DNA from: Hahella ganghwensis DSM 17046
Lineage (GTDB): Bacteria > Pseudomonadota > Gammaproteobacteria > Pseudomonadales > Oleiphilaceae
Length of the DNA stretch: 64,000 nt
NCBI RefSeq assembly: GCF_000376785.1
Contig: NZ_AQXX01000120.1
Location: 1 to 64,000 of the forward strand
Direction: 5' to 3'
Shown: positions 1 to 64,000 of the stretch, piece by piece
How positions within the stretch are numbered: the first letter of the stretch is position 1
Layout of the letters: every line of letters begins with the position of its first letter
Translations under genes and position numbers: made by a program
Notes under the pieces: generated by a model
What the model saw: the letters and a program-made list of their open reading frames with translations, nothing else
Told to the model about the DNA's origin: nothing
The model's database searches: none

Positions 1-647
1 AGGAACTTCACCAGCAATGCGGTGATCGCCCAGCTGTGTCTGGCCGCATCGATATTGCTCGGTCGCAGGTAACTGACCAGTGGCTGACGGCCGCAGAAGA
101 CATACAAAGGCAAAAAACAATAATGATCATAGTAGCCGTGCGGAAGGCCGCCCCGAAAGTACCGGCCTTCCTGATTTCCATGGACCGGGATATCCGAAGC
201 GTCGAGGTCGAGCACAACCCGCTTGGGAGGCTTCGCGTATGAGGCGACAAACCGTTCCCACATGGCCCGATGCGCCTCAATCACCGCGGTCCGTTCTACC
301 CGTTGCTCCATTCGACCCAGAGTGGCTTTGCTGGCCAGCGGTGTCATCCGGTTCAATGCCGTTTGGAACGCGTGGTCGTCTCGCAGGCTATCGTGATCAT
401 TCAGATCCTCATAACCGCAGGCAAGGCTGTAAAGGCGCTGTCGCATCAGGTCCAGCATGGGATGTTGAATTTTCTCAGCTTGGCGTTCATCAGGGACACA
501 ATGGGCAAGATCAAGACTGATGCCCGCCTTCTGATCAATTTCTCTTAACAACAGCAACCCGGCATCGGAGGTGATATGACCGCCGGAAAACTGGGCTTGA
601 ATCAGGCGTCTTTGTAGTGGCGAAAAGGATAGGGATTCTGGTAGCAT
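1..647 (-). CDS. IS1380-family transposase (N-terminal part, 3' end outside window)
   Basis: The minus-strand frame opens at ATG 647 (MLPESLSF) and runs without a stop to the window edge, giving about 215 residues of a protein usually 430-460 long. The N-terminus shows the family signature: ITSDAGLLLLRE, then RQRLYSLACGYEDLNDHD, and further on VVLDLDASDIPVHG, whose Asp residues fit the first catalytic Asp of a DDE transposase. GYYDHYCFLPLYVF follows, as in IS1380 relatives. It catalyses cut-and-paste movement of the element. No frameshift is seen in the visible part, so the copy may still be active. Confidence 0.9.
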   Translation of the reverse strand, partial: MLPESLSFSPLQRRLIQAQFSGGHITSDAGLLLLREIDQKAGISLDLAHCVPDERQAEKIQHPMLDLMRQRLYSLACGYEDLNDHDSLRDDHAFQTALNRMTPLASKATLGRMEQRVERTAVIEAHRAMWERFVASYAKPPKRVVLDLDASDIPVHGNQEGRYFRGGLPHGYYDHYCFLPLYVFCGRQPLVSYLRPSNIDAARHSWAITALLVKF

Positions 648-742
648 TTTGGCCAACGGATGGTGTGTTTGTTTTTCGACTTAAGCAATTGAAATATAAA
701 CCTATCAGCCGTTTTTTGTTAGTGCTTCATGAGAAATCCGGG
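1..742 (-). mobile_element. IS1380-family insertion sequence, one end (continues beyond window start)
   Basis: The region is filled by an IS1380-type transposase reading out of the window, plus about 95 bp of its upstream end. The outer end is placed near 742 because the neighbouring M20 deacetylase reading frame stays recognisable, read on the minus strand, down to 745-747 (residues NIVP). It then turns into a GC-rich stretch beginning CCCGGATTTC, which resembles IS1380-family termini. The other end, the full terminal repeat and any target duplication lie outside the window. The boundary could be off by about 5 bp. Confidence 0.72.
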
Positions 743-1506
743 CTAGGCACAATATTTACCGCCTTACCACCTTGAATAACCCCAACATTCGACGTAATAA
801 ATGGAAACTAAAAAGGAGAGCCTTTCAATGCGTCCGACTGAGCTTTATTAATAATTGACTTGATTTTCAAGATAACCATAGAGGCGCACTCTATGGCATT
901 AATAGATTTTGGAGACATAGAAGAATGGAAGGGCCGAGTTACAACTTGACATCTGTACACACGCTTTCCTTTGTGCGCTGATATTGGCCTCATACTTGTG
1001 GGCTCACCAACAATACATGCCTTCAAAGGCATACCCACGCTAAGCACCCTCTCGATTAACGAACCAACCCCCTGACACCCAATTTCTTCATCATAGGAAA
1101 AGGAGAAATGTATTGGAGACCTTAAATCCATTTCAATAAATCTAGGAACGGCAGCCATGCAAACCGCAATAAATCCTTTCATATCGCAGGCGCCTCGACC
1201 ATAAAAGCGCTCATTGCGAAAATCCATGACGAAGGGGTTCGACTCCCAATCCTGCCCTTCAACAGGCACCACATCCGTATGCCCCGAAAGCATGATTCCT
1301 GGTCGACTCAGATCGCCAATGCTCGCAAGTAAGTTTGCTTTAGTTCCTTCTTCATTTTTGATGAGCGTAGCTGTAACACCAAAGTTGCTTAAATAGTTTG
1401 CAATGTAATTTATAAGGTCAAGATTTGAAGAGCTGCTTATGGTTGGAAAGGATATAAGCTTTTCTAGTATGTCAATAACACAATCTGCATGGTCCATTAC
1501 CCACAC
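743..1506 (-). pseudogene. M20 deacetylase (ArgE/acetylornithine deacetylase-like), broken
   Basis: The first 232 codons encode a zinc-dependent M20 amidohydrolase resembling acetylornithine deacetylase: metal-site segment SGHTDVVPV, the D of GACDMKGF, DEEIGCQG with the general base, and GEPT. The family is about 380 residues long. An in-frame TAG at 808-810 follows residue 232, but the same frame still encodes family sequence after it (GVIQGGKAVNIVP) down to about 745, where the IS1380 element starts. So the gene carries a nonsense codon and has also lost its 3' third to the insertion. A truncated protein could still be made, but it would lack the last metal ligand. An argE role in arginine synthesis is not shown by any neighbour. 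Confidence 0.82.
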
Positions 1507-1738
1507 CTTTTAAAGTGCATTTATTTAAAGCCAAAGTTACAGAAATATTCGCCATTATAATACGTAGCATTACTTATCCTGACATTAGATATTCTAATTA
1601 TTAGTGCCATCGTACTTCCCACTAATAACTTTTTTCCATTTTACTACCTCCAATCACATCTGAGGATGAGGAGCAAAAAGGGATCTTCAGGAGGCAAATA
1701 ACAGGATGACGCAGAAAAAGGGATAACAGATTGTGCGA

Positions 1739-2125
1739 TCAGGATGATGAATTGTCGAGCTGTCTTGGTACAGAAGGATGACGATGAATATAAATCACCA
1801 CCATGGTGAGGCAAATGAGTGTGAGGGTCAGCAGGTAAGGTTTCGCGTTCAACATATACATGGAGAACAGCCCGCTGAGGGTAATCATACTGTACGCGGT
1901 GCATTTAGCCCGTAAAGGAATCACACGGTGTTCGCGCCAGTTTCGCAACGCCGGCCCGAACCTGGCATGATTCAGCAGCCATTGCTCCCGCTCCGGGGAA
2001 GATTTGGCAAATGCCCAGGCTGCGATGATGATAAATATAGTGGTCGGCATTACCGGCAGAAATGCACCGATAATCCCCAACCCCACGCAGCACCAGGCAA
2101 GGACAAAATAACCAGTTCTGCTCAT
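1739..2125 (-). CDS. DUF454 (YbaN-like) inner-membrane protein
   Basis: A small membrane protein of 128 residues with an N-terminal hydrophobic hairpin carrying the family motif GAFLPVMPTT. AWAFAKSSPE and a RFGPALRNWREHRVIP stretch follow, then two more membrane segments. This matches YbaN/DUF454, whose biochemical role is unknown. The ATG at 2125 (MSRTGYF) is preferred because family members begin just before the first membrane segment. A GTG at 2155 would add ten polar residues, and neither start has a convincing ribosome site. It lies downstream of the hydrolase gene on the same strand and may be co-transcribed with it. Confidence 0.75.
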   Translation of the reverse strand: MSRTGYFVLAWCCVGLGIIGAFLPVMPTTIFIIIAAWAFAKSSPEREQWLLNHARFGPALRNWREHRVIPLRAKCTAYSMITLSGLFSMYMLNAKPYLLTLTLICLTMVVIYIHRHPSVPRQLDNSSS

Positions 2126-2217
2126 GACTCGTGTCTTTTGATCCCTGATTTCCACAATATGAGAACAATATTACATTGTCAGCCTTATAGAATCAGTATG
2201 GCAGCGAATCAAAAATA

Positions 2218-3150
2218 TTAAAGTGGCAGAACTTCGCCTTTTACGGATGCCTCCGTTTTTTCCTCCGGACTAATCCCATTGCTTTGAGTGCCTTCAAAGA
2301 AATCCGCCAGTAAAGCGCTGACCTGCTCAGGATCATCTTCCTGTAGAAAGTGGCCACACTCCGGCAGGGATACGACACTGACATCAGGTAACATCGCTAT
2401 CAGTCGCTCGGCGGTTTTTGGCATATCCGGCAGAATAAGATCTTTCGCTCCGTAAAAAATACCCACTGGCATGGTGAGTCCTGCCAACAGTTTTTCCAGA
2501 TCCTTAAAGCCGGCTGGTGTCAACCCGACTCCAGCTTTCAACAACGCTTTTCTTGCGCGCTTTTCAGTAAAAGGGGTCTGAATCTGTTGTATCAGTTCCT
2601 CATCAACTTTCTCGTGATGGTTCATTCCCAGGTATAGAGAGGTCTTCAGCCCCCATGGACTGGCCAGTAAACTGCGAATCCCGGGCAATTTACAACTGAA
2701 GAGAAATGCCATGACCGCCCAGGAAAAATCAGAAAAGACCAGCGTATTTAACATGGCCAACTGCCTAACTCTATCCGTCCTGTGCACAGCCCAATAAGCG
2801 CCGATTGGCCCACCGGTGTCATGTACCACCAGATTGATTTGAGCAAGCCCCAGCGAGTCAAGGAAGCGATCCAGAAATCGCTGGTAATACCTGAAACTGT
2901 AAGAAACATTCAAAGGCTTATCTGACTCTCCATATCCCGGCAGGTCAACGGCGATCACACGCTGTTTCCGCCCCAGAACAGGCATAATATTGCGCCACAA
3001 TAATGAGGATGTGGGAAAGCCATGCAGCAGCAGAATCGGTGGAGCATCCGTCTCTTGAAAAGGAAGCACCTCCCGGTAATGAATACGAAGCTCATCCACC
3101 TGGATAAAGTGGCTCTGCATTTGCGGGGTTATTTCAGGTTTACTGGACAT
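2218..3150 (-). CDS. alpha/beta hydrolase, haloalkane dehalogenase/epoxide hydrolase type
   Basis: A 310-residue alpha/beta hydrolase. HGFPTSSLLW forms the oxyanion region and DLPGYGESDKP is typical of the haloalkane dehalogenase/epoxide hydrolase branch. The nucleophile elbow is VHDTGGPIG, so the nucleophile is Asp rather than Ser, which supports C-halogen or epoxide hydrolysis rather than ester cleavage. A late Asp (LILPD) and the His of ECGHFLQED complete the triad. No signal peptide is seen, so it should be cytoplasmic. The last 20 residues are polar and extend past the usual end of the domain. The substrate cannot be told from the sequence. A perfect inverted repeat lies 65 bp upstream. 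Confidence 0.82.
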   Translation of the reverse strand: MSSKPEITPQMQSHFIQVDELRIHYREVLPFQETDAPPILLLHGFPTSSLLWRNIMPVLGRKQRVIAVDLPGYGESDKPLNVSYSFRYYQRFLDRFLDSLGLAQINLVVHDTGGPIGAYWAVHRTDRVRQLAMLNTLVFSDFSWAVMAFLFSCKLPGIRSLLASPWGLKTSLYLGMNHHEKVDEELIQQIQTPFTEKRARKALLKAGVGLTPAGFKDLEKLLAGLTMPVGIFYGAKDLILPDMPKTAERLIAMLPDVSVVSLPECGHFLQEDDPEQVSALLADFFEGTQSNGISPEEKTEASVKGEVLPL

Positions 3151-3214
3151 AAGGCTGACCTTTGCAGATTGATATAGCGTCCTGCTTTTTTACGCCAGCC
3201 CGGTGTAGATAGCG

Positions 3215-3231
3215 ATTACCTCGGAGGTAAT
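3215..3231. promoter_or_regulatory. perfect 8-bp inverted repeat, candidate operator of the hydrolase gene
   Basis: ATTACCTC and GAGGTAAT are separated by a single G, giving a perfect dyad. It lies 65 bp upstream of the hydrolase start, where an operator would be expected. No adjacent regulator gene identifies the protein that would bind it. Confidence 0.4.
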
Positions 3232-3302
3232 ATTTTCTTTGTTACGGGAAAAGAGACAGAATCAGCCAAAGGATAGGTGGTAGCCCCTGTAGGCAAGGCC
3301 TG

Positions 3303-3945
3303 TTACTGAATCAGCTTCTGGTCATAAGCGTACTTGGTCAGCTCAGCGGTGGTATTCAGGTGCAGCTTGGTCTTGATATTCTGACGGTGAGTTTCCACGG
3401 TGCGGACACTGATATTCAGCTCATTCGATATCGCTTTGCTGCTGAGTCCTCTGGCCACTCTCGACAGAATTGCTCTCCCGGCGGGTCAGTTTACTGGCCA
3501 CAGGATCAGAACTCTCACCATGGCGAAACAGGGTTTCAGTGGCTGCCCGACAGATATAGGTAGCGCCGTCTGCCACAGTTCTGATGGCGCGCACCATTTC
3601 TTCAACAGAAACATCTTTGAGGATGTATCCCTTGGCCCCATGAAACATCAGTTGAGAAATATATTCGCGGTTATCGTGCATACTGAGGATCAACACCTTC
3701 AGCTCCGGATAACGCTCCTGAAATATTTTGGTGGTCTCGATACCATTCATATTGGGCATGCTGACATCCATCATGACCACATCCGGTTGCAGATCCTTCA
3801 CCAGCTCCAGTGCCTCCAGTCCATCAGTGGCCTGTCCGACAACCTCGATCCCTTTTTCCTGTTCCAGCCGGGCACGAATGCCCTCCAAAACCAAAATATG
3901 GTCGTCGACCAGCATCACTCTGACGACAGATTCCGATGTGTTCAT
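3303..3945 (-). pseudogene. NarL/LuxR-family response regulator with a frameshift before the HTH
   Basis: The start is ATG 3945, preceded by GAGGT. The receiver domain is intact (MLVDDH acidic pair, VVMMDVSMPN phospho-acceptor, GYILKDVS lysine). At 3474-3477, in a GAGAG stretch, one extra base shifts the frame just after LTRRE and the shifted frame stops at about 3421. Reading on after removal of one base gives a complete LuxR-type helix-turn-helix (ISNELNISVRTVETHRQNIK) ending at TAA 3303-3305. So the DNA-binding domain is encoded but out of frame. Causes could be a real mutation, a sequencing error or phase variation. It is the expected partner of the histidine kinase just upstream, and that kinase is probably wired to the TRAP genes. 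Confidence 0.88.
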
Positions 3946-4106
3946 ATGCCTGTTACCTCGCAGGGACCCAGTATCAATGTCTGTATCACAGCTCGTATCA
4001 AAGTCAGTAACAAAGATAATAACGCCATGATTCTGTCCCCTCACTTTTATTTATTTTTAACATTCACTCGTTAGCTGGCAAGAATCAGTTCGCTCCGAAA
4101 AACCGA

Positions 4107-5468
4107 TTAAGCCTGATACTGCCTGAAGGAAGCGATTATTCTGGTACCACTTCCGGGCCGGGAGTTCACTTCAAACTCCCCCCCTAAAAACTCAACACGC
4201 TCACGCATATTGCGCAGCCCAATTCCTCTTTGGGTAAAAGCGTCCTTTTTGACAATGCCTACACCGTTGTCGGTGATGCAAAGAAACAGACCTTCCGCAT
4301 CCTCCTCCAGGCTCAGTGTCAATCGGCTGGCTCGGGCATGCTTCTCAATATTGGACAGTGCTTCCTGAACAATTCTGTATAAGGTGGTGGCCACCTCTTC
4401 CGCTATCTCACTTTGCGGGGGCTGGATATCGATATCCATGGTGATGCCACTACGTTCCCTGAAATCATCCAGCAATTGATTCAAGGCTGCCAGCAGGCCG
4501 AGATCATCCAGCACACTGGGACGAAGATCATGAGATATGCGACGAACCTCCTGTATAGCCCGATTCAGAACCTCCCCTCCCTTCATCAGAGACTCACGAG
4601 CTGCCGAATCCGAAGCCGGAATATGAGTCATGGCAGTTTCGAGACGGTATTTGACCGACACCAGAAGCTGATTGATGCCGTCATGCAGCTCGCGGGAAAC
4701 ACGCCGTCGCTCCTCTTCCTGATGCTGAACCGTCTTATGACTTAGTTCCTTCAGGTTTTGATCTGCCAGACGATGCTCGTGGACGTTAAACAGTATTGCT
4801 GCCGTCACTACAACCCCTATCGATGCCATCAGGGCGATCAGGATCGCCAGCAGGGTCTGCTTGATATTGGCGTCCACGCCGGCTTCGATCAGTAACATCT
4901 CCGCGGCAATATCATCAATATACAGACCGGTACCGAACATCCACTGCCAGTCTTCAATCTGTTCCACATAGCCGACTTTGTCTACTTCATTGCCAGTGGA
5001 AGGCTGTTGCCACAGATATTGGTAATATCCCCCACCATTGGCAGCAATTTTCAAAAGATTACGAATCAGGTAATTACCACTGCTGTCCTGAAAATCATAT
5101 AGGTCCTGACCGACAAGCTCCGGCTGAGCCGCATGAACGAGATTCAGTCCATCTTTAGTGTAGGCATAAAAGTATCCGTCATCGCTGAAAGAAGCCTTTT
5201 GCATCAGCGCCACGACTTTGGCCCGGGCTTCGGCCTCATTGGCTGAGTTCTCACGGATAAATTCAATGGCAATACGCATGATGGACACATAGTCCTTGAG
5301 CGCTGTTTCCTTAGACCTGCGGAGATTCTGCTCAAAAGTTTGCAGTTCACGCTTGGTCAGCATATTTCCCTGATGCAGCGTAACCACAGAGAAAATGGCC
5401 GTTACGACCAGAAGAGGAACCAGGGCAAGGAGTATGAGTTTGGTTCTTAACGACATGACGTTTACCAT
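4107..5468 (-). CDS. membrane histidine kinase with periplasmic Cache domain (NarL-type HisKA_3)
   Basis: 453 residues. A first membrane helix (about 8-28) is followed by a periplasmic single-Cache-2-type domain (about 35-200, with DGYFYAYTKDG and WMFGTGLYIDD). A second helix lies at about 205-228, followed by a HisKA_3 box with the phosphorylated His in SRELHDGINQLL and a HATPase with ITDNGVGI and RGIGLRNMRERV. This layout is common beside TRAP transporters, where the kinase senses the carboxylate that the system imports. The gene follows dctM on the same strand and precedes the frameshifted response regulator. It may start at ATG 5468 or at a second ATG 12 bp further in (5456). The ligand is not identified. 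Confidence 0.9.
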   Translation of the reverse strand: MVNVMSLRTKLILLALVPLLVVTAIFSVVTLHQGNMLTKRELQTFEQNLRRSKETALKDYVSIMRIAIEFIRENSANEAEARAKVVALMQKASFSDDGYFYAYTKDGLNLVHAAQPELVGQDLYDFQDSSGNYLIRNLLKIAANGGGYYQYLWQQPSTGNEVDKVGYVEQIEDWQWMFGTGLYIDDIAAEMLLIEAGVDANIKQTLLAILIALMASIGVVVTAAILFNVHEHRLADQNLKELSHKTVQHQEEERRRVSRELHDGINQLLVSVKYRLETAMTHIPASDSAARESLMKGGEVLNRAIQEVRRISHDLRPSVLDDLGLLAALNQLLDDFRERSGITMDIDIQPPQSEIAEEVATTLYRIVQEALSNIEKHARASRLTLSLEEDAEGLFLCITDNGVGIVKKDAFTQRGIGLRNMRERVEFLGGEFEVNSRPGSGTRIIASFRQYQA

Positions 5469-5649
5469 CAGGATCTGTTGATGCCATGCATCAATGGGCT
5501 CTCAATCAGCGGCAGTATGTCATAACCCCCGGCAACTTCACTATAGCATTGAAGACAGAGCCAACTCAGGAGCTGTTGACGTTTGAACTGATGCTCATGA
5601 AGAGATAACAGAAAACTCAAATCAACAGTTATCTGAGACATCTAAAACG

Positions 5650-5730
5650 GCAAAAAAGGCGGACACGGAGAGTGGGACTCTCGAGACGAAACAGGATTTC
5701 CTGTCATGGTCTCCCCGTGTCCGCGAACAG
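5650..5730 (-). terminator. large branched hairpin with T-run after dctM (terminator or structured RNA)
   Basis: On the minus strand a 10-bp outer stem (GCGGACACGG pairing with CCGTGTCCGC) encloses two further hairpins. One is built on GAGAC/GTCTC with an inner ACAGG-AAAT-CCTGT arm; the other is GAGAGT-CCC-ACTCTC. The outer stem is followed directly by CC and TTTTTT, as in an intrinsic terminator. It lies between dctM and the kinase gene. No T-loop or CCA end is present, so it is not a tRNA. The rest of the 5469-5815 spacer shows no gene. Confidence 0.6.
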
Positions 5731-5815
5731 CCATCCTGGCCAACATTCATCCTTGACTATGCAAAGCCAGTATTGGCCTCACGGTCGTCGAACTTACAAC
5801 GTTTATTGGATACCG

Positions 5816-7096
5816 CTACATTCCAAACAGTTCCGGGAATGCCATCAGGGTCACAACCACCAGCACCTGGAGCACGATAAAGGGCATCACGCCACGATAG
5901 ATATCAGCTGTCCGAACCCCGGGCGGAGCCACTCCCTTCAGATAAAACAGGCTGAATCCAAATGGTGGCGTCAGGAAGCTGGTTTGCAGATTCATTGCAA
6001 TCAGAATCGCAAACCACAGCATATCGATTCCCAGAGTCTGGGCTACCGGCGCCAGAATGGGCACGATAATGAAAGAAATTTCCACAAAATCGATAAAGAA
6101 GCCCAGCACAAGAATGAATAGCATGGACAGAATCAGAAAGCCCCACTTCTCGCCCGGCAGGGACAACATCCATTCCTCTACCAGAGCGTCACCCCCAGAG
6201 TAGCTGAAGGTCATGGAGAAGGCCGTTGCGCCCAAGAGAATCGCAAACACCATGGCGGTCACCACAACGGTTTCCTGGGCACTGTTCCAGATCATTTTCC
6301 AGGAAAACTGGCGATAGATCAGCGCCAGAACAATCGCACCAACGCCGCCCAGTGCAGAGGATTCTGTCGGTGTAGCGATTCCGGTGAAGATGGAACCGAG
6401 CACCACCATGATTAATGCCAGAGGTGGAATCACAGCCAGTAAGGCTTCACGAATTTCCTTGCCCCGATCATGGTGTTCTGAAGGCATGGGAGGCGCTAAT
6501 TCCGGCTTGAGGAAAGTGGCGACGAGAATAAACGCGACATACAGGCCGATCAGAATCAGCCCAGGTACGACGGCCGCGCGGAACAGATCGCCCACCGGCA
6601 AACCTATGACATCTCCCAGAATAATGAGAATGATCGACGGGGGAATAATCTGGCCCAGTGTTCCAGACGCACAGATCGTCCCGCAACTGAGTTTCTTGTC
6701 GTAACCGTATTTGAGCATAACCGGCAGAGAGATCAGTCCCATGGCTACAACACTGGCGCCGACCACACCGGTTGAAGCCGCCAGCAAAGCGCCCACCAGA
6801 ATTGTCGAGATGGCCAGCCCACCTGGCAGACCGCCGAACAGTTTGCCCATAGATTCCAGAAGTTGCTGGGCCAGTCGTGTTTTCTGCAACACCACGCCCA
6901 TAAAGATAAACAATGGAATGGCCATCATCACGGTATTTTCCATGATGCTCATAATCCTGAACGGCATAAAAGCGAACAGGTCCATGCCTTCTGAGAGTAT
7001 GCCGAAGACCAGCGCCACGCCACCGAAGGTAAATGCCACCGGAAAGCCCCACAGCAACATGAGCAGCGCAACAATAAACATAATAATTCCGATCAT
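5816..7096 (-). CDS. dctM: TRAP transporter large permease subunit DctM (TakM-type)
   Basis: 426 residues, almost entirely hydrophobic with about 12 predicted membrane spans, the normal size for a DctM subunit. Recognisable segments include GASVVAMGLISLPVMLKYGYD, CASGTLGQIIPPS with the family's PPS turn, and GIATPTESSALG. The C-terminal FLTPPFGFSLFYLKGVAPPGV is typical of the 2-oxo acid/mannitol branch. It forms the sodium-coupled translocation channel with DctQ, while DctP supplies the ligand from the periplasm. It overlaps dctQ by four bases (ATGA), so the two are translationally coupled. Confidence 0.95.
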   Translation of the reverse strand: MIGIIMFIVALLMLLWGFPVAFTFGGVALVFGILSEGMDLFAFMPFRIMSIMENTVMMAIPLFIFMGVVLQKTRLAQQLLESMGKLFGGLPGGLAISTILVGALLAASTGVVGASVVAMGLISLPVMLKYGYDKKLSCGTICASGTLGQIIPPSIILIILGDVIGLPVGDLFRAAVVPGLILIGLYVAFILVATFLKPELAPPMPSEHHDRGKEIREALLAVIPPLALIMVVLGSIFTGIATPTESSALGGVGAIVLALIYRQFSWKMIWNSAQETVVVTAMVFAILLGATAFSMTFSYSGGDALVEEWMLSLPGEKWGFLILSMLFILVLGFFIDFVEISFIIVPILAPVAQTLGIDMLWFAILIAMNLQTSFLTPPFGFSLFYLKGVAPPGVRTADIYRGVMPFIVLQVLVVVTLMAFPELFGM

Positions 7097-7635
7097 GCCA
7101 GGCTCTCCTTGTGTTCGTTGGAGTAAGTTTCACCCAGCAGAAGCACCCTCAAGGCCTGGGTGAACATCGCCAGCCCGCTGATCCCCGTCAACACAGCAGA
7201 CAAGGGAATGACCGATTTAACGATCCAGCGATACGGCAGGCCGCCCGGATCACCGCTGCCCTCACCCAGTTCATAGGCCTCGACAGTAAAACCGTAACCG
7301 TAGTAGGCGATGAGAGCGCAGAAAGGAATCACAAACAAAACCACGCCAATCAGATTAATGAACGCCTTGGTACGATCACTTCGGGTTTCATAGATAATAT
7401 CAACACGAACATGACCGTCCCTGCGCATCGCAAAGGGTACGCCCAATAGAAACGTCACAGAATACAGGTGCCACTCGAGCTCCTGCATACCGATGGAGAC
7501 ATCATTGAAGACATATCTCATCATGACGTCGAACGCCACGTTCACCAGCATCAGCAGCATGGCGAACGTCGCAAGGTGGCCACAAAAGTTGGACACGCCA
7601 CCTAAAAATTCATCAGTCTTAACCAACCCACGCAT
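7093..7635 (-). CDS. dctQ: TRAP transporter small permease subunit DctQ
   Basis: 180 residues with four membrane helices. MMRYVFND lies in the first half. The segment GDPGGLPYRWIVKSVIP is characteristic of DctQ proteins paired with TakP-like (2-oxo monocarboxylate) binding proteins. DctQ bundles with DctM in the inner membrane. It lies 96 bp downstream of dctP and overlaps dctM by four bases, giving the order dctP-dctQ-dctM. The last ten residues (YSNEHKESLA) form a short cytoplasmic tail. Confidence 0.93.
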   Translation of the reverse strand: MRGLVKTDEFLGGVSNFCGHLATFAMLLMLVNVAFDVMMRYVFNDVSIGMQELEWHLYSVTFLLGVPFAMRRDGHVRVDIIYETRSDRTKAFINLIGVVLFVIPFCALIAYYGYGFTVEAYELGEGSGDPGGLPYRWIVKSVIPLSAVLTGISGLAMFTQALRVLLLGETYSNEHKESLA

Positions 7636-7731
7636 TTGTGGCTACTCCTGTCTTACACCAATTAACAACAGCTCGACCTGAGACAGCGCCACCTGAATGA
7701 TGGCACTGCCCAGTGTCAAAGTCGGCGCAGG

Positions 7732-8811
7732 TTATTCAACAACAGAGATGCTGTTGAGATAGGCTTCGTCAGAAATCTCAGTCCACTTGCGGGCTTTCTT
7801 GAGGTAAGCAAGTTGTGATTCGATAATCTCTTTGGCCAACGGATCTTCAGCAGACTTCTCCGCTACCAGCTCCTCATTGGCTTTACGCATGGCATTGATT
7901 ACTTCTTTCGGGAAGGTGCGGACCTTCACGTTAGGGTAATCTTTCTTGATGGTATCCCAGTTTTTAGCACTTTCATGCGTGGACTGAGTGTACATATCGT
8001 AAGCGGCGGCTTTCATGGCCACTTTCAGGATTTCCTGCAGGTCTTCCGGAAGCTTGTTGAAAGTCCGTTTGTTGACCAGAAATTGCAGCTCAGTTGCAGG
8101 TTCATGCCAACCGGTATAGTAGTACTCTGCCACTTGCGGGAAGCCCATTCGCAGGTCCAGTGAGGGACCTACCCATTCCAGCGCGTCAATGGTGCCACGC
8201 TCAATGGCCGTATAAAGCTCACCCGGTGGGATATTGGTCGGCTTCACACCCAGCTTGGCAAAGACCTCACCGGCAAATCCGGGAATCCGCATTTTCAGGC
8301 CTTCCAGATCTTCCAGTGAATTGATTTCCTTACGGAACCATCCGCCCATCTGGTTACCTGTGTTACCACCGGGGAAAGACATCAGGTTAAACGGCTCATA
8401 CACTTTCTGCATGAGATCCATACCGCCACCGTAATAGAACCAGGCATATTGTTCCGGTGCGATCATACCGAACGGCATGGTAGTGAAGTACAGCGTATTG
8501 GCGACCTTGCCTTTCCAGTAATAAGATGCGGAATGTCCCAAGTCATACTGACCGGAACGGACCAGGTCAAATATCCCGAATGGCGCTTTGTGCTTGTTGG
8601 AAGAATCAATCGTGATTTTCAGGCGTCCATTGGACATCTTCTCCGCCATGGCGGCCATATTTCGCGGTGCGTCACCAAAGATGGGAAAGTTAGGGCCCCA
8701 GGTTTCAGCCAGTTTGAGTTTATAGACTTTCTCGGCAGCGTGAGAAAAAGAACTAAGGAGAGCGGAGGATACCACTGCAGCAATTGCAGCAGCTTTTACG
8801 ACTTTTTTCAT
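7732..8811 (-). CDS. dctP: TRAP periplasmic binding protein, TakP-like (2-oxo acid type)
   Basis: 359 residues with a cleavable signal peptide (MKKVVKAAAIAA through SHAAEK). Conserved segments match the TakP/monocarboxylate branch: GHSASYYWKGK, PGGNTGNQMGGWFRKEI and the long MRIPGFAGEV. DALEWVGPSLDLRMGF and YYYTGWHEPATELQF follow, holding the residues that in TakP position the ligand carboxylate and metal. It should deliver a 2-oxo or hydroxy monocarboxylate to DctQM. The exact ligand is uncertain. A paralogue sharing all these motifs sits at 18126-19298. The 340 bp upstream contain two TACGTA-centred sites. Confidence 0.93.
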   Translation of the reverse strand: MKKVVKAAAIAAVVSSALLSSFSHAAEKVYKLKLAETWGPNFPIFGDAPRNMAAMAEKMSNGRLKITIDSSNKHKAPFGIFDLVRSGQYDLGHSASYYWKGKVANTLYFTTMPFGMIAPEQYAWFYYGGGMDLMQKVYEPFNLMSFPGGNTGNQMGGWFRKEINSLEDLEGLKMRIPGFAGEVFAKLGVKPTNIPPGELYTAIERGTIDALEWVGPSLDLRMGFPQVAEYYYTGWHEPATELQFLVNKRTFNKLPEDLQEILKVAMKAAAYDMYTQSTHESAKNWDTIKKDYPNVKVRTFPKEVINAMRKANEELVAEKSAEDPLAKEIIESQLAYLKKARKWTEISDEAYLNSISVVE

Positions 8812-9151
8812 TGCTTTATTCCTGTTGTGTTTGTTTTAGGAATGATGGTCATGCAAACCATGCTCATGCGCCTGTTAAGCAACAGACGATGACGCCCGTT
8901 TCGAGCATGAGAAGCAGAATGACAGTCTGGGAGGTGATTTTTTATCCGCTTAATTGACCAATTTCGCAGCGAGACTACGTAGAAGGTTATCGAAAACTAC
9001 CTACGTAATTACCCTTAATCACGACGCGAGATCGTAGATTGTTCCGCTTCAGAATATGTCAACGTGACGGGCCGGCGTGAGAGGATTTGGAGTCGGTTAA
9101 TCGACTCATAAAAGATTGCAGACGATTGCCGCTTTCAGATCCAGGCCGAAT
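8812..9151. promoter_or_regulatory. dctP upstream region with two TACGTA-centred elements
   Basis: No gene is seen here. The palindrome CTACGTAG lies at 8975-8982 and CTACGTAATT at 9001-9010, about 165-200 bp before the dctP start. The same ten bases, in the opposite orientation, occur at 19424-19433 upstream of the dctP paralogue. A binding site for the NarL-type regulators encoded beside each dctP gene is possible, but TACGTA alone is common enough to recur by chance. Confidence 0.35.
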
Positions 9152-9670
9152 TTATAATTCTTTGGTAAATAGAAGAAGTTCTTCAGAACTCTCTGGATAT
9201 ATGACAGTTCCGCTCAAAGTCATTCCCAAATCTGTCAGCAGTGTCCTGGATACAAAATTATCCTTACTGGTGATGGCCTCAACTCGGGAAATCCTGAAGT
9301 GATTCCTTGCCAGCTCCAATATCGCACTGGCCGCTTCCCTGGCATATCCTTTTCCGCGAAACTCCGGCAGGAAAGCATAGCCAATATCTGGAGACTGCAG
9401 AAAATCCCGCTTGATCAGTCCACACATCCCAATGAGTGTTTCCGGCTCCTCTTCGCCGGTTTTCAGTGCCACGACATAAAACCCGAAACCATTCTCCCGA
9501 TAACTTTTGAGAGGCACCTCCTGCAAATAGTTTTCAGCTTCCTGGGTTGTGCGGATACCGCGATCAACCACATGTCGAATAAAATCAGGGTCATTCAGGA
9601 TGCGGATAATGAAATCCGTGTCCTCCAGGGTGAACTTCCGTATCCGTAATCTCTTCGTATCTATTACCAT
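9152..9670 (-). CDS. GNAT N-acetyltransferase, RimJ/RimL type
   Basis: 172 residues with the Acetyltransf_3 layout. The N-terminus is TKRLRIRKFTLEDTDFI and the acetyl-CoA loop is PEFRGKGYAREAASAIL (Q/RxxGxG/A). ITSKDNFVSRTLLTDLGM marks the C-terminal part of the fold. Relatives acetylate protein N-termini, amino acids or small amines; the acceptor here is unknown. It stands alone between the TRAP locus and a divergent EAL gene, so context gives no clue. Confidence 0.85.
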   Translation of the reverse strand: MVIDTKRLRIRKFTLEDTDFIIRILNDPDFIRHVVDRGIRTTQEAENYLQEVPLKSYRENGFGFYVVALKTGEEEPETLIGMCGLIKRDFLQSPDIGYAFLPEFRGKGYAREAASAILELARNHFRISRVEAITSKDNFVSRTLLTDLGMTLSGTVIYPESSEELLLFTKEL

Positions 9671-9896
9671 GTGTCGTTTCGTTCCCTATTTCATGAAGAG
9701 CGAGATGTAAAACAAAGATGAAATAACTCGTTACTTATCGCAACGTAAACCTTATGGACAGCCCCATGAATAGCAGCTTAACTGTATGTTATATCTCGGT
9801 AAAAATGGCTATTTTCCGGTTTTTACCTGCCAACACTATGTCCCAATCATGTCCTGGGCGTTTAATGGGTCACTACAGAATAATTCTAAGTATTAA

Positions 9897-12500
9897 ATGA
9901 CTTATCAGGGACTTAAGGCTTTTTTTATATTGGCAATCCTGCTTGTGGCCTGCCGGTCAGGAGCCAGTACCCCTATATCTATTGATCACGTATGGAAACC
10001 GGTCTCCGTTGGCCCCCACCTGGAATATCTGGAAGATTCCACCAATTTTCTGAACATTTTCGATCTGATCGACAACGAAGATCTTCGCTGGCAAAAGAAC
10101 ACCTCCGATACCCCCAACATGGGATATACCACGTCTACGTACTGGTTTCGCTTCAACATAGACAACACCAGCAACCAGACAGTGGACCGACTGATTGAGA
10201 TCGGTTATCCCCTGCTGGACTATGTCGAAATGTTCCAGGTGAGCGGTGGCACCATCGTACAACATTACAACACTGGTGACCGCCATCCATTCAGCTCACG
10301 AGCCATCGAACACCGTCACTTTCTGTTTCCGATAAGCCTCAATAGCTATGGCCATAACACCATTTACCTTCGTGTTAAAAGTGAAAGCTCTCTACAGGTT
10401 CCCATTCATATTGCCGAAGAGGTTGAGTTCTATACTAATGACCAGACGGATCTGATGCGAAATTCCGTCTACTACGGCATGATGCTGGTGATGATTCTTT
10501 TTAACCTGTTTCTGTTTCTGTCGCTGCGGGAACGGGTCTACCTTTACTACATCTGTTTTGTATTTAGCTTTGCCGCGGTACAGCTTTGCCTGCACGGTAT
10601 TCCATCTCAATATTTGTGGCCGGACTCTCCTTACCTGCAGGATTTGGGAGTTCTGATTTTTGTACCCTGCATCGTTTTATTCACCACGTTTTTTACGAAA
10701 AACTTCTTACATCTGTCTGAAAATGCGCCGAAGATGAATGTGTTCTTTACGGTGGCAGGATGGGTCAGCGGCGCTAACCTTGTGTGCGCCCTATTCCTTA
10801 ACTACGAAACCTCGATCAAACTGTCCCTCGCCACGGTCGTACCTGTGTCGACCGCCTGTCTTCTCGTGGGTCCTTACCTTTGGGCCAGAGGACATACTAT
10901 TGCCCGTTTTTACAGTCTTGCATGGTTCAGTATTACCCTGGCTGCAATGGTTCTGGCTTTTAACAAGATGGGCTGGGTGCCGAGAACTTTCCTTACCGAA
11001 AACGGCCTGCAATTCGGCTCTGCCCTGGAGGCGGTACTTCTCTCAATGGCTTTGGCGGACAGACTCAACAGCGAACGGGAAGAACGCTTTAAAGCCCAGG
11101 AAAGTATGTTGATAGAGTCTCGCCAGCGGCAACTGGCAGAGGAAAAACTGATTTACGCGGCTCTGCATAACCCGATCACCGGCACCCCCAACCGGACTCA
11201 CTTTGAAAACTGGTTTGATAAGTCCTGTCGCCACAAAAAGCTCAACAAACCACTTTTCCTGGGCATGGTGCACCTGCTGCGTTTCCATGAAGTCAACAAG
11301 ACATTGGGGCATTTTCAGGCAGACGAGCTACTGAAACAGCTGACCCGGAAACTCAATGAATGGGCCCTGGAAATACCGGGGTCTCTGATGCTGGACAACT
11401 CAGAGTCCCACAAATTCCACATCGTTGCTGTCGAAGGAGTGACCTTTGTGATTCTGATCGATCCGGAGAAGAATAAAGACCCTGAAGCAGCATTTGCCCA
11501 GCTGACCGCACGAATTGCTGAGCCGATTGAGTTCAAGGGATTAATGATCGATATTGGTGGCGTAGGCGGGACCGTCAGATTTCCCAACGATGCCCATGAT
11601 GGATCGACACTGATACGTAATGCCCAGATTGCGATCGATATGGGGTCCCGTTCTGGCAACATGGTGACTCGTTATTCAGAGAATCTGAATCCATACAACC
11701 AACGTCGTCTGACCCTGGCCGGTGAACTACGTAAAGCCATCCTGACCGATAGCCTAAGTCTACATTTCCAGCCTAAAATTTCCGCCAGGGAGAATGTTGT
11801 CACAGGAATGGAAGCATTGCTCCGCTGGGAACACCCGGAGCATGGCTTTATAGGACCGGATGAGTTCATCCCCATCGCAGAGCAAACCGGTATTATCCAT
11901 CCGCTGACCCATTGGGTGATTGACCATGCTGTTGGGAAAGTGGCGGCCCTGGCGCAAAAGGGCCATGACATTGCGGTGGCAGTCAATATCTCCGCGATCA
12001 ATCTGAAGGAAAAAGAGTTTGCTGAATCTGTTCGCCTCATCCTGAAAAACCACAAAGTGGCGCCTTCCCGACTATCTCTGGAGGTAACAGAAACCGCCAT
12101 GATGGACGACCCGAGGAGAGCTCTGGCGGTTCTCAAGCGACTGAATCTCCTGGGAATCCGCCTGTCTATTGATGACTTTGGAACCGGCTACTCATCGCTG
12201 GCTTACATTAAACAGTTGCCGGTTCAGGAGATCAAAATTGACCGGTCTTTCATTATGGATATGGAGTCCAATAATGGTGACGCCATCATTGTGCAAACCA
12301 TGATCAACATGTGTCACGACCTTGGCTTTGAAGTCGTTGCGGAGGGGGTAGAAACCAACACCTCTTGCATCAGTCTGCGCGAAATGGGTTGTGATTATCT
12401 GCAGGGCTTTTACCTCAGCCGTCCACTGCCGTTCGACAAGTATGTCGTATGGTTGTCATCCTATACCAAAGACCCTTCCTCTATTTTGAAGGCCAACTGA
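9897..12500 (+). CDS. 7TMR-DISM sensor with degenerate GGDEF and intact EAL (c-di-GMP phosphodiesterase)
   Basis: 867 residues. A signal peptide is followed by a periplasmic 7TMR-DISM extracellular domain (about 30-175, with STYWFRFNIDN), seven membrane helices (about 190-400) and a short coiled coil. The GGDEF domain (about 430-590) has its signature replaced by EGVTF near residue 514, so cyclase activity is very unlikely. The EAL domain (about 605-855) keeps EAL at 639-641, EVTE, DDFGTGYSS at 759-767, KIDRSF and VVAEGVE, the residues needed to bind metal and hydrolyse c-di-GMP. It should lower c-di-GMP in response to a periplasmic carbohydrate-like or other ligand. It is transcribed alone. 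Confidence 0.93.
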   Translation: MTYQGLKAFFILAILLVACRSGASTPISIDHVWKPVSVGPHLEYLEDSTNFLNIFDLIDNEDLRWQKNTSDTPNMGYTTSTYWFRFNIDNTSNQTVDRLIEIGYPLLDYVEMFQVSGGTIVQHYNTGDRHPFSSRAIEHRHFLFPISLNSYGHNTIYLRVKSESSLQVPIHIAEEVEFYTNDQTDLMRNSVYYGMMLVMILFNLFLFLSLRERVYLYYICFVFSFAAVQLCLHGIPSQYLWPDSPYLQDLGVLIFVPCIVLFTTFFTKNFLHLSENAPKMNVFFTVAGWVSGANLVCALFLNYETSIKLSLATVVPVSTACLLVGPYLWARGHTIARFYSLAWFSITLAAMVLAFNKMGWVPRTFLTENGLQFGSALEAVLLSMALADRLNSEREERFKAQESMLIESRQRQLAEEKLIYAALHNPITGTPNRTHFENWFDKSCRHKKLNKPLFLGMVHLLRFHEVNKTLGHFQADELLKQLTRKLNEWALEIPGSLMLDNSESHKFHIVAVEGVTFVILIDPEKNKDPEAAFAQLTARIAEPIEFKGLMIDIGGVGGTVRFPNDAHDGSTLIRNAQIAIDMGSRSGNMVTRYSENLNPYNQRRLTLAGELRKAILTDSLSLHFQPKISARENVVTGMEALLRWEHPEHGFIGPDEFIPIAEQTGIIHPLTHWVIDHAVGKVAALAQKGHDIAVAVNISAINLKEKEFAESVRLILKNHKVAPSRLSLEVTETAMMDDPRRALAVLKRLNLLGIRLSIDDFGTGYSSLAYIKQLPVQEIKIDRSFIMDMESNNGDAIIVQTMINMCHDLGFEVVAEGVETNTSCISLREMGCDYLQGFYLSRPLPFDKYVVWLSSYTKDPSSILKAN

Positions 12501-12624
12501 TGGCTTTAAATCCAATAGGTCGATTTGAAAGCCTAGCGATAATTTGAGAGCAAACAGGGACTGGCTCCTCTTAGCTTCAGTGTTGTAAAGTGATGGTCCA
12601 TCAATCACAGGAAACACCACCTCC

Positions 12625-13194
12625 ATGGATCATCTGAAACAACAATTGGGGTTCTTGAAAGAAATCGACCAGCTTAAAGGTGTCATCAGGCAAACCCCTT
12701 TGATGGACAAATCCCGTCAGGAGAACTCCGCTGAACATTCCTGGCACCTGGCCATGTATGCCCTGATCCTCTCAGAATATGCCAATGAACCGGTGAATGT
12801 GGGCCGGGTTATCCAGATGCTTCTGATCCACGATATTGTGGAAGTCGATGCCGGAGACGTTCCCCTGCACGGTAGCGGGGATAAAACAGAACAGGCTGAG
12901 CGCGAGCAAGCTGCTGCCAACCGGCTGTTTGGATTACTGCCTGACAAACAGGGAGCATCCTTACGGGAGTTATGGGATGAGTTTGAAGAAGCCTCAACGC
13001 CCGACGCCCGTTTTGCCAAGTCCCTCGACCGCCTGCAGCCGGTGCTGCATAACCTGGCCACAGAAGGCGGTACCTGGGATAAGTTCAATGTCGACGAAGC
13101 CATGGTACTGCAACGTTGCGGCCCGCAGATTGCAAAAGGCTCAGAGGCAATCTGGGATTGGGTCAAGGGTGAGATACAGCAGCATTTTGGATAG
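12625..13194 (+). CDS. HD-domain hydrolase (YfbR/HDDC2-like)
   Basis: 189 residues. The metal-binding HD pattern is complete: SAEHSWHLA gives the first His, LLIHDIVEVDAGD gives the HD pair and the following Glu, and KSLDRLQPVL gives the last Asp. This is the HDDC2/YfbR-like group, whose known members are 5'-deoxynucleotidases or related phosphohydrolases. A phosphohydrolase on nucleotides is likely, but the substrate is not proven. It ends 61 bp from the convergent efe-like gene, so the two are not an operon. Confidence 0.85.
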   Translation: MDHLKQQLGFLKEIDQLKGVIRQTPLMDKSRQENSAEHSWHLAMYALILSEYANEPVNVGRVIQMLLIHDIVEVDAGDVPLHGSGDKTEQAEREQAAANRLFGLLPDKQGASLRELWDEFEEASTPDARFAKSLDRLQPVLHNLATEGGTWDKFNVDEAMVLQRCGPQIAKGSEAIWDWVKGEIQQHFG

Positions 13195-13255
13195 ACCACA
13201 GGTCTCGCCAATTGCATTTACGGCACAGATTCCACTGCCTCAGCCTCTATCACGT

Positions 13256-14308
13256 TTACGCAACAGGCAGGGCGTCCTCACTACGCATATCGCTCAGCAC
13301 GGCAAGCCCACCGTTCTCAGTGATTCGCCGGGTAGCCGACCTGTCTGGATAGCAACGCATAAACATGTTGGTGAAGTGTGTACCGTAATGAATGCTTTCC
13401 CCCTCTTTGGCATTTAAAGGCGTAATTTTGGCCGCAAAGTCAGGCTCATGAAAATACGCCAGTGCATACCGTTCTTTTGAAGGGTGTAGCTCCACCTTGT
13501 GAGGGGTCGATAACAAATACCCATTGGTCAGAAACTGCAGGATGTCTCCAGGAAAGACGGTCAGAACTTCCGGCATGGGACTAACCAGATTCCAGGGTCC
13601 AATCTCGTTATACATACCCGCCGAACTCTCCTCAGGAAGCCAGTTACGACACCTTTTCTCCCCCCTGACCGGTGGCCGGACATACAGACCGGGAATGTCT
13701 TCCTGGGCGGCGATCACTAATAGCCCGTAATCGGTGTGGGCACCAATTCCACGACTTGAAGCCTGTGCTCCTGCTGACGCAAAACGCAACACCCGCATAT
13801 GGTGCCAACCGTTGCGAGTGACATCCGTCAAGTGGTTAATGTCCCCTAACCCCAGCCCAATGGCAACCAACCTCAACAGATTATCTCCAATCTCCCCCAA
13901 CGACTTCATGAACGCTTTCATCGCCAGCTCGTAATCCTGGTCTGGCCAGGGCACAGGTCCATGGCAAGGCCATCCTTCTTTTACCCGCCAGTCACTGTCA
14001 GGAATGTCAGGGCAGACCGTAAATATCTCCGAGTGGTCCACTTTGCCAGCGGTAATTTCCTCACCACATGCGACATAGCCGGAGAATGACAGGTCACTGA
14101 CACAGCGGGATTTTTTCTCCAGCGGCATACGAAAGAAACGTTTACTGGCATGAAATGCCCGTTCCGTTTTCATATGCTGCTCCGAATTAACCGCCACCTG
14201 AAAAATACCGTCCTGCCTCCAGGCATGAATCATATCCCGGGCCAGCTGAATATCAGTAGATGAGGTAGTAACAGATTGAGGAAGTTGAAAGGTTTGCAGG
14301 TGTTTCAT
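13256..14308 (-). CDS. efe: ethylene-forming enzyme (EFE)-like 2-oxoglutarate/Fe(II) oxygenase
   Basis: 350 residues, the same length as the Pseudomonas syringae enzyme as I recall it, and similar over the whole chain (roughly 60% by eye). The iron ligands H191 and D193 (AHTDYGLLVIAAQ) and the His of LSTPHKVEL are present, as is the 2-oxoglutarate-binding Arg of KERYALAYF. Residues that hold L-arginine in EFE are also kept: E84 and T86 (GEEITAGK), D91, R172 (HHMRVLRF), the Tyr after HTD and the Arg of FMRCYPDR. EFE turns 2-oxoglutarate into ethylene and CO2, and in a side reaction hydroxylates arginine to give guanidine and pyrroline-5-carboxylate. The start has GAGGA six bases upstream. No guanidine export or breakdown genes lie nearby. 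Confidence 0.88.
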   Translation of the reverse strand: MKHLQTFQLPQSVTTSSTDIQLARDMIHAWRQDGIFQVAVNSEQHMKTERAFHASKRFFRMPLEKKSRCVSDLSFSGYVACGEEITAGKVDHSEIFTVCPDIPDSDWRVKEGWPCHGPVPWPDQDYELAMKAFMKSLGEIGDNLLRLVAIGLGLGDINHLTDVTRNGWHHMRVLRFASAGAQASSRGIGAHTDYGLLVIAAQEDIPGLYVRPPVRGEKRCRNWLPEESSAGMYNEIGPWNLVSPMPEVLTVFPGDILQFLTNGYLLSTPHKVELHPSKERYALAYFHEPDFAAKITPLNAKEGESIHYGTHFTNMFMRCYPDRSATRRITENGGLAVLSDMRSEDALPVA

Positions 14309-14674
14309 AATCGTCCTCTGATAATTTACCAGTCCAGGTAATACCGGAACGTACTTCTAAACTCTGCAGTGGTCACGATACATCTTCATAGGCTAGAAGT
14401 CAGATATCATGGACAGTGATACAACTGCAAAGACCTTCGGCCAGATCCATAAGGTGGAAAATATCCAGGCTCACTATGGTGTGCTGAAAGTATTATGGTC
14501 CCGGCACGAGCAGATTCGCCACTGAAACAGCGCCGATATTGCAAAATAGAACCACAAGTCACCTATTAACACTCTGAATTAACTTACAGAGGTATTTCGT
14601 AACGAAATCAATACGCTCAGAGAACTTCGACAGGAATGGAACAAGTTGGCAATTATATAAATCTATCGCGCCAT
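14309..14674. other. 366-bp spacer, no convincing gene
   Basis: It holds the upstream region of the efe-like gene (minus strand). It also contains a 38-codon open frame on the plus strand at 14409-14525 (MDSDTTAKTF onward) with no clear ribosome site and no recognisable family. I see no RNA gene here, nor a guanidine riboswitch motif. Confidence 0.4.
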
Positions 14675-14773
14675 TTACAGAAGCTGACTCACGAGCCAGT
14701 ACTTCAGCATAAAGAGCAACATTGAAATGATCACAATGCCTGCGATGATCCCGGCAGTTTTTCTTTTATCCAT
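14675..14773 (-). CDS. 32-residue single-span membrane peptide (possible)
   Basis: The frame MDKRKTAG onward has a lysine/arginine start, one hydrophobic helix (about residues 8-26) and a short tail. It starts 19 bp after the end of the metal exporter gene on the same strand, so it could be the last gene of that unit. The ribosome site is weak and no family is recognised. It may be a small membrane protein or chance. Confidence 0.35.
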   Translation of the reverse strand: MDKRKTAGIIAGIVIISMLLFMLKYWLVSQLL

Positions 14774-14792
14774 AAACTCAATTGTCGGTTGT

Positions 14793-15716
14793 CTAGTGAT
14801 GGCTTTCGGGGGGGTGATGCTCGTTACGGTCCCGACAGTTCTCTGATATCTGCTCGAACTCGAAGGTTGTATGTGCCAGAGCGTATTTTGTCAGCGCATC
14901 GGCGATATCACCTTTGATGGCTGTCTGCACCTCGGTTGAAATAGGTTTGTCCAGCTCCAGATGTGCAGTCAGCACATGCTTCTCACCATCCAGAGACCAC
15001 AGGTGAAGGTGGTGGATTGCCTGAATATGCTCGATCTCCATCAGTTTATCCATAATCTCCTGACGAAGCTTTCGGTCAGGGACTGCCTGCAGGAAGAGAG
15101 ACAGCGTTTTCACGACATGCCTCACGACATTGGACAGGATAAACAGAGTAAATACGATGGATAGAATGGGATCAAGAATTGGCCAGTCAACAAACAGTAG
15201 CACAACACTGACAATCAGTACGGCAACCCACCCCAACACATCCTCCAGCAAATGCCAGTTGAGGAGCTGTTCATTCAGCGTTTTACCCTTACTCACCTTC
15301 ACTGCGGCAAATCCGTTTACAGCCACACCCAGAATGGCCAGCCAGAACATCCCGGCAGCGTGAGGCATTTCCGGTGCCCATAATCTGGGAATAGCCATCG
15401 ACAATACCCAGACAGAGCCGATGATGAGTATTCCTCCGTTCACTAACGCTGCCAGCAGGGAAAACCTTCGATAGCCATAGCTGAAACGGGCATCCGCCTC
15501 CCGGCCACTCAGTCTCTGCATTATCCAGGCAAAACCAATGGCCAGAGCATCCCCCAGGTCATGGACGGCATCTGCCATGATGGCGGTACTGTTAGTTAAC
15601 ATCCCGCCAATAAATTCCACAACGGCAAACATGGCATTCAGCCAGAATGCCATGGCAATTCTCCCGCTGCTGGCATCCGGATCAGCATGATGATGGTGAT
15701 GGTGGTGTCCAGACAT
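14793..15716 (-). CDS. CDF-family zinc/cation efflux transporter (CzcD/ZitB-like)
   Basis: 307 residues. It starts with a histidine-rich tract (SG then seven His), has six membrane helices and ends in a cytoplasmic domain with a further His-rich tail. The metal-transport motifs are present: HDLGD in helix 2 and HLLEDVLGW in helix 5. The C-terminal segment HIQAIHHLHLWSLDGEKHVL is the usual metal-sensing fold. It exports Zn2+ or related ions in exchange for protons. It lies six bases downstream of the VOC gene, so the two are probably co-transcribed. Confidence 0.92.
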   Translation of the reverse strand: MSGHHHHHHHADPDASSGRIAMAFWLNAMFAVVEFIGGMLTNSTAIMADAVHDLGDALAIGFAWIMQRLSGREADARFSYGYRRFSLLAALVNGGILIIGSVWVLSMAIPRLWAPEMPHAAGMFWLAILGVAVNGFAAVKVSKGKTLNEQLLNWHLLEDVLGWVAVLIVSVVLLFVDWPILDPILSIVFTLFILSNVVRHVVKTLSLFLQAVPDRKLRQEIMDKLMEIEHIQAIHHLHLWSLDGEKHVLTAHLELDKPISTEVQTAIKGDIADALTKYALAHTTFEFEQISENCRDRNEHHPPESHH

Positions 15717-15722
15717 GTGTGG

Positions 15723-16142
15723 TTAAACCCGACGAAAGTTTTCGATCTGGTCTATAAAGGTTTTTTCATCACGCAAGCCAACACTGTTTCCGTCCGGGTC
15801 AGGGAAATTAATGGTAGATCCCCAAGAGTATCGGTTGATGACAGGCTCAATGCCGAATTTCTTAAGATGCTCGGCCGCCTTCTCAATATCCGGAACATGA
15901 ATGCGCAAACGAGTGGGGTTTTCTGCCATGCTCTTCTCCCCGTCTTTTGCCATCCCCCCGGTTTCAATCATGAGATAGGTCCCTTGAAAATCAAAACAGG
16001 TCAGCCGGAAATCACCCTGTTGTTCCTGAAACATTATCGGGAAGCCAAAGATCCGCTGATAAAAGTCCACACATTCATCGAAGCGCTCAGCACGCAGAAT
16101 AATCCCCGTACGCATAATTTCTAAATGCTTTTCTTTCTCCAT
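15723..16142 (-). CDS. VOC-family (glyoxalase/dioxygenase fold) protein
   Basis: 139 residues from ATG 16142, which is chosen because AAGGA lies eight bases upstream; a start at 16172 would add ten residues. The fold is a paired beta-alpha-beta-beta-beta unit with RAERFDECVDFYQRIFGFP at the start and FPDPDGNSVGLRDEK at the end, as in single-chain VOC proteins. Metal ligands cannot be assigned with certainty. The role is unknown. It is the first gene of a two-gene unit with the CDF exporter and is divergent from puuE. Confidence 0.8.
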   Translation of the reverse strand: MEKEKHLEIMRTGIILRAERFDECVDFYQRIFGFPIMFQEQQGDFRLTCFDFQGTYLMIETGGMAKDGEKSMAENPTRLRIHVPDIEKAAEHLKKFGIEPVINRYSWGSTINFPDPDGNSVGLRDEKTFIDQIENFRRV

Positions 16143-16324
16143 GCTCTTTCCTTCGCCTCCTTCGCCATACAAACTTCACCTTCCGAATAATGTCGCAGGT
16201 TATTCATTTTCTTAACGGTTAACCTGTCAGGTTGACTGGCCCATAAAGCCAATGCAAAGCATAATCTACGACAGCAGTTGGCAGGTTACAAATAACTTCC
16301 TTGTCCAGGGTATATAAGAGTAAT

Positions 16325-16344
16325 ATCTGACAAAACTGTCAGAT
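16325..16344. promoter_or_regulatory. perfect 8-bp inverted repeat just before puuE
   Basis: ATCTGACA and TGTCAGAT flank AAAC and end 24 bp before the puuE start codon, next to the ribosome site GGAGA. This place suits a repressor operator or an mRNA hairpin. A second short dyad (AACCTG-T-CAGGTT) lies at 16221-16233. Confidence 0.42.
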
Positions 16345-16368
16345 AATCTATTCAACCACGGAGACACT

Positions 16369-17274
16369 ATGGACTACCCTCGTGACATGATTGGTTATGG
16401 TAGCAAGCCCCCTCATCCCAAATGGCCAGGGAAAGCCAGGCTGGCCCTGCAATTTGTGGTGAATTACGAAGAAGGTGGAGAAAACTGTATTCTGCATGGG
16501 GACCCGGCATCAGAAGCGTTTCTGTCAGAAATTGTGGGCGCCCAGGCCCTAGAGGGTGTCCGGCATATGAACATGGAGTCCATTTACGAATATGGCAGTC
16601 GTGTAGGCTTCTGGCGCCTGCACAGGTTATTCTCACGCTACAACTTTCCAGTGACCGTATTCGGTGTTGCTACCGCCCTGGAACGAAACCCCGATGCCGT
16701 TAAAGCGATGCTTGAGGCGGATTGGGAAATCGCCAGCCATGGCTTGAAATGGATCGACTATCAATATGTGTCTGAAGATGAAGAACGCCGTCATATTCAG
16801 CAGGCCATGGCAATTCATGAGAAGGTTACGGGATCACGCCCACTGGGTTGGTACACCGGCCGTATGAGTCCGAACACCCGTCGGCTGGCCGTGGAGGCGG
16901 GAGGATTGCTCTACGATGCTGATTCCTATGCGGACGACCTCCCCTATTGGCTATTCGATTTCGACCAGCCTCATCTGGTGGTTCCCTACACACTGGATGC
17001 CAATGATATGCGCTTTGCCACCAACCAGGGGTTCAATTCCGGCGATCAGTTCTACACCTATCTTAAGGACAGCTTTGATGTCCTGTACGAAGAGGGTGAG
17101 TCCTCCCCCAAAATGATGAGTATCGGGCTTCACTGTCGTCTGGTCGGGCGTCCGGGGCGCCTGGCATCACTGGCCCGATTTCTGGAATATGTCAGCCGGC
17201 ATCAGGATGTCTGGGTCTGTCGTCGGGTGGATATCGCCAGGCACTGGCACGAGCATCATTACCCAGTCAGTTGA
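16369..17274 (+). CDS. puuE: allantoinase PuuE (polysaccharide-deacetylase fold)
   Basis: 301 residues with the PuuE start MDYPRDMIGYG and LQFVVNYEEGGEN. VRHMNMESIYEYGSR, FGVATALERNPDAV and EIASHGLKWIDY (family His) follow, then GWYTGRMSPNTRRL and the C-terminal GLHCRLVGRPGRLASL. PuuE hydrolyses allantoin to allantoate in purine breakdown and is unrelated to the metal-dependent AllB allantoinases. A GGAGA ribosome site precedes the ATG. The pathway enzyme PuuD is encoded at the far end of this window, so the genes are not clustered locally. Confidence 0.93.
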   Translation: MDYPRDMIGYGSKPPHPKWPGKARLALQFVVNYEEGGENCILHGDPASEAFLSEIVGAQALEGVRHMNMESIYEYGSRVGFWRLHRLFSRYNFPVTVFGVATALERNPDAVKAMLEADWEIASHGLKWIDYQYVSEDEERRHIQQAMAIHEKVTGSRPLGWYTGRMSPNTRRLAVEAGGLLYDADSYADDLPYWLFDFDQPHLVVPYTLDANDMRFATNQGFNSGDQFYTYLKDSFDVLYEEGESSPKMMSIGLHCRLVGRPGRLASLARFLEYVSRHQDVWVCRRVDIARHWHEHHYPVS

Positions 17275-17358
17275 CAATACACCAGTGAAGCTGGAGAGAA
17301 CCAAAACCTCTCGCAACAATAACCACTGCCATAAACAACAGGTTGAGCTCAGCCAGCT

Positions 17359-17976
17359 CTACCTGGCCAACCCTTTTTCAAACGCATACCGGATAATTCC
17401 CAGTGAGTTCTGGACACCAATTTTCTGCATAATATTTCGCTTGTGACTTTCCACCGTTCTAACGCTGATATTCAGCTCCCTGGCCAAGTGTTTATTATTA
17501 AGACCATTGGCAATCAGTCGCACAATCCTGACTTCCCGTTGGGTCAGAAAGGTCCCATGTGGATGACAGGTAAACTCGTGAAGAAGAGACAACGCCAATT
17601 CACAGAAAACAGCCTTCCCCAAATAAACACGTCTGACGGCCCTGATCAGGTCATGGCCATTGATATCTTTCAAGAGGTATCCCATTGCTCCTGCCCTGAT
17701 GAGCTCCAGAACGCCTTCCGGATCCTCTCTGATACTGAGGAAAATAAATTTTACCGGACTTTGCTGCGGAACGCTTTTGAGTACGCTCAGTCCCGACCTA
17801 TCCGGCATATGCGGGTCCATAATAACCACATCCGGTAATGAGGCTGAGATCAACTCTACTGCTCTGGTTCCTGATTCCGCTTCCCCCACGACCAGGATGT
17901 CCTGATCCAGCTCTATCCGTGCAGCCAGTCCTTCCCGGAAAATAGGGTGATGATCAACAAGCAGTACTTTTATCAT
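17359..17976 (-). CDS. NarL/LuxR-family response regulator with altered acidic pair
   Basis: 205 residues from ATG 17976, which sits behind GGGGAG. The receiver has phospho-acceptor Asp in VVIMDPHMPD and the Lys of GYLLKDIN. The usual acidic pair (VDDHP) reads VDHHP, so the residue that normally binds Mg2+ directly is His. The C-terminal HTH is complete (LARELNISVRTVESHKRNIM). It resembles the frameshifted regulator at 3303-3945. No histidine kinase is next to it. It lies 150 bp downstream of the dctP paralogue on the same strand, so the pair may form one unit. Confidence 0.9.
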   Translation of the reverse strand: MIKVLLVDHHPIFREGLAARIELDQDILVVGEAESGTRAVELISASLPDVVIMDPHMPDRSGLSVLKSVPQQSPVKFIFLSIREDPEGVLELIRAGAMGYLLKDINGHDLIRAVRRVYLGKAVFCELALSLLHEFTCHPHGTFLTQREVRIVRLIANGLNNKHLARELNISVRTVESHKRNIMQKIGVQNSLGIIRYAFEKGLAR

Positions 17977-18125
17977 CATATCTCCCCGCATTTTTCGACG
18001 AATGAACGGCGGCCACCAGTGATCGTTATCCCAAAGATGACCGTCGGACAGGTGCCTATAGTGTGATTATTGTTTCAAACGGGTTCGGATAATTGCCTTC
18101 TAAACAGGCTTTCTTTCCATGGTGT

Positions 18126-19298
18126 TCAGCCTCGGGGCTGAATGTTGAGATAGGCCTGGTCTGAAATGCGGGTCCAACGCCGGACCTTCCATTGAAAGCG
18201 AGATTGGGAGTCCAGAATTTCCCGGGCAAGCGTGTCCTGATCAGCCCGCTTTTTCAGGAGCGTTTCAGTGACATCGTACATCGCCTCTACGACTTGCGGA
18301 GGAAAGGTGCGGATCTTAACTCCCGGATATTCAACCTGAATGGTCGACCAGTTTTGAGCACTTTCATAGGTGGACTGTACATACATATCAAACGCCGCAG
18401 TACGCATGGCCACTTTAAGAATTTTCTGTAGATGTTCAGGGAGTCGCTCCCAGCTATCCTGATTTATCAGAAATTGAAGCTCAGTGCCCGGCTCGTGCCA
18501 CCCAGTGTAATAATAAGGGGCGATTTCGTGAAACCTCATCCCCAGATCAAGTGAAGGTCCCACCCACTCCAGTGCGTCAATCCGCCCTTCGTTCATCGCA
18601 GAATATAGTTCATCAGGTGCAATATTTACCGGTTCAACACCAAGCTCTTGCATAACTTCACCGGCAAAACCAGGCACCCTCATCCGAATCCCCTTAAGAT
18701 CTGCAAGTGAGTTGATCTCCTTGCGAAACCAGCCTCCCATCTGGTTGCCCGTATTCCCTCCGGGAAAGGACAACAAGTGGTGCTTACGGTAAACCTTCTG
18801 CATCAATCCCATACCCCCGCCATGATAGAACCAGGCGTATTGTTCCTGAGCCAGCATTCCAAAAGGCAGTGTGGTAAAGAAAAGTGTATTAGGATCGATA
18901 TCTTTCCAGTAGTAGGAGGCGGAGTGCCCCATATCGTATTTGCCTGCCTTCACCATCTCAAAAATACCAAAGGGTTGGTGGTGCTGGTCGGCCGAAGAAA
19001 CGTCTATGACCAATTGCCCGTTCGATAATTCTTTTACCATCCGGGATAGATTTTCCGTTGTTTCTGCAAATATCGGCGCATTCGCCGTCCAGGACTGCGC
19101 CAGACTGAGTTTATAGATCTTAGGTCTGTCTTCCTCGGGTTTATGGGCCGATTTAGTCACAGATTCGGAAACAGGCTCCGAGACAGGAGCGTCAGAAGCG
19201 GAGGCATCAAAGCCTGAGTCATTACAGCCGGATAAAAAGACTGCAACCAACAGAAATAGAACCAGTGTATTTAGTTTGCCAACTTGTACGGGATACAT
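18126..19298 (-). CDS. orphan lipoprotein TRAP binding protein, TakP-like paralogue
   Basis: 390 residues. The N-terminus has a lipoprotein signal with lipobox VFLSGC, then a Ser/Glu-rich linker of about 40 residues, then a full TakP-like domain. Motifs of the dctP product are repeated almost word for word: GHSASYYWKD, GGNTGNQMGGWFRKEI, VPGFAGEV, DALEWVGPSLDLGM and YYYTGWHEPGTELQF. No dctQ or dctM accompanies it. A tethered binding protein could feed the DctQM pair at 5816-7635 or act as a sensor for the neighbouring regulator. Both ideas are inference. Confidence 0.9.
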   Translation of the reverse strand: MYPVQVGKLNTLVLFLLVAVFLSGCNDSGFDASASDAPVSEPVSESVTKSAHKPEEDRPKIYKLSLAQSWTANAPIFAETTENLSRMVKELSNGQLVIDVSSADQHHQPFGIFEMVKAGKYDMGHSASYYWKDIDPNTLFFTTLPFGMLAQEQYAWFYHGGGMGLMQKVYRKHHLLSFPGGNTGNQMGGWFRKEINSLADLKGIRMRVPGFAGEVMQELGVEPVNIAPDELYSAMNEGRIDALEWVGPSLDLGMRFHEIAPYYYTGWHEPGTELQFLINQDSWERLPEHLQKILKVAMRTAAFDMYVQSTYESAQNWSTIQVEYPGVKIRTFPPQVVEAMYDVTETLLKKRADQDTLAREILDSQSRFQWKVRRWTRISDQAYLNIQPRG

Positions 19299-19966
19299 AT
19301 ACGACCTACCTCTTTATATTTATTTTTCAGACTCAGTCGAATCACGTTTTTGTCATTCGCAACTCATAGTCACCATTTGGGCAACCACTAACAATCCGTA
19401 TGAATGACCAAATAATGCGCAGCAATTACGTAGTGCTTCACTGAGCATGTTAGGTATTAATACTTAGGTATAAGATGATTTATCAAAGGGCAAAAGGCCA
19501 GGAAACCTGGTTGCCCAGGTAGTGAAGCAGGCAAAAAGAAATATCGATCATAGCAGACACAAACGCACAAACACGTATATGGCTTCGTCATTGAGCATAT
19601 TCCTTTTCCAGGCAGGTTTCCTATTAGCCGAAGGTCCTATCACCGCCATGCCCGTATTTAGCTCTCCACCTTTTCATTAATTTCGCCCCTTCAGTATCTA
19701 CATCAATTCAATATCCTCTTCCTTGCAACACAGTCTCTTTGTCAACACCTGCACTGCTGGTATCTACGCAAGCCTACCCATAGCCGCAACCTTTTCTAAG
19801 TGCAAACCCTTAGTGTTCCTGAGTGCAGTACCGGATGCCGAATCCCTCCTCAATCAGAACAACCTATAAAAAGACCTCTGTATAAATTCGACTGACAGAG
19901 GTAACGAACGGCCGGTTAAGTACATCGGCAGACATTGAAAGCAAAACTTTCTGATGGGAATAAAAC
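19299..19966. other. 668-bp intergenic region between divergent dctP paralogue and porin
   Basis: No gene is seen. AATTACGTAG at 19424-19433 matches an element upstream of dctP. At 19498-19519 three alternating five-base repeats (CCAGG, CCTGG, CCAGG) could form two mutually exclusive small hairpins. The region should hold the promoters of both flanking genes, but no clear -35/-10 pair stands out. Confidence 0.4.
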
Positions 19967-21013
19967 ATGAATAACATCCCCGCAATATTCTTTCTGGGAA
20001 GCCTGATTTGCGCATCTTCCGCGCAATCTGCAATGGTTGTTGACCTTCCTAACGACGCAAAACTGAGCTTTGGAGGCTACTTCAAACTCGATCTCCGTCA
20101 TGTCAACGGTGATTTGGCTTACCGGGATTTCTGGATCAGTAACAACGCCTTTAGCCAGAATACAGAAGAAACACGATTGAACATTCGGGAATCCCGATTC
20201 AATATTCACTATGATCAAGGGAATCTGAAAGGCACTTTGGAATGGGATTTCTACGACGACCAACAACCCGAGGGGGCAACAGAAAGTGTTACCGGCGGTC
20301 ACTCACTGCGCCTGAGACACGCCTTTTTCAAATACGATAACTGGTTACTGGGCCAAACCTGGTCAACCTTTATGCCGCTGGCCAGTATTCCTGAAGCACT
20401 GGACTTTGGTGGGCCCCACGTGGCACAGACATTCGTCCGGCAATCCCAGATTCGTTTTACTCAGGGAGGGTTAGAACTGGCACTGGAAAATCCTTCTACT
20501 TTCAGTGGGGAAAGTCAGACAGTACCAGATGCTGTTGCACGCTATACATTTAAGGAATCATGGGGCCAGATAGGTCTCGCCACCCTTATCCGCAACCTTG
20601 AGGACACCAATGAGGACGGAGGCGCCGACGGTTTGCAGCTGGGATATAATCTCCACGGCAAGATCACGACTATGGGTAAAGACGATTTCCGCTTTTCTTA
20701 CAATGGCGGAGCTCAGGGCAGATACACTGGCCCAGGTGCCAATATTGCCGATACTGCAGACAGCGATGGAGATATTCTGGAAACCCAGGCCTACACTGTC
20801 GCCTACAGACATTTCTGGACCGATACTTTGCGCAGCAGTCTCTACTATGGCCATATTGATATTGACGATACAGACGTTGACCGCTCACATTGGGCTGTGA
20901 ACCTGCTGCAGGATATACGCGCCGGCTTTACCGTCGGAGCTGAGTTCGGTAATTACGAAACAGAGTCCGGCGATTCTGATTATCTTCAATTTTCTGCCAA
21001 ATATAGCCTTTAG
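19967..21013 (+). CDS. DcaP-like outer-membrane porin
   Basis: 348 residues. A signal peptide (cut near SAQSA) is followed by a beta-barrel rich in alternating aromatic and polar residues. DAKLSFGGYFKLDLRH, ESRFNIHYDQGNLKGTLEWDF and LRLRHAFFKYDNWLLGQTWSTFMP match the DcaP family, trimeric porins that take up dicarboxylates and other anionic nutrients. The chain ends in SAKYSL, whose hydrophobic end fits barrel insertion. The porin would let small organic acids reach the periplasm, where TRAP proteins such as those nearby could bind them; this link is inference. Confidence 0.85.
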   Translation: MNNIPAIFFLGSLICASSAQSAMVVDLPNDAKLSFGGYFKLDLRHVNGDLAYRDFWISNNAFSQNTEETRLNIRESRFNIHYDQGNLKGTLEWDFYDDQQPEGATESVTGGHSLRLRHAFFKYDNWLLGQTWSTFMPLASIPEALDFGGPHVAQTFVRQSQIRFTQGGLELALENPSTFSGESQTVPDAVARYTFKESWGQIGLATLIRNLEDTNEDGGADGLQLGYNLHGKITTMGKDDFRFSYNGGAQGRYTGPGANIADTADSDGDILETQAYTVAYRHFWTDTLRSSLYYGHIDIDDTDVDRSHWAVNLLQDIRAGFTVGAEFGNYETESGDSDYLQFSAKYSL

Positions 21014-21102
21014 ACTAATTGATTATTCGTCCTCCGATTTGGCAAGCTATCCAGGCTTGCCTTTTTTGGCAGAGCCTCGCAGTAATGAGAAGTATAAAAA
21101 CA

Positions 21103-21789
21103 ATGAACAGTCTATTTGCCCGAGCCATCCCCATATGCCTGGCCATTCTGCTATATCTAATGGCAGGTAAAGCCTCCTCACAACCATTGAATATCGGTAT
21201 TATGGAAGCCGCCCCCTGGGCATTTCTCGAAGCCCCTACCTATCAGCCCAAAGGCAGGCTGGTGACCTACGCCAGACAGCTTTTCAATGAACTTCAGGTT
21301 GACTACAGGATACTGGTTCTACCGACAGAGCGTTTGAACTATATGGCAGAGAAAGGGCAAATAGATATTGCCATTACGCTTGATGACGGCCGCATACATC
21401 ATTTTATGAACCCGGTTAAACTACTCGAGTCCGTTGAAATTCTGGCCCTGAGTCAACGCTCGGAAAAGTCCGGGAAAGTGGATTGGGAACTGAGGTCGCA
21501 ACCGCTGGATGTGATACATGGATACAAGACAGATCACGAAAATCATCATGTTTCAGTCGACCTCAACGATGCTGCTCAACTTTTCGCCCTGCTTGACGCA
21601 AAACGAATCGATAGAGGCTATGGGCTGAAGCCCCTACTACAACATGGAGCCAACACCCGCCAACATAATCAGCAACTTGATCTGGCTCGTTCTGTGGGGT
21701 TTGCCGACATACTTATCTGGTCACGACCAAGAATTGCCCCAGAGATTCCACAAAAACTCCGGCCCGTTCCATTGTCTCTTAACATCTAG
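21103..21789 (+). CDS. periplasmic solute-binding-like protein (SBP_bac_3/PBP2 type)
   Basis: 228 residues from ATG 21103, chosen because the signal peptide (MNSLFARAIPICLAI to KASSQP) begins there; an ATG at 21085 would add six residues. The mature part starts LNIGIMEAAPWAF and has YARQLFNELQVDYRILVLPTERL and EKGQIDIAITLDD, as in family 3 solute-binding proteins. It is short for a full two-lobe protein. No transport or signalling partner follows. It lies 90 bp after the porin gene and may share its transcript. The ligand is unknown. Confidence 0.7.
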   Translation: MNSLFARAIPICLAILLYLMAGKASSQPLNIGIMEAAPWAFLEAPTYQPKGRLVTYARQLFNELQVDYRILVLPTERLNYMAEKGQIDIAITLDDGRIHHFMNPVKLLESVEILALSQRSEKSGKVDWELRSQPLDVIHGYKTDHENHHVSVDLNDAAQLFALLDAKRIDRGYGLKPLLQHGANTRQHNQQLDLARSVGFADILIWSRPRIAPEIPQKLRPVPLSLNI

Positions 21790-21930
21790 TTTTCCAGTGC
21801 ATCACCGGTTCCATTTAAAGCGAATGGCGGACCAAGGTGGAAGTCTTTTCCTCTTGAACGAAGAAATAGAGCGATCAGTTGGCCACTCTATTTCTCCACT
21901 TGCACCGGCGTTTTTGGCAGCCAGTGGATA

Positions 21931-22944
21931 TCAGTACTGGTAAGTGGTCATAACCGGATAGTGATCGGAAAGATCCCTGGTATAGCCATCATGCCAGTAA
22001 TCACCACCACAAAGAGTCCACCAGCCACGCAGATAAGACCAGTACCAGGAAGTTGGTGATTTCAGTGGGATCACCTGCATTTCAGCATTGTTGGTAGGCT
22101 GGAGGTGATCGTTGCGAGTCAGAACATAGTCCAGAGTATCGTTGTAACACATGTCGTAATCAAAGTAGTAGTTATAAGCGCGGGACATCCAGTTATCTTC
22201 CGGATAGGAACCATCGGCCTGAGTGTTGGGGAAGTTCAGTGAGGCATTGCTGTGAGACAGCATGTCGTTCACCTGGGAGGTCAGTTTGAAATCAACATTC
22301 ATGTCTCCGGCGAGAATCACAGGTTCATTTGCAGGAACAGACAGACCGTCTACCCAGGCACGGATTTCATCGAGTTGCCCCATGCGGATATCATGCTCTT
22401 CATCCGCACCACCGTCATGAGTCGCCTGCAAGTGAGTACCAACGACATGATAGGTATAGCCGTCTTTTTCAATACTGACATAGGCCGCCCCTTTGTTTGC
22501 CTGATAATCCCATGACCCCTTCAAGCTGGCATAGAAGATATGTTGGCGCTGCGAAGTGATTGGCCACTTACTGGCGATGACCACACCACCGCGAATCACA
22601 AAAGGACTGTTGGAGCAGTTACCAGTGATCGAATCCCATCCTCCACCACTACAGCTCAACCCCACAACAGGCGTCAGGTAGGGATATATATCATCCAGTG
22701 ACTGCAAAGCGTTGTAGGCATCATCGGTAAACACTTCACTAAAGGCAATAACGTCAGGGGTTTGCGGCATTGCCCTGATGGCATCGCCAAGGTGTGCCAG
22801 GCGTTGGGTCTGATCCCAGTCCTGTACGGGCAACTGCATGATGTTGTATCCCATGACAGTGATATCAGGACGTTGCGCCAAAACCTGCGGTGAGAGGGTT
22901 AGCAGGAAAAGTATTCCCATCAAAAATTTCGATAGCATATTCAT
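21931..22944 (-). CDS. secreted sphingomyelinase C-like phosphodiesterase (EEP fold)
   Basis: 337 residues from ATG 22944, preceded by GGAGA; a signal peptide ends at VLAQ. Motifs of the endonuclease/exonuclease/phosphatase fold appear in order: MGYNIMQLP (Asn), IAFSEVF (Glu), VVGTHLQAT (His), LAGDMNVD (Asp-x-Asn) and RDLSDHYPVM (Asp, His). The spacing and the segments VVGLSCSGGGWD and NSPFVIRGGVVIASKWP match bacterial neutral sphingomyelinases (beta-toxin/SmcL type), which cleave sphingomyelin to ceramide and phosphocholine. The aromatic SWYWSYLRGWW loop could insert into membranes. The target might instead be another phospholipid. Confidence 0.85.
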   Translation of the reverse strand: MNMLSKFLMGILFLLTLSPQVLAQRPDITVMGYNIMQLPVQDWDQTQRLAHLGDAIRAMPQTPDVIAFSEVFTDDAYNALQSLDDIYPYLTPVVGLSCSGGGWDSITGNCSNSPFVIRGGVVIASKWPITSQRQHIFYASLKGSWDYQANKGAAYVSIEKDGYTYHVVGTHLQATHDGGADEEHDIRMGQLDEIRAWVDGLSVPANEPVILAGDMNVDFKLTSQVNDMLSHSNASLNFPNTQADGSYPEDNWMSRAYNYYFDYDMCYNDTLDYVLTRNDHLQPTNNAEMQVIPLKSPTSWYWSYLRGWWTLCGGDYWHDGYTRDLSDHYPVMTTYQY

Positions 22945-23369
22945 TCGATCTATCTCCGTGTAATTATTATGGTCTAGACCAATCATTATTATTTATCATC
23001 TTTATCTGAATGTTTAGTAATCAGACACTTGGTATATACCAGATAAGAAATCACTTTACAGTGTTCAGATTTCAGATTTATGTCGAATTTATGATCTTTT
23101 TGATGAAACTTTCGCCTGTGTCACTTTTTTAGGACAGCAAGAAGCCACAGAGTGTCATTTATCCAGAGAATAAAGTTGAGTTTAAATAACGCTCTCAGGA
23201 AGGGGGTGATGATCGAAACTATAGATAGGGAGACTCTGGAAAAACGTTGGTGAGGCAGTCGATGCAAAGCAAAAAACGACCGAATAAACCAAACTTACAG
23301 GGAGTAAATGAGCATATTGAGGTCGTTTTCAACGCCGTAGCGGCAATGCAGAAAGTGTTTCAAGGGGCC
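22945..23369. other. 425-bp region without a convincing gene
   Basis: It is AT-rich upstream sequence of the sphingomyelinase-like gene. A plus-strand open frame begins near 23247, but it runs antisense through the lipoprotein gene and matches no family, so it is not called. No strong inverted repeat or RNA motif was seen. Confidence 0.4.
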
Positions 23370-23717
23370 CTAGTTACTGGTTTTGGTCAGCCTTACCCCA
23401 TCAACCACCATTTCCCAGTGGTCTTCAACCAGGTGTGGGGGTTCACTGACCTCGAATGTGGTCGAGAACGGCCCGAATCCAACCTCAAAATTATCGCCCT
23501 TAAACTCTTGCAAAGGACCATTGATGGAAACGGATCCACCATTCTTCAAACGCTGATATGACACCGTGCCGTCATTCTGTATGAGCAGATACATTTCTTT
23601 GCTTTGCCACTCGCCAGCATAGTTCAATCGATTTTGGGGCAAAGGGTCGCTACATCCAGCCAACAACAAAATCAACAAGGTAAGGCAGATTATTTTATTG
23701 AACATCAGTCTTTTCAT
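23370..23717 (-). CDS. small lipoprotein of unknown function
   Basis: 115 residues. The signal sequence ends in a clear lipobox (ILLLAGC), so the protein is lipid-anchored. The mature part reads like a small beta-sheet domain: YAGEWQSKEMYLLIQNDGTVSYQRL, then EFKGDNFEVGFGPFSTTFEV. Similar short lipoproteins occur in marine gammaproteobacteria, but no function is known to me. It lies 18 bp downstream of the RDD gene and may be co-transcribed with it. Confidence 0.72.
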   Translation of the reverse strand: MKRLMFNKIICLTLLILLLAGCSDPLPQNRLNYAGEWQSKEMYLLIQNDGTVSYQRLKNGGSVSINGPLQEFKGDNFEVGFGPFSTTFEVSEPPHLVEDHWEMVVDGVRLTKTSN

Positions 23718-23735
23718 TTCCGATTGGGAGGTTGC

Positions 23736-24278
23736 TTAGGTATGAGCACTATTACAGCTTTCATACATAAGATTTAAACCAAAGGCATATATTTTAGCAA
23801 TATGAACAGGAGCATTTCTCTCAATTGGCACTGCAGCTCTTCTGACCACGATCGTGTTACAAAAACAGTCTCTGATAGAACGTCGCTCCCTGACCACGTT
23901 GATAAAGAATATATCTGCCAGAATATTTAAAGGGCCAACCAACAGAAACAGTAGACGACAGCTCATGCGAATCAGTCCGGGTTTCTTCCCGAAAATCGTT
24001 TCAATCCGAGTATCAGACAGTCGCAACCCGATTGATCCGATACTCGAGGCTCTGACGATTGTCAGATACAGATAGCTAAATATGAGTGAGGCGTACAGGA
24101 GATATGGCCGCGTATAATCATCTGCAAAATGATTGAAAGCCCAGGTATCACTTTCAACCCCCAGAAACAACAACGCCATGACGATACTGATATCAACCGT
24201 CAAACCGGCCATTCGGCGGAAAAATCCGGCATAGTCTTTATCTTGGTATACCACCCCGTACTTCTGTTTCTCAGGCAT
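23736..24278 (-). CDS. RDD-family membrane protein
   Basis: 180 residues. The RDD signature Arg is in the first helix region (YAGFFRRMAGLTVDISIV), and the paired Asp is in VDIS. Further helices follow at about 58-80 and 108-128, with SIGLRLSDTRIE between them, as in the family. Some RDD proteins act as Na+(Li+,K+)/H+ antiporters, but for most the role is unknown. The tail after residue 150 (IERNAPVHIAKIYAFGL) is unusual for the family. Confidence 0.75.
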   Translation of the reverse strand: MPEKQKYGVVYQDKDYAGFFRRMAGLTVDISIVMALLFLGVESDTWAFNHFADDYTRPYLLYASLIFSYLYLTIVRASSIGSIGLRLSDTRIETIFGKKPGLIRMSCRLLFLLVGPLNILADIFFINVVRERRSIRDCFCNTIVVRRAAVPIERNAPVHIAKIYAFGLNLMYESCNSAHT

Positions 24279-24386
24279 ACTTCTTTTTCGTCCTTACCAA
24301 ATAATTTTTGCCCTGATTACTTTGTGACTTAACCCGATAATGCTTCACTGAAGATCGTGCGCTTAATTGCCAGCAATGAGGTCTGC

Positions 24387-25865
24387 CTAAATCAGAGGGC
24401 TGAACAGATGCATGACATTTTCCACAAAACGCTTTCGGAGGCTCCTCTGTTCCCACGCAGCCGGGTCCAGCAACGCAGAGTCGGCGATATATCCCTCAAC
24501 AATGGACTGCAGAACTCCCGTGGTCTGTGCATCATAGACAATCAGCGTCATCTCGAAGTTAAGCCAGAGACTTCTCAGGTCCATATTCACTGTTCCGAAG
24601 AAAGACAGCCTGCCATCAATGAGGACACATTTGGTATGCAACAGACCTTTGTCGTACTGATAAATATTCACCCCAACCTGCAACAGTTCCTCAAAATAGG
24701 AACGGCTGGCGTAGCGTACCAAAAAAGAGTCTACCCGTTTGGGGAGAATCAGGCTGACTTTAACACCCCGCCGTGCAGCGATGCGAAGCGCCTGGGACAA
24801 TACCTCTCCGGGCACAAAGTAGGGAGTGACAATCAGAATTTCCTGTCTAGCGGAGTAAATTGCCTGCAGCAGTGAATTGAGAATACTTTCCTTTTCAACA
24901 TCAGGACCAGAGGGAGCCGCCTGGATAACAGCAGCACGATCATCCGGCTCGATATCCTGTGGTGACAATGCCAGGTGTTCGCCAGCTTCGATATTCCAAT
25001 ACCAACGATACACACCGTCAAACACTTTAACAGAGGGTCCCTCAATACGTGCCATCACATCGATCCACTCACCCACTCCCTGATCCTGCTTGAAGAAGCG
25101 GGGATCAATCAGATTAAAACTTCCGATGTAACTGACCCTGCCGTCAATCACCACCATTTTCCGGTGATTCCGCAAGTCATAGCGTGCCAGTCGCCAGGGA
25201 ATAAATCGGATTGGGCATGCCTTGATCACGCGAATCTGATGCTTTCGCAACAGTCGGGCAAGACTGGATCGAAAAAACGTCTGACTGCCGACCGCGTCCA
25301 GCATTACCCGGCATACTACTCCGCGTTCTTTGGCTCTGACCAACGCTTCAGCTACCTGGTCAGCCTGACCTCCCGGATGCCAGATGTAGAACTCCAAATG
25401 GCAGAATTCAGTGGCCTGATCGATATCCTCCACCATGGCCCGAATAGTGTCGTCTGCACTGTTCAGGAAGGCCACCGTATTGCCTCCAATTGCCGGCAGG
25501 CCTGTGGCACTCAGTTCATAATTCGCCAGAGCCTGACCGCCATCATGAATACGGTCCAGTATGCGAACCTGAAGCGCCTCACCATCCATTTTCACCTGCT
25601 GATAGGAGGATAACTGCTTTTCCTGCCGCCGACGCCTTTTCGACCCGAGGTAACGTTCGCCAAAAAGAATGTACAACCCGACACCAACGTAAGGAAAGAG
25701 CAGCAACACGATCAGCCAGGAGAGAGAGGCCCCTACAGGCAGTCGTTTCATGATGACCCGACCAGCAAACACTATGACCAGCATGAAGTTCATCCATACC
25801 AGCATCAACCCGAAAAGTGAGGCAAAGAACGCGAAATCTATTTGCAGGTTTTCTATCGCTGGCAA
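24387..25865 (-). CDS. cls: cardiolipin synthase (phospholipase D superfamily)
   Basis: About 492 residues. Two N-terminal membrane helices are followed by a cytoplasmic part with two HKD motifs: HRKMVVIDG and HTKCVLIDG, each with downstream GSFNLIDPRF or GTVNMDLRSL. It joins two phosphatidylglycerols to make cardiolipin and glycerol. A TTG at 25865 has AAGGAG eight bases upstream and is preferred; a GTG at 25898 would add 11 residues but has no ribosome site. The C-terminus FVENVMHLFSPLI is the usual end of the family. Confidence 0.93.
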   Translation of the reverse strand: MPAIENLQIDFAFFASLFGLMLVWMNFMLVIVFAGRVIMKRLPVGASLSWLIVLLLFPYVGVGLYILFGERYLGSKRRRRQEKQLSSYQQVKMDGEALQVRILDRIHDGGQALANYELSATGLPAIGGNTVAFLNSADDTIRAMVEDIDQATEFCHLEFYIWHPGGQADQVAEALVRAKERGVVCRVMLDAVGSQTFFRSSLARLLRKHQIRVIKACPIRFIPWRLARYDLRNHRKMVVIDGRVSYIGSFNLIDPRFFKQDQGVGEWIDVMARIEGPSVKVFDGVYRWYWNIEAGEHLALSPQDIEPDDRAAVIQAAPSGPDVEKESILNSLLQAIYSARQEILIVTPYFVPGEVLSQALRIAARRGVKVSLILPKRVDSFLVRYASRSYFEELLQVGVNIYQYDKGLLHTKCVLIDGRLSFFGTVNMDLRSLWLNFEMTLIVYDAQTTGVLQSIVEGYIADSALLDPAAWEQRSLRKRFVENVMHLFSPLI

Positions 25866-26000
25866 AAGTGCAACTCCTTTATGCTGTCGGGAGTCCACTA
25901 TACACTCTCAGGGGTGGGTTTTGTCACCCTTACCTCCCACATCGGCCTGACAACACGTTATAAATCAAGCGATTCCCCCTGTAAGTACATACCGTGTCAG

Positions 26001-26351
26001 TTAGCGGTTCTTATGCCAATCCAGTGAGTCAAGAGGTGTGTTATCACGGGCATATTTGCCATAATCACGGATAACTTCCGCCACCCGTAGTCGATAATGC
26101 AAAAACAGTTCGGCTTTTCCCTTTGCCTGCGCCTGCCGGTGAGCCTCAAGATTACGCCATTGTTTTATGGCTTCCTCATCTCGCCAGAAAGAAAGAGATA
26201 GAAATCTGCCAGGCTGCGTCAGACTTTCAAAACGCTCTACAGAAATAAATCCGTCTATATTTTTCAACAGAGGACGTAGCACCTCTGCCTCATCCAGGTA
26301 TGATTGCAGCCTGTCTTTATTCGGTTCCAACTCAAAAATCACTGCCAACAT
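26001..26351 (-). CDS. antibiotic biosynthesis monooxygenase (ABM) domain protein
   Basis: 116 residues from ATG 26351, one base after the stop of the preceding gene, with GAGG nine bases upstream. The ferredoxin-like dimeric fold shows in MLAVIFELEP, IDGFISVERFESL, GRFLSLSFWRDEEAIKQW and EAHRQAQAKG. The motif SLSFWRDEEAIKQWR is typical of the group including heme-degrading and quinone-oxidising members, but no haem ligand can be assigned. It is coupled to the NIPSNAP-type gene and is probably controlled by the divergent ArsR protein. Confidence 0.82.
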   Translation of the reverse strand: MLAVIFELEPNKDRLQSYLDEAEVLRPLLKNIDGFISVERFESLTQPGRFLSLSFWRDEEAIKQWRNLEAHRQAQAKGKAELFLHYRLRVAEVIRDYGKYARDNTPLDSLDWHKNR

Positions 26352-26352
26352 C

Positions 26353-26742
26353 TCACAATTCCTCTCTACCGGTAAGAAATCCCCCGGTCGCACTATCAAA
26401 GCTCGCTCCGCCAGACAGCGATGGCCGATTCAAAGTCCCCTCCACAACCTCGACAAAACTTCTTTCCTCCCTGAGGATAAAACGCTGCGTCTGGGCCAGA
26501 GTAAAGTTTGCACTTCCGTCGGAGTCTACCTTGAGTCTTTGCCGGTAGGCTTCATATTCCGCAAGACTGTCGAACCGGATTAGTCCCCAGGCAATGTCGT
26601 TAGTTCCCTCAGAGGGGAGGAAGTATCCGATCAGATCACCGCCACAGGCTGGAATAATTTGTCCCCAGTTCTCGGCATATTGACGGAACTCCTCTTTCTT
26701 AAATGGATCAATCTGATAACGAATGATACAAACAATCGACAC
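26353..26742 (-). CDS. NIPSNAP/ABM-fold protein
   Basis: 129 residues with a dimeric alpha/beta barrel fold: [46 protein letters not shown] and [15 protein letters not shown]. These match NIPSNAP-family proteins, which lack a defined reaction. A low-complexity tail after residue 110 is Ser/Gly rich. It is the first gene of a two-gene unit read away from the ArsR gene, with a perfect inverted repeat in between. Confidence 0.82.
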
Positions 26743-26802
26743 GGGCTTTTCCTCTTTGTTAATTCAGTGTCATTATTCTGCCCGGTACTTGGGGTAGCAT
26801 GT

Positions 26803-26818
26803 TTCGCTCTGGAGCGAA
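26803..26818. promoter_or_regulatory. perfect inverted repeat between ArsR gene and NIPSNAP/ABM unit
   Basis: TTCGCTC and GAGCGAA are separated by TG in the 139-bp divergent intergenic region. The site is 60 bp from the NIPSNAP start and 63 bp from the ArsR start, so a protein bound there could control both. The ArsR-family product is the obvious candidate. Confidence 0.5.
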
Positions 26819-26881
26819 GTATGAAGTCTCCTCCCCATGTATACTGATAGTCGAGTGTTCCGATCAGATGGCTCGAGTTCA

Positions 26882-27586
26882 ATGAATACAAATGAAATCG
26901 CCCGAATCGCGGCTTTGGTTGGTGAGCCGGCCCGCACCGCCATGCTGCTGGCATTGATGGATGGTAGAGCCTTCACTGCCAACGAGTTGGCAGTTGCTGG
27001 AAATGTCACCCCGCAAACGGCCAGCCGCCACCTATCCCAGATGATTGACGCAGGTCTGTTGAAAGTAGCTAAGCAGGGGCGGCACCGATACCATCGTCTG
27101 GCGTCGGAGAAAGTCGCCACCATGCTTGAGGGCATTATGCAGGTCGCATCACTAAACCGGCCCCCACCGGCTCCCATTCTGACAGGCCCCAAAGACGAGA
27201 ATATGCGCCGGGCCAGAATGTGCTACGACCACGTGGCGGGACGATTGGGTGTCGCAATTGCGGAGCACCTTACTGCCCAGAAGGCCATTATTCTGGAAGA
27301 TGGCAGTGGTCAGATAACCGAGCAATTAAGCAACACTCTTGCTCCAATTAATATGCAGCTGGACCAAACCTGCATGAACAGCAGGATGGTACTTTGTCGC
27401 CCCTGCCTCGACTGGAGCGAACGGAGATACCATGTTGCCGGGCAACTGGGCAGACAGATCTGCCAACACTTGCTCAAGGAGGGGTATCTCAGAAGAAAAG
27501 CCAGTCTGCGGACGTTATGGGTGACAGGCAAAGGCGCCACTGGACTACGCCAGTGGCTTGGAGATGAACTGTGGCAACATATATGA
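26882..27586 (+). CDS. ArsR-family transcriptional regulator
   Basis: 234 residues from ATG 26882; an upstream start at 26837 is possible but would run into the promoter region. The winged helix is at about 10-85 (ELAVAGNVTPQTASRHLSQMIDAGLL, then KQGRHRYHRL). The C-terminal half has CMNSRMVLCRPCLDWSERRYH and ends in a stretch resembling LRTLWVTGKGATGLRQWLG. This long form of ArsR protein is known beside ABM-type genes in several proteobacteria; the effector is unknown. The cysteines C-x2-C could sense metals or oxidants, but this is inference. Confidence 0.88.
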   Translation: MNTNEIARIAALVGEPARTAMLLALMDGRAFTANELAVAGNVTPQTASRHLSQMIDAGLLKVAKQGRHRYHRLASEKVATMLEGIMQVASLNRPPPAPILTGPKDENMRRARMCYDHVAGRLGVAIAEHLTAQKAIILEDGSGQITEQLSNTLAPINMQLDQTCMNSRMVLCRPCLDWSERRYHVAGQLGRQICQHLLKEGYLRRKASLRTLWVTGKGATGLRQWLGDELWQHI

Positions 27587-27632
27587 TAGGAGAATGATAG
27601 GAGCCAGAGTTTCCCTAGATCTGCGACATAGG

Positions 27633-28856
27633 CTAGTTGTTTGGGCTTACTGTCACAGACAGTTCACGACAGGCTCTTTGAGCCCGTAACAAGGCCTCCC
27701 GAGGGTTCTCTCCTATCGCAATAGCCAATGCCAACCTGTCATAGCTAGAATATAGACCCTGAGTAACATCCCCCGGGGCTTTAAGGGCCTTTACCTCCAC
27801 AACCCCGTCAATATCTCTCGCTTGCTCAAGACCTTCAATGGCGATGATTTCTCCGGTAGCTTCAGGTAATAAATACCACACTGCTGCAGCACGTCGAGCG
27901 GAAAGTAATCTCCCCGCAGAGTGATTAAGATCAAGGGGGTGACCGAGTATGTCCCGTACAATATTTTCAGTCAGGTCCGCTGATGTGGAAAGTTTTACCA
28001 GGTCAAGTATGCGATCCCCTCCACCTCTCAAGTGTGTTTCCACCATCTGAATCGAAGATGAATTGACAAAAACCTCGGTATGACCAATACCTCTGTATAT
28101 TCCCAGGCAAGATAGTGCCTTATCGACATACGCAACCACATCTGCCTGCCTTTCCTTAGGTAAATCCAGAGGTGGGGTCACATGTCCGCATTCAACAAAG
28201 CCCTGCTTGAACTTCTGGGTCACCGAGCCGGCCAGGACTTCACCCTCTCCGGAGAAGGTTTCTACGCTGTACTCGTCACCACTTAACTTTGCCTCAACCA
28301 TATACCTGTCAGAATAATGCAATTGTTGCAGATCAGTCCTATGGTTAATTGCCAGAACCCCCTCACTGGCCCTACCATCAACAGGCTTGTATATTCCTTC
28401 GCCCTTGAGCTCCAAAAACTTTTCCACTACATCACGACTCAAGGCCATCACGTAATCAGTATTATCAAGCCCTTGCTTTCTAAGACAGTCCCGCATACGC
28501 CATTTTTCTACAGAACATTTAGCGGTTTCTTCACTAAACCAGGGCAACCGAAGTCTTGCTGCGATCTGAGCACCAACAATGACAGCATAATCATGGAGAC
28601 AGGCAATTCCCGTAAATGGATGACGCTGATTGACTGCCATGAGTGTTTCACAAACCTGATCTATTTGATCAGGAGACTCCAGGTTGACAACCTTCTGATA
28701 TAACTCCCGCCGGATCGGCCACGGATGACCGTGAACGGGAACAAGCGTGAGACTGGCGCCTCTCTCGTGCAGTAAGCTATGTACTGAGGGGATACCACCA
28801 ATGACCAGAATATGGGGAATATCGCTTTGGTCGGTTGCGCTTGAGGTTAGCTCCAT
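27633..28856 (-). CDS. ATP-grasp ligase C (amino acid ligase type), last gene of the operon
   Basis: 407 residues in an ATP-grasp layout. An N-terminal Rossmann-like domain opens with ILVIGGIPS. The ATP lid has GIYKPVDGRASEGVL, and VEAKLSGDEYSVETFS covers the nucleotide base. The metal region GHTEVFVNSSSIQMVETHLRGGGDRI has Glu and His in place of the usual Glu and Asn. The ETH-RGGGD form resembles L-amino acid ligases and carnosine synthase relatives rather than housekeeping carboxylases. It likely joins a carboxylate to an amine through an acyl phosphate. The gene starts 18 bp after the MFS gene. It differs clearly from the two other ATP-grasp proteins of the operon. Confidence 0.88.
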   Translation of the reverse strand: MELTSSATDQSDIPHILVIGGIPSVHSLLHERGASLTLVPVHGHPWPIRRELYQKVVNLESPDQIDQVCETLMAVNQRHPFTGIACLHDYAVIVGAQIAARLRLPWFSEETAKCSVEKWRMRDCLRKQGLDNTDYVMALSRDVVEKFLELKGEGIYKPVDGRASEGVLAINHRTDLQQLHYSDRYMVEAKLSGDEYSVETFSGEGEVLAGSVTQKFKQGFVECGHVTPPLDLPKERQADVVAYVDKALSCLGIYRGIGHTEVFVNSSSIQMVETHLRGGGDRILDLVKLSTSADLTENIVRDILGHPLDLNHSAGRLLSARRAAAVWYLLPEATGEIIAIEGLEQARDIDGVVEVKALKAPGDVTQGLYSSYDRLALAIAIGENPREALLRAQRACRELSVTVSPNN

Positions 28857-28874
28857 CGTTATTCCACTTGTATG

Positions 28875-30125
28875 TTATTCCGTCTTATACACAGTATTAA
28901 TCGGTTTCCGCTGTTTCATTGGCAGGATTGCCAACATCATGAACACTCCCAGAAACAGAGCCATCAGCACAGAAGCGCCTTTTATTGAGCTTTCCACCTG
29001 GATAGTCAAAACCGGAAGCAGCACACCCACTGATACAGAGATTGCTATCGACCGGATAACTCCTGCCCTGCCATGAATTTCCCTGGGCAGAGAAGCCTGC
29101 AGTAGTGTCAGTACAGATGTGGACGAAATGGCCACTCCCATACCAAGACAGCAGGCGATGGCAATGAATCCCCAGGGTGATATCAATATAAAGCTCGCAG
29201 CCCAGGCCAGAGCCTGCAGAAGCAATCCTAATTGTCGTGCAGATGACGGTGCTAAAGCATTCAGTTTCCTGGTTAGAATCCATCCTCCCAAAATAGCACC
29301 GATGGCAAATGCCATTTCCAGTCCGCCCATCCAACTATACACCCCGTTAAAAAGAATTTCGCACCAGGGAGCAAGGAGTAGATTAAACAACGATATTGTC
29401 AGGAAGTCCGCGCCGACAGTAACCAGAGTATAAAAGCTGGACTTATCTCCCCAGGCAACTTTTATCGGGGAAACCCAGCTACGGGGTGTGTCTTTTAGCA
29501 CCTTTAACAGGCTGCCACCTTTCTTGCGCTGCACGGCGTAGGGAAGTGGTGAGATAAGAAAGATTACCGCTGCGAGAGCGTAAAGTACGCCGGATATTAA
29601 AAGTGGTACTTCAATTGTTCCCAACCCTATCAGGACTCCGGCAGCCGCCGCCCCTATCAGTTGACCAGACTGAATACATACGGTCATTCTGGCATTGAAT
29701 GCCTGCAACTGGCCCTCGCTGACAACTTCGGGGGGCATTCGAAACAGTGCAGGTCGGAAAAAGGCCCTGGACGAACTAAACATCATCCCGATCATTAGTG
29801 AAGCGCCTGTCAGAGATATGCCTTCCGGACCCCCCGTGTATACACAGGCTACTAACAGAAAGCATGCCAGGGCGAACACAAGATTCGCCTTCCCTGCGAT
29901 CAGACTTGTTTTGAATGAATCAACAATATTGCCCGCCAGCATTCCCAGAAGTACAAACAATACCTGTTCAATCACCATAATCGTCGCAAAGTGTTGAACG
30001 GCACCTGAGGCATCAAACAACAGTTTACCCAGGCTCAGGGTATATATTCCCAGGGCCAGATTATTACTGAATACACCTGCCAGGATAGCAATGGCGTTAT
30101 TTGAAGGCTGGGAGAATTTGAGCAT
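28875..30125 (-). CDS. MFS transporter, likely exporter of the operon's product
   Basis: 416 residues with 12 hydrophobic helices and a central loop of basic residues (VQRKKGGSLLKVLKDTPRSW). Features such as AGNIVDSFKTSLIAGKANLVFA in the loop 2-3 region and EIHGRAGVIRSIAISV place it in the MFS_3/enterobactin-exporter-like group. Within a biosynthetic operon such proteins usually export the product and confer self-protection. Its first 29 bases overlap the end of the deacetylase gene, so translation is coupled. The substrate is unknown. Confidence 0.9.
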   Translation of the reverse strand: MLKFSQPSNNAIAILAGVFSNNLALGIYTLSLGKLLFDASGAVQHFATIMVIEQVLFVLLGMLAGNIVDSFKTSLIAGKANLVFALACFLLVACVYTGGPEGISLTGASLMIGMMFSSSRAFFRPALFRMPPEVVSEGQLQAFNARMTVCIQSGQLIGAAAAGVLIGLGTIEVPLLISGVLYALAAVIFLISPLPYAVQRKKGGSLLKVLKDTPRSWVSPIKVAWGDKSSFYTLVTVGADFLTISLFNLLLAPWCEILFNGVYSWMGGLEMAFAIGAILGGWILTRKLNALAPSSARQLGLLLQALAWAASFILISPWGFIAIACCLGMGVAISSTSVLTLLQASLPREIHGRAGVIRSIAISVSVGVLLPVLTIQVESSIKGASVLMALFLGVFMMLAILPMKQRKPINTVYKTE

Positions 30126-30978
30126 GAGTCTCTACAAGTGTTGTCGAGGGTAGGCGCAACTCATCGAGGTACTCTGCTAAATCCCCTCCTTTTTGAATCC
30201 AAAGCTCTGGATCGTTGGCGAGCCAGGACAGAAACTCCGCAAAGTCACGGCATCGCTCCATCCTTCCGACGATCCAGGGATGGACAGTGATGCTGAAGTA
30301 GCCACCATAGTGTTTCACCCCGTTTACAGCTCTTCGCCACCCTTCAAAAACAGCCTGGGAATCCTTGGGGGCGTGCGGATCATTTCCATCGCCCAAATAG
30401 ATGAAATGCGGAGCATCATCCAGGTACCAGGAAACCGGGAGTTCAAGCAGTTCTTCGACTTTGTAGGGCTGCTCATATCCCATCAAAGAGCTGTCATATC
30501 GAATACCAAGCTGCCTCAGCTGACCGGGCAGATAGCTGCTCATGTTCCACGAGGGCGAGCGATAGCCTACTGGTTTCTGACCTGACAGCTCGGTCAAGGT
30601 CTGCAGAGACCGGTTCAATATTTCCTGACTCTCCGCAGACGAAATCTCGCTCAAGGTTTCATGGATATAACCATGAACACCGATTTCATGTCCTTCACTC
30701 ACGATATCCCGGATCATCTGCGGATTCAGTTCAGCTACGGCAGAAGGCACAAAGAACACTGCCTGCAGATTGGTTTCCTGCAGCATGGATAGGATTCTGG
30801 GCACTCCCTGTCGAATGCCAAACAGACGCTGCTCCACTTCCGCCGGAGAGAGAGAAGATGAATGACGCTCCCGCCAAAGCATCGGCGTCACAGTATCCAC
30901 ATCAACCGAAATCATACCTGCCGCCCGATATCCTTGCGGCCAGGCTACAGCGGTACCGGTATTATATTGCTGGTACAT
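30097..30978 (-). CDS. cytoplasmic NodB-fold deacetylase (polysaccharide deacetylase family)
   Basis: 293 residues without a signal peptide. The metal site is MISVDVDTVTP (Asp) with GVHGYIHETL (His-x3-His); GYRSPSWNMSS and the late His of SITVHPWIVGRM follow. It is closest to the PgdA-like cytoplasmic branch also containing PuuE, so it probably cleaves an amide or acetyl C-N bond on a small molecule rather than on a polysaccharide. In this operon it could remove an acyl protecting group or edit an intermediate. It overlaps the GNAT gene by one base and the MFS gene by 29. Confidence 0.87.
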   Translation of the reverse strand: MYQQYNTGTAVAWPQGYRAAGMISVDVDTVTPMLWRERHSSSLSPAEVEQRLFGIRQGVPRILSMLQETNLQAVFFVPSAVAELNPQMIRDIVSEGHEIGVHGYIHETLSEISSAESQEILNRSLQTLTELSGQKPVGYRSPSWNMSSYLPGQLRQLGIRYDSSLMGYEQPYKVEELLELPVSWYLDDAPHFIYLGDGNDPHAPKDSQAVFEGWRRAVNGVKHYGGYFSITVHPWIVGRMERCRDFAEFLSWLANDPELWIQKGGDLAEYLDELRLPSTTLVETHAQILPAFK

Positions 30979-31691
30979 TACCCCTCCTTCCTGGCATAGG
31001 TAATGTAACTGTCGACGCCAGTATTGATGATTCTCTTGCCAATATAATTCTCTGCCAATAATCGCCTGTGAAGATTTACGTTATGGCATGGCACAATCAC
31101 CTGCTCAGGAATGCCAAAGGAAACAGACTTTTGACGGCACTCAAAAGCAATCAGAAATCTGGTCCGGCCATCATCATAGGTCTCAATTCCCTGAATACTT
31201 CCTCCATTACTGAGAAGATTGGACAGACTTGCCTGATTGTATGGGGATACCGTCACCCCCAGACGCTCTGTCCCACACCTTTTTGCATAATCTAAACGTA
31301 GCTTTATCGCTGCGTGCTGAATTCCCCTTCGACGGTATTCAGGAACCACCAGAGTCGCAGCCAATGCTCCCCACTTTTCAGTCCCATCGCGATTTATCAG
31401 ATGTTCATATTCGTATTCGGTATCCGCAGCACACAGATCAAGGGTTAGTGCGGTATATGCGACCAGACAGCCATTGTCATAAAATCCAAAAGAGACACCA
31501 GCGCTGCCCAGGTGATCTTCGACAAACTTACGCTCGTCATCCTCCATGACATAGTTGTCATGGTGTTCCAGTTCCTTGAGCGCCTGATGCCTGAGTGCTA
31601 TTACCGCATTGGCATCAGATAGACCCAACTGACGGGTGATCCAGCGATGATCTGATTGCTTTGAAACTCCGGTTTTCAAGTCCATTGACAT
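30978..31691 (-). CDS. GNAT N-acetyltransferase of the ATP-grasp operon
   Basis: 237 residues. The acetyl-CoA binding motif is LVVPEYRRRGIQHAAIKLRLDYA, and LGVTVSPYNQASLSNLLSNGG gives the following beta bulge. The N-terminal half contains a family-like EDDERKFVEDHLGSAGVSFGFYDNG. It should transfer an acetyl or similar acyl group to an amine. Possible roles are self-protection of the product, capping of an intermediate later removed by the deacetylase, or tailoring. It overlaps the upstream ATP-grasp gene by 16 bases. Confidence 0.87.
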   Translation of the reverse strand: MSMDLKTGVSKQSDHRWITRQLGLSDANAVIALRHQALKELEHHDNYVMEDDERKFVEDHLGSAGVSFGFYDNGCLVAYTALTLDLCAADTEYEYEHLINRDGTEKWGALAATLVVPEYRRRGIQHAAIKLRLDYAKRCGTERLGVTVSPYNQASLSNLLSNGGSIQGIETYDDGRTRFLIAFECRQKSVSFGIPEQVIVPCHNVNLHRRLLAENYIGKRIINTGVDSYITYARKEG

Positions 31692-32926
31692 TGCTCCTCA
31701 AACCATAAGACCAGCTCCTGCAGTCTCTGCTCCAGAATTTCAGGGGACTCTCCCTTCAGTACAAAACGTGCTATCTCGGAGTTGGTATGTGTCATCAGTT
31801 GAAAGTTATCACCAGCCTGCCCTTGAAATTCACACAGGGACACATAAGGAAATTCACATTGCGCAGGCATCGACACCAGCGTTTTAGCTTTCGGTGAAAT
31901 ATGAAGCTGTGCGGCAGGAACGAACTGGCTGTGCTGCATTCCCAAAATTTCCGCCACAGCAGCGTCATTTCCGCATTCGGCAGCCAGAGTCAATGACTTG
32001 ATATTCACACCGTAAGACGTTTCCACTTCCTCAATAATTGAGCCTCCTCCCAGCCTGGCTGCGGCCTCACTGAAAACCAGTTCACCATCAGAATTCTTAA
32101 ACACTTCAACGTGGAAACTGCCATTCTCAGCAAAAGGCAGTACTTCCAGTAGCAATCTTTCCGTTAATCCTGTCAGGTCTTTCGCCAAAGGCGCTTTCGG
32201 ATCCAGCATGACTGACCCGAGGCACCCGCCTCCCAGATAGTTCAAATGGGTACCCCAGTATTTGGCGGCTGCACTGAAACACACCTTCCCGTTATGGACG
32301 ACGCCATCAATTCGGTACAGGTCTCCTTCAATGTATTCTTCAACTAACAAAGGAACCTGTGCACCAAGATCGTTCCACCTGTATTCCGTCAGAAAGTCTT
32401 CCAGCTCTCTTCTGTTCTGTACGACATTCACTCCCGATGAGCCCCGTCCCATCGGAGGCTTTATCACAACCGGGTATCCCAGCTCCTCGGTAGCGTTCAG
32501 GAGGGTTAAGGGATCATAGACCAAGGAGTGTTTGGCAACCTTAATGCCTTCTTTGGCTGCCTGCTTTTTCATCATGGCCTTGTCGCGGAAAAATAAAGCC
32601 TGATCTGCCTTAAGACCAACGAGCCCCAGGTGGTCACGAAGTCTTGCGCTACGCATGACGTCGACTTCAGACATGGCAACAATGTGGCTTGCTCTCTCTT
32701 TCTGAGCCAGTTGCAGCAGGCGCAAGGGGATGGTCGAAGAGCTATTATAGTTGCCGAACTCATACAATGACTCAGAGTAACGGCCGATAGCCGCCTTGAG
32801 TTTCTCTCGGGTGCTATCATCCATGTCGCTGGTCACGATACAAACCGGCTTGTCGAGCGCTCGATCAAGTTCGCTCTCACTCCACCGAATCAATACTTTA
32901 GGGGGGGCCAATAAAAACGTTGTCAT
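31676..32926 (-). CDS. ATP-grasp ligase B (carboxylate-amine ligase)
   Basis: 416 residues. The central ATP-grasp domain carries YPVVIKPPMGRGSSGVNVV for the phosphate loop, LLVEEYIEGDLYRIDGVV for the base, and FHVEVFKNSDGELVFSEAAARLGGGSI for the metal ions. The closest resemblance is to BacD/carnosine synthase-like amino acid ligases (PF13535-type). It should activate a carboxylate as acyl phosphate and couple it to an amine. Start ATG 32926 overlaps the stop of ATP-grasp A by four bases, so the two are translationally coupled. Confidence 0.88.
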   Translation of the reverse strand: MTTFLLAPPKVLIRWSESELDRALDKPVCIVTSDMDDSTREKLKAAIGRYSESLYEFGNYNSSSTIPLRLLQLAQKERASHIVAMSEVDVMRSARLRDHLGLVGLKADQALFFRDKAMMKKQAAKEGIKVAKHSLVYDPLTLLNATEELGYPVVIKPPMGRGSSGVNVVQNRRELEDFLTEYRWNDLGAQVPLLVEEYIEGDLYRIDGVVHNGKVCFSAAAKYWGTHLNYLGGGCLGSVMLDPKAPLAKDLTGLTERLLLEVLPFAENGSFHVEVFKNSDGELVFSEAAARLGGGSIIEEVETSYGVNIKSLTLAAECGNDAAVAEILGMQHSQFVPAAQLHISPKAKTLVSMPAQCEFPYVSLCEFQGQAGDNFQLMTHTNSEIARFVLKGESPEILEQRLQELVLWFEEQCQWT

Positions 32927-34170
32927 TCCGCGTAGTCCTCAACTCGTGTTGCTGCATTTTCTGTTTCAACCAGGAGCTTTCTGATAGCCTGTTCACACCT
33001 CTTAAAGGCCTCATTCGAACTATTTCCCAGACACATACAGTAACCAATACGATCCGCCGCATGCCGGGTGGTTCCAAAGCTTTTTCCCTGAATATCCTTT
33101 ATCTCAAACCGGTATACCCCTTCAGAATGACGAACCAATTCATGGCCGTCGCATCGGAGCACAAGTCCCTCTGGTGCAGGCAGGTGAACAACACTCGCTG
33201 CAGGCGATTCAGCCTTGATTACCGGAGATGGCAAATGACACAGATGAGCGACGGTTTCGTGAGCCACGTTACGCCCTGTCGTCAGCCAAACCAATTCCCA
33301 GATTTGCCCTCCTCCGAAGCGAGTTTGGGTTTCAATAATATTTACCCGCTCACCGTCGACTTTCACTTCCGTATGGCAAGGACCATTCTGCTGCCCCATC
33401 AGGTTCAGCATATCAATCACTGTCACATGTATTTGATTTTTGACAGAGACAGGTATCTCCGCAGGGGTCGTATGTCCCAACTCAATAAAGTGAGGCGCTC
33501 CGGTCGTGTTTTTCCTGACAATAGCGAGGATTTCATGACAACCATTCTTACTGATGCTCTCAACGCTATACTCGTCACCCTCTACGTATTCCTCGAGCAG
33601 GACGTTGTTGTAATTTTCCATGTTGGCCCAGTAGGGAACCTCAGTCGCGTACTCCCAAGCCACCTTCGCATTGCGAACATCGTCGATTTTAAATACGCCG
33701 GCACTCCCCCCACCAGCAACGGGCTTCACGATAACAGGCTTGCCCAGGTTCTGCAGAAACCTCTCGATGTCTTCAGGCCCTGAGGCCAGGCTCCATCGTA
33801 CCTGGGGTAATTCCGAGCGTTCCAGGACGCGCCTGAGTTTATCTTTATGTCGCGCCACCTCTACCGGTTGACATGGATTGCAGCGTACACCAAGTAATTC
33901 CCCAACTTGAGAGGTCACCAGGAGCCAGGTCGGATAAAAAGTAACGACTGATGTTATCGGCATTTGGGCATGAACACCTTTCAATATATCAATCGCTTTA
34001 TGTTCCTCCCCCATCTCCAGCAAAATAACCTGATCAGCCAGCACTTGCTGCTGTTCTGTTAACATCCCCGGGTATTGCACCAGCGTGGCAACAACCCCTT
34101 GTTCCTTGCAGAACTCCAGTACCCCATCCTTTCCTCCAAATACGACTATATGAGGGTTCGCTGACATCAT
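32923..34170 (-). CDS. ATP-grasp ligase A (carboxylate-amine ligase)
   Basis: 415 residues. It begins with HIVVFGGKDGVLEFCKEQG (pre-ATP-grasp Rossmann fold). KPVIVKPVAGGGSAGVFKI, LLEEYVEGDEYSVESI and the metal segment CHTEVKVDGERVNIIETQTRFGGGQI follow. In the last motif Gln-Thr replaces the usual Asn-Pro. The beginning of the protein resembles PurK/ArgE-like grasp folds, but the substrates must differ because no purine genes are near. It starts one base after the FAD gene ends. With ligases B and C it could make two or three successive amide bonds. Confidence 0.88.
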   Translation of the reverse strand: MMSANPHIVVFGGKDGVLEFCKEQGVVATLVQYPGMLTEQQQVLADQVILLEMGEEHKAIDILKGVHAQMPITSVVTFYPTWLLVTSQVGELLGVRCNPCQPVEVARHKDKLRRVLERSELPQVRWSLASGPEDIERFLQNLGKPVIVKPVAGGGSAGVFKIDDVRNAKVAWEYATEVPYWANMENYNNVLLEEYVEGDEYSVESISKNGCHEILAIVRKNTTGAPHFIELGHTTPAEIPVSVKNQIHVTVIDMLNLMGQQNGPCHTEVKVDGERVNIIETQTRFGGGQIWELVWLTTGRNVAHETVAHLCHLPSPVIKAESPAASVVHLPAPEGLVLRCDGHELVRHSEGVYRFEIKDIQGKSFGTTRHAADRIGYCMCLGNSSNEAFKRCEQAIRKLLVETENAATRVEDYAE

Positions 34171-35706
34171 TCAGATACCTCCCACTTCTTTCTGGGTGAC
34201 ACAGGATTCTCCTGTGGAAAACGAAATTGTGTACAGATTCGCAATGTGCCGGGCAACGCGCCTGGCCTGGAGTCCGATCACATCAACAGCCGATGTAATC
34301 AGAAAGGTTCCCTGGGTTGCAGCCCCGATCACCTGCAGTGTCTTGTTCGTCTGCCCATCTCGGTCAACTACACAGCAGCTTTCATGTGCGACGAGACCAC
34401 GATTGCGCCAGTCCAGCCCCATCTGGCCTTGTTCCAGCAGGTTGATGATCAGGTCGTTGGGATTAACACTAAGGTCATATTCAAAACCACTGGCATTGAT
34501 TACCTGATCCAGGTTCTGTGATTCACCGTTATTAAATGATGCGGAAAATCCCCCTTCCCTAGATAGAATATTCTGAAGTCCTCCTCTGACAGACAGCCTT
34601 CCTTCCTCAGAAACCTGAAGGAGCTTTTTAGCCGTCATAAATGGTACGGGAATACGCTGCCGAAGCCATTCATGACTGAGAATCTCGCAAGTCCGCTGCT
34701 TCTCCTGCTCATCCATCAAAGCATACGCATAGTTGAGAGCATTATTCGTTCGCGAAATAACACTTTGCCAACACCTTCCCGGTGCTGATGCACCGCTCAG
34801 AGATTGTCTGAATTCATCGAGAGCGGACAGTTCGGTAGGCTTGGTAATATCTGAAAGCTTAACACCAAATGGCTCTAGCTCCTGATTAAACAAATCAATG
34901 ATATTTTCAGCCGTAATCCTTCCCCGCTCCGAGTAGATAGAAGACAGGGCTTCTTCCGTAAAACAGCGAGGAGGTGCTTTATCAGACTCTCCTCGCACAG
35001 ACGGTAAGCGACCACGTCGGGACAGCATGCTAATCCGAATATCCGGGTACTGATGGACAAGCGCCAGAACGGCGTCAATTGCTGTCAGACTTGAACCAAT
35101 AACACCTATATGGGAACAGGATGGTTTTATCCACTGCATTAGAGAAGATAATGGAAATGCGCTGTCTCGATACCCGGAGCATTCATTCAGGTGATAAGGA
35201 TCGATGCGCCTTTGAGGCCCAATAGCCACGACCACATGGTCCATTTCCATATGATCACCAGTATCTGTCTGCAGTATATATCTAGACAACGAATGTTTGA
35301 TGCTTGTTACCGAACAGGGATAGGCTCTGAACAGAATGTTTTTTTCATGCAGAGTAAGCGTCACATTACTCAGCATCTCATATAGAAAGCTCCCAAACAG
35401 CCAGCGGGGAGCAAATGAGAAGTCATTAAACCGGCCTTCAGACTGCGACTTCAACCATTGATGAAAGGAGGAGCTTTCAGTCAAAAGTTCATCCATCGCT
35501 ACAGCCGGACGGTTCAGCTTGGCAAAATCCAGATCCTTGCCATATGGTGCGCCGGGGCTGACAACGGACATTGGATCGAACAGATGAAGCTCAACCTTAG
35601 CACTGTCCATCACCTGATCCGCAAGCTGCGATAAGGTTGCGATCCCTCCAGCACCAGCACCAGCACCAGCACCAGCACCAATGATGGCAATTCTTATAGT
35701 TTTCAT
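34171..35706 (-). CDS. FAD/NAD(P)-binding enzyme (NAD_binding_9 type), first gene of the ATP-grasp operon
   Basis: 511 residues. The N-terminal dinucleotide motif reads IIG(AG)n then GIATL, extended by a repeat (see 35648-35680). DPMSVVSPGAPYGKD, FAKLNRPAVAM and SSFHQWLKSQ follow, as in the PF13454 family. A second nucleotide site is GVIGSSLTAIDAVLAL. The C-terminal region holds VINASGFEYDL, GLDWRNRGLVA and VIGAATQGTFLITSAVDVIG, typical of flavoproteins related to N-hydroxylating monooxygenases. It probably oxidises an amine or amino acid precursor. Ribosome site AGGGGA lies five bases before ATG 35706. Its repeat expansion may impair flavin or NADPH binding. Confidence 0.85.
   Translation of the reverse strand: MKTIRIAIIGAGAGAGAGAGGIATLSQLADQVMDSAKVELHLFDPMSVVSPGAPYGKDLDFAKLNRPAVAMDELLTESSSFHQWLKSQSEGRFNDFSFAPRWLFGSFLYEMLSNVTLTLHEKNILFRAYPCSVTSIKHSLSRYILQTDTGDHMEMDHVVVAIGPQRRIDPYHLNECSGYRDSAFPLSSLMQWIKPSCSHIGVIGSSLTAIDAVLALVHQYPDIRISMLSRRGRLPSVRGESDKAPPRCFTEEALSSIYSERGRITAENIIDLFNQELEPFGVKLSDITKPTELSALDEFRQSLSGASAPGRCWQSVISRTNNALNYAYALMDEQEKQRTCEILSHEWLRQRIPVPFMTAKKLLQVSEEGRLSVRGGLQNILSREGGFSASFNNGESQNLDQVINASGFEYDLSVNPNDLIINLLEQGQMGLDWRNRGLVAHESCCVVDRDGQTNKTLQVIGAATQGTFLITSAVDVIGLQARRVARHIANLYTISFSTGESCVTQKEVGGI
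35648..35680. repeat. hexanucleotide tandem repeat (CCAGCA)5.5 in the FAD gene
   Basis: Thirty-three bases consist of five and a half perfect CCAGCA units. On the coding strand these give Gly-Ala repeats at residues 10-20 of the FAD enzyme, exactly in the GxGxxG dinucleotide loop. Canonical relatives have GAGxxG here, so about six extra residues (three units) are inserted. Because the unit is six bases, changes in copy number never shift the frame but change loop length. Confidence 0.93.
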
Positions 35707-36386
35707 TTGTTCCCCTATATATTTCCCTATGTCTGAGACAGGTCTCAGGGCTCCTGATACGACACTCTGGCAGAAATAACCACTTAACTAACCGGCCATG
35801 CAGATGAAAGAGATCCTTCTGGGAGTATTTGATTGTGTTCAATAGAGCACTAATGGCACTTGGGCAGCTGAATTCGTCATGGGCAACCTCCCTACTGGGG
35901 GGGCACCATCAGAGCATCAGCTAAATACGATGAACAGAAATCCCCCATACAGGTACTGAACCTGCCAGGTAACCATCTGTTCGCTTATTGGAAAGTATTA
36001 AATGAAATGGATATATCCATATCTGCCTGATCCTGTGCAAAGTTCCTACACTAATCCATGCAGAAAGTAGCCGTTACCTGCCGGTATAGGACACACCACC
36101 TGCATGGAACTAAAAGCGCCTTGAGACTCATCCAATTGATGTCTTCAGAACGTGCGAAATACTAACAAATCATCACCGTAATGGAAAGTACCTATATACT
36201 TACCGTTTCATAACAAATGGCGAAACCTGAACCGGTAACAAGCACAAAATAGCAGCATATAGAGGGAAAACAGATCTGATCACATCAGACAGAAAACGTT
36301 GTCTCAGAATAGAAACGACAACGTCGTCTGACTACCTCTGGTGGCCACCGCGTTTTCTCTAGGGAATTAAGGTCAGATATAGTCCA
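35707..36386. other. 680-bp upstream region of the ATP-grasp operon
   Basis: No gene is supported. The region must carry the promoter of the seven-gene operon and the end of the small membrane gene at 36387. A short frame at 35853-35924 (MALGQLNSSW onward, 23 residues) lacks a ribosome site. A perfect palindrome lies at 36007-36020. I see no riboswitch-like structure. Confidence 0.4.
36007..36020. promoter_or_regulatory. 14-bp perfect palindrome, about 300 bp upstream of the FAD gene
   Basis: ATGGATATATCCAT is its own reverse complement. It lies in the operon's upstream region. A dimeric regulator could bind it, but the distance from the start codon is long and no regulator gene is next to it. 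Confidence 0.35.
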
Positions 36387-36614
36387 TTAACCGACCAGTT
36401 GTGTCACTCCAGTTCCGGTAAAGAACAAACCAACCAATCCAATGACCATATACAATAAAGGTCGACGCATCTTTTCTTCATATACCGCGAAAATGAGCTG
36501 TGATATCGGGGGGGCAAGAAAGTTCAGAACCATGCAGATAACCGATACCTGAATCCCTCTTGCGACAGACCAGATCCAAGCACCAACAGCCAAGAACCAA
36601 AATAGTATTTCCAC
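36387..36614 (-). CDS. small two-helix membrane protein
   Basis: 75 residues from GTG 36614, with AAGGA eight bases upstream. Two hydrophobic stretches (about 5-40 and 52-72) are linked by the charged segment YEEKMRRPLLYM. It begins MEILFWFLAVGAWIWSV. No family function is known to me. It lies downstream of the PaiB gene on the same strand (34 bp) and may be part of its transcript. Confidence 0.6.
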   Translation of the reverse strand: MEILFWFLAVGAWIWSVARGIQVSVICMVLNFLAPPISQLIFAVYEEKMRRPLLYMVIGLVGLFFTGTGVTQLVG

Positions 36615-36648
36615 AGTTTTTCCTTCCAGTGATTAAAAAACAAGTTTT

Positions 36649-37284
36649 CTAACGAATGCCAGACCCGACCAGATCTGCCATAACAGCATCCTCCTGATAC
36701 CCGGTGCGATTCAGTCCACTGACGACACTTTCTTTGTTAGCCAGGGGCTGATTCTGACTAACCTTCCACTTACCTTCCAGTCGGGTAATTTCCATTTCGA
36801 TACCAACGATGGCGGAGATCAGTCTGTCTGTATAATCCTGAGGGGCATCTGACACTTGCCATGGTTCTGAAAACACGGCCTCCTGACGTAAGGTCAACTT
36901 TTCCAACTGAGCCCGAATCCAATCGGGCTCATCGATCACCCGTATAACACCATGAGCATGCACCACCGCATAGTTCCAGGTCGGTACGACCTTCCCGGTT
37001 TCCTGTTTGGATGCATACCAGGAGGGAGAAATATAGGCCTCAGGCCCCTGAAAGACCATCAGTGCGGGCTTCCCGTTTTTCAGATCTTTAAGCATCGGAT
37101 TGGATCGAGCCACATGCCCCTGTAACACGCCGTACTGACTGGCGGATTTCTCCAGGTGCATGGGAATATGGTTGGCATTCAGTTCCGCATCCGACTGAGT
37201 AATCACTGTTGCCAGAGGATGCGCGCAGATAAGCTGGTGCAGGACTTCGAGTCTCGTTTCTTCAAAATGTTTGGGGGTGTACAT
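36649..37284 (-). CDS. PaiB-type FMN-binding split barrel protein
   Basis: 211 residues with the PaiB pattern: MYTPKHFEETR, HPLATVITQSDAELNANHIPM and LQGHVARSNP. FQGPEAYISPSWYASKQETGKVVPTWNYAVVHAHG and KLTLRQE follow. PaiB-like proteins are annotated as transcriptional regulators of protease and sporulation genes in Bacillus, but the fold suggests an FMN or haem-binding activity. It could be an oxidoreductase. The last 15 residues (GYQEDAVMADLVGSGIR) are variable in the family. Confidence 0.9.
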   Translation of the reverse strand: MYTPKHFEETRLEVLHQLICAHPLATVITQSDAELNANHIPMHLEKSASQYGVLQGHVARSNPMLKDLKNGKPALMVFQGPEAYISPSWYASKQETGKVVPTWNYAVVHAHGVIRVIDEPDWIRAQLEKLTLRQEAVFSEPWQVSDAPQDYTDRLISAIVGIEMEITRLEGKWKVSQNQPLANKESVVSGLNRTGYQEDAVMADLVGSGIR

Positions 37285-37330
37285 GAAACTTCCTTATAGG
37301 TTTTTTGACCTGTCTTTTCCGTTTACAGAA

Positions 37331-37798
37331 TTAATTCCTAGCCAATAAAAGAGAATATATCTCATATACTACAACAAATTGCAGCTGCTCCAGATCAAAT
37401 TCCTCAATTTCTCCGCGCTTTATTTTTTTAATCAAATGCTGATCGACGTTTTCATGAATCCAGGAGGCCAGAAAATCAAGATACTCTTTTTCGCTATCAC
37501 TTCCTGGAGCAGGTGAATAAATATATGGAATCAACTCGGGATGACGCATGTAGATCAAAGGGAAGTCTTTTCTAGCGGAGTATAAATCGCCCCGAATCCC
37601 AATATAAATTTTCCGCCCATCCTTCGCAATAAAGGTCACGAAGAGGGATCCTCCATCGGTTAACGCATAAGCTTCCGCGATTTTGACAGGCTTCACCAAA
37701 TCAGGAAGCAAAGACAAATAGTGGTAGACCAGACCGGCAGTCAAAGTGATAGCCAGACTGATAGATATTAAGATGGCCAGCCCCCATCTTTTAATCAC
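37331..37798 (-). CDS. membrane-anchored protein of unknown function
   Basis: 155 residues with one N-terminal membrane helix (about 8-28) and an outer domain: EAYALTDGGSLFVTFIAKDGRKIYIGIRG, then FPLIYMRHPELIPYIYSP. The rest is charged and helical. It starts one base after the stop of the neighbouring gene at 37800, so the pair is an operon. No family is recognised. Confidence 0.6.
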   Translation of the reverse strand: MIKRWGLAILISISLAITLTAGLVYHYLSLLPDLVKPVKIAEAYALTDGGSLFVTFIAKDGRKIYIGIRGDLYSARKDFPLIYMRHPELIPYIYSPAPGSDSEKEYLDFLASWIHENVDQHLIKKIKRGEIEEFDLEQLQFVVVYEIYSLLLARN

Positions 37799-37799
37799 T

Positions 37800-38420
37800 T
37801 CAGGAAACCCACAGATTTTCTATCCATATCACTTTCCAGCCGAATAGCGTTTTCTCCAATAAGATCATTTCTCCATGCCCACAATGTGTGCCGCAGCCAT
37901 GCGTAAAGTACACCAATGCACTTTTGGCGTCCTCGTCAAAGCCGACTCTCGACATTCTTACCAGAGCTTTGGCGGGGGCATATTTCAGAAAGAATTTTTT
38001 CCAGGCTAGCGACAGACGCTGGCCTGGAAATATACGAACATATTCAGCCGTTGTTAGAACAGCCAAATTATCTAAGTTGGGCAAAGGCAAACTGCTGGAT
38101 TGCTTGTTTACCAGGTGAAACGATCGCTTCAATTCAGATAGGTCACGATTTTCGTACTGAAATTTGTCAACGTATTCATCAGGAGAGCTCCCCCAAATAG
38201 ACTCCTTCATGAATATCAGGTTTGACAAATCAGTATCCACGCGCTGATCAATTATGGCTTTATATACTTCAACCTCCTCAACGAAAGGGTCACTAGAGGA
38301 AAAAGATGCAAGTAAATGGATGCCTAATAAAGCCATCACAACCAACGTCAAAAGTACCAACATTCCGATGTTGATACTTTTAATTCTCTTACCGGCTTTT
38401 ACAAAACCGGGTGTTACCAC
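37800..38420 (-). CDS. membrane-anchored protein with a C-terminal conserved CGxxCGxG-like motif
   Basis: 206 residues. A single helix lies at about 18-38. The C-terminal domain reads RVGFDEDAKSALVYFTHGCGTHCGHGEMILLEK, then GWKVIWIENLWVS. This short domain recurs in many bacterial proteins of unknown role; the CG-x2-CG pair could hold a disulphide or metal. It overlaps the DUF2058 gene by seven bases, so the two may be co-translated. No function is known. Confidence 0.6.
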   Translation of the reverse strand: MVTPGFVKAGKRIKSINIGMLVLLTLVVMALLGIHLLASFSSSDPFVEEVEVYKAIIDQRVDTDLSNLIFMKESIWGSSPDEYVDKFQYENRDLSELKRSFHLVNKQSSSLPLPNLDNLAVLTTAEYVRIFPGQRLSLAWKKFFLKYAPAKALVRMSRVGFDEDAKSALVYFTHGCGTHCGHGEMILLEKTLFGWKVIWIENLWVS

Positions 38421-38971
38421 ATCAAATCATCAGGAATCGGATAATCCGCATAAGGATCGTCTTCGGCGGCCTGCTCATCTGTGGCTTTTTCCGGCATTTT
38501 CACCATCGCGTCGGGATCACGCTGGATGATTTTATCCGCGATGACTCTGGGAATCAGTTCATAGGACTCTCCCAGTCGGGCAATCCCCACTTGTCCACGC
38601 ACAAGTTGATCGTAGACAACCTGAATCACATAGATCTTCTTGATCTTGTTATTGTCGACAAACTGGTAAGGAACATCGCCTTCTTCACGGGCAATACGGT
38701 GCTGCTCGATAATTTGTTTCACCTGAGCTTTTAATGCTTTTTGCTCCGCCTCTTTCTGACGCTCAAGATTCATCTGACGATCTTTCTCAGATTTCTCCTT
38801 AAGTGCCTGACGGGCGCGCTCAGCCGTTTCATTCACCTCATCCTGCCCCTTGGGCTTTTGTTTGGCTTTCTTGCGCTTTTCCTGTTTGACCTGCTTGGCC
38901 TTTTTGTTATCGATTAACCCTGCTTTCAGCAGTTGATCCTGAAGAGAAGCCACTTTGATCTCCTGACTCAT
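38414..38971 (-). CDS. DUF2058 (YaiL-like) nucleoprotein/polynucleotide-associated protein
   Basis: 185 residues from ATG 38971, chosen because the family opens with SLQDQLLKAGLIDNKKAKQVKQEKRK. A start at 39058 would add 29 residues, and neither site has a clear ribosome sequence. The protein is highly charged, with a lysine-rich linker and a globular end (QFVDNNKIKKIYVIQVVYDQLVRGQVGIARLG) typical of DUF2058. Members are said to associate with nucleic acids, but the role is not settled. Nothing odd is seen apart from the start choice. Confidence 0.82.
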   Translation of the reverse strand: MSQEIKVASLQDQLLKAGLIDNKKAKQVKQEKRKKAKQKPKGQDEVNETAERARQALKEKSEKDRQMNLERQKEAEQKALKAQVKQIIEQHRIAREEGDVPYQFVDNNKIKKIYVIQVVYDQLVRGQVGIARLGESYELIPRVIADKIIQRDPDAMVKMPEKATDEQAAEDDPYADYPIPDDLMW

Positions 38972-39177
38972 CAACGTTGTACGAATGAATTGCCGCTCAA
39001 AATACCAATTCCGGGCCTTCAATGCCATTGCATTAAGCACAATTTGATATTTTGTCATTTTTATACTTTATTTCTAGTGTGGACCAGGGATTGAAAGTAA
39101 TTCCCAAGTAGTGGACTACGAGTGATAGGCCTGCTGTTGACCTGTCTCACCCTTTCACTAACGGAAGGAGAAGCGTG

Positions 39178-40383
39178 ATGACCGACAGTAACACTCCGCG
39201 GGATCCGGCCAAGGAGATTGCTCGCCTGACCGAAGAACTCCGCCAACTGCGCGAAGACGTCGATTCCTCATACTATCGGATTCCCAAACAGGAATTTGAA
39301 AATATCACCGTTCGCAACATCACTCATGATGTTACCGAACACATAAACTCCAAGTTGGCAAAGATCAGAAACTGGCTGGGCGGCGGCCTACTGGTGTTTT
39401 CCTTCCTGGGTATCACCCAGGTGAGCAAAATACTGGAGCTGGAAACTCAGAAGCTGGCTTCCAATTTGAATTCAGAGCTGGATGAACGCATGGACTTTGA
39501 ACTGGCCAACATCAACCAGGAAATTGTCCATCAAACCAAACAAAGCGAACTCAATCAGGCTGAATTTAAAGTATTTCTGCAGCAGGAGTTGTCCCGTATT
39601 GAAGAGCAAATCAATAGCAAAGCGGTGCTGGTCGAACGCAAACAGGTTGATCTTGAAGATAAAATGACAAATCTGTTTGCCGATGTTGAGCTGGCCCAGT
39701 CATCCATTTACCGGGCGGAACTGGCATCTATTCGTGATGACCTGAAAAAAAGCTATCAGGAATATAAACCAGCCAGAAGACAGGCACTGGACCGCCTCAC
39801 GCCATTACTGGCCAGAGTGACCAGATTGCAGGACACCACACTTGCCAACGAGTATCTGGATGAGTTGTTTCGCTGGACCTTTCAGCTTGGCGAATACGAA
39901 AAGTTGGACCAATATCGTGTGAAGTACGAGGAGAATTTTGAGTTCAATCCAACCACCTGGGCCAATATCGCCATTGCGGACATGTTTCTATATGAGGAGA
40001 GCGGATCTCCTATTTACCTTCAGCGGGCATTGGACGCCAATAATAAGGCTCTGCAACGGCTGCCCAGCTATGGGGTCCCACAAGCGGTTCGGTTGATACT
40101 TCATGCCATTGAAATAGAACGGGCGCCTAGCGAAGAACTCAAAACCCGACAACTCAATCAGGCCGAGGCACTGTTACATCAACTGAATTCAGGATCCAAC
40201 CTTATTACGGTCTATGAAGCTTATGATTATCTGAAACAACTGGAATCAGACCACGTCGCCAGTAAATATATCAGCAAGCTCCAGGAATATTTCAACTCGA
40301 GTGTCGCCACTTTGGAACAGGGATATACCGATTATCTGATTTCAAGAGGAGAACTCCCGGCCGCCGGAGAGGGCAGTTTTTGA
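39178..40383 (+). CDS. coiled-coil membrane protein of unknown function
   Basis: 401 residues from ATG 39178, with AGGAG seven bases upstream. A short N-terminal coil (EIARLTEELRQLREDVDSS) precedes one membrane helix (about 75-92, GGGLLVFSFLGITQV). A long heptad-rich stretch (about 100-200) and a helical C-terminal region follow, the latter with tetratricopeptide-like pieces (WANIAIADMFLYEES, YLQRALDANNKALQRLP). Its role is unknown; a scaffold or signalling partner is plausible. It is transcribed alone, divergent from the DUF2058 gene. Confidence 0.65.
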   Translation: MTDSNTPRDPAKEIARLTEELRQLREDVDSSYYRIPKQEFENITVRNITHDVTEHINSKLAKIRNWLGGGLLVFSFLGITQVSKILELETQKLASNLNSELDERMDFELANINQEIVHQTKQSELNQAEFKVFLQQELSRIEEQINSKAVLVERKQVDLEDKMTNLFADVELAQSSIYRAELASIRDDLKKSYQEYKPARRQALDRLTPLLARVTRLQDTTLANEYLDELFRWTFQLGEYEKLDQYRVKYEENFEFNPTTWANIAIADMFLYEESGSPIYLQRALDANNKALQRLPSYGVPQAVRLILHAIEIERAPSEELKTRQLNQAEALLHQLNSGSNLITVYEAYDYLKQLESDHVASKYISKLQEYFNSSVATLEQGYTDYLISRGELPAAGEGSF

Positions 40384-40532
40384 TAACCGACCTGATTTGA
40401 TAACCAGACTGGTTTGATAATCAATTTCTGAGATGATCAATCACTCTAACCTCAGATCTCCTTGATGACGGTTCTCCAACAACACAAGCCACCGGGAAAT
40501 GCCAATCCGCATTCCCGGTGGATATCGACAGG

Positions 40533-41429
40533 TTAGAGCTCGATCTTATATCCCGTCACTCTGCCCAACTGCATTTCCGGCACCCAAAGTACTTCAGACT
40601 CAGGGTTCCACCCCAAATCAGCACTGCCCGGCTCCAGTTGCAGGATCTTGCGTGTATTACCGCTTAAGTTTACCGACATCACTTCTCCGCTCAACCAGTC
40701 ACTGACCAGCCACTGATCACCAAGCCTCACGATGCCGTCCCAATTACCCCGAGGGCTGTTATTCATCTTTGAGAGCGCTCCATCGGTCAGGGAGATACTG
40801 AGAAACTGGCCGGGGCTCTTGGTGGAGAAGTCTTCCTGTATACCTGCCCCCCAGGTTACAACCGTCAACTGGTCTCCGGAAATACTGAGACCATTGGGCG
40901 TGTTCAATTGTTCTCCCTGAATCCAGGGGATCAGTTGCCCCTCCTCAAGGTGGTATATTGTGTTCCCCAGGAAATCAGACACGTAGACATGACCGCTTTG
41001 GCTGACCTCAATACCATTCAGCATTTTCGCCTGAGGTACGGGATAACGCGCAATGATAACGCCCGCTTCCACATCGATCACCACCAGCTCACGCAGGTCC
41101 GCCACATATAAACGCTGACCGTCCAGCGCCAGACCTTTGGGAGCATGTAGCCCACTTACCCACTCCAGCTCGAGACCAGTACCATCAGGGTGAACACGAC
41201 TGATATAACCAACCCCATCTTCTTTCATTGGATGGCCGGCGATGTTGCTGATGTACAGATAATCCCGGGCTCTGTCAGCTTCCACTGATTCTGGTTGGGC
41301 AAACCCATTAATCGAGATCACAGGCGCCTGCTGGCTATCTGTTTGGAGGGGATCCGCCAGAGCGGTATTACTTGCAAAGCCGATAGAAACACTCAGTAAG
41401 CTGAAAAGAAAATTATTGTGCAAGCGCAT
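40533..41429 (-). CDS. secreted SMP-30/gluconolactonase-like beta-propeller protein
   Basis: 298 residues. A signal peptide (cut near ALADPL) is followed by a six-bladed propeller: FAQPESVEADRARDYLYISN, HPDGTGLELEWVSGLHAPKGLALDGQRLYVAD and MLNGIEVSQSGHVYVSD. NTPNGLSISGDQLTVV, NWDGIVRLGDQWLVSDW and LGWNPESEVLWVPEM follow. These match SMP-30/NHL-type propellers. The substrate is unknown. It is divergent from an XRE-type regulator gene, 128 bp apart if the regulator starts at 41557. Confidence 0.82.
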   Translation of the reverse strand: MRLHNNFLFSLLSVSIGFASNTALADPLQTDSQQAPVISINGFAQPESVEADRARDYLYISNIAGHPMKEDGVGYISRVHPDGTGLELEWVSGLHAPKGLALDGQRLYVADLRELVVIDVEAGVIIARYPVPQAKMLNGIEVSQSGHVYVSDFLGNTIYHLEEGQLIPWIQGEQLNTPNGLSISGDQLTVVTWGAGIQEDFSTKSPGQFLSISLTDGALSKMNNSPRGNWDGIVRLGDQWLVSDWLSGEVMSVNLSGNTRKILQLEPGSADLGWNPESEVLWVPEMQLGRVTGYKIEL

Positions 41430-41556
41430 AGTCGTGCCGTCTCCTGTTGGAAGAATAGGTGAAGGTGAGTAAAAACAATTAATGAAGCGCGCTTACACAA
41501 ACAAAGCTAAATTAAGTAGACTTATCGCACAATGTTCACGCAAAAAGGTTAGTTAT

Positions 41557-42345
41557 ATGACCCCTAATACAGCATCAAAGGTGACCGAGATGCACCGCGC
41601 CGAAAACTGGGAGCTAATGCAGGCACTCAGAAGGGCACTGAAAGCCAAAGGAATGACCTATCGGCAGTTGGGGAATGAACTGGGAATATCTGAAGCCACT
41701 GTCAAAAGAATGTTCCGAGAACAGGATTGTTCTCTGAGCAGGCTGACCCAGATATGTAATTTACTGAACATCAGCGTTTATGACCTGATGAGTGTGGCCC
41801 AGCAACAGGAGGAAAGCACAACTCCGCTGACACCTCAACAGGAACAGTATCTGGCCACGCACCCCGGACACTTTGCCTTTCTTTTGTGTCTGCTACAGAG
41901 GCAGTCCCCGGATCAGATACAGTCGCGACATCAGTTAACAGATCGGTGCGTCTTCTATTATCTGCGCGATCTGGATCGACAGAATTTCCTTGAGCTGGCC
42001 GAGCATAACCGCTTCCGTCTGAAAGTCGGCCCTCAGGTCCGCTGGTCACTTCAGGGACCGTTACAGCAGAAGTTAAAGGAAGTGAATCAAATATTCATCA
42101 GACATGTCATGGATCATAACCTGGACCCCGGTTATGCCTTTGAAAGCAGCTTCCGCTTCATGAGCCAATCCACGCTTGATGCTTTTTGCGAGGACCTGCG
42201 ACAACTGTCCCGAAAATACCGCCGACATTCCGCTCAGGAAGATGCTCTGTTACCCAATGAGGCTCTTCGGGGCGTGAAATGGACGCTTGCCATTGCCCCC
42301 TTTGCACCCTCGGGAGTACTGGATATCCCAGAGCTCGAAATATAA
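41557..42345 (+). CDS. XRE-family HTH regulator with a C-terminal effector-like domain
   Basis: 262 residues from ATG 41557. A start at 41482 would add 25 residues but would leave only 52 bp for two divergent promoters. The HTH is at about 15-65 (MTYRQLGNELGISEATVKRMFREQDCSLSRLTQICNLLNISVYDL). The C-terminal domain (YLATHPGHFAFLLCLLQRQSP and on) holds a second winged-helix-like part and is shared by some XRE regulators in marine gammaproteobacteria. It may control the adjacent SMP-30 gene. The effector is unknown. Confidence 0.85.
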   Translation: MTPNTASKVTEMHRAENWELMQALRRALKAKGMTYRQLGNELGISEATVKRMFREQDCSLSRLTQICNLLNISVYDLMSVAQQQEESTTPLTPQQEQYLATHPGHFAFLLCLLQRQSPDQIQSRHQLTDRCVFYYLRDLDRQNFLELAEHNRFRLKVGPQVRWSLQGPLQQKLKEVNQIFIRHVMDHNLDPGYAFESSFRFMSQSTLDAFCEDLRQLSRKYRRHSAQEDALLPNEALRGVKWTLAIAPFAPSGVLDIPELEI

Positions 42346-42374
42346 CGAACAGCCTACTCGGTTGTTTAAGACGA

Positions 42375-42390
42375 ACTTTCCAGGGAAAGT
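42375..42390. promoter_or_regulatory. perfect 7-bp inverted repeat upstream of the 42495 gene
   Basis: ACTTTCC and GGAAAGT flank AG, about 105 bp before the next start codon. The site could be an operator or an unremarkable hairpin; it has no T-run, so it is not a terminator. Confidence 0.3.
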
Positions 42391-42494
42391 CCAGCCGCAG
42401 GCGCTGCACTTTAGCTTTAGCCGCTTTGTTTTTTCGACCATTTTAAGGACAATAAGCAACCGATTATCCTCCGGGAACACAAGGAGATATCCCA

Positions 42495-43472
42495 TTGATT
42501 ATTCCCCAATACTGGGCAACCGCAACAGACAGTCGAACCGTTGATGGCCGGCAAGTCTCTATCAAGCGTTATGGTTGGTCAGATGAGAGCCAGGAGCAAG
42601 CTGAACAGAAAGCGGCTGAGCGACTAAAGCAGGCATTTGAGCAGGTTCAATCCGGTGCCAAAGTCACCAGAGTGGAAAGAAAGGAAGACTACAGTGGCAG
42701 CGAGGGTGTTCCCATCCGGGAAGAAGTCGTCAGTCGGCACAAGGCGGCCATTATCACCCGCAACTCCTATGGTGCACTATGCATGAATACCCCCAACGTG
42801 CTGTTTGCCGATGTAGATTTTGACACTCGCTCTGAGCTGGAACACTACTGGTGGGTATTTCTGCCTCTGGCGATCATGGTATTGGGCTTGAACTTCCTGT
42901 ATAGCTCCGGCGGAACACTGATTATCTGGCTCCTGGGAGGCGCTCTGGCAGCGATTCCTCTGACGATTGCTATCAATAAAGCTAAAACGAGCTTGCGCGG
43001 AGGAAAAGAAGAACAGGCACTCAAGCCAGTCAAAGCCTACGCCCAAAAGCATCCGGACTGGCATTTGCGAATTTATCGTACACCGGCGGGTCTTCGTGTA
43101 CTGGCGATGCATCGCACTTTCGAGCCGGATTCCCCAGAAACCCATGACTTTATGTCCTCAATTAAAGCCGATGCCATCTATATACGCATGTGTAGAAACC
43201 AGAAATGCTTCCGGGCGCGTCTGACACCCAAGCCCTGGCGTATTGGATATGTCCAGGAAGGCAAACCCAGACCTGGAGAGTGGCCACCTCCCTCCCATAA
43301 AAAGTCGGTTCGTCAGCGATGGATTTCCGGATATGAAAAAGCTTCACAGCCTTATGCTGCCTGTCGCTACCTTATGAGCCTGGGGAGCACTACGGTCAAT
43401 GTCGAAGCTGAATACATCAGAAAGATGCACGATCAATATTGCAAAGCAGATCAACGCCTGGATATTGCCTGA
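42495..43472 (+). CDS. conserved membrane protein, AEP-primase-like motifs uncertain
   Basis: 325 residues from TTG 42495, with AGGAG eight bases upstream. A soluble N-terminal part (MIIPQYWATATDSRTVDGRQVSIKRYGWSDES) has LFADVDFDTRSELE. Two membrane helices lie at about 118-158, and the cytoplasmic end has WHLRIYRTPAGLRVLAMHRTFEPDSPE, then CFRARLTPKPWRIG. It is a recurrent transmembrane family in gammaproteobacteria and cyanobacteria. The DVD and H/R motifs recall AEP nucleic-acid polymerases, but I cannot confirm this. It stands alone. Confidence 0.7.
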   Translation: MIIPQYWATATDSRTVDGRQVSIKRYGWSDESQEQAEQKAAERLKQAFEQVQSGAKVTRVERKEDYSGSEGVPIREEVVSRHKAAIITRNSYGALCMNTPNVLFADVDFDTRSELEHYWWVFLPLAIMVLGLNFLYSSGGTLIIWLLGGALAAIPLTIAINKAKTSLRGGKEEQALKPVKAYAQKHPDWHLRIYRTPAGLRVLAMHRTFEPDSPETHDFMSSIKADAIYIRMCRNQKCFRARLTPKPWRIGYVQEGKPRPGEWPPPSHKKSVRQRWISGYEKASQPYAACRYLMSLGSTTVNVEAEYIRKMHDQYCKADQRLDIA

Positions 43473-43846
43473 CTCTATTCAGAGTTGACTGAAACTGTTC
43501 TCAAAAACCCACAGATTCTGGAAAAAACAGCCGCCCCGGAATCTGTCTGGGACTCATCTTTGACCTCAACAGAACCATCCTTAAGCCATAAGCATACCAA
43601 CATTGTAGTAAAGTGATGATTTAACACCATCACCATTTGTCAACCCCGAAAAACATTAAGTAAAAACACGTATTTACAGAGCATTTTGCTATTTATGGAC
43701 TTTTTTTAGATTTTTTACCCAAAAAGAATCGAAAATTTAGAGACTTTTCATTTTCAATCACGGTTAGTATTAGGCGCCCTAAAAACAATATCAATTCATC
43801 CTGCTGCAATCCCTGATCTGCAGCCAATATTCCAGGAGGTGTAGCC
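43473..43846. other. 374-bp AT-rich region before the alanine symporter
   Basis: No gene is seen. The stretch 43680-43750 is rich in A and T (several T runs and A runs) and probably holds the symporter promoter. No strong dyad or riboswitch motif was found. Confidence 0.4.
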
Positions 43847-45388
43847 GTGCAAGCAGCGGTTGATTTTCTCAATGGTATAATCTGGAGTCCGGCCCTGATT
43901 TATCTGTGCCTGGGCGCCGGCCTCTTCTACTCCATCATGACCCGCTTCGTTCAAGTTCGCCATTTCTTCGAAATGTGGCGCCTGTTATTGAACGGTAAAG
44001 AATCTTCCAAAGGTATTACCTCTTTCCAGGCTCTGGCGGTTTCTCTGTCAGGACGTGTCGGTACCGGTAACATTGCCGGTGTTGCTGCCGCCATCGGTTT
44101 TGGTGGTCCTGGTGCCGTATTCTGGATGTGGGTGGTTGCCTTCCTTGGTGCTGCGACGGCTTACGCCGAATCCACCCTGGCTCAGGTATACAAAGAAGAG
44201 CAAGACGGTGAATATCGTGGTGGCCCGGCTTACTACATTGAAAAAGCTCTTGGCCAGAAATGGTATGCATGGCTTTTCGCTCTGGCGACGGTTCTTGCCT
44301 GTGGTCTGCTGCTTCCAGGTGTACAGTCCAACAGTATCGGTAATGCGGTAGAAGCCGCTTTCGGTTCCGGTGCAATGATCAGCACCGGCATGGGCGACCT
44401 GAGCTTTGCCAAGGTCATTACCGGTACCGTCGTGGTTCTGATTCTGGGCTTCATCATTTTCGGCGGCGTTAAGCGTATTGCTCACTTTGCCCAGTTTGTG
44501 GTTCCTTTCATGGCGCTGGCCTACATCATCATTGCCTGTGTGATCGTGGCACTGAACATGGAGAAAGTTCCTGAGGTATTTGCCATGATTCTCGGTGACG
44601 CATTTACGCCTATGGCAGGTGTCGGTGCGGCGATTGGCTGGGGCGTCAAGCGCGGCGTCTACTCCAATGAAGCCGGTCAGGGGACAGGTCCTCACGCTGC
44701 AGCGGCGGCAGAAGTTGATCACCCTTGTCAGCAAGGTCTGGTACAGGCATTCTCTGTATACATCGATACCCTTTTCGTTTGTACTGCAACTGCGTTCATG
44801 ATTCTGATCACCGGTGCATACAACGTTCACGGTGGCGACGGCTTCCTGGTACAAAACCTGGCAGCAGACGCAGCAGCCAACAGCCCATTGTTCACCCAGA
44901 CGGCTATTGAGTCGGTGATGCCGGGTGTTGGTCAGCCTTTCGTGGCCTTCGCTCTGTTCTTCTTCTCGTTCACCACGATTCTGGCTTACTATTATATTGC
45001 AGAAACGAACGTGGCATATATCAAGCGTACCCTGCATATCCCGGGTCTGACATTTGCCCTGAAGATCGCCATCATGGCATCCACCTTCTACGGTGCGGTG
45101 AAAACAGCGGATCTGGCATGGGGACTGGGCGATGTAGGTGTTGGACTGATGGCATGGCTGAACATAGTCGGCATTCTGGTCATTTTCCTGCTCAGTCGTC
45201 CAGCCATGAAAGTGCTGAAAGACTATGAAATCCAGCAGAAAGCAGGTGTTAAAGAATTCACTTTTGACCCTGAAAAACTCGGCATCAAAAATGCCGATTA
45301 CTGGATGAAACGTAAAGCTCAGCGCGAATCTGGCAATACGGAAGATTCAGCCGATCTGGCAACATCAAAACCTGCATACCAGTCATAA
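43847..45388 (+). CDS. sodium:alanine symporter (AGCS family)
   Basis: 513 residues from GTG 43847 (ribosome site AGGAGG). About 11 membrane helices carry the AGCS signatures SLSGRVGTGNIAGVAAAI and GGPGAVFWMWVVAFLGAATAYAESTLAQ. YRGGPAYYIEKAL, GWGVKRGVYSNEAGQGTGPHAAAAAE and SFTTILAYYYIAE follow. It imports alanine or glycine with Na+. Codon use and GC look higher than in the neighbours, as is common for a well-expressed transporter. A hairpin with a T-run follows the stop codon, so it is monocistronic. Confidence 0.96.
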   Translation: MQAAVDFLNGIIWSPALIYLCLGAGLFYSIMTRFVQVRHFFEMWRLLLNGKESSKGITSFQALAVSLSGRVGTGNIAGVAAAIGFGGPGAVFWMWVVAFLGAATAYAESTLAQVYKEEQDGEYRGGPAYYIEKALGQKWYAWLFALATVLACGLLLPGVQSNSIGNAVEAAFGSGAMISTGMGDLSFAKVITGTVVVLILGFIIFGGVKRIAHFAQFVVPFMALAYIIIACVIVALNMEKVPEVFAMILGDAFTPMAGVGAAIGWGVKRGVYSNEAGQGTGPHAAAAAEVDHPCQQGLVQAFSVYIDTLFVCTATAFMILITGAYNVHGGDGFLVQNLAADAAANSPLFTQTAIESVMPGVGQPFVAFALFFFSFTTILAYYYIAETNVAYIKRTLHIPGLTFALKIAIMASTFYGAVKTADLAWGLGDVGVGLMAWLNIVGILVIFLLSRPAMKVLKDYEIQQKAGVKEFTFDPEKLGIKNADYWMKRKAQRESGNTEDSADLATSKPAYQS

Positions 45389-45419
45389 GCTGATAGCCAG
45401 CTAGACGGGCAGTAACGAC

Positions 45420-45455
45420 AAGGGGTTACCGGTTTCCGGTAGCCCCTTTTCTATT
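45420..45455 (+). terminator. intrinsic terminator of the alanine symporter gene
   Basis: AAGGGGTTACCGG pairs with CCGGTAGCCCCTT (one G-T pair) around TTT, followed by TTTTC. It lies about 30 bp after the stop codon. It also lies beyond the 3' end of the convergent LysR gene (45502) and may serve both strands. Confidence 0.8.
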
Positions 45456-45501
45456 GCCGTTCATTTATTCGGCCCACTTCAGTCTCCCGACCCGTCTTAA
45501 G

Positions 45502-46401
45502 TTATCCGACTTCAAATCCTGAAAGATCCAGGTGATCAAGCAGGTATCTATAGACTGTTGCAACCCTTACTAAATGTCTGGACTCCGGATGAGATAATAG
45601 CCACAGGTCTGTTTGACTCTCTGCAATTGCATCAGTTAACGGTACCAGGTCACTATTCTGACGAGCCAGAAAAACAGGGATTACTCCCACTCCCATCCCT
45701 TTACTGACAAACTCCAGAACAGAAAGAATGCTGTCGACCAGATAGGTAGGCGTTAGTCGCGGATACAGCTTCTTGCGCCATTGAACCGAGGGATGATTCG
45801 GCAGGGCTTCATCAGGCGCAACCCAGGGAACATTCGCACTAATGACGTCTTCCTGCGTTGCCACTTCCACCTTTTTACTCTTGTATAACGCCATTTTGAT
45901 CGGGCCGATTCTCTTACCGACCAAATGCTCCGGCGGGCTTTGGGTCGCCCTGATTGCGATGTCCGCATCTTTTTTGGTGAGATTCGCCAACTGGTTACTG
46001 GTGTCGAATTCAAAGCTCAGCAAGGGATTCTCCCGATGCAGCGGCTCTATCAAAGGCAACACTAGCCCATGCAGCAGAATATCGGTGGTGGTGATTTTGA
46101 CTGAGCCAGACACCTGCAGGCAGGAATCCAGTACAGAAGCGTTGGCTTGTTCGAGTGCCAGCTCTACCGATTCCGCTTGATTGACCAAATCCAGCGTTGC
46201 TTCAGAAGCCAGATATCCAGAGCGGCGACGTTCAAACAGCTGTACCCCGAGGCCTTTTTCCATGCGTTTCAGGGCCCGGAACACCGTCGAGCTATCGACC
46301 CCCAGCCTCTCGCCCGCCGCGGCAAGCGTCCCGCTACGGTAAATTGCCAGGACAACTTCCAGATCATTCGCATTAATTCGATACTGCACACCTGCAACCA
46401 T
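45502..46401 (-). CDS. LysR-family transcriptional regulator
   Basis: 299 residues. The N-terminal winged helix is NDLEVVLAIYRSGTLAAAGERLGVDSSTVFRALKRMEKGLGVQLFERRRSGY. The C-terminal LysR substrate-binding domain has SGSVKITTTDILLHGLVLPLIEPLHRENPLL and GVGVIPVFLARQNSDLVPL. It is divergent from the GST gene (79 bp apart), which it probably controls. The co-inducer is unknown. The last residues DLSGFEVG close the domain normally. Confidence 0.92.
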   Translation of the reverse strand: MVAGVQYRINANDLEVVLAIYRSGTLAAAGERLGVDSSTVFRALKRMEKGLGVQLFERRRSGYLASEATLDLVNQAESVELALEQANASVLDSCLQVSGSVKITTTDILLHGLVLPLIEPLHRENPLLSFEFDTSNQLANLTKKDADIAIRATQSPPEHLVGKRIGPIKMALYKSKKVEVATQEDVISANVPWVAPDEALPNHPSVQWRKKLYPRLTPTYLVDSILSVLEFVSKGMGVGVIPVFLARQNSDLVPLTDAIAESQTDLWLLSHPESRHLVRVATVYRYLLDHLDLSGFEVG

Positions 46402-46480
46402 ATCTTGCCACTTTGCTTATTCCTATTGCGTTATAGCAAGAATAGATTAGCAATCGTTGTCATTCAAATGAGGTCATCGC

Positions 46481-47170
46481 ATGAACAGCAAAATCACTCT
46501 GATCAGCCACCACTTATGTCCTTACGTGCAGAGAGCCGCCATATTACTGGAGGAAAAAGGCATTCCCTATGAACGGGTCAATATTGATCTGTCGAATAAG
46601 CCCGACTGGTTTCTAGCCATATCGCCCTTGGGCAAGACCCCGGTCTTACTGGTAGATTCCACACCGATATTTGAATCTGCCGTAATTTGCGAATATCTGG
46701 AAGAAGTCTATACCCCCAGACTTCACCCTGACAGTCCTTTGGAAAAAGCCCGGCACCGATCATGGATTGAGTTTGGTTCCAGCATCCTGAATGACATCGC
46801 CAGTTTCTATAATGCCGCCGACAAAAACGCTCTTATCAACCGTTCAGAGATGATTCAAGCCAAGTTTCGACAGCTGGAGCAAGTGGTGGAGGGACCTTTT
46901 TTTTCCGGCCGACAGTTCACCCTGGTCGACGCAGTATACGGACCTGTCTTCAGATATTTCGATACCTTTGACACCATCGACAATTTTGGTTTCTTGACCG
47001 GCGCATTTAAAGTGGATTCCTGGCGCCTTCACCTGTCAGCGCGGCCATCGATAATAAATGCCGTATCTGAAGATTATCCAGAGCGCCTTCAGCACTTTCT
47101 GTTACAGCGTAAATCTGCCCTATCAGAAATGATCTCAAAGTCAGCGAGAGTAGAAAGCTGTCTGGCCTAA
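46481..47170 (+). CDS. glutathione S-transferase
   Basis: 229 residues. The thioredoxin-like N-terminal domain carries LISHHLCPYVQRAAILLEEKGIPYE. The CPYV motif gives a Cys-type active site, with SPLGKTPVLLVD (cis-Pro) and FESAVICEYLEEVY (glutathione-binding Glu-Ser) after it. The all-helical second domain is at about 95-215. The Cys active site places it near beta/omega-type GSTs, which reduce or dehalogenate substrates. It is transcribed divergently from a LysR regulator. Confidence 0.9.
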   Translation: MNSKITLISHHLCPYVQRAAILLEEKGIPYERVNIDLSNKPDWFLAISPLGKTPVLLVDSTPIFESAVICEYLEEVYTPRLHPDSPLEKARHRSWIEFGSSILNDIASFYNAADKNALINRSEMIQAKFRQLEQVVEGPFFSGRQFTLVDAVYGPVFRYFDTFDTIDNFGFLTGAFKVDSWRLHLSARPSIINAVSEDYPERLQHFLLQRKSALSEMISKSARVESCLA

Positions 47171-47216
47171 ACACTCAGGAGGGTAGAAAACGCCTGACGG
47201 CAGGTATATACGGCCC

Positions 47217-47255
47217 TTAAAAAATTGCCCCGATCAGACAGCATAACGTCGGGGC
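47217..47255 (-). terminator. intrinsic terminator downstream of the ABM gene
   Basis: On the minus strand GCCCCGA pairs with TCGGGGC across a 15-base loop, and AATTTTTTAAG follows. It is 110 bp after the end of the ABM gene, so its link to that gene is probable but not certain. The plus-strand GST gene ends just before it without a T-run. Confidence 0.62.
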
Positions 47256-47363
47256 AAATGGGGTTTAACTGATATCTTTATTGACCGACAAACTTGTGAA
47301 TAGTTCCCGGGAGATCCATATGAAAAGACAAACACGACAAAACTAAGTTTAATCGTGGAGCGA

Positions 47364-47654
47364 CTATTTCAGTTTGGTCAGTCGGTGAATTTCAACAGAT
47401 TCAAGCTTATCGCCAATCAGGTCAAAGCAGTTTTTGATGTGGTCTGATTCTAAGTGCTGATCCAAAAATGCTTCTGACTCCCAGGTTTCATGAAACATAA
47501 ACACCGCCCCATTTGCGTTGTCCAGATGCATATCATAGTTCAGGCAACCCTGCTCTTGTCGGGTTGGCGCCACAATCTTACTCAGCTCCGCTTTCACTAA
47601 CTCCTCATAGCCTGATTTAGATATGATTTTCGCAATACAGGTCAATTCGCTCAT
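47364..47654 (-). CDS. ABM-domain protein (YgiN-like putative quinol monooxygenase)
   Basis: 96 residues, the normal length for a single ABM domain. It begins MSELTCIAKIISKSGYEELVKAELSKIVAPTRQEQGCLNYDMH and continues with AVFMFHETWESEAFLDQHLESDHIKNCFD. The conserved ETWES and H-x3-H elements match YgiN-like proteins. A quinol or small-aromatic oxidation role is possible. It is not linked to the ABM pair at 26001-26742. Nothing unusual is seen. Confidence 0.88.
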   Translation of the reverse strand: MSELTCIAKIISKSGYEELVKAELSKIVAPTRQEQGCLNYDMHLDNANGAVFMFHETWESEAFLDQHLESDHIKNCFDLIGDKLESVEIHRLTKLK

Positions 47655-47908
47655 ACATCCTCTTAACTTGTTTGGTCATGATTGATGGCGCCGATCTGGC
47701 AGGAGGCTTTCAGATCATTCTTTCCAGACGGCAAATATAACCGGCCATCATCCCAGGCCGAATCTCATGCATAGTAGGAATTCCAGCAAATGAATAATAT
47801 CCGTTAATTCACGCATTCACACTGAATCAGAAAGACCTAGATAGGAGATATCAAAGCCGAACCCTATTCAGCCGCGATTTTCCTGCCCACTGCCAGTGAC
47901 GGTCTGCT

Positions 47909-48664
47909 TCAGCCAGTCACTATTGATTTCAGCATGTCACACCGAGCATTCTTTTGAAGGTAGCTGCGCAGGACATCGCGAACTTTTTGATGCAGCCATT
48001 CAGGACCATCATCACTCATATCATTGTGGCGGGAATCAGGGATTTTTACGACGCAATCCCCATATTGCTGCTGCTCAGACTGATCTGGAAGCACTCCTTT
48101 ATCAGCGACAAAATCGTCGGCCCGAATAGATAATACGGCAATGTCCTTTGCCCTGGGCAGCGGAACCCTTCTGTGATCCAATGTAATGAGGGTAATAACA
48201 CCATCCCCCTTCTCCTTCACATACCAGGAGGCAATATCTCCGCCATTGGAATGCCCAATCAAAGTCACCTGACGAAAGTCAGCTCCGGGCAATCGACTCC
48301 CTAAATCCTGAATCACAACCCGCAGATTTTTGGCACCACGCACCCAGTTTTCACGACGGGTCTGGTAGAGATTCCCCTCTCTGGACAGTACGGGGTCACC
48401 AGACAGTTCGTGACGCACGGCCACAACCAGGAAGCCAAGTTCATTCAGTACATCCGCAAGAAAGACATAACCGGTATGCGTCACCCGGTATCCCGGATTG
48501 ATAATGGCTACCGGGCATTGATTGTCAGTTGAACAAACTCGCTGCGGTTCGTAGATCTCAACGGGGATCGAGCGCTGCCGCTCCGAATCCTCTACCACAT
48601 GGGACAATCCAAAAGCCATGTGGGATAACGCTAAAAGCAAGGGAAATAGAAAATATCTTTTCAA
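47909..48664 (-). CDS. secreted alpha/beta hydrolase
   Basis: 251 residues. A signal peptide (MKRYFLFPLLLALSHMAFG) is followed by a hydrolase fold: PVAIINPGYRVTHTGYVFLADVLNELGF and FLVVAVRHELSGDP. The nucleophile elbow is LIGHSNGGDIASW (Ser). The acid may be in IRADDFVADKG and the base is the His of PDSRHNDMSDDG. It is a serine esterase or lipase of unknown target. It lies next to an AraC regulator but separated by 320 bp of spacer. Confidence 0.82.
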   Translation of the reverse strand: MKRYFLFPLLLALSHMAFGLSHVVEDSERQRSIPVEIYEPQRVCSTDNQCPVAIINPGYRVTHTGYVFLADVLNELGFLVVAVRHELSGDPVLSREGNLYQTRRENWVRGAKNLRVVIQDLGSRLPGADFRQVTLIGHSNGGDIASWYVKEKGDGVITLITLDHRRVPLPRAKDIAVLSIRADDFVADKGVLPDQSEQQQYGDCVVKIPDSRHNDMSDDGPEWLHQKVRDVLRSYLQKNARCDMLKSIVTG

Positions 48665-48983
48665 AACATCTTTCCTTGGGGCTGGTCACCATCCTTCCAT
48701 CCCCCCGCTGGTGAATGTATAGGTTTCCAGCGTGGCAACGAATAGCGAACCGAAAATTCAGGTATTCGAGATCTAAAAACTGAGAGATAGTATGGGGTGC
48801 TTAATTGAAGTACGTATCTTCCCCCCCTGGAAATTCAGATCAACATCAATCAGTCAGCCCCATCAGCACAATGCATATAAAGTATTGAGGTAGCGCACGA
48901 CTCATCAATGTAAAGAACCGAATCAATTAGATGGTAGGTTGCGGTAAATAATGATAGCACTCGGTGATGATAACCGAACCGGC
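48665..48983. other. 319-bp spacer between hydrolase and AraC gene
   Basis: No gene, RNA or clear regulatory dyad was seen here. The region is upstream of the hydrolase gene and downstream of the AraC gene on the same strand. Confidence 0.35.
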
Positions 48984-50012
48984 TCAAAGAACGGAGCTTC
49001 CCCGCCAGTTCTGGCGAAAGGATTCTGGAGAACAGGAGTGCCATCGTTTGAATGCACGACTAAAGTTTCCCGCATCATTAAAGCCAAGGCGAAAAGCAAT
49101 CTGCGATATCGACATGGTTGTGGACTTCAGATAGCGTTCGGCATCCTCTTGGCGCAGTTCGTCCACCAATTCCCGGAAACAAACACCCTCCTGACTTAAC
49201 CGCCTCTGTAGAGAGCGCTCACTCAAATGCAGTATCTGGGCAACATGCTGCAGGGAAATTTCATCTTTGGCTGGGGACTTGCGCAGGATCATTCTTACCT
49301 GTTGTGTCAGCTGTTTGTTGAACAAACGGCCGAAGTACAATTCACAAAGACGCTCGTTTTCACTCGCCAGCATTGCGTCGGCGGTGTTTAACCGGTCATG
49401 AAAAAAATTTCGACCGAATCTCAGACTATAACGACTGCTCCCCCATTGCACAGGGCGACGAAAGAAGCGATCGAAATTTTCATGCCCCTCATCTTTCTGA
49501 CGGCCCAGGGAAACATGTCGTAAGTCAGGTTCCTGTGGGGCGAGAAATCGGCATATCCGAATCATGGTACAGAGAGCCGCATCGAGAATAGTGTCATGAA
49601 CCGCTGCGGTTTCCTCCCGGACGATACCAAGCTCGACTTCATCGCCTTCATTCCTCATGTAGAGCCGAGCTACATTGGAAATTCCCGAGTGATACTGAAC
49701 AATCCGCGAGAAGCCTTCCCATAACGAGTGGCTGGCAATCACAGAATATCCCAGGGCATGAAAGGTTGTCAGATGAATGTTCTTGCCGGCTTCAATGCCC
49801 AGACAAGTGCAGCCGGAAAGTTTTTCAGCCGTATCAAACAGCCGATTCACTTTTTCTATATGGACAGGCAGTAACGGGGAATCCAGTTCAGATTCGACAA
49901 GATCTGCGGATTGGAGAAGAGCCTTTGCATCGAGCCCCTGCTTAACAAATGCATCGAGGCACATGTTTACCCAACTGGAAATAATAAACGGTTCTCTCAA
50001 CTGCATCATCAT
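48984..50012 (-). CDS. AraC-family transcriptional regulator (PF12625 sensor domain)
   Basis: 342 residues from ATG 50012; a TTG at 50048 would add 12 residues. The N-terminal arabinose-binding-like domain (about 10-200) has FHALGYSVIASHSLWEGFSRIVQYH and RNEGDEVELGIV, typical of PF12625 regulators. The C-terminal AraC HTH (about 245-340) has LHLSERSLQRRLSQEGVCFRELVDELRQEDAERYL and ISQIAFRLGFNDAGNFSRAFKRWHSCSPE. The target genes cannot be assigned; the hydrolase gene next to it is a candidate. Confidence 0.9.
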   Translation of the reverse strand: MMMQLREPFIISSWVNMCLDAFVKQGLDAKALLQSADLVESELDSPLLPVHIEKVNRLFDTAEKLSGCTCLGIEAGKNIHLTTFHALGYSVIASHSLWEGFSRIVQYHSGISNVARLYMRNEGDEVELGIVREETAAVHDTILDAALCTMIRICRFLAPQEPDLRHVSLGRQKDEGHENFDRFFRRPVQWGSSRYSLRFGRNFFHDRLNTADAMLASENERLCELYFGRLFNKQLTQQVRMILRKSPAKDEISLQHVAQILHLSERSLQRRLSQEGVCFRELVDELRQEDAERYLKSTTMSISQIAFRLGFNDAGNFSRAFKRWHSCSPESFRQNWRGSSVL

Positions 50013-50337
50013 ACCAGCGCTGACTCGATCAAATATCCAATGATTCAACAGGCCTGAAAACAGACCCCCTTCCTATGATTGCCGAAATATAACAGATAAC
50101 TGAACGGCGAAAACTCGACCAAATAACCTAACGAATTAGGCTTAAACCACGGCATAGCCCTGCCTAGAGCCTGTGAGCAATTTGGCGTAAACGGACGTGA
50201 TTATGGCAGGAGAAGACAGGAAGTTAGCGCTCAATGACATGCCGGAGGGCAGTTCTGTTTATAGGATGATCAGTGTCAATAACGAGAATACTAAAACCAA
50301 GACACAAAAATTAAAAAACCATAAAGGAAATCTACTC

Positions 50338-52617
50338 GTGAAAATTAAAGTACTTGTAGCTGTCATTGCCGCCATGACAGGAAGCTACACGTTATATCAT
50401 CAGTTCGGCGATACGCCGGCAGAGATTGCCGAAAGCACCGCTCAGGCCCTGGAACAGGATTTCTCCGTTCCTACGGCATCAGCCCTGGCGAATACCGCTG
50501 CACCGAACGTCAAAACCTCCCAATCCTCTAAAGCACCAACGCCAGAAGATGTTGAAGATTTTGTTGCCAGTCTGGAAAACCAACCTGTTCAAGACTACAA
50601 CCCGCAAGAAGCAAATTTCACTCCGCCGGCCTCTGGGGAGAATGTATTTGAAGGAGAAACCAGATCAGGCTTTGGCAAACCTTTCCACCTGAAGCCAGCC
50701 GGCAACGTGCCATTGACGGCGAAAGACGCCAATATGGCAAAGCAAGTCGTTCTGGCAGGCGGTAAACACATGCTTCAAATCGGCGAAAAAGATGATCTTG
50801 AACTCAAGACTTCCAAATTCGACGAAAAAGGCAACGTTTACTACAAATTCACCCAGGAATATAACGGCGTTCCAGTTCACGGTCGTGAAACGGTTGTGCA
50901 GGCTGACAGCAATGACAATGTCAGCCTGGTCACCGGTGAGTTTGAGCCTGGCATTGAACTGGATGTTACCCCGGGATTGACAGGAAAGGTGGCCTTCTCG
51001 AAAGCTGTAGATGGCATGCGCGACAATCTCTATGGCGAGCCAAAGTTCCGCGAAGATCCCAGCCTGCAGATTTATGTATCAGAAAGTGAGGGGCCGGTAC
51101 TGACCTGGCGCTCGGTCATGGAGTATTCAAGCACAACAGAGGGGTATCGGGTCGACGAAGTTTTCGTCGACGCGAATAGCGGGAAGGTGGTCGACAAACT
51201 CCCTCGAATCTACACCTCATTGTCACGTAGCGTCCACTCTATTGACCGGCAATGTTTTGATCCCAATTGGGGAAGCAGCATTCTGCCAGGACGGGAAGTA
51301 TCACCAAGTTCCGATAACCATGCCAAATCAGCCTATGACAACTCAGGCTACACCTACTGGTTCTACGACAACATGTTCGGACGAGATTCCTACGACGGAC
51401 GTGGCAAAAAAATGGTCAGCACAGTGCACGCCCTCTTCGCTACTCCGAATGGTGGCTGTTCTGGTGACAACGCTTTTTTTAATGGCAACCAAATGGTTTA
51501 TGGTGATGGCGGCAATATGCTGCAAAATCCGGCGGGGGCACTTGATATCGTCGCACACGAGCTGACCCACGGAGTCACCTATAGTGAAAGTAATCTGACT
51601 TACCGCAACGAATCCGGGGCAATCAACGAAGCATTGTCCGATATTTTCGGTGCCGGTGCAGAAACCTACGTGGACTCTGGTGGTACTGAGAGCAGCCCTC
51701 CTTCCGGCGGCCTAAAACCACAACGCAGCAACTGGACGCTTGGCGAAGACGCGTCAGTGAACGGTGGCATGATGCGGAATATGAGTGATCCTGTCGCTGA
51801 CGGCCAAAGCCGTGACAGTTATGACTCACGTTATACCGGCTCTGAGGATAACGGCGGCGTTCACTTGAACAGCGGCATTATGAACCTGGCCTTCTACCTG
51901 CTGTCAGAAGGTGGCGTTCACCCTCGTGGCAGAACCACTAACCGGGTAACCGGCATTGGCATGGAAAAAGCGCTAAAGATTTACTATCACGCCAACACCA
52001 ACCTGTTCACCGCATCCACAAACTTTGAATCTGCCCGAAACCGTTTAGCACAGTCCGCAGAAGCCCTGTTCGGCCAATGTTCACAGGAATGGACTTCCAT
52101 TCATGAATCATTCGATGCAGTGAAAGTGAACGGCCGCTGGACTCCATGTGATGATGGAGGAGACGACGGGGGCGATGATGGTAGTGACGATGGCGGCGAC
52201 GATGGTGGTGATGACGGCGGCGATACCGGTGGCCCGGTGTCCGTATCCAGCGCCCAGGCGTCCAGCTCTTATAGCCAGGCATATCAACCCGCCAACCTTC
52301 ACGATGGTTCCATGTCGACTCCATGGGTGTCTTCTACCATCTACAACAGTTATCGCCAGGAATGGGTGATGCTGGATCTTGGCAGCACTCGCAATATCTC
52401 CGGCATGACCATTCACTGGGATGGCAGTAACTACGCCGGCGCCTATGATATCTGGGTTATGGAAAACGGTCGTTGGGTACCTGCCGAGCAAGTGCGTCAA
52501 TATCGTTGGGGTGCTGCGGATATCCCACTACAGGAAACCTCCCAGTACATCCTGATTACCATGCGCTACGGTAACTATGGACGCTGGTACGCGATTGATG
52601 AAATCACTGTCAGATAG
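50338..52617 (+). CDS. secreted M4 (thermolysin-like) metalloprotease with C-terminal discoidin-type domain
   Basis: 759 residues from GTG 50338, chosen because AAGGA lies nine bases upstream and a signal peptide (KIKVLVAVIAAM) begins there. A long propeptide (FTP and PepSY, about 30-270) precedes the protease. The zinc site is HELTH at 407-411 with E431 in NEALSDIFG. The catalytic His is in GGVHLNSGIMNLAFYLL. An Asp/Gly-rich linker leads to a C-terminal F5/8-type (galactose-binding) domain (about 635-759, with WVMLDLGSTRNISGMTIHW). It should be exported and cut from its own propeptide. A terminator follows. Confidence 0.95.
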   Translation: MKIKVLVAVIAAMTGSYTLYHQFGDTPAEIAESTAQALEQDFSVPTASALANTAAPNVKTSQSSKAPTPEDVEDFVASLENQPVQDYNPQEANFTPPASGENVFEGETRSGFGKPFHLKPAGNVPLTAKDANMAKQVVLAGGKHMLQIGEKDDLELKTSKFDEKGNVYYKFTQEYNGVPVHGRETVVQADSNDNVSLVTGEFEPGIELDVTPGLTGKVAFSKAVDGMRDNLYGEPKFREDPSLQIYVSESEGPVLTWRSVMEYSSTTEGYRVDEVFVDANSGKVVDKLPRIYTSLSRSVHSIDRQCFDPNWGSSILPGREVSPSSDNHAKSAYDNSGYTYWFYDNMFGRDSYDGRGKKMVSTVHALFATPNGGCSGDNAFFNGNQMVYGDGGNMLQNPAGALDIVAHELTHGVTYSESNLTYRNESGAINEALSDIFGAGAETYVDSGGTESSPPSGGLKPQRSNWTLGEDASVNGGMMRNMSDPVADGQSRDSYDSRYTGSEDNGGVHLNSGIMNLAFYLLSEGGVHPRGRTTNRVTGIGMEKALKIYYHANTNLFTASTNFESARNRLAQSAEALFGQCSQEWTSIHESFDAVKVNGRWTPCDDGGDDGGDDGSDDGGDDGGDDGGDTGGPVSVSSAQASSSYSQAYQPANLHDGSMSTPWVSSTIYNSYRQEWVMLDLGSTRNISGMTIHWDGSNYAGAYDIWVMENGRWVPAEQVRQYRWGAADIPLQETSQYILITMRYGNYGRWYAIDEITVR
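52149..52233. repeat. Asp/Gly-coding short repeat in the metalloprotease linker
   Basis: Units built on GAYGGN codons give repeated DDGGDDGG residues between the M4 and discoidin domains. The acidic linker could bind calcium or hold the two domains apart. Copy number may vary without frameshift because the units are multiples of three. Confidence 0.75.
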
Positions 52618-52652
52618 CTTATGGGCTAAGTGAGTCTATTAGCATCAAAGAA

Positions 52653-52686
52653 AAGCCCAGGCCAAACATTGGCTTGGGCTTTTTTA
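52653..52686 (+). terminator. intrinsic terminator of the metalloprotease gene
   Basis: AAGCCCAGGCCAA pairs with TTGGCTTGGGCTT (one G-T pair) around ACA and is followed by TTTTT. On the minus strand it also has a short T-run, so it may end the opposing gene at 52728 too. Confidence 0.8.
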
Positions 52687-52727
52687 ATAGAAAGGCTATC
52701 AACAAATCGCAATCAAGAGCGTACTTG

Positions 52728-53102
52728 TCACGTCGAATTAATCAATGCTCGATATTCTTCTTCGATATCACTGTCAATTTCCACGCCACGGTTACCGCCG
52801 TAGAGTCGATTGTTCTGGTCTTTCCGCGGCCCGGAAATCCAGTACTCATCCCGGCTATCGACTTCAAAGTAGTTCGCTTTAAATCCGGAGCCTTTTAAAC
52901 TCTGAAATTTTAATCCCCGGTAATAGAGAGTTTTTCCAGTTTTAGAAAAATATACCCGGCCGATGCGAGCTTCCCCCTCCAAGCCTGACGATTTATTTTC
53001 GATATACATAATTCTGGAGCGTTCGAGTTTGTACTCTTTGGGTGGCGTAAACTCACGATCGAGCTCTATCCCCCAGTAGTTAAATTTTTTTTCGATATCC
53101 AT
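52728..53102 (-). CDS. small protein often mislabelled 1-deoxyxylulose-5-phosphate synthase
   Basis: 124 residues. The core reads RSRIMYIENKSSGLEGEARIGRVYFSKTGKTLYYRGLKFQSLKGSGFKANYFEV, then DEYWISGPRKD. Short proteins of this type recur in bacteria under the wrong name DXS; they are far too small for that enzyme. The beta-rich fold and charged surface suggest a small binding or immunity-like domain, but this is inference. It lies 21 bp downstream of the secreted protein gene at 53124, so the two are probably co-transcribed. Confidence 0.75.
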   Translation of the reverse strand: MDIEKKFNYWGIELDREFTPPKEYKLERSRIMYIENKSSGLEGEARIGRVYFSKTGKTLYYRGLKFQSLKGSGFKANYFEVDSRDEYWISGPRKDQNNRLYGGNRGVEIDSDIEEEYRALINST

Positions 53103-53123
53103 CAGTAAGTCCTGAACAGCGGA

Positions 53124-53660
53124 TTACTCTGCGACCTCACTCAACTCTGATATCACAGAGTGCCCCGCAAGAAACAACAGTGAAAGCGGATCTTCGCCTT
53201 CACTTAACGCAACGGTGGGCGATGAATACATGTAATTTCCTTCATCCGTCAAGAAATAAAAATTCACCTGATTATCACTGGGTGGTGGATATGAGGTTGT
53301 TACCTCTCCCCTATCGAAAAATTCTTCTGAATAGACCAGAAATCGGCCAGCGGAACTGCGAACACTTTCATGAGACCCCGCCCCGATAATACCGCCACCG
53401 TTACTAACATAGAGACTGACAGTACCATCCGCCAGCACCGCGAGGGTGTAATAGTCTCCGTCCGTCAGCCCAGTCTCCATCACGACTCCCCATACAAAAA
53501 ACGGAAAGTTCCGGGGGTTTACTCCCAATTCTGAAGACTTGAGCGAAAAAAGCATCCGCCTTAACTCGGTTGAGCTCGCTTGGTTTACTTCTGCACTTGA
53601 TACTGCGGTTAAAAAACTTAAACTCATCATCAACAGAATTTCAGTCAGTCTTTTTTTCAT
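53124..53660 (-). CDS. secreted protein of unknown function
   Basis: 178 residues. A signal peptide (MKKRLTEILLMMSLSFLTAVSSA) precedes a compact beta-rich domain: FPFFVWGVVMETGLTDGDYYTLAVLADGTVSLYVSNGGGIIGAGSHESVR. A conserved acidic stretch LSEGEDPLSLLFLAGHSVISEL ends the chain. It looks like a known conserved family of unassigned role. It is paired with the 124-residue gene downstream. No catalytic motif is seen. Confidence 0.65.
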   Translation of the reverse strand: MKKRLTEILLMMSLSFLTAVSSAEVNQASSTELRRMLFSLKSSELGVNPRNFPFFVWGVVMETGLTDGDYYTLAVLADGTVSLYVSNGGGIIGAGSHESVRSSAGRFLVYSEEFFDRGEVTTSYPPPSDNQVNFYFLTDEGNYMYSSPTVALSEGEDPLSLLFLAGHSVISELSEVAE

Positions 53661-53867
53661 GACCTCTCCGTATGAGTACCCGCATTTATTTGAAGAGACC
53701 CTATGAATCTCTCCTTTACTAAAGTATAGGCACTCTTATCAGGATTGATGAAAAACCGGCTCAATTCGTGATGATCAGGGTGACTCGTCTATGTTTACCC
53801 TGTTAATGTGCATCTGGACGAAATCAATTATCTAAGTGGTCAAGGCTGTCCAATCTACTTGAGCGAT

Positions 53868-54305
53868 TTAGCAGAAAAGTTTTCTATCCATCACTATTTC
53901 AACTCCGTAAATGACAAGAAAGGACATCAGCAACCAAACCAACCATTGGAAACTATTCTGTACCAGGACAACCAAAAGAGGGTTTCCAATAACGTAGTCC
54001 ATAATCGGCTGTCGCAGCAAAGCCCCATGAATGGCCGCCAACAATGTGGCAAATAGCAATGAGGTCTTGAACCTCCCCATTAATATCAACTTATCGCGAG
54101 CCAGAAGATAAAACGCACTGGCAGCAAGACCATATTCGATAGACGTGAGCCCCGCAATATAACGAATATCCCAGGAAGGCTGTACTCCAATGCCTTGCAT
54201 CTGGTTGCCAATCCAGGCGGGAAGCCATTCAACAGTGGCAACGTGGACAATAAAAGAACTGGCAGAGGCAACGGCGGCCACCATCATCAGTAATAAGTAC
54301 TTCAT
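53868..54305 (-). CDS. four-helix membrane protein, unknown
   Basis: 145 residues with four hydrophobic helices (about 3-22, 50-70, 80-98, 110-138). It has SIEYGLAASAFYLLARDKLILMGRFKTSLLFATLLAAIHGALLR in the middle. No family is recognised. It is transcribed alone. Confidence 0.55.
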   Translation of the reverse strand: MKYLLLMMVAAVASASSFIVHVATVEWLPAWIGNQMQGIGVQPSWDIRYIAGLTSIEYGLAASAFYLLARDKLILMGRFKTSLLFATLLAAIHGALLRQPIMDYVIGNPLLVVLVQNSFQWLVWLLMSFLVIYGVEIVMDRKLFC

Positions 54306-54400
54306 CGGCTCCCTTTCCGAGAAATAAATCCTAACCAGGTGCCGCCTCCTGAAGCAGATACGGCACCTATGCTCCTTTTTTTAATTAATGAATCGAAATA

Positions 54401-55045
54401 TCAGGGATTGGTTTTGGCATCCCAGCTACCACTGGATCCAATCATTCGGGAACGGCAGAAAACGCAATGAATATTGCTGTATTTGTAGCCCGTGCTGGCA
54501 AGCATATCCAGAACGTGTTTGAGATTCACCCCAGTCATCAGTTTGCGATTACGAACCGTCAATACGTCAAACTTCGGGAAAGGATTTGGGCAAATGCGCT
54601 GAACATACGCCATCATTGACTCATCACCACTGTCGATCGCTTCCTGCCGAAGATTGATAAACGTTCGGTTAGCGTCGATATCCCGGCTGATGGTGTCGTA
54701 GGTCTCGCCCATATCTTCACTCTGATATTTGGAGAGACTATAGTTTCTGATCTTTTCGTTACGCTGCAAGCGCTGCAGAAACTTGGTTTTGCCGTTGATA
54801 ACATTACCCAGCCCAGGGTCCAGAAGTGTCTTGGTATGAGGTCCGTAGAGATAGAGCTGCGTCCATTCAGGAACACCAATCCAACCTCCAAGCCCGGGAA
54901 CCTGGCGAGCCCGACCAGTCTGTTTTCCAAAATCCGGACGTGGGATATACCCCCCATGTGAGGTGATCAGCAGATTTTCTGCCATCATTCCGGTGTTGTC
55001 AGTAAACAGGTAAAGCTTGTCTCCCAGAGGTATTTTTTTGGCCAT
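54401..55045 (-). CDS. putative Stv-domain (adhesin-like) protein
   Basis: 214 residues without a signal peptide. The N-terminal part reads LLITSHGGYIPRPDFGKQTG, then LYLYGPHTKTL, which fits the SHGG-type motif of the putative adhesin Stv domain. The middle (TYDTISRDIDANRTFINLRQEA) and end (DVLTVRNRKLMTGVNLKHVLDMLASTGYKYSNIHCVFCRS) are conserved in similar proteins. Stv-type proteins often occur with polymorphic toxin or effector genes. Assignment rests on short motifs only. Confidence 0.6.
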   Translation of the reverse strand: MAKKIPLGDKLYLFTDNTGMMAENLLITSHGGYIPRPDFGKQTGRARQVPGLGGWIGVPEWTQLYLYGPHTKTLLDPGLGNVINGKTKFLQRLQRNEKIRNYSLSKYQSEDMGETYDTISRDIDANRTFINLRQEAIDSGDESMMAYVQRICPNPFPKFDVLTVRNRKLMTGVNLKHVLDMLASTGYKYSNIHCVFCRSRMIGSSGSWDAKTNP

Positions 55046-55479
55046 ACTACTTCCTATTACGATTTCCTGTGATTATGTTGCCTGAACAAATTTACCTTCA
55101 TAGCATTTGATCGAATGCCACGACACTCAATCTATTGAAATCAAACACAATGTTGGAAAATTCATCCACAAGCGCTTACATCAAAAACACTATAGAACTC
55201 ATCCAAGCGGAAAAGTTCACAGCGCGGTCCATTAAATGGCATTTAGTTTTGAGAGGTCACAATAGAGGCAGGCAGCGGGTTTGGATAATTGGAAAGTTTT
55301 ATCGGGTTGATTTAGAGAGCCTCTGAAAAGCTTTGCTCACGTTTTTCGTTATCAATGCTCTGCCCGATCATTGAGAGAGCATTCTAAAATGGCGCCGGAC
55401 TTATTCAATTAGGCGAATTCGTAATGCAGATAGGTAGTGATCCTTACGGAAAGACTTAACTCTCTCCGATAATCATTGC
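55046..55479. other. 434-bp region with one weak open frame
   Basis: A plus-strand frame at 55150-55326 (MLENSSTSAYIKNTIELIQ onward, 58 residues) has no ribosome site and no recognisable family, so it is not called as a gene. Otherwise the region shows no hairpin or RNA motif. Confidence 0.3.
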
Positions 55480-56256
55480 TCACCCCTTTTTACAGAAATA
55501 AGTTCTTCGGGTTATCCAAAACTTAAAAATCAGCGAATAGAAGAGCAACAAAGTCAGGCCACCACTGATGGATTGCTTGATCGTACGCCCTAATATCTCA
55601 CCTAACCCAGAAGACTGGCCCAAAAGTTGGAAGAGGAATATTACAACCGGCACAGCCAAAAAGCTCAGTACGATGAAAGCGACAGCTTTACTGGAAAAAC
55701 CAACACCGTCCACTGTTTCAACAGGAGGCATTTTTTGCAACATACGCCAGCAAAGTAAGAGTAGCAACAGTCCACCGAAGAGGGTACTACCATGCTGAAG
55801 AACCTTGAAATAGGGAACTTTGTAACCCAAAAATTCAACTCTCTGTTGCAGGACCGACAACCACTCAACGCCCCAGCCACCTTTATGAGTAAAGCCATCC
55901 CACACAATATGGGTAATGGCTCCAGTGATAATAGCTGCGCCAGCATAAAGAAAAGTTTTAGCCCCCATCGGCATGGTATTACGATAGCACTGCAGCCGGG
56001 ACTGCAGGTAATTCGGACTGTTATCAATAATGAACTGCTTACCGAGACTTTCAAATAGCATAAAAGCGATAAGCCCCGCCGGCAGGCAATAAAGAAAAAG
56101 CCCTATCAGGGAATGGGAGAACCAATAACTTCCAACAGGAATGAACATCGGAAAATCCGGAATCATAGCGCCAATCGCAAGGGCAGCCAAAGGCAACTTT
56201 CTGAACCAGAAATAGAAAGGCATGATTGCCAGCGTATGAACAGGTGTAAAGGGCAT
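55480..56256 (-). CDS. DUF4184-family membrane protein
   Basis: 258 residues with six or seven helices. It opens with MPFTPVHTLAIMPFYFWFRKLPLAALAIGAMIPDFPMF, the family start in which the His and IPDFP elements are conserved. AAIITGAITHIVWDGFTHKGGWGVEW carries the central His-Asp motif. DUF4184 proteins may be membrane hydrolases related to YdjM, but the reaction is unknown. It lies 39 bp downstream of the GNAT gene. Confidence 0.82.
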   Translation of the reverse strand: MPFTPVHTLAIMPFYFWFRKLPLAALAIGAMIPDFPMFIPVGSYWFSHSLIGLFLYCLPAGLIAFMLFESLGKQFIIDNSPNYLQSRLQCYRNTMPMGAKTFLYAGAAIITGAITHIVWDGFTHKGGWGVEWLSVLQQRVEFLGYKVPYFKVLQHGSTLFGGLLLLLLCWRMLQKMPPVETVDGVGFSSKAVAFIVLSFLAVPVVIFLFQLLGQSSGLGEILGRTIKQSISGGLTLLLFYSLIFKFWITRRTYFCKKG

Positions 56257-56295
56257 AATTGAGCTAGGGGTTGAGTTCCCCCCAAGTGCGTTTCG

Positions 56296-56799
56296 TTAGT
56301 TGGTCTTCCGCTCAAGAATAACCGTATTTCTCGATCCCGCTTCCCTTCGATCCGGATCATAGAAGGTATCGATCAGAGAAAAGCCAGCCTTTCTCATCAT
56401 ACCCGCTGACGCCAGGTTTTCTTCATGTCTTTCAATCAAAACGGTTTTCAAACCGTTATTGCGGGCATCCTCAATACAATGATTCAACAATCTTGTGGCA
56501 ATACCCTGCCCTGAATAATCCGCACTGACGACCACATCCCCAATAAAGCACATGTCTTCAATCGGACCATACTTTCTCAGGTATTGCGGACTGGCATCAC
56601 CATCGATCAGCACCGCCAGACCAATCACCTGGTCTTGGTCCAAAGCTATATAGGCCGAAGCCATGCCATCCCGAACAAGAGAGAACTCGTCCTCAACCCC
56701 TTCTTCGGTCAGATAATTCCATTCATTGGGCCCTTCTTTCCATAGAAGTTCCTTTAGTTGATCGAGTTCATTGGCAGAGGTTTTGCGGTAGATAATCAC
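56296..56799 (-). CDS. GNAT N-acetyltransferase
   Basis: About 167 residues from GTG 56799 (AAGG seven bases upstream); an ATG at 56868 would add 23 hydrophobic residues with no homology. The fold shows VIIYRKTSANELDQLKELLWKEG, ALDQDQVIGLAVLIDG and the acetyl-CoA loop VVSADYSGQGIATRLLNHCIEDA. NLASAGMMRKAGFSLIDTFYD follows. The acceptor is unknown. It is part of the minus-strand run of small genes. Confidence 0.82.
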   Translation of the reverse strand: MIIYRKTSANELDQLKELLWKEGPNEWNYLTEEGVEDEFSLVRDGMASAYIALDQDQVIGLAVLIDGDASPQYLRKYGPIEDMCFIGDVVVSADYSGQGIATRLLNHCIEDARNNGLKTVLIERHEENLASAGMMRKAGFSLIDTFYDPDRREAGSRNTVILERKTN

Positions 56800-56913
56800 C
56801 AAGGGACCTTTTCTTGAAAAAGCGGGATTTCCGGGATATATACTCGTCAGAGGAAAGAAAAGCAACAACCGTCCTGCAGCCGTCCAGAATAACGCCTTCT
56901 ACACACGGCTTAT

Positions 56914-57378
56914 TTAAATAGAAACCTGTTCCAGGTACGTAGATAAAGTATCATGCAGCCTTTTCCGGCAATCATCCATAGAAAAAAGAACACCTTGTTC
57001 AACCAACGAAAATTCATCGTCAATTCGATCAAGTTCCCAATAGAAATCATCGGGTAACTTGGTTAAGCAGGAAACACCTATTGCCATTTTGATCAAAGAT
57101 TGAAGATCACCATCTGCTACTAACCGTTGAAGTATATCTGAGAGCAGCATTGCACCAGACCATTGAAGATTTCTCTCTCCTTCAACGTCTCTTAATGCAT
57201 CCATTACACCATTGCGCCCTTTTGGCTGACTCAGTGCTACTTCGATGATTTCGACGGGAGGCTCCTTCTGTTCCTCAACGACGCCCTCTGCCCATGAAAT
57301 CGCCTGCTCATAGTTTAGGATTCCCAACTGGATACCAATGAGATAGTAATCTGCAATGACGCCAAAATCGTTTGCCAT
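56914..57378 (-). CDS. unknown helical protein, paired with the phosphatase gene
   Basis: 154 residues, all helical and acidic, with no signal or membrane segment. It begins MANDFGVIADYYLIGIQLGILNYEQAISWAEGVVEEQ and ends with FSMDDCRKRLHDTLSTYLEQVSI. It resembles small immunity-like or adaptor proteins in overall character only. It follows the phosphatase gene by 25 bp, so they are probably co-transcribed. No function is claimed. Confidence 0.5.
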   Translation of the reverse strand: MANDFGVIADYYLIGIQLGILNYEQAISWAEGVVEEQKEPPVEIIEVALSQPKGRNGVMDALRDVEGERNLQWSGAMLLSDILQRLVADGDLQSLIKMAIGVSCLTKLPDDFYWELDRIDDEFSLVEQGVLFSMDDCRKRLHDTLSTYLEQVSI

Positions 57379-57403
57379 AAGGAAGTTACGGTTGAGCCCT
57401 GGA

Positions 57404-57895
57404 TCAGCTCAATTTACCAGCCTCAAAATCACAAATAAAATCATACTGTTCCTGAGTATCCGGAATGCTGATACCACGAGCTGAAGAGATCATATCTATC
57501 GCTGTTTGAGCGTTGTATTGATCTTTGATCAAAAGACAGCTTGCCAGTATTCCAGTTCGGCCAATGCCTGCCCGACAATGAATGGCGAGGACCTGCCCGG
57601 ACGAAACCTCCAGGTAAAGAGCATCGACCAAATCTGACAATGCAGCGGTTTTTGGTAAACCCCGATCCCGGATAGGGAAGTTGAGGAACTCAATCCCATA
57701 CTGTTGTAATACCGCCTTTTCCTTGGCCAGTCCAAGCTCAGAGGCTTCCTGAACTTCCATCAGCGACAAAACCTTTGTGATTCCCAGCTTGGCAAAGTAT
57801 CTGACGTCATCCTCCAACCACTCTGAAGACGGTCGTGGCATAACGAAAAGGGAGCCTTTTCCGATTGCGGTGACTTCAAATACTGGAGGAATCAT
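57404..57895 (-). CDS. dual-specificity/tyrosine phosphatase family protein
   Basis: 163 residues from ATG 57895; a GTG at 57910 would add five. The catalytic loop is IHCRAGIGRTG (C-x5-R), preceded by the acid loop near NFPIRDRGLPK. The N-terminal part SLFVMPRPSSEWLEDDVRYFAKLGITKVLSLME is typical of atypical dual-specificity phosphatases. It dephosphorylates proteins or small phosphates in the cytoplasm; the substrate is unknown. The companion gene is the 154-residue protein. Confidence 0.88.
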   Translation of the reverse strand: MIPPVFEVTAIGKGSLFVMPRPSSEWLEDDVRYFAKLGITKVLSLMEVQEASELGLAKEKAVLQQYGIEFLNFPIRDRGLPKTAALSDLVDALYLEVSSGQVLAIHCRAGIGRTGILASCLLIKDQYNAQTAIDMISSARGISIPDTQEQYDFICDFEAGKLS

Positions 57896-58000
57896 AGCGC
57901 CAAGTCTCACTTCAATTCGTGTAGGGGGTTAATGCCAAACAAAAAAGAGAGTCTACTCGAGTAATTCAGAGGACCCTCTTCTTCACCGAGCTGTTTAGCT

Positions 58001-58615
58001 TTAAATATTATATTCTGAATCTTTTCCGCTAGACATCATGGTCAGTTTTCCTTCTGTTTGCATCTCTTGGATAAAGTTCAAAAGAACTTGCTCCACAATG
58101 CGACCGAATCCATCGGCCATAGTCGTTGGTTGAACATTTTCAAATGGCGCATCGCTATTGCCGATTGTGGTATGTAATGCATGCTGGTACTTCTTCGTCA
58201 TATCTTCGCCGTTACCGTCTGAGTAGACGATAGATACTTCGTAGTGGTCAGTTACAGTCGATCCAGCCGCGCCCAAGGTAAGCCCTGTCCCGAATCCTTT
58301 CATCGCAGCCTGACCAACATCACCAATATTATTGACGGTTACAGACAGCGTCACATCTGAGTCTTCCTTCGAAGGAACAACAACGCCAGAGGCACGAAGA
58401 ATTCTCTCTACGTGTCCGCGAACTTCCTGATAAGCCGCAGGAAGCAGGACACCGTTTCTTTGAAATTCAACGTTTATTTTGGTGTTATACTTTTCTTCAA
58501 CCGGCTTGATATCCTCGTAGGTAGCCCTCCCAAACGCCGGATCAACATAGCTTTTAGAAGAGACACATCCTGTTAATACCAGCACAACGGCCAGCACAGA
58601 AATAAGCTTTATCAT
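58001..58615 (-). CDS. lipoprotein of unknown function
   Basis: 204 residues. A lipobox LVLTGC ends the signal sequence. The rest reads like a small secreted domain: NTKINVEFQRNGVLLPAAYQEVRGHVERILRASGVVV, a glycine-rich KGFGTGLTLGAAGSTVTDHYEVSIVYSDG, and PTTMADGFGRIVEQVLLNFIQEM. Some features recall outer-membrane or T6SS-associated lipoproteins, but this is not firm. A palindrome lies about 130 bp upstream. Confidence 0.65.
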   Translation of the reverse strand: MIKLISVLAVVLVLTGCVSSKSYVDPAFGRATYEDIKPVEEKYNTKINVEFQRNGVLLPAAYQEVRGHVERILRASGVVVPSKEDSDVTLSVTVNNIGDVGQAAMKGFGTGLTLGAAGSTVTDHYEVSIVYSDGNGEDMTKKYQHALHTTIGNSDAPFENVQPTTMADGFGRIVEQVLLNFIQEMQTEGKLTMMSSGKDSEYNI

Positions 58616-58747
58616 TTTTTAACCTTATGAGATTTACATCAAACTATTAATTCCATGACAGACTGCCAGGCGGTCGCGACATTATGTCATTTAGACTTGA
58701 ATTTCTAGATAATTTTCTACTTATATAAGAATAGGAATAGACAGATG

Positions 58748-58763
58748 GCTGTCACATGACAGC
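58748..58763. promoter_or_regulatory. perfect 7-bp inverted repeat between lipoprotein and protease genes
   Basis: GCTGTCA and TGACAGC flank CA, 133 bp before the lipoprotein start. A second small hairpin (AGAGGA-TTTAT-TCCTCT) lies at 58772-58788. Either could be a regulatory element; no regulator is adjacent. Confidence 0.32.
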
Positions 58764-58888
58764 TCAATGACTAGAGGATTTATTCCTCTCTATTGGTAGG
58801 ACAATACCGTCTCTGACATTGAGCCGGTATTGATTACAAACTATGGCCATTGCAAAAGCAGGCCACAATTGCAAATGCCAGATAGGTG

Positions 58889-59428
58889 CTAGCCTATTGC
58901 TCCCATATCCCGGTAAACATATTCTCTCGCGGTTTGCTGGCAATCGTTTCCATATCCATTGGTCAAGTAATGCTCCAGGGCCTCTCGGTTGTTGGCAGCG
59001 CCTATTCCTGTGGCATCCAGTTCATAAAACCCAAAGTTGGGGTCGAATAAGAGTACTGAGGTCCCGCCACCGGTAACACACATCACCTCGTGATTTTGAC
59101 CGCTTGAGGGCATTGGAGAAGGACCGGTATAAACGGCAATCCTGAAATGGTGATTCGCAGTCAGAGGGCCACCAGCCCCAAAGTTATAATTCGCTACGGG
59201 TTCCTGATCATTGTTGCGTTGATTTTTGGCCCAATTGAAACAGCTGACATACTGCCGGTATTGCTGGGCGGCAGTCTTCAACGTCTGGTAGTTTTTATTG
59301 TTCCATCCTGCCCAGGCCCCTTTCGCGTTTTGGTTAACCTCCCGAGTCATATACTCGCAAACCCAGTAGCAAACGCCACGATTATCAAACAACGCCTGAT
59401 TTAATTGGTGAAGAGTTGTTATTGCCAT
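58889..59428 (-). CDS. YopT-like (peptidase C58) cysteine protease candidate
   Basis: 179 residues from ATG 59428, whose ribosome site AAGGAGG is perfect; an upstream frame would only add 17 residues. The catalytic Cys is probably C20 (NRGVCYWVCEY). H113 lies in NHEVMCVTGGG and D129 in LLFDPNFGFYEL. The spacing from H to D is 16, as in YopT, and the DPNFG motif is shared. C58 proteases cleave host GTPases or activate toxins. No secretion signal is seen. It may be a type III/VI effector, or a papain-like toxin, but no secretion genes lie nearby. Confidence 0.72.
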   Translation of the reverse strand: MAITTLHQLNQALFDNRGVCYWVCEYMTREVNQNAKGAWAGWNNKNYQTLKTAAQQYRQYVSCFNWAKNQRNNDQEPVANYNFGAGGPLTANHHFRIAVYTGPSPMPSSGQNHEVMCVTGGGTSVLLFDPNFGFYELDATGIGAANNREALEHYLTNGYGNDCQQTAREYVYRDMGAIG

Positions 59429-59533
59429 GATTGAATCCTCCTTGTCAGAGTCTTTAGATCCACCGCCAACAACAGACATGGGTAGCCAGATTTCAGTGTA
59501 GTTCAGGGTTCTCCAGGCGTCACAGAAATATGA

Positions 59534-59758
59534 TCAGGATTTAAATTCCAGGGCCTTCATGCATTCATCAAAATGCCTGACGTAAATACAAGATACAGAT
59601 TGCTTATGATGGGGGGCTACACAGACAACCAGCATGCTCGTAAAGGCAGCGCCATGGTGCCGCCGGTACATGGAACAATGGCAGTGGCTGACATTATAAA
59701 GGCGCCCAGTGATTTCATAGCGAACTTTGCCACATAAACATTTGCCTTTAATTGACAT
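59534..59758 (-). pseudogene. GFA (glutathione-dependent formaldehyde-activating-like) fragment
   Basis: 74 residues start like a GFA/Mss4-fold protein: KCLCGKVRYEITG with Cys-x-Cys, then VSHCHCSMYRRHHGAAFTS. The family has Cys where this reads Tyr after SM, so one zinc ligand is lost. The match ends there; a full protein is about 120-150 residues and the remaining bases do not continue the fold in any frame I checked. It may be a decayed copy. Confidence 0.6.
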
Positions 59759-59948
59759 TTTTATTCGCCCTTATTGCTAAACATAACGGGAAAGTCGCAC
59801 TGAGAGAATATGGTATTGAGGATATCTTAATGACAGGCGCTGCAAGTCGTAGTCTGCTTGGAGATGCTGTAACATAGTATCCCTTTTTGCGGGCTGGGTT
59901 TTCGTTAACCTAATACCCGCTGTGATTTTTGTCTGGAGAAATTCATCA

Positions 59949-60230
59949 TTGGAAGATTTAGCTGAAGGCCTGTTAAAGGGGCTACTGCGCTTAGTTGGCG
60001 TAGTAGTACGTACATTAATCTGGCTTATCTGGGAACTTTGTTTAGAGGTGATCACCTGGTATGTCGGCTGGCCTGTTTGCCGTGCCTTGAGCTTTAATCA
60101 ATATCCGAAAGTATCGATCAACGACCACGATCAGGCATCAAACTTCACAGTGGGCGTCGTATCAATAGCTGGACTGGTCACATTATTTGGTACCGCGATT
60201 GTTATTGCGAAGCTGGTTGGGTGGGGTTAA
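59949..60230 (+). CDS. small conserved membrane protein
   Basis: 93 residues from TTG 59949 with GGAG ten bases upstream; a GTG at 59922 is possible but has no ribosome site. It opens LEDLAEGLLKGLLRLVGVVV and has IWELCLEVITWYVGWPVCRALSFNQYPKV in the middle, with a second helix at the end. Proteins with this EGLLKGLLR start and YVGWPV core recur in marine gammaproteobacteria. The role is unknown. Confidence 0.65.
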   Translation: MEDLAEGLLKGLLRLVGVVVRTLIWLIWELCLEVITWYVGWPVCRALSFNQYPKVSINDHDQASNFTVGVVSIAGLVTLFGTAIVIAKLVGWG

Positions 60231-60381
60231 GCATTGCATTGACTCACCTTGTTATCGCAGCACTCCGCATTCATTTACTCCCTAAGACAACGGCAAACAA
60301 AACGTCACCCCAGTTCCGCATGCTGATCCTCATGCCGCGTAAACATCAGCAAAGCAGGATTACCGGCATTGCGTTAGGCAT

Positions 60382-61155
60382 CTATGATTTGTTGTTTGGT
60401 CCAGATGATGGTGGGGTTATCGCCCGATTGTTTATGGGCGGGGCGTATGGTGTCGTCAACATCCCACGTTTTACCCCCAATGCATGGAGATCTACGCCTT
60501 GGTCAGACAGCAGTCGCTCAAACACAGGTAAAAGTGCGCCCAGGTTCTCGTTCAAAGTGTCCCTGACAGTATCCACCATCACCTGAGTGCCACGCTCAAT
60601 TTCCACATTAATATGGTCACCAGTACCTTTGCTTTCAAATACGGTCATTCTGCGCGTTTCAGGGATCAGCCAGACCTCAAACCAGCCTTCCGTCTTATCT
60701 ACATTAGCGATAGTCAGGCTGGCACCGTTCAACGCGATATATCCCTTTGGAAAAATGTACCGCTTCCAGTCCCCTTCCAGTGCCAGCTTCAGACAGTAGT
60801 TGTCCTCAATCTGATCTATGGACAGGATGTGCGTTTTAAAGTCCACATGGCCGGACAATGGATGACCACCAATTTCAGCACCATCCTTTGCAGCTCGCTC
60901 AGCATTCACATAGGCGTCCGCTTCATACTCGCTTAACGTGGTGATGAGCAGGCTTTGAAGCATGACGTCAAACTTGACCAGCGTCTCTGACAGAATATCT
61001 GTCACGGTGAGACAGACGCCATCAATGGCCACACTGCCACCAATTTCCAGGCCTTCACAAAAACCGTCCGGGAAAGCGATAACAAAAGTGCGAATGCCAT
61101 TTTGGTCAGTGACGTCTGTAATTCTGGCAACAGTCTGAACAATCCCCGTAAACAT
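60382..61155 (-). CDS. ribE: riboflavin synthase (alpha chain, lumazine-binding)
   Basis: 257 residues, longer than the usual 210-220, the excess being a C-terminal tail of about 30. Two lumazine-binding halves: MFTGIVQTVARI with VAIDGVCLTVTDI and GAEIGGHPLSGHVDF, then KGYIALNGASLTIANVD, VWLIPETRRMTVF and HINVEIERGTQVMVDTV. The segment NVEIE replaces the NIEID of E. coli, a change I recall from Vibrio relatives as well. The enzyme dismutates two lumazines to riboflavin. No ribB, ribA or ribH is next to it. It could be a second copy; this cannot be told here. Confidence 0.82.
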   Translation of the reverse strand: MFTGIVQTVARITDVTDQNGIRTFVIAFPDGFCEGLEIGGSVAIDGVCLTVTDILSETLVKFDVMLQSLLITTLSEYEADAYVNAERAAKDGAEIGGHPLSGHVDFKTHILSIDQIEDNYCLKLALEGDWKRYIFPKGYIALNGASLTIANVDKTEGWFEVWLIPETRRMTVFESKGTGDHINVEIERGTQVMVDTVRDTLNENLGALLPVFERLLSDQGVDLHALGVKRGMLTTPYAPPINNRAITPPSSGPNNKS

Positions 61156-61214
61156 GACATTTCCCTATTCTTGAATCATTTAGCCATAACCTTGAATTTG
61201 ACCGGCAAACCTGA

Positions 61215-62030
61215 TCAGATTACGACGTTTAGCTGCGTTTCACAGTATCTTTCAAGGTCACCGTAGTAAGAACCCGAGTCCTGAAAAAATGCCTTTGGAA
61301 GTACGCCATAGCGCTTCAAAGATTCAGCCACCCACTTCAAACCAACTTCTTCAGCCCGCATGTAGGCTTTCATGCCTTTCTCAATGCGTTCACTTTGGGA
61401 ACTGAAATCTCTGAACTTCAAGCTATTGCCACAACCAAAATAGGCGAAGTCAACTCGGGGACGCAGAGCCAGAAATCTGACCACCGGACAATCGAAAGAG
61501 TTATAAGCCGATTCCACCAGAGAACCAACAATGTTCTCCTGCTCCCAGACAAAGAACTCGTGGTAGAGATTCCATCGCTGGTTCTGACTGAAAGGGGTCG
61601 ACGAAGAATTTGATTGATGACAGGCAACCAGAGCATCGATCAACGAGGAACTGAACTGAATATCAGAATGATCCTTCGGTGCTTCTCTGTATATTTTGGT
61701 ATAAAAATAAAGTGCGTAAGCCTCAGCACATACCTTTCGGTTGATATCCAATATGCTGTTGACCAGTTCTTCCAGTGCCGCAATGTTGGATTGATACTGC
61801 GACTTTTTGATCCAATGCCGGGAAGCCAGTATTTTCCCCACCAGCATCCCTTTTCTGACAAAACCACTCGCCCATAACGCGCCATGGGCGGCGATCAGTG
61901 GAAAGACATTTCTTCCACCGGAATCTTTATACATGTGGTAATAAACACTTGCCCGTTGACCCAGGTCATCGAGATCTCCGGCCAACAAATATCCCTTTCT
62001 TCTCAGCTTGTCGTATACATCCATTGCCAT
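61215..62030 (-). CDS. hypothetical protein
   Basis: 271 residues, soluble, mostly helical, with a tyrosine- and phenylalanine-rich core: EAYALYFYTKIYREAPKDH, WNLYHEFFVWEQENIVGSLV and FDCPVVRFLALRPRVDFAYFGCG. The N-terminus MAMDVYDKLRRKGYLLAGDLDDLG may be cut by two residues if ATG 62024 is used. I do not recognise the family. It is alone between ribE and rnz. Confidence 0.6.
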   Translation of the reverse strand: MAMDVYDKLRRKGYLLAGDLDDLGQRASVYYHMYKDSGGRNVFPLIAAHGALWASGFVRKGMLVGKILASRHWIKKSQYQSNIAALEELVNSILDINRKVCAEAYALYFYTKIYREAPKDHSDIQFSSSLIDALVACHQSNSSSTPFSQNQRWNLYHEFFVWEQENIVGSLVESAYNSFDCPVVRFLALRPRVDFAYFGCGNSLKFRDFSSQSERIEKGMKAYMRAEEVGLKWVAESLKRYGVLPKAFFQDSGSYYGDLERYCETQLNVVI

Positions 62031-62174
62031 TGTGGCTAACCAACCCTGATTACTGCCCGTGTCGTTAATATCCCTGTGGCATGATTGCCTTACATAGTAT
62101 TCGTTAGGGAACCTGCAAAAACTTCCCGCGTAGCCATTGCAGCTTCGCCAACGTTTTCACAGGTGCCTTAGATA

Positions 62175-63143
62175 TTACTCCTTTTTAGAGAGAACACCAT
62201 TCTTTTTCAGGTTATAGCATTCCAAATCATTAGCCAGAAACAGGTGACCGGAATAGACTGCATTCGCCTCATTCTCTATATCGGACAGAGATTGTCCTGA
62301 CGTGCTTCCTGCGTCGTATCTGGGACTGAAATGAGTCAATACAAGATTGGGCAATTGATGAGACTCGGCAAACTCCGCTACGCGTTTGGCCGAACTGTGC
62401 TGAGGCCCAGGACCGATTCGTTCCAACTGGTCCTGAGTATAAGTGGCCTCGTGTACCAGAACATCCACATCGGTTATCACCGGTACCAAAAGCTCAGGCG
62501 TATCGTTATCTCCCGCAATAATAATTCGCCTGGCTCTATCCGGTGGCAACAGAAAATCATCAGATTCGATTTCCCTGCCATCCTGCAGCAAAACGCGGCT
62601 TTCACTCTGAATTTTGCCCCAAATAGGACCAGAGGGGATTCCTGCCGATTTCAGTTTGTCGACATCAAGTTTCCTGGCGGATGCCTGCTCTGTAAAGACG
62701 TAGGCAAAGGACGGAACCCGATGTGACAGTCTGACGGCATCAATATTCAAATCCACTCCCTGAAGTCCTTCAGATAGCTGTTCTTCGACGTCCAGAAACC
62801 TGATTTCGAAGTTCAGCCACAGCTCGGTGGATTTAATCACGCCTTCGATAAAATCATGCACTTGCTTTGGACCGATCAGGCTGACAGGCTCTGTCCGCCC
62901 CTGCATGGCCATACTGGCCAGCAATCCGGGCAGTCCATAGCAATGATCCCCATGAATATGGGTAATACAAATGGCCTGTAGATTCTTTAAAGTCAGGTTG
63001 GTTTCCAGAAGCCGGTGTTGTGTGCCTTCGCCACAATCCACCAGATACCAGGCTTTGGCGTTGGCTTTGCGAATCGCCGCACCGGACACATTACGGCGTT
63101 TGGTGGGAGTGCCTGAGGATGTACCTAGAAAGATGATTTCCAT
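62175..63143 (-). CDS. rnz: ribonuclease Z (tRNA 3' endonuclease)
   Basis: 322 residues with the short-form RNase Z layout. MEIIFLGTSSGTPTKRRNVSG opens the chain. The zinc site is CITHIHGDHCYGLPG (HxHxDH), followed by IIIAGDNDTPELL (Asp), LVHEATYTQDQ, and LVLTHFSPRYD. The enzyme cuts tRNA precursors after the discriminator base. Length and motifs are normal for the gammaproteobacterial form. It is 27 bp downstream of the puuD gene on the same strand and may share a transcript. Confidence 0.93.
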   Translation of the reverse strand: MEIIFLGTSSGTPTKRRNVSGAAIRKANAKAWYLVDCGEGTQHRLLETNLTLKNLQAICITHIHGDHCYGLPGLLASMAMQGRTEPVSLIGPKQVHDFIEGVIKSTELWLNFEIRFLDVEEQLSEGLQGVDLNIDAVRLSHRVPSFAYVFTEQASARKLDVDKLKSAGIPSGPIWGKIQSESRVLLQDGREIESDDFLLPPDRARRIIIAGDNDTPELLVPVITDVDVLVHEATYTQDQLERIGPGPQHSSAKRVAEFAESHQLPNLVLTHFSPRYDAGSTSGQSLSDIENEANAVYSGHLFLANDLECYNLKKNGVLSKKE

Positions 63144-63170
63144 AAAGGTTTATCTACCTACTTCCATCAC

Positions 63171-64000
63171 TTACTGCCCATTGCCCTTCTCCGAAAGCCA
63201 CCCAACAATCGCCGCTCTTTCTTCATCCGTCATTCCAGAGCGATTTGCCAGCGGCATGTAGTTTGTTTCGATCACGCCTTTGATACGGGCAAAACCTGCA
63301 CTCTCTACCTGCTCCAAGGTTTCCAGGAAAAGGCCGGCCGGTGCGGCAGGGAACATGTCATCCGTGGGTGTTGCCGCATGACAGGTCGCGCAACGAGACT
63401 GAAGCACAGCCAGTGCTTTGGCATCGGTAAAACCTTCATCAGATGGCATTGCCTCACGGCTGCTGGTAGGCGCAATGGCTGCGGCGACGGCAGCCAGTAA
63501 TGCTGCACTGATGACCAGAATAATCGGTTTACTGACGCCTTTATGACGGAGATTGAAGAAATGCCTGGCAAATGCCGCTATACCGCCAATGGCAATCAAC
63601 AATGCCCAGCCGTATTCATGGGCATACACCATCGGGTAGTGGTTGCTGATCATGATAAACAGCACGGGTAAAGTCAGGTAATTATTATGGGTCGACCTCA
63701 GCTTGGCAAACTCTCCCAATGCTGGGTCAGGGCTCTCACCTTTCTCGACGGCACTGACCAACCCCCTCTGAGCCGGCATAATGCCAAACAGCACGTTCCC
63801 GGCCATGATGGTGCCCATCACGGCTCCAACGTGAATATAAGCGCCTCTGGCGGAGAACAGCATATGCGCCACATAACTAGCTACAGCCAACACCAGAAAC
63901 AGTACAACGCCAAAAGCGATACCATTATTTCGTAACGGTGTTCGTAACAGGCCTTCATAGATAACAAAGCCGGCAAGTAAAAAGCCCAGACCCGCCGCAA
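63171..64000 (-). CDS. puuD: urate hydroxylase PuuD with C-terminal cytochrome c domain (5' end outside window)
   Basis: The visible 275 residues are the C-terminal part of PuuD. The frame remains open to the window edge, upstream of the first visible in-frame start (TTG 63893). Helices carry VAHMLFSARGAYIHVGAVMGTIMAGNVLFG, EFAKLRSTHNNYLTLPVLFIMISNHYP and WALLIAIGGIAAFARHFFNLRHKG, the family core with conserved His residues. The end has a haem site RCATCHAATPTDD (CxxCH). It oxidises urate to 5-hydroxyisourate in the membrane, feeding the pathway in which PuuE (16369-17274) acts. Confidence 0.94.
   Translation of the reverse strand, partial: AAGLGFLLAGFVIYEGLLRTPLRNNGIAFGVVLFLVLAVASYVAHMLFSARGAYIHVGAVMGTIMAGNVLFGIMPAQRGLVSAVEKGESPDPALGEFAKLRSTHNNYLTLPVLFIMISNHYPMVYAHEYGWALLIAIGGIAAFARHFFNLRHKGVSKPIILVISAALLAAVAAAIAPTSSREAMPSDEGFTDAKALAVLQSRCATCHAATPTDDMFPAAPAGLFLETLEQVESAGFARIKGVIETNYMPLANRSGMTDEERAAIVGWLSEKGNGQ

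Follow-up and report, generated by a model that had tools for sequence, protein, structure and literature searches.

A seven-gene, NRPS-independent operon with three ATP-grasp ligases in Hahella ganghwensis, a candidate pathway for a short N-oxygenated peptide

What might a bacterium make with three ATP-grasp ligases encoded in one operon, alongside a flavoenzyme, an acetyltransferase, a NodB-fold hydrolase and a transporter? We addressed this question for a minus-strand gene block in a 64,000-nucleotide stretch of Hahella ganghwensis DSM 17046 (hereafter, the window). An initial annotation had described seven genes in the order FAD enzyme, GraspA, GraspB, GNAT, NodB-fold deacetylase, MFS and GraspC, had noted the absence of NRPS and PKS genes, and had proposed a biosynthetic system for a peptide-like molecule, with two or three sequential amide bonds, an oxidised amine, and an acetyl group put on by the GNAT and taken off again by the deacetylase. 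On recomputation the ORFs, strand, coordinates (Table 1) and junctions (0, -4, -16, -1, -29 and +18 bases, computed by script) were identical, and Pfam backs every enzyme class assigned to the seven genes, each above its cutoff. The region holds eight ORFs of at least 200 aa, namely the seven operon genes and one antisense ORF, and in 100 single-base shuffles of the region the mean was 0.01 and the maximum 1. The antisense ORF (32920-33783, plus strand, 287 aa) is probably spurious. No NRPS or PKS domain occurs among the 30 window proteins scanned by Pfam (10 at E 1e-3 and 20 at E 1e-8), as had been claimed, and at 867 aa the window's longest closed ORF encodes an EAL/GGDEF signalling protein.

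Table 1. Features of the operon and its surroundings, in window coordinates
Feature	Coordinates	Strand	Length	Pfam match or remark
FAD/NAD(P)-binding flavoenzyme (first gene)	34171..35706	-	511 aa	PF13454, 77.9 bits (cutoff 21.8)
ATP-grasp ligase A (GraspA)	32923..34170	-	415 aa	ATP-grasp_4, 83.5 bits (cutoff 27); LAL_C2, 44.9 bits (cutoff 29.4)
ATP-grasp ligase B (GraspB)	31676..32926	-	416 aa	ATP-grasp_4, 41.7 bits (cutoff 27); LAL_C2 not detected
GNAT-fold acetyltransferase	30978..31691	-	237 aa	Acetyltransf_1, 34.4 bits (cutoff 20.7)
NodB-fold (CE4-like) hydrolase	30097..30978	-	293 aa	Polysacc_deac_1, 68.2 bits (cutoff 23.1)
MFS transporter	28875..30125	-	416 aa	MFS_1, 56.8 bits (cutoff 33.4)
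ATP-grasp ligase C (GraspC)	27633..28856	-	407 aa	ATP-grasp_4, 44.5 bits (cutoff 27); LAL_C2, 68.8 bits (cutoff 29.4)
Perfect hexanucleotide repeat, (GGTGCT)x5.5	35648..35680	-		Inside the flavoenzyme gene
Upstream region	35707..36386	-		Presumed promoter region
Segment missing in congener G004	27563..36676			Carries all seven genes

In the congener G004, 130 bp stand in place of 9.1 kb of the window, and the flanks are conserved. The seven-gene segment was apparently acquired horizontally; the flavoenzyme was found in none of the 57 other genomes compared, six of which are congeners. Because G004 does without it, the segment is, on comparative grounds, dispensable, and the empty G004 site disfavours a primary pathway with conserved synteny.

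The nearest solved relatives of all three ligases are L-amino-acid ligases, 3vot for GraspA and GraspC and 4wd3 for the GraspB profile (E=3e-32). A lysine, two glutamates, and an arginine with its following glycine are invariant (K149, E268, E280 and R284 in alignment A3; K156, E274, E287 and R291 in alignment A5), residues that we take to be catalytic in ATP-grasp ligases. None of the three reaches the NCBIfam equivalogs for BacD (45.7, 44.1 and 25.4 bits for GraspA, GraspB and GraspC, respectively, against a cutoff of 850) or DdaF (29.9, 30.3 and 26.2 bits, against a cutoff of 840). Pairwise identity over aligned parts is 27% for A/C, 28% for A/B and 21% for B/C, and GraspB falls in a different deep clade from GraspA and GraspC in a tree that shows 13 open branches among its 28 inner ones, where several long branches meet and the placement of GraspA is ambiguous. 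These identities and the deep split rule out tandem duplication of one ligase, and the description of three distinct ligases, as opposed to recent duplicates, therefore stands. GraspB belongs to a five-member group comprising the window, Photobacterium and three roseobacters (support 100/99), all of which lie near a FAD relative. Taken together, the L-amino-acid-ligase relatives, the catalytic-type residues and the absence from the congener support the proposal that the operon serves to make a peptide-like molecule, with ligase-type ATP-grasps and an MFS protein.

The flavoenzyme has a second Pfam match, to PF13738, that is under the cutoff, and no match to the lysine/ornithine N-monooxygenase Pfam family. 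Among solved structures, its profiles A4 and A6 place 8cp2 on top, followed by FMOs and, lower down, SidA-type/ornithine N-monooxygenases. The 8cp2 match (E=5e-8 for A4, from six sequences, and 2.5e-14 for A6, from ten) is weak and confined to the N- and C-terminal parts, and 8cp2 was not listed when the window flavoenzyme alone was searched at E 0.1. The structure 8cp2 is the Streptomyces V2 L-aspartate N-hydroxylase (nitrosuccinate synthase) and, like FzmM and CreE, an N-hydroxylating class-B flavoenzyme, in which Arg13 touches aspartate as part of an aspartate-binding arginine cluster (PMC10404684); fzm clusters also carry ATP-grasp members (PMC12154649). The window flavoenzyme is a candidate class-B flavin monooxygenase (N-oxygenase), and with 8cp2 as the top solved match of its profile, the oxidised amine of the initial annotation is plausible. 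Unlike these N-oxygenases, to which its similarity is very low, the window enzyme has no arginine in its loop that would correspond to Arg13, and no nitrosuccinate lyase partner was recognised by Pfam among the seven genes. Because that arginine is missing, aspartate itself is an unlikely substrate; Arg266, Arg276, Arg409, Arg412, Asn413 and Arg416 lie outside the parts aligned with 8cp2, and Arg577 just past them. An AlphaFold2 model of the protein alone had a mean pLDDT of 33.8 and was set aside.

Flavoenzyme and GraspB relatives are found together in some other marine bacteria, at loci that cover few lineages. Of the 11 plasmid records in which the GraspB match spans 100% of the query, ten carry a FAD match no more than 1.4 kb away, among the FAD matches listed (30 of 87), and the ligase-linked FAD relatives share 23-31% identity with the window flavoenzyme. 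As in the window, GraspB and FAD relatives lie close together in Phaeobacter/Leisingera plasmid clusters and at a plasmid locus of Photobacterium sp. GJ3, where GraspB, MFS and FAD genes are consecutive. The roseobacter loci also share a GraspA relative with the window, but unlike it they add an AbrB-type protein, an aldolase, an aldehyde dehydrogenase and an aminotransferase. A scan of genome contigs with two short peptide patterns, of limited recall, picked up none of the loci of Phaeobacter, Leisingera or Photobacterium, and no FAD relative was seen in the viral contigs scanned. The FAD-ligase pair of Pantoea stewartii falls outside the GraspB subclade in the tree, so a flavoenzyme and a ligase may have been paired on more than one occasion. 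The FAD family itself is wider than the pairing, with matches in 56 of 398 genomes at E 1e-3. At five such genome loci (L034-L038) none of the other six proteins of the operon had a match, and the gene tables, incomplete ones, of four plasmids with a FAD match (Mesorhizobium, Thioclava, Streptomyces NBC_00335 and Rhodococcus LW-XY12) listed no ATP-grasp gene. Nor is linkage to FAD a general trait of B-type ligases: of ten flanked loci (L147-L156) drawn from 13 further B-type places in other genomes, some on short contigs, none had a FAD match, and three had an A-type ligase close by. Among 72,556 plasmid records, 2 contain a match to the MFS protein at E 1e-5, each time next to a GraspC relative, and in Vibrio tubiashii a GraspC relative sits beside an MFS gene. 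Failure of the genes to co-occur elsewhere had been named beforehand as evidence against a biosynthetic unit, and such failure is partial: FAD with GraspB and GraspC with MFS recur, but no locus that we examined had the full set of seven. Clusters with three ATP-grasps are not unique to the window, as Streptomyces canus (L052) and S. zaomyceticus (L126) also show three.

The reading that we favour, with modest confidence, is an acquired NRPS-independent operon that would make and export a short peptide, probably a tri- or tetrapeptide, in which a single residue is N-oxygenated (as N-hydroxy, oxime or nitro). The PF13454 flavoenzyme would oxidise the nitrogen of an amino acid, and GraspB, its recurring partner, would join this residue to another through an acyl phosphate. 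GraspA and GraspC would then lengthen the product by one amide bond apiece. The GNAT may acetylate an amine or hydroxylamine that is free, either to protect the producer or to tailor the product; the NodB-fold enzyme would take off an acyl group late, and the MFS protein, a probable exporter, would carry the product out of the cell. The remaining residues are probably ordinary amino acids, because no maker of special building blocks (PLP enzyme, aldolase or PEP mutase) is apparent among the seven genes.

Peptide synthesis by multiple ligases without an NRPS is already known from mangotoxin and the phosphonoalamides, with two ligases each, where the operon has three. In the mangotoxin mbo system MboC and MboD build a tripeptide that is then modified by an oxidase (PMC13185094), but unlike the window it has an HDO enzyme, MboA, and an arginine deiminase, MboE, and no flavoenzyme. 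The distinct ligases PnaB and PnaC likewise yield a tripeptide (PMC11867202), although the phosphonate pathway of that cluster (PepM, PnaA) has no counterpart among the seven genes. The pantaphos hvr locus of Pantoea ananatis combines ATP-grasps, an N-acetyltransferase, a flavin-dependent enzyme and an MFS exporter as the window does; in contrast to the window it is phosphonate-centred, its flavoenzyme is an NtaA/ScmK homolog, and the accessible portion of the source reports no NodB-fold gene (PMC7858074). We found no description of the window's gene set among the listed titles and abstract openings of open-licence literature.

Alternatively, the GNAT and the NodB-fold protein could provide self-resistance or recycling around a toxic peptide that the flavoenzyme and ligases alone make, an account that is mostly compatible with the favoured one and that we regard as possible, if doubtful. 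The acetyltransferase HvrG of pantaphos was suggested as a self-resistance factor (PMC7858074). In line with such a role, BLAST found no relatives of the window GNAT or NodB-fold protein in five FAD-ligase loci (L027, L028, L039, L040 and L043), and because of this deacetylation is, judged by these loci, outside the shared FAD-ligase core. The GNAT has no match among plasmid records at E 1e-5. On a Pantoea plasmid, FAD, B-type ligase and MFS genes are accompanied by an arylamine N-acetyltransferase, whose fold differs from that of the window GNAT. Against this account, both genes are packed within the operon (junctions -16, -1 and -29), although packing does not separate the roles.

An aerobactin-type gene set resembles the window's combination of a FAD monooxygenase-like enzyme, a GNAT, ligases and an MFS protein. 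The operon could by that logic make a hydroxamate metallophore, with the flavoenzyme N-hydroxylating an amine, the GNAT acylating it to a hydroxamate, ATP-grasps replacing NIS synthetases in joining the pieces, and the MFS protein exporting the product. The lower-ranked ornithine N-monooxygenase matches of the FAD profiles fit this, but we consider it improbable. Neither of the aerobactin-type families (Lys/Orn N-monooxygenase, NIS synthetase) has a Pfam match in the seven genes, which also include no receptor or uptake gene, and none of the five ORFs scanned, of 16 listed, near the Photobacterium FAD-GraspB pair is an acetyltransferase. Moreover, the best Fur-box-like site upstream (11/19 to a consensus) was equalled or bettered in 196 of 200 shuffles, and with no Fur-like site an iron-regulated siderophore was rejected. 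The upstream region contains an inverted repeat (35733-35748) whose 7-bp arms match perfectly around a centre of 2 bp, and a sigma-70 consensus scan found no site there.

Still less probable is modification of the cell envelope or a cofactor, in which an amino-acid tag would be placed on a glycan or cofactor and no secondary metabolite exported. ATP-grasp and GNAT enzymes are known from envelope chemistry. The NodB-fold protein has both the Polysacc_deac_1 domain and the D-D and H-H motifs of metal-ligand type (SVDVD, starting at residue 24, and HGYIH, starting at residue 102; aligned with 3rxz), and its solved relatives include a peptidoglycan deacetylase (3qbu/4ly4) and allantoinase PuuE. 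Against this, the segment is missing in G004, the ligase relatives lie in other MFS-bearing clusters, and the seven genes include no glycosyltransferase.

The hexanucleotide repeat encodes a Gly-Ala run in the FAD-binding Rossmann loop, which exceeds that of nine aligned relatives by six residues and might weaken the flavoenzyme. That this lengthening inactivated the first enzyme of a decaying cluster is just as improbable, as all seven ORFs are open and tightly packed and the repeat length may differ among cells.

Beyond the favoured N-oxygenated peptide pathway, we offer a bolder and rather unlikely proposal. The flavoenzyme and the GraspB subclade would together be a new mobile cassette of two enzymes with which marine Proteobacteria make N-oxygenated peptides. 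The window operon would be its most elaborate form, in which two more ligases and an acetyl-on/acetyl-off pair would yield a tetrapeptide antimetabolite, N-oxygenated and of a class not yet described, with the hexanucleotide repeat in the FAD loop tuning the first enzyme.

Genome mining readily overlooks clusters that lack NRPS, PKS or RiPP signatures. This seven-gene operon, with its possible N-oxygenase and three peptide ligases that are not redundant, is compact enough to be expressed whole, and could serve to test both the number of ligases as a predictor of peptide length and the FAD-GraspB pair as a marker of a wider family of N-oxygenated peptides.

The operon is real, with all seven reading frames open (table), and its region holds eight ORFs of at least 200 aa (one antisense) versus a maximum of one in 100 single-base shuffles. 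The initial annotation had described seven genes with three distinct ATP-grasp ligases (GraspA, GraspB and GraspC) and a candidate peptide-like product; the junctions it reported were reproduced exactly (0, -4, -16, -1, -29 and +18), and every gene class it named scores above the Pfam cutoff. Pfam finds the LAL_C2 ligase domain in GraspA and GraspC and not in GraspB. The GC content of the seven genes is 47-52% and that of the window 48.5%, so base composition gives no sign of foreign origin for the block. Directly upstream lies an inverted repeat with perfect 7-bp arms (CTGAGAC-AG-GTCTCAG, 35733-35748), a candidate operator.

Positions of the seven genes of the ATP-grasp operon
Gene	Position	Strand	Type
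FAD enzyme	34171-35706	-	ORF
GraspA	32923-34170	-	ORF
GraspB	31676-32926	-	ORF
GNAT	30978-31691	-	ORF
NodB-fold	30097-30978	-	ORF
MFS	28875-30125	-	ORF
GraspC	27633-28856	-	ORF

The nearest solved relative by sequence of both GraspA and GraspC is the L-amino-acid ligase BL00235 (3vot), and that of a GraspB profile is 4wd3, an L-amino-acid ligase that we take to be RizA. None of the three qualifies for the NCBIfam equivalogs of BacD (best score 45.7, cutoff 850) or DdaF (best score 30.3, cutoff 840). In a 31-row tree, GraspB falls within a 13-row clade (support 100/100), separate from the 18 rows holding GraspA and GraspC. GraspB groups with ligases of Photobacterium sp. GJ3 and three roseobacters (100/99), GraspC with those of Vibrio tubiashii and Streptomyces albidoflavus (100/98), and GraspA joins no resolved group. 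On this placement the three ligases are, judged by sequence, old and distinct enzymes.

A profile of six ligase-neighbouring homologs of the FAD enzyme, a PF13454 flavoenzyme, matched structures 8cp2/8cp5 best (E=5e-8), followed by flavin-containing monooxygenases (FMOs). Enlarged to ten homologs, it matched 8cp2/8cp5 at 2.5e-14, ahead of FMOs and ornithine N-monooxygenases, the alignment to 8cp2 covering N- and C-terminal parts only; the window protein as a single query retrieved mycothione reductase only (E=0.064). 8cp2 is described as the L-aspartate N-hydroxylase of Streptomyces sp. V2, which yields nitrosuccinate (PMC10404684). Its aspartate site contains Arg13, whereas the window enzyme has no counterpart, and no nitrosuccinate lyase was recognised among the seven genes of the operon; our best guess from sequence is thus N-oxygenation of some amine, aspartate being disfavoured as substrate. 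Within its gene, window positions 35648-35680 form a perfect, in-frame (GGTGCT)x5.5 hexanucleotide repeat encoding GAGAGAGAGAGG, where the FAD-binding loop is six residues longer than in nine aligned relatives. Slippage at hexanucleotide repeats can alter length while keeping the reading frame, and this one could act as a modifier that varies within the population, could mark an attenuated allele or could stem from assembly.

The NodB-fold protein, a CE4-like hydrolase, has 3rxz as its closest relative, followed by the peptidoglycan deacetylase 3qbu and the allantoinase PuuE, and its SVDVD and HGYIH motifs line up with their 3rxz counterparts. The GNAT acetyltransferase has a general Acetyltransf_1 match only. 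BLAST detected relatives of neither protein in five related loci with an FAD enzyme and a ligase, and both are therefore additions to a shared core. Acetylation could serve in protection, tailoring or self-resistance; for the pantaphos acetyltransferase HvrG, a possible role in self-resistance has been proposed (PMC7858074).

The FAD protein was found in one of 58 genomes searched, the 6.56-Mb host genome itself; the other 57 include six congeners. In one congener, G004, a cardiolipin synthase gene, an ArsR-like regulator and an FMN_bind_2 gene keep the order seen in the window. The BLASTN alignment between the two ends at 27562 and restarts at 36677, with 130 bp between in G004. About 9.1 kb has no counterpart there, a stretch that takes in the operon with its upstream region and also a 75-aa membrane ORF; the ArsR-like gene (26837-27586) does have one and thus lies outside the missing segment. 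Either gain in the host or loss in G004 affected the seven-gene block as a whole; gain is favoured because the distribution is scattered. Near the junction, where the ArsR-like gene ends, a tandem ATGATAGGAGA occupies 27583-27603. The membrane-protein-like ORF (36387-36614, minus strand) has distant relatives (42-45% identity) in three of six congeners. In each of the six congeners, GraspC has either no match or distant ones only (identity of the matched part at most 28%); other distant ATP-grasp matches occur in four of them, and the host carries a second, distant ATP-grasp gene elsewhere (L157, G000:C103:39819-41021; 24% to GraspC).

Parts of the operon recur elsewhere. Plasmid records matching GraspB at E 1e-15 or better number 76, with the query matched over 100% in 11, drawn from few lineages (Phaeobacter, Leisingera and Photobacterium). 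An FAD match lies at most 1.4 kb away in at least 10 of these 11; for the eleventh (Leisingera NJS201), none is among the best 30 of 87 FAD rows. Besides a GraspA relative and an AbrB-type protein, the Phaeobacter and Leisingera loci examined encode three more enzymes: aldolase, acetaldehyde dehydrogenase and aminotransferase. The Photobacterium locus has GraspB, MFS and FAD, and one Pantoea stewartii plasmid combines FAD, MFS and an arylamine N-acetyltransferase with a B-type ligase that is more distant. Among 72,556 plasmid records, the window MFS protein had matches in just two (E 1e-5), both from Vibrio tubiashii and each adjoining a GraspC relative; at that threshold GNAT matched no plasmid record. 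Counting against a fixed tie between FAD enzyme and ligase are the width of the FAD family (56 of 398 genomes at E 1e-3) and further loci of its members: all five other FAD loci examined lack matches to the remaining six window proteins, and an ATP-grasp gene is unlisted in all four plasmid gene tables of FAD carriers examined, such tables being incomplete.

In partly overlapping genome samples, the GraspB profile matched 7 of 398 genomes across the phylum (1e-30), 5 of 369 across the class and 4 of 390 across the order (both 1e-40), each including the host, and 2 of 248 in the family of genome G170 (1e-60). A contig scan with the GraspB alignment yielded 50 loci, none of them a second copy of the operon by BLAST with all seven proteins, its recall being limited because it missed all roseobacter and Photobacterium loci. 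The full set was absent from every other locus examined. Three Streptomyces loci (L052, L053 and L054) have three ATP-grasp matches apiece, L052 additionally a radical SAM enzyme, an MFS protein, a tryptophan-dioxygenase-like protein and an O-methyltransferase. In Paraburkholderia mimosarum (L055:8763-11257), a tandem ATP-grasp pair is flanked on one side by a nitrogenase-type gene and on the other by a NodB-like gene that neighbours a glycosyltransferase. A Streptomyces zaomyceticus plasmid (L126:2306-9083) carries in one run GNAT, two ATP-grasp genes, serine acetyltransferase, cysteine synthase and a NikS-like ligase.

Two ATP-grasp ligases are described as producing a tripeptide in the mangotoxin (PMC13185094) and phosphonoalamide (PMC11867202) clusters. 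By analogy, three ligases could yield a tetrapeptide; alternatively, one of them could act on a non-peptide partner. Enzyme functions in cystargolide and belactosin biosynthesis are reported to differ from in silico predictions (PMC11427300), a warning against inferring step order from sequence. The operon adds a further variant to the known peptide clusters that use ATP-grasp enzymes independently of NRPS.
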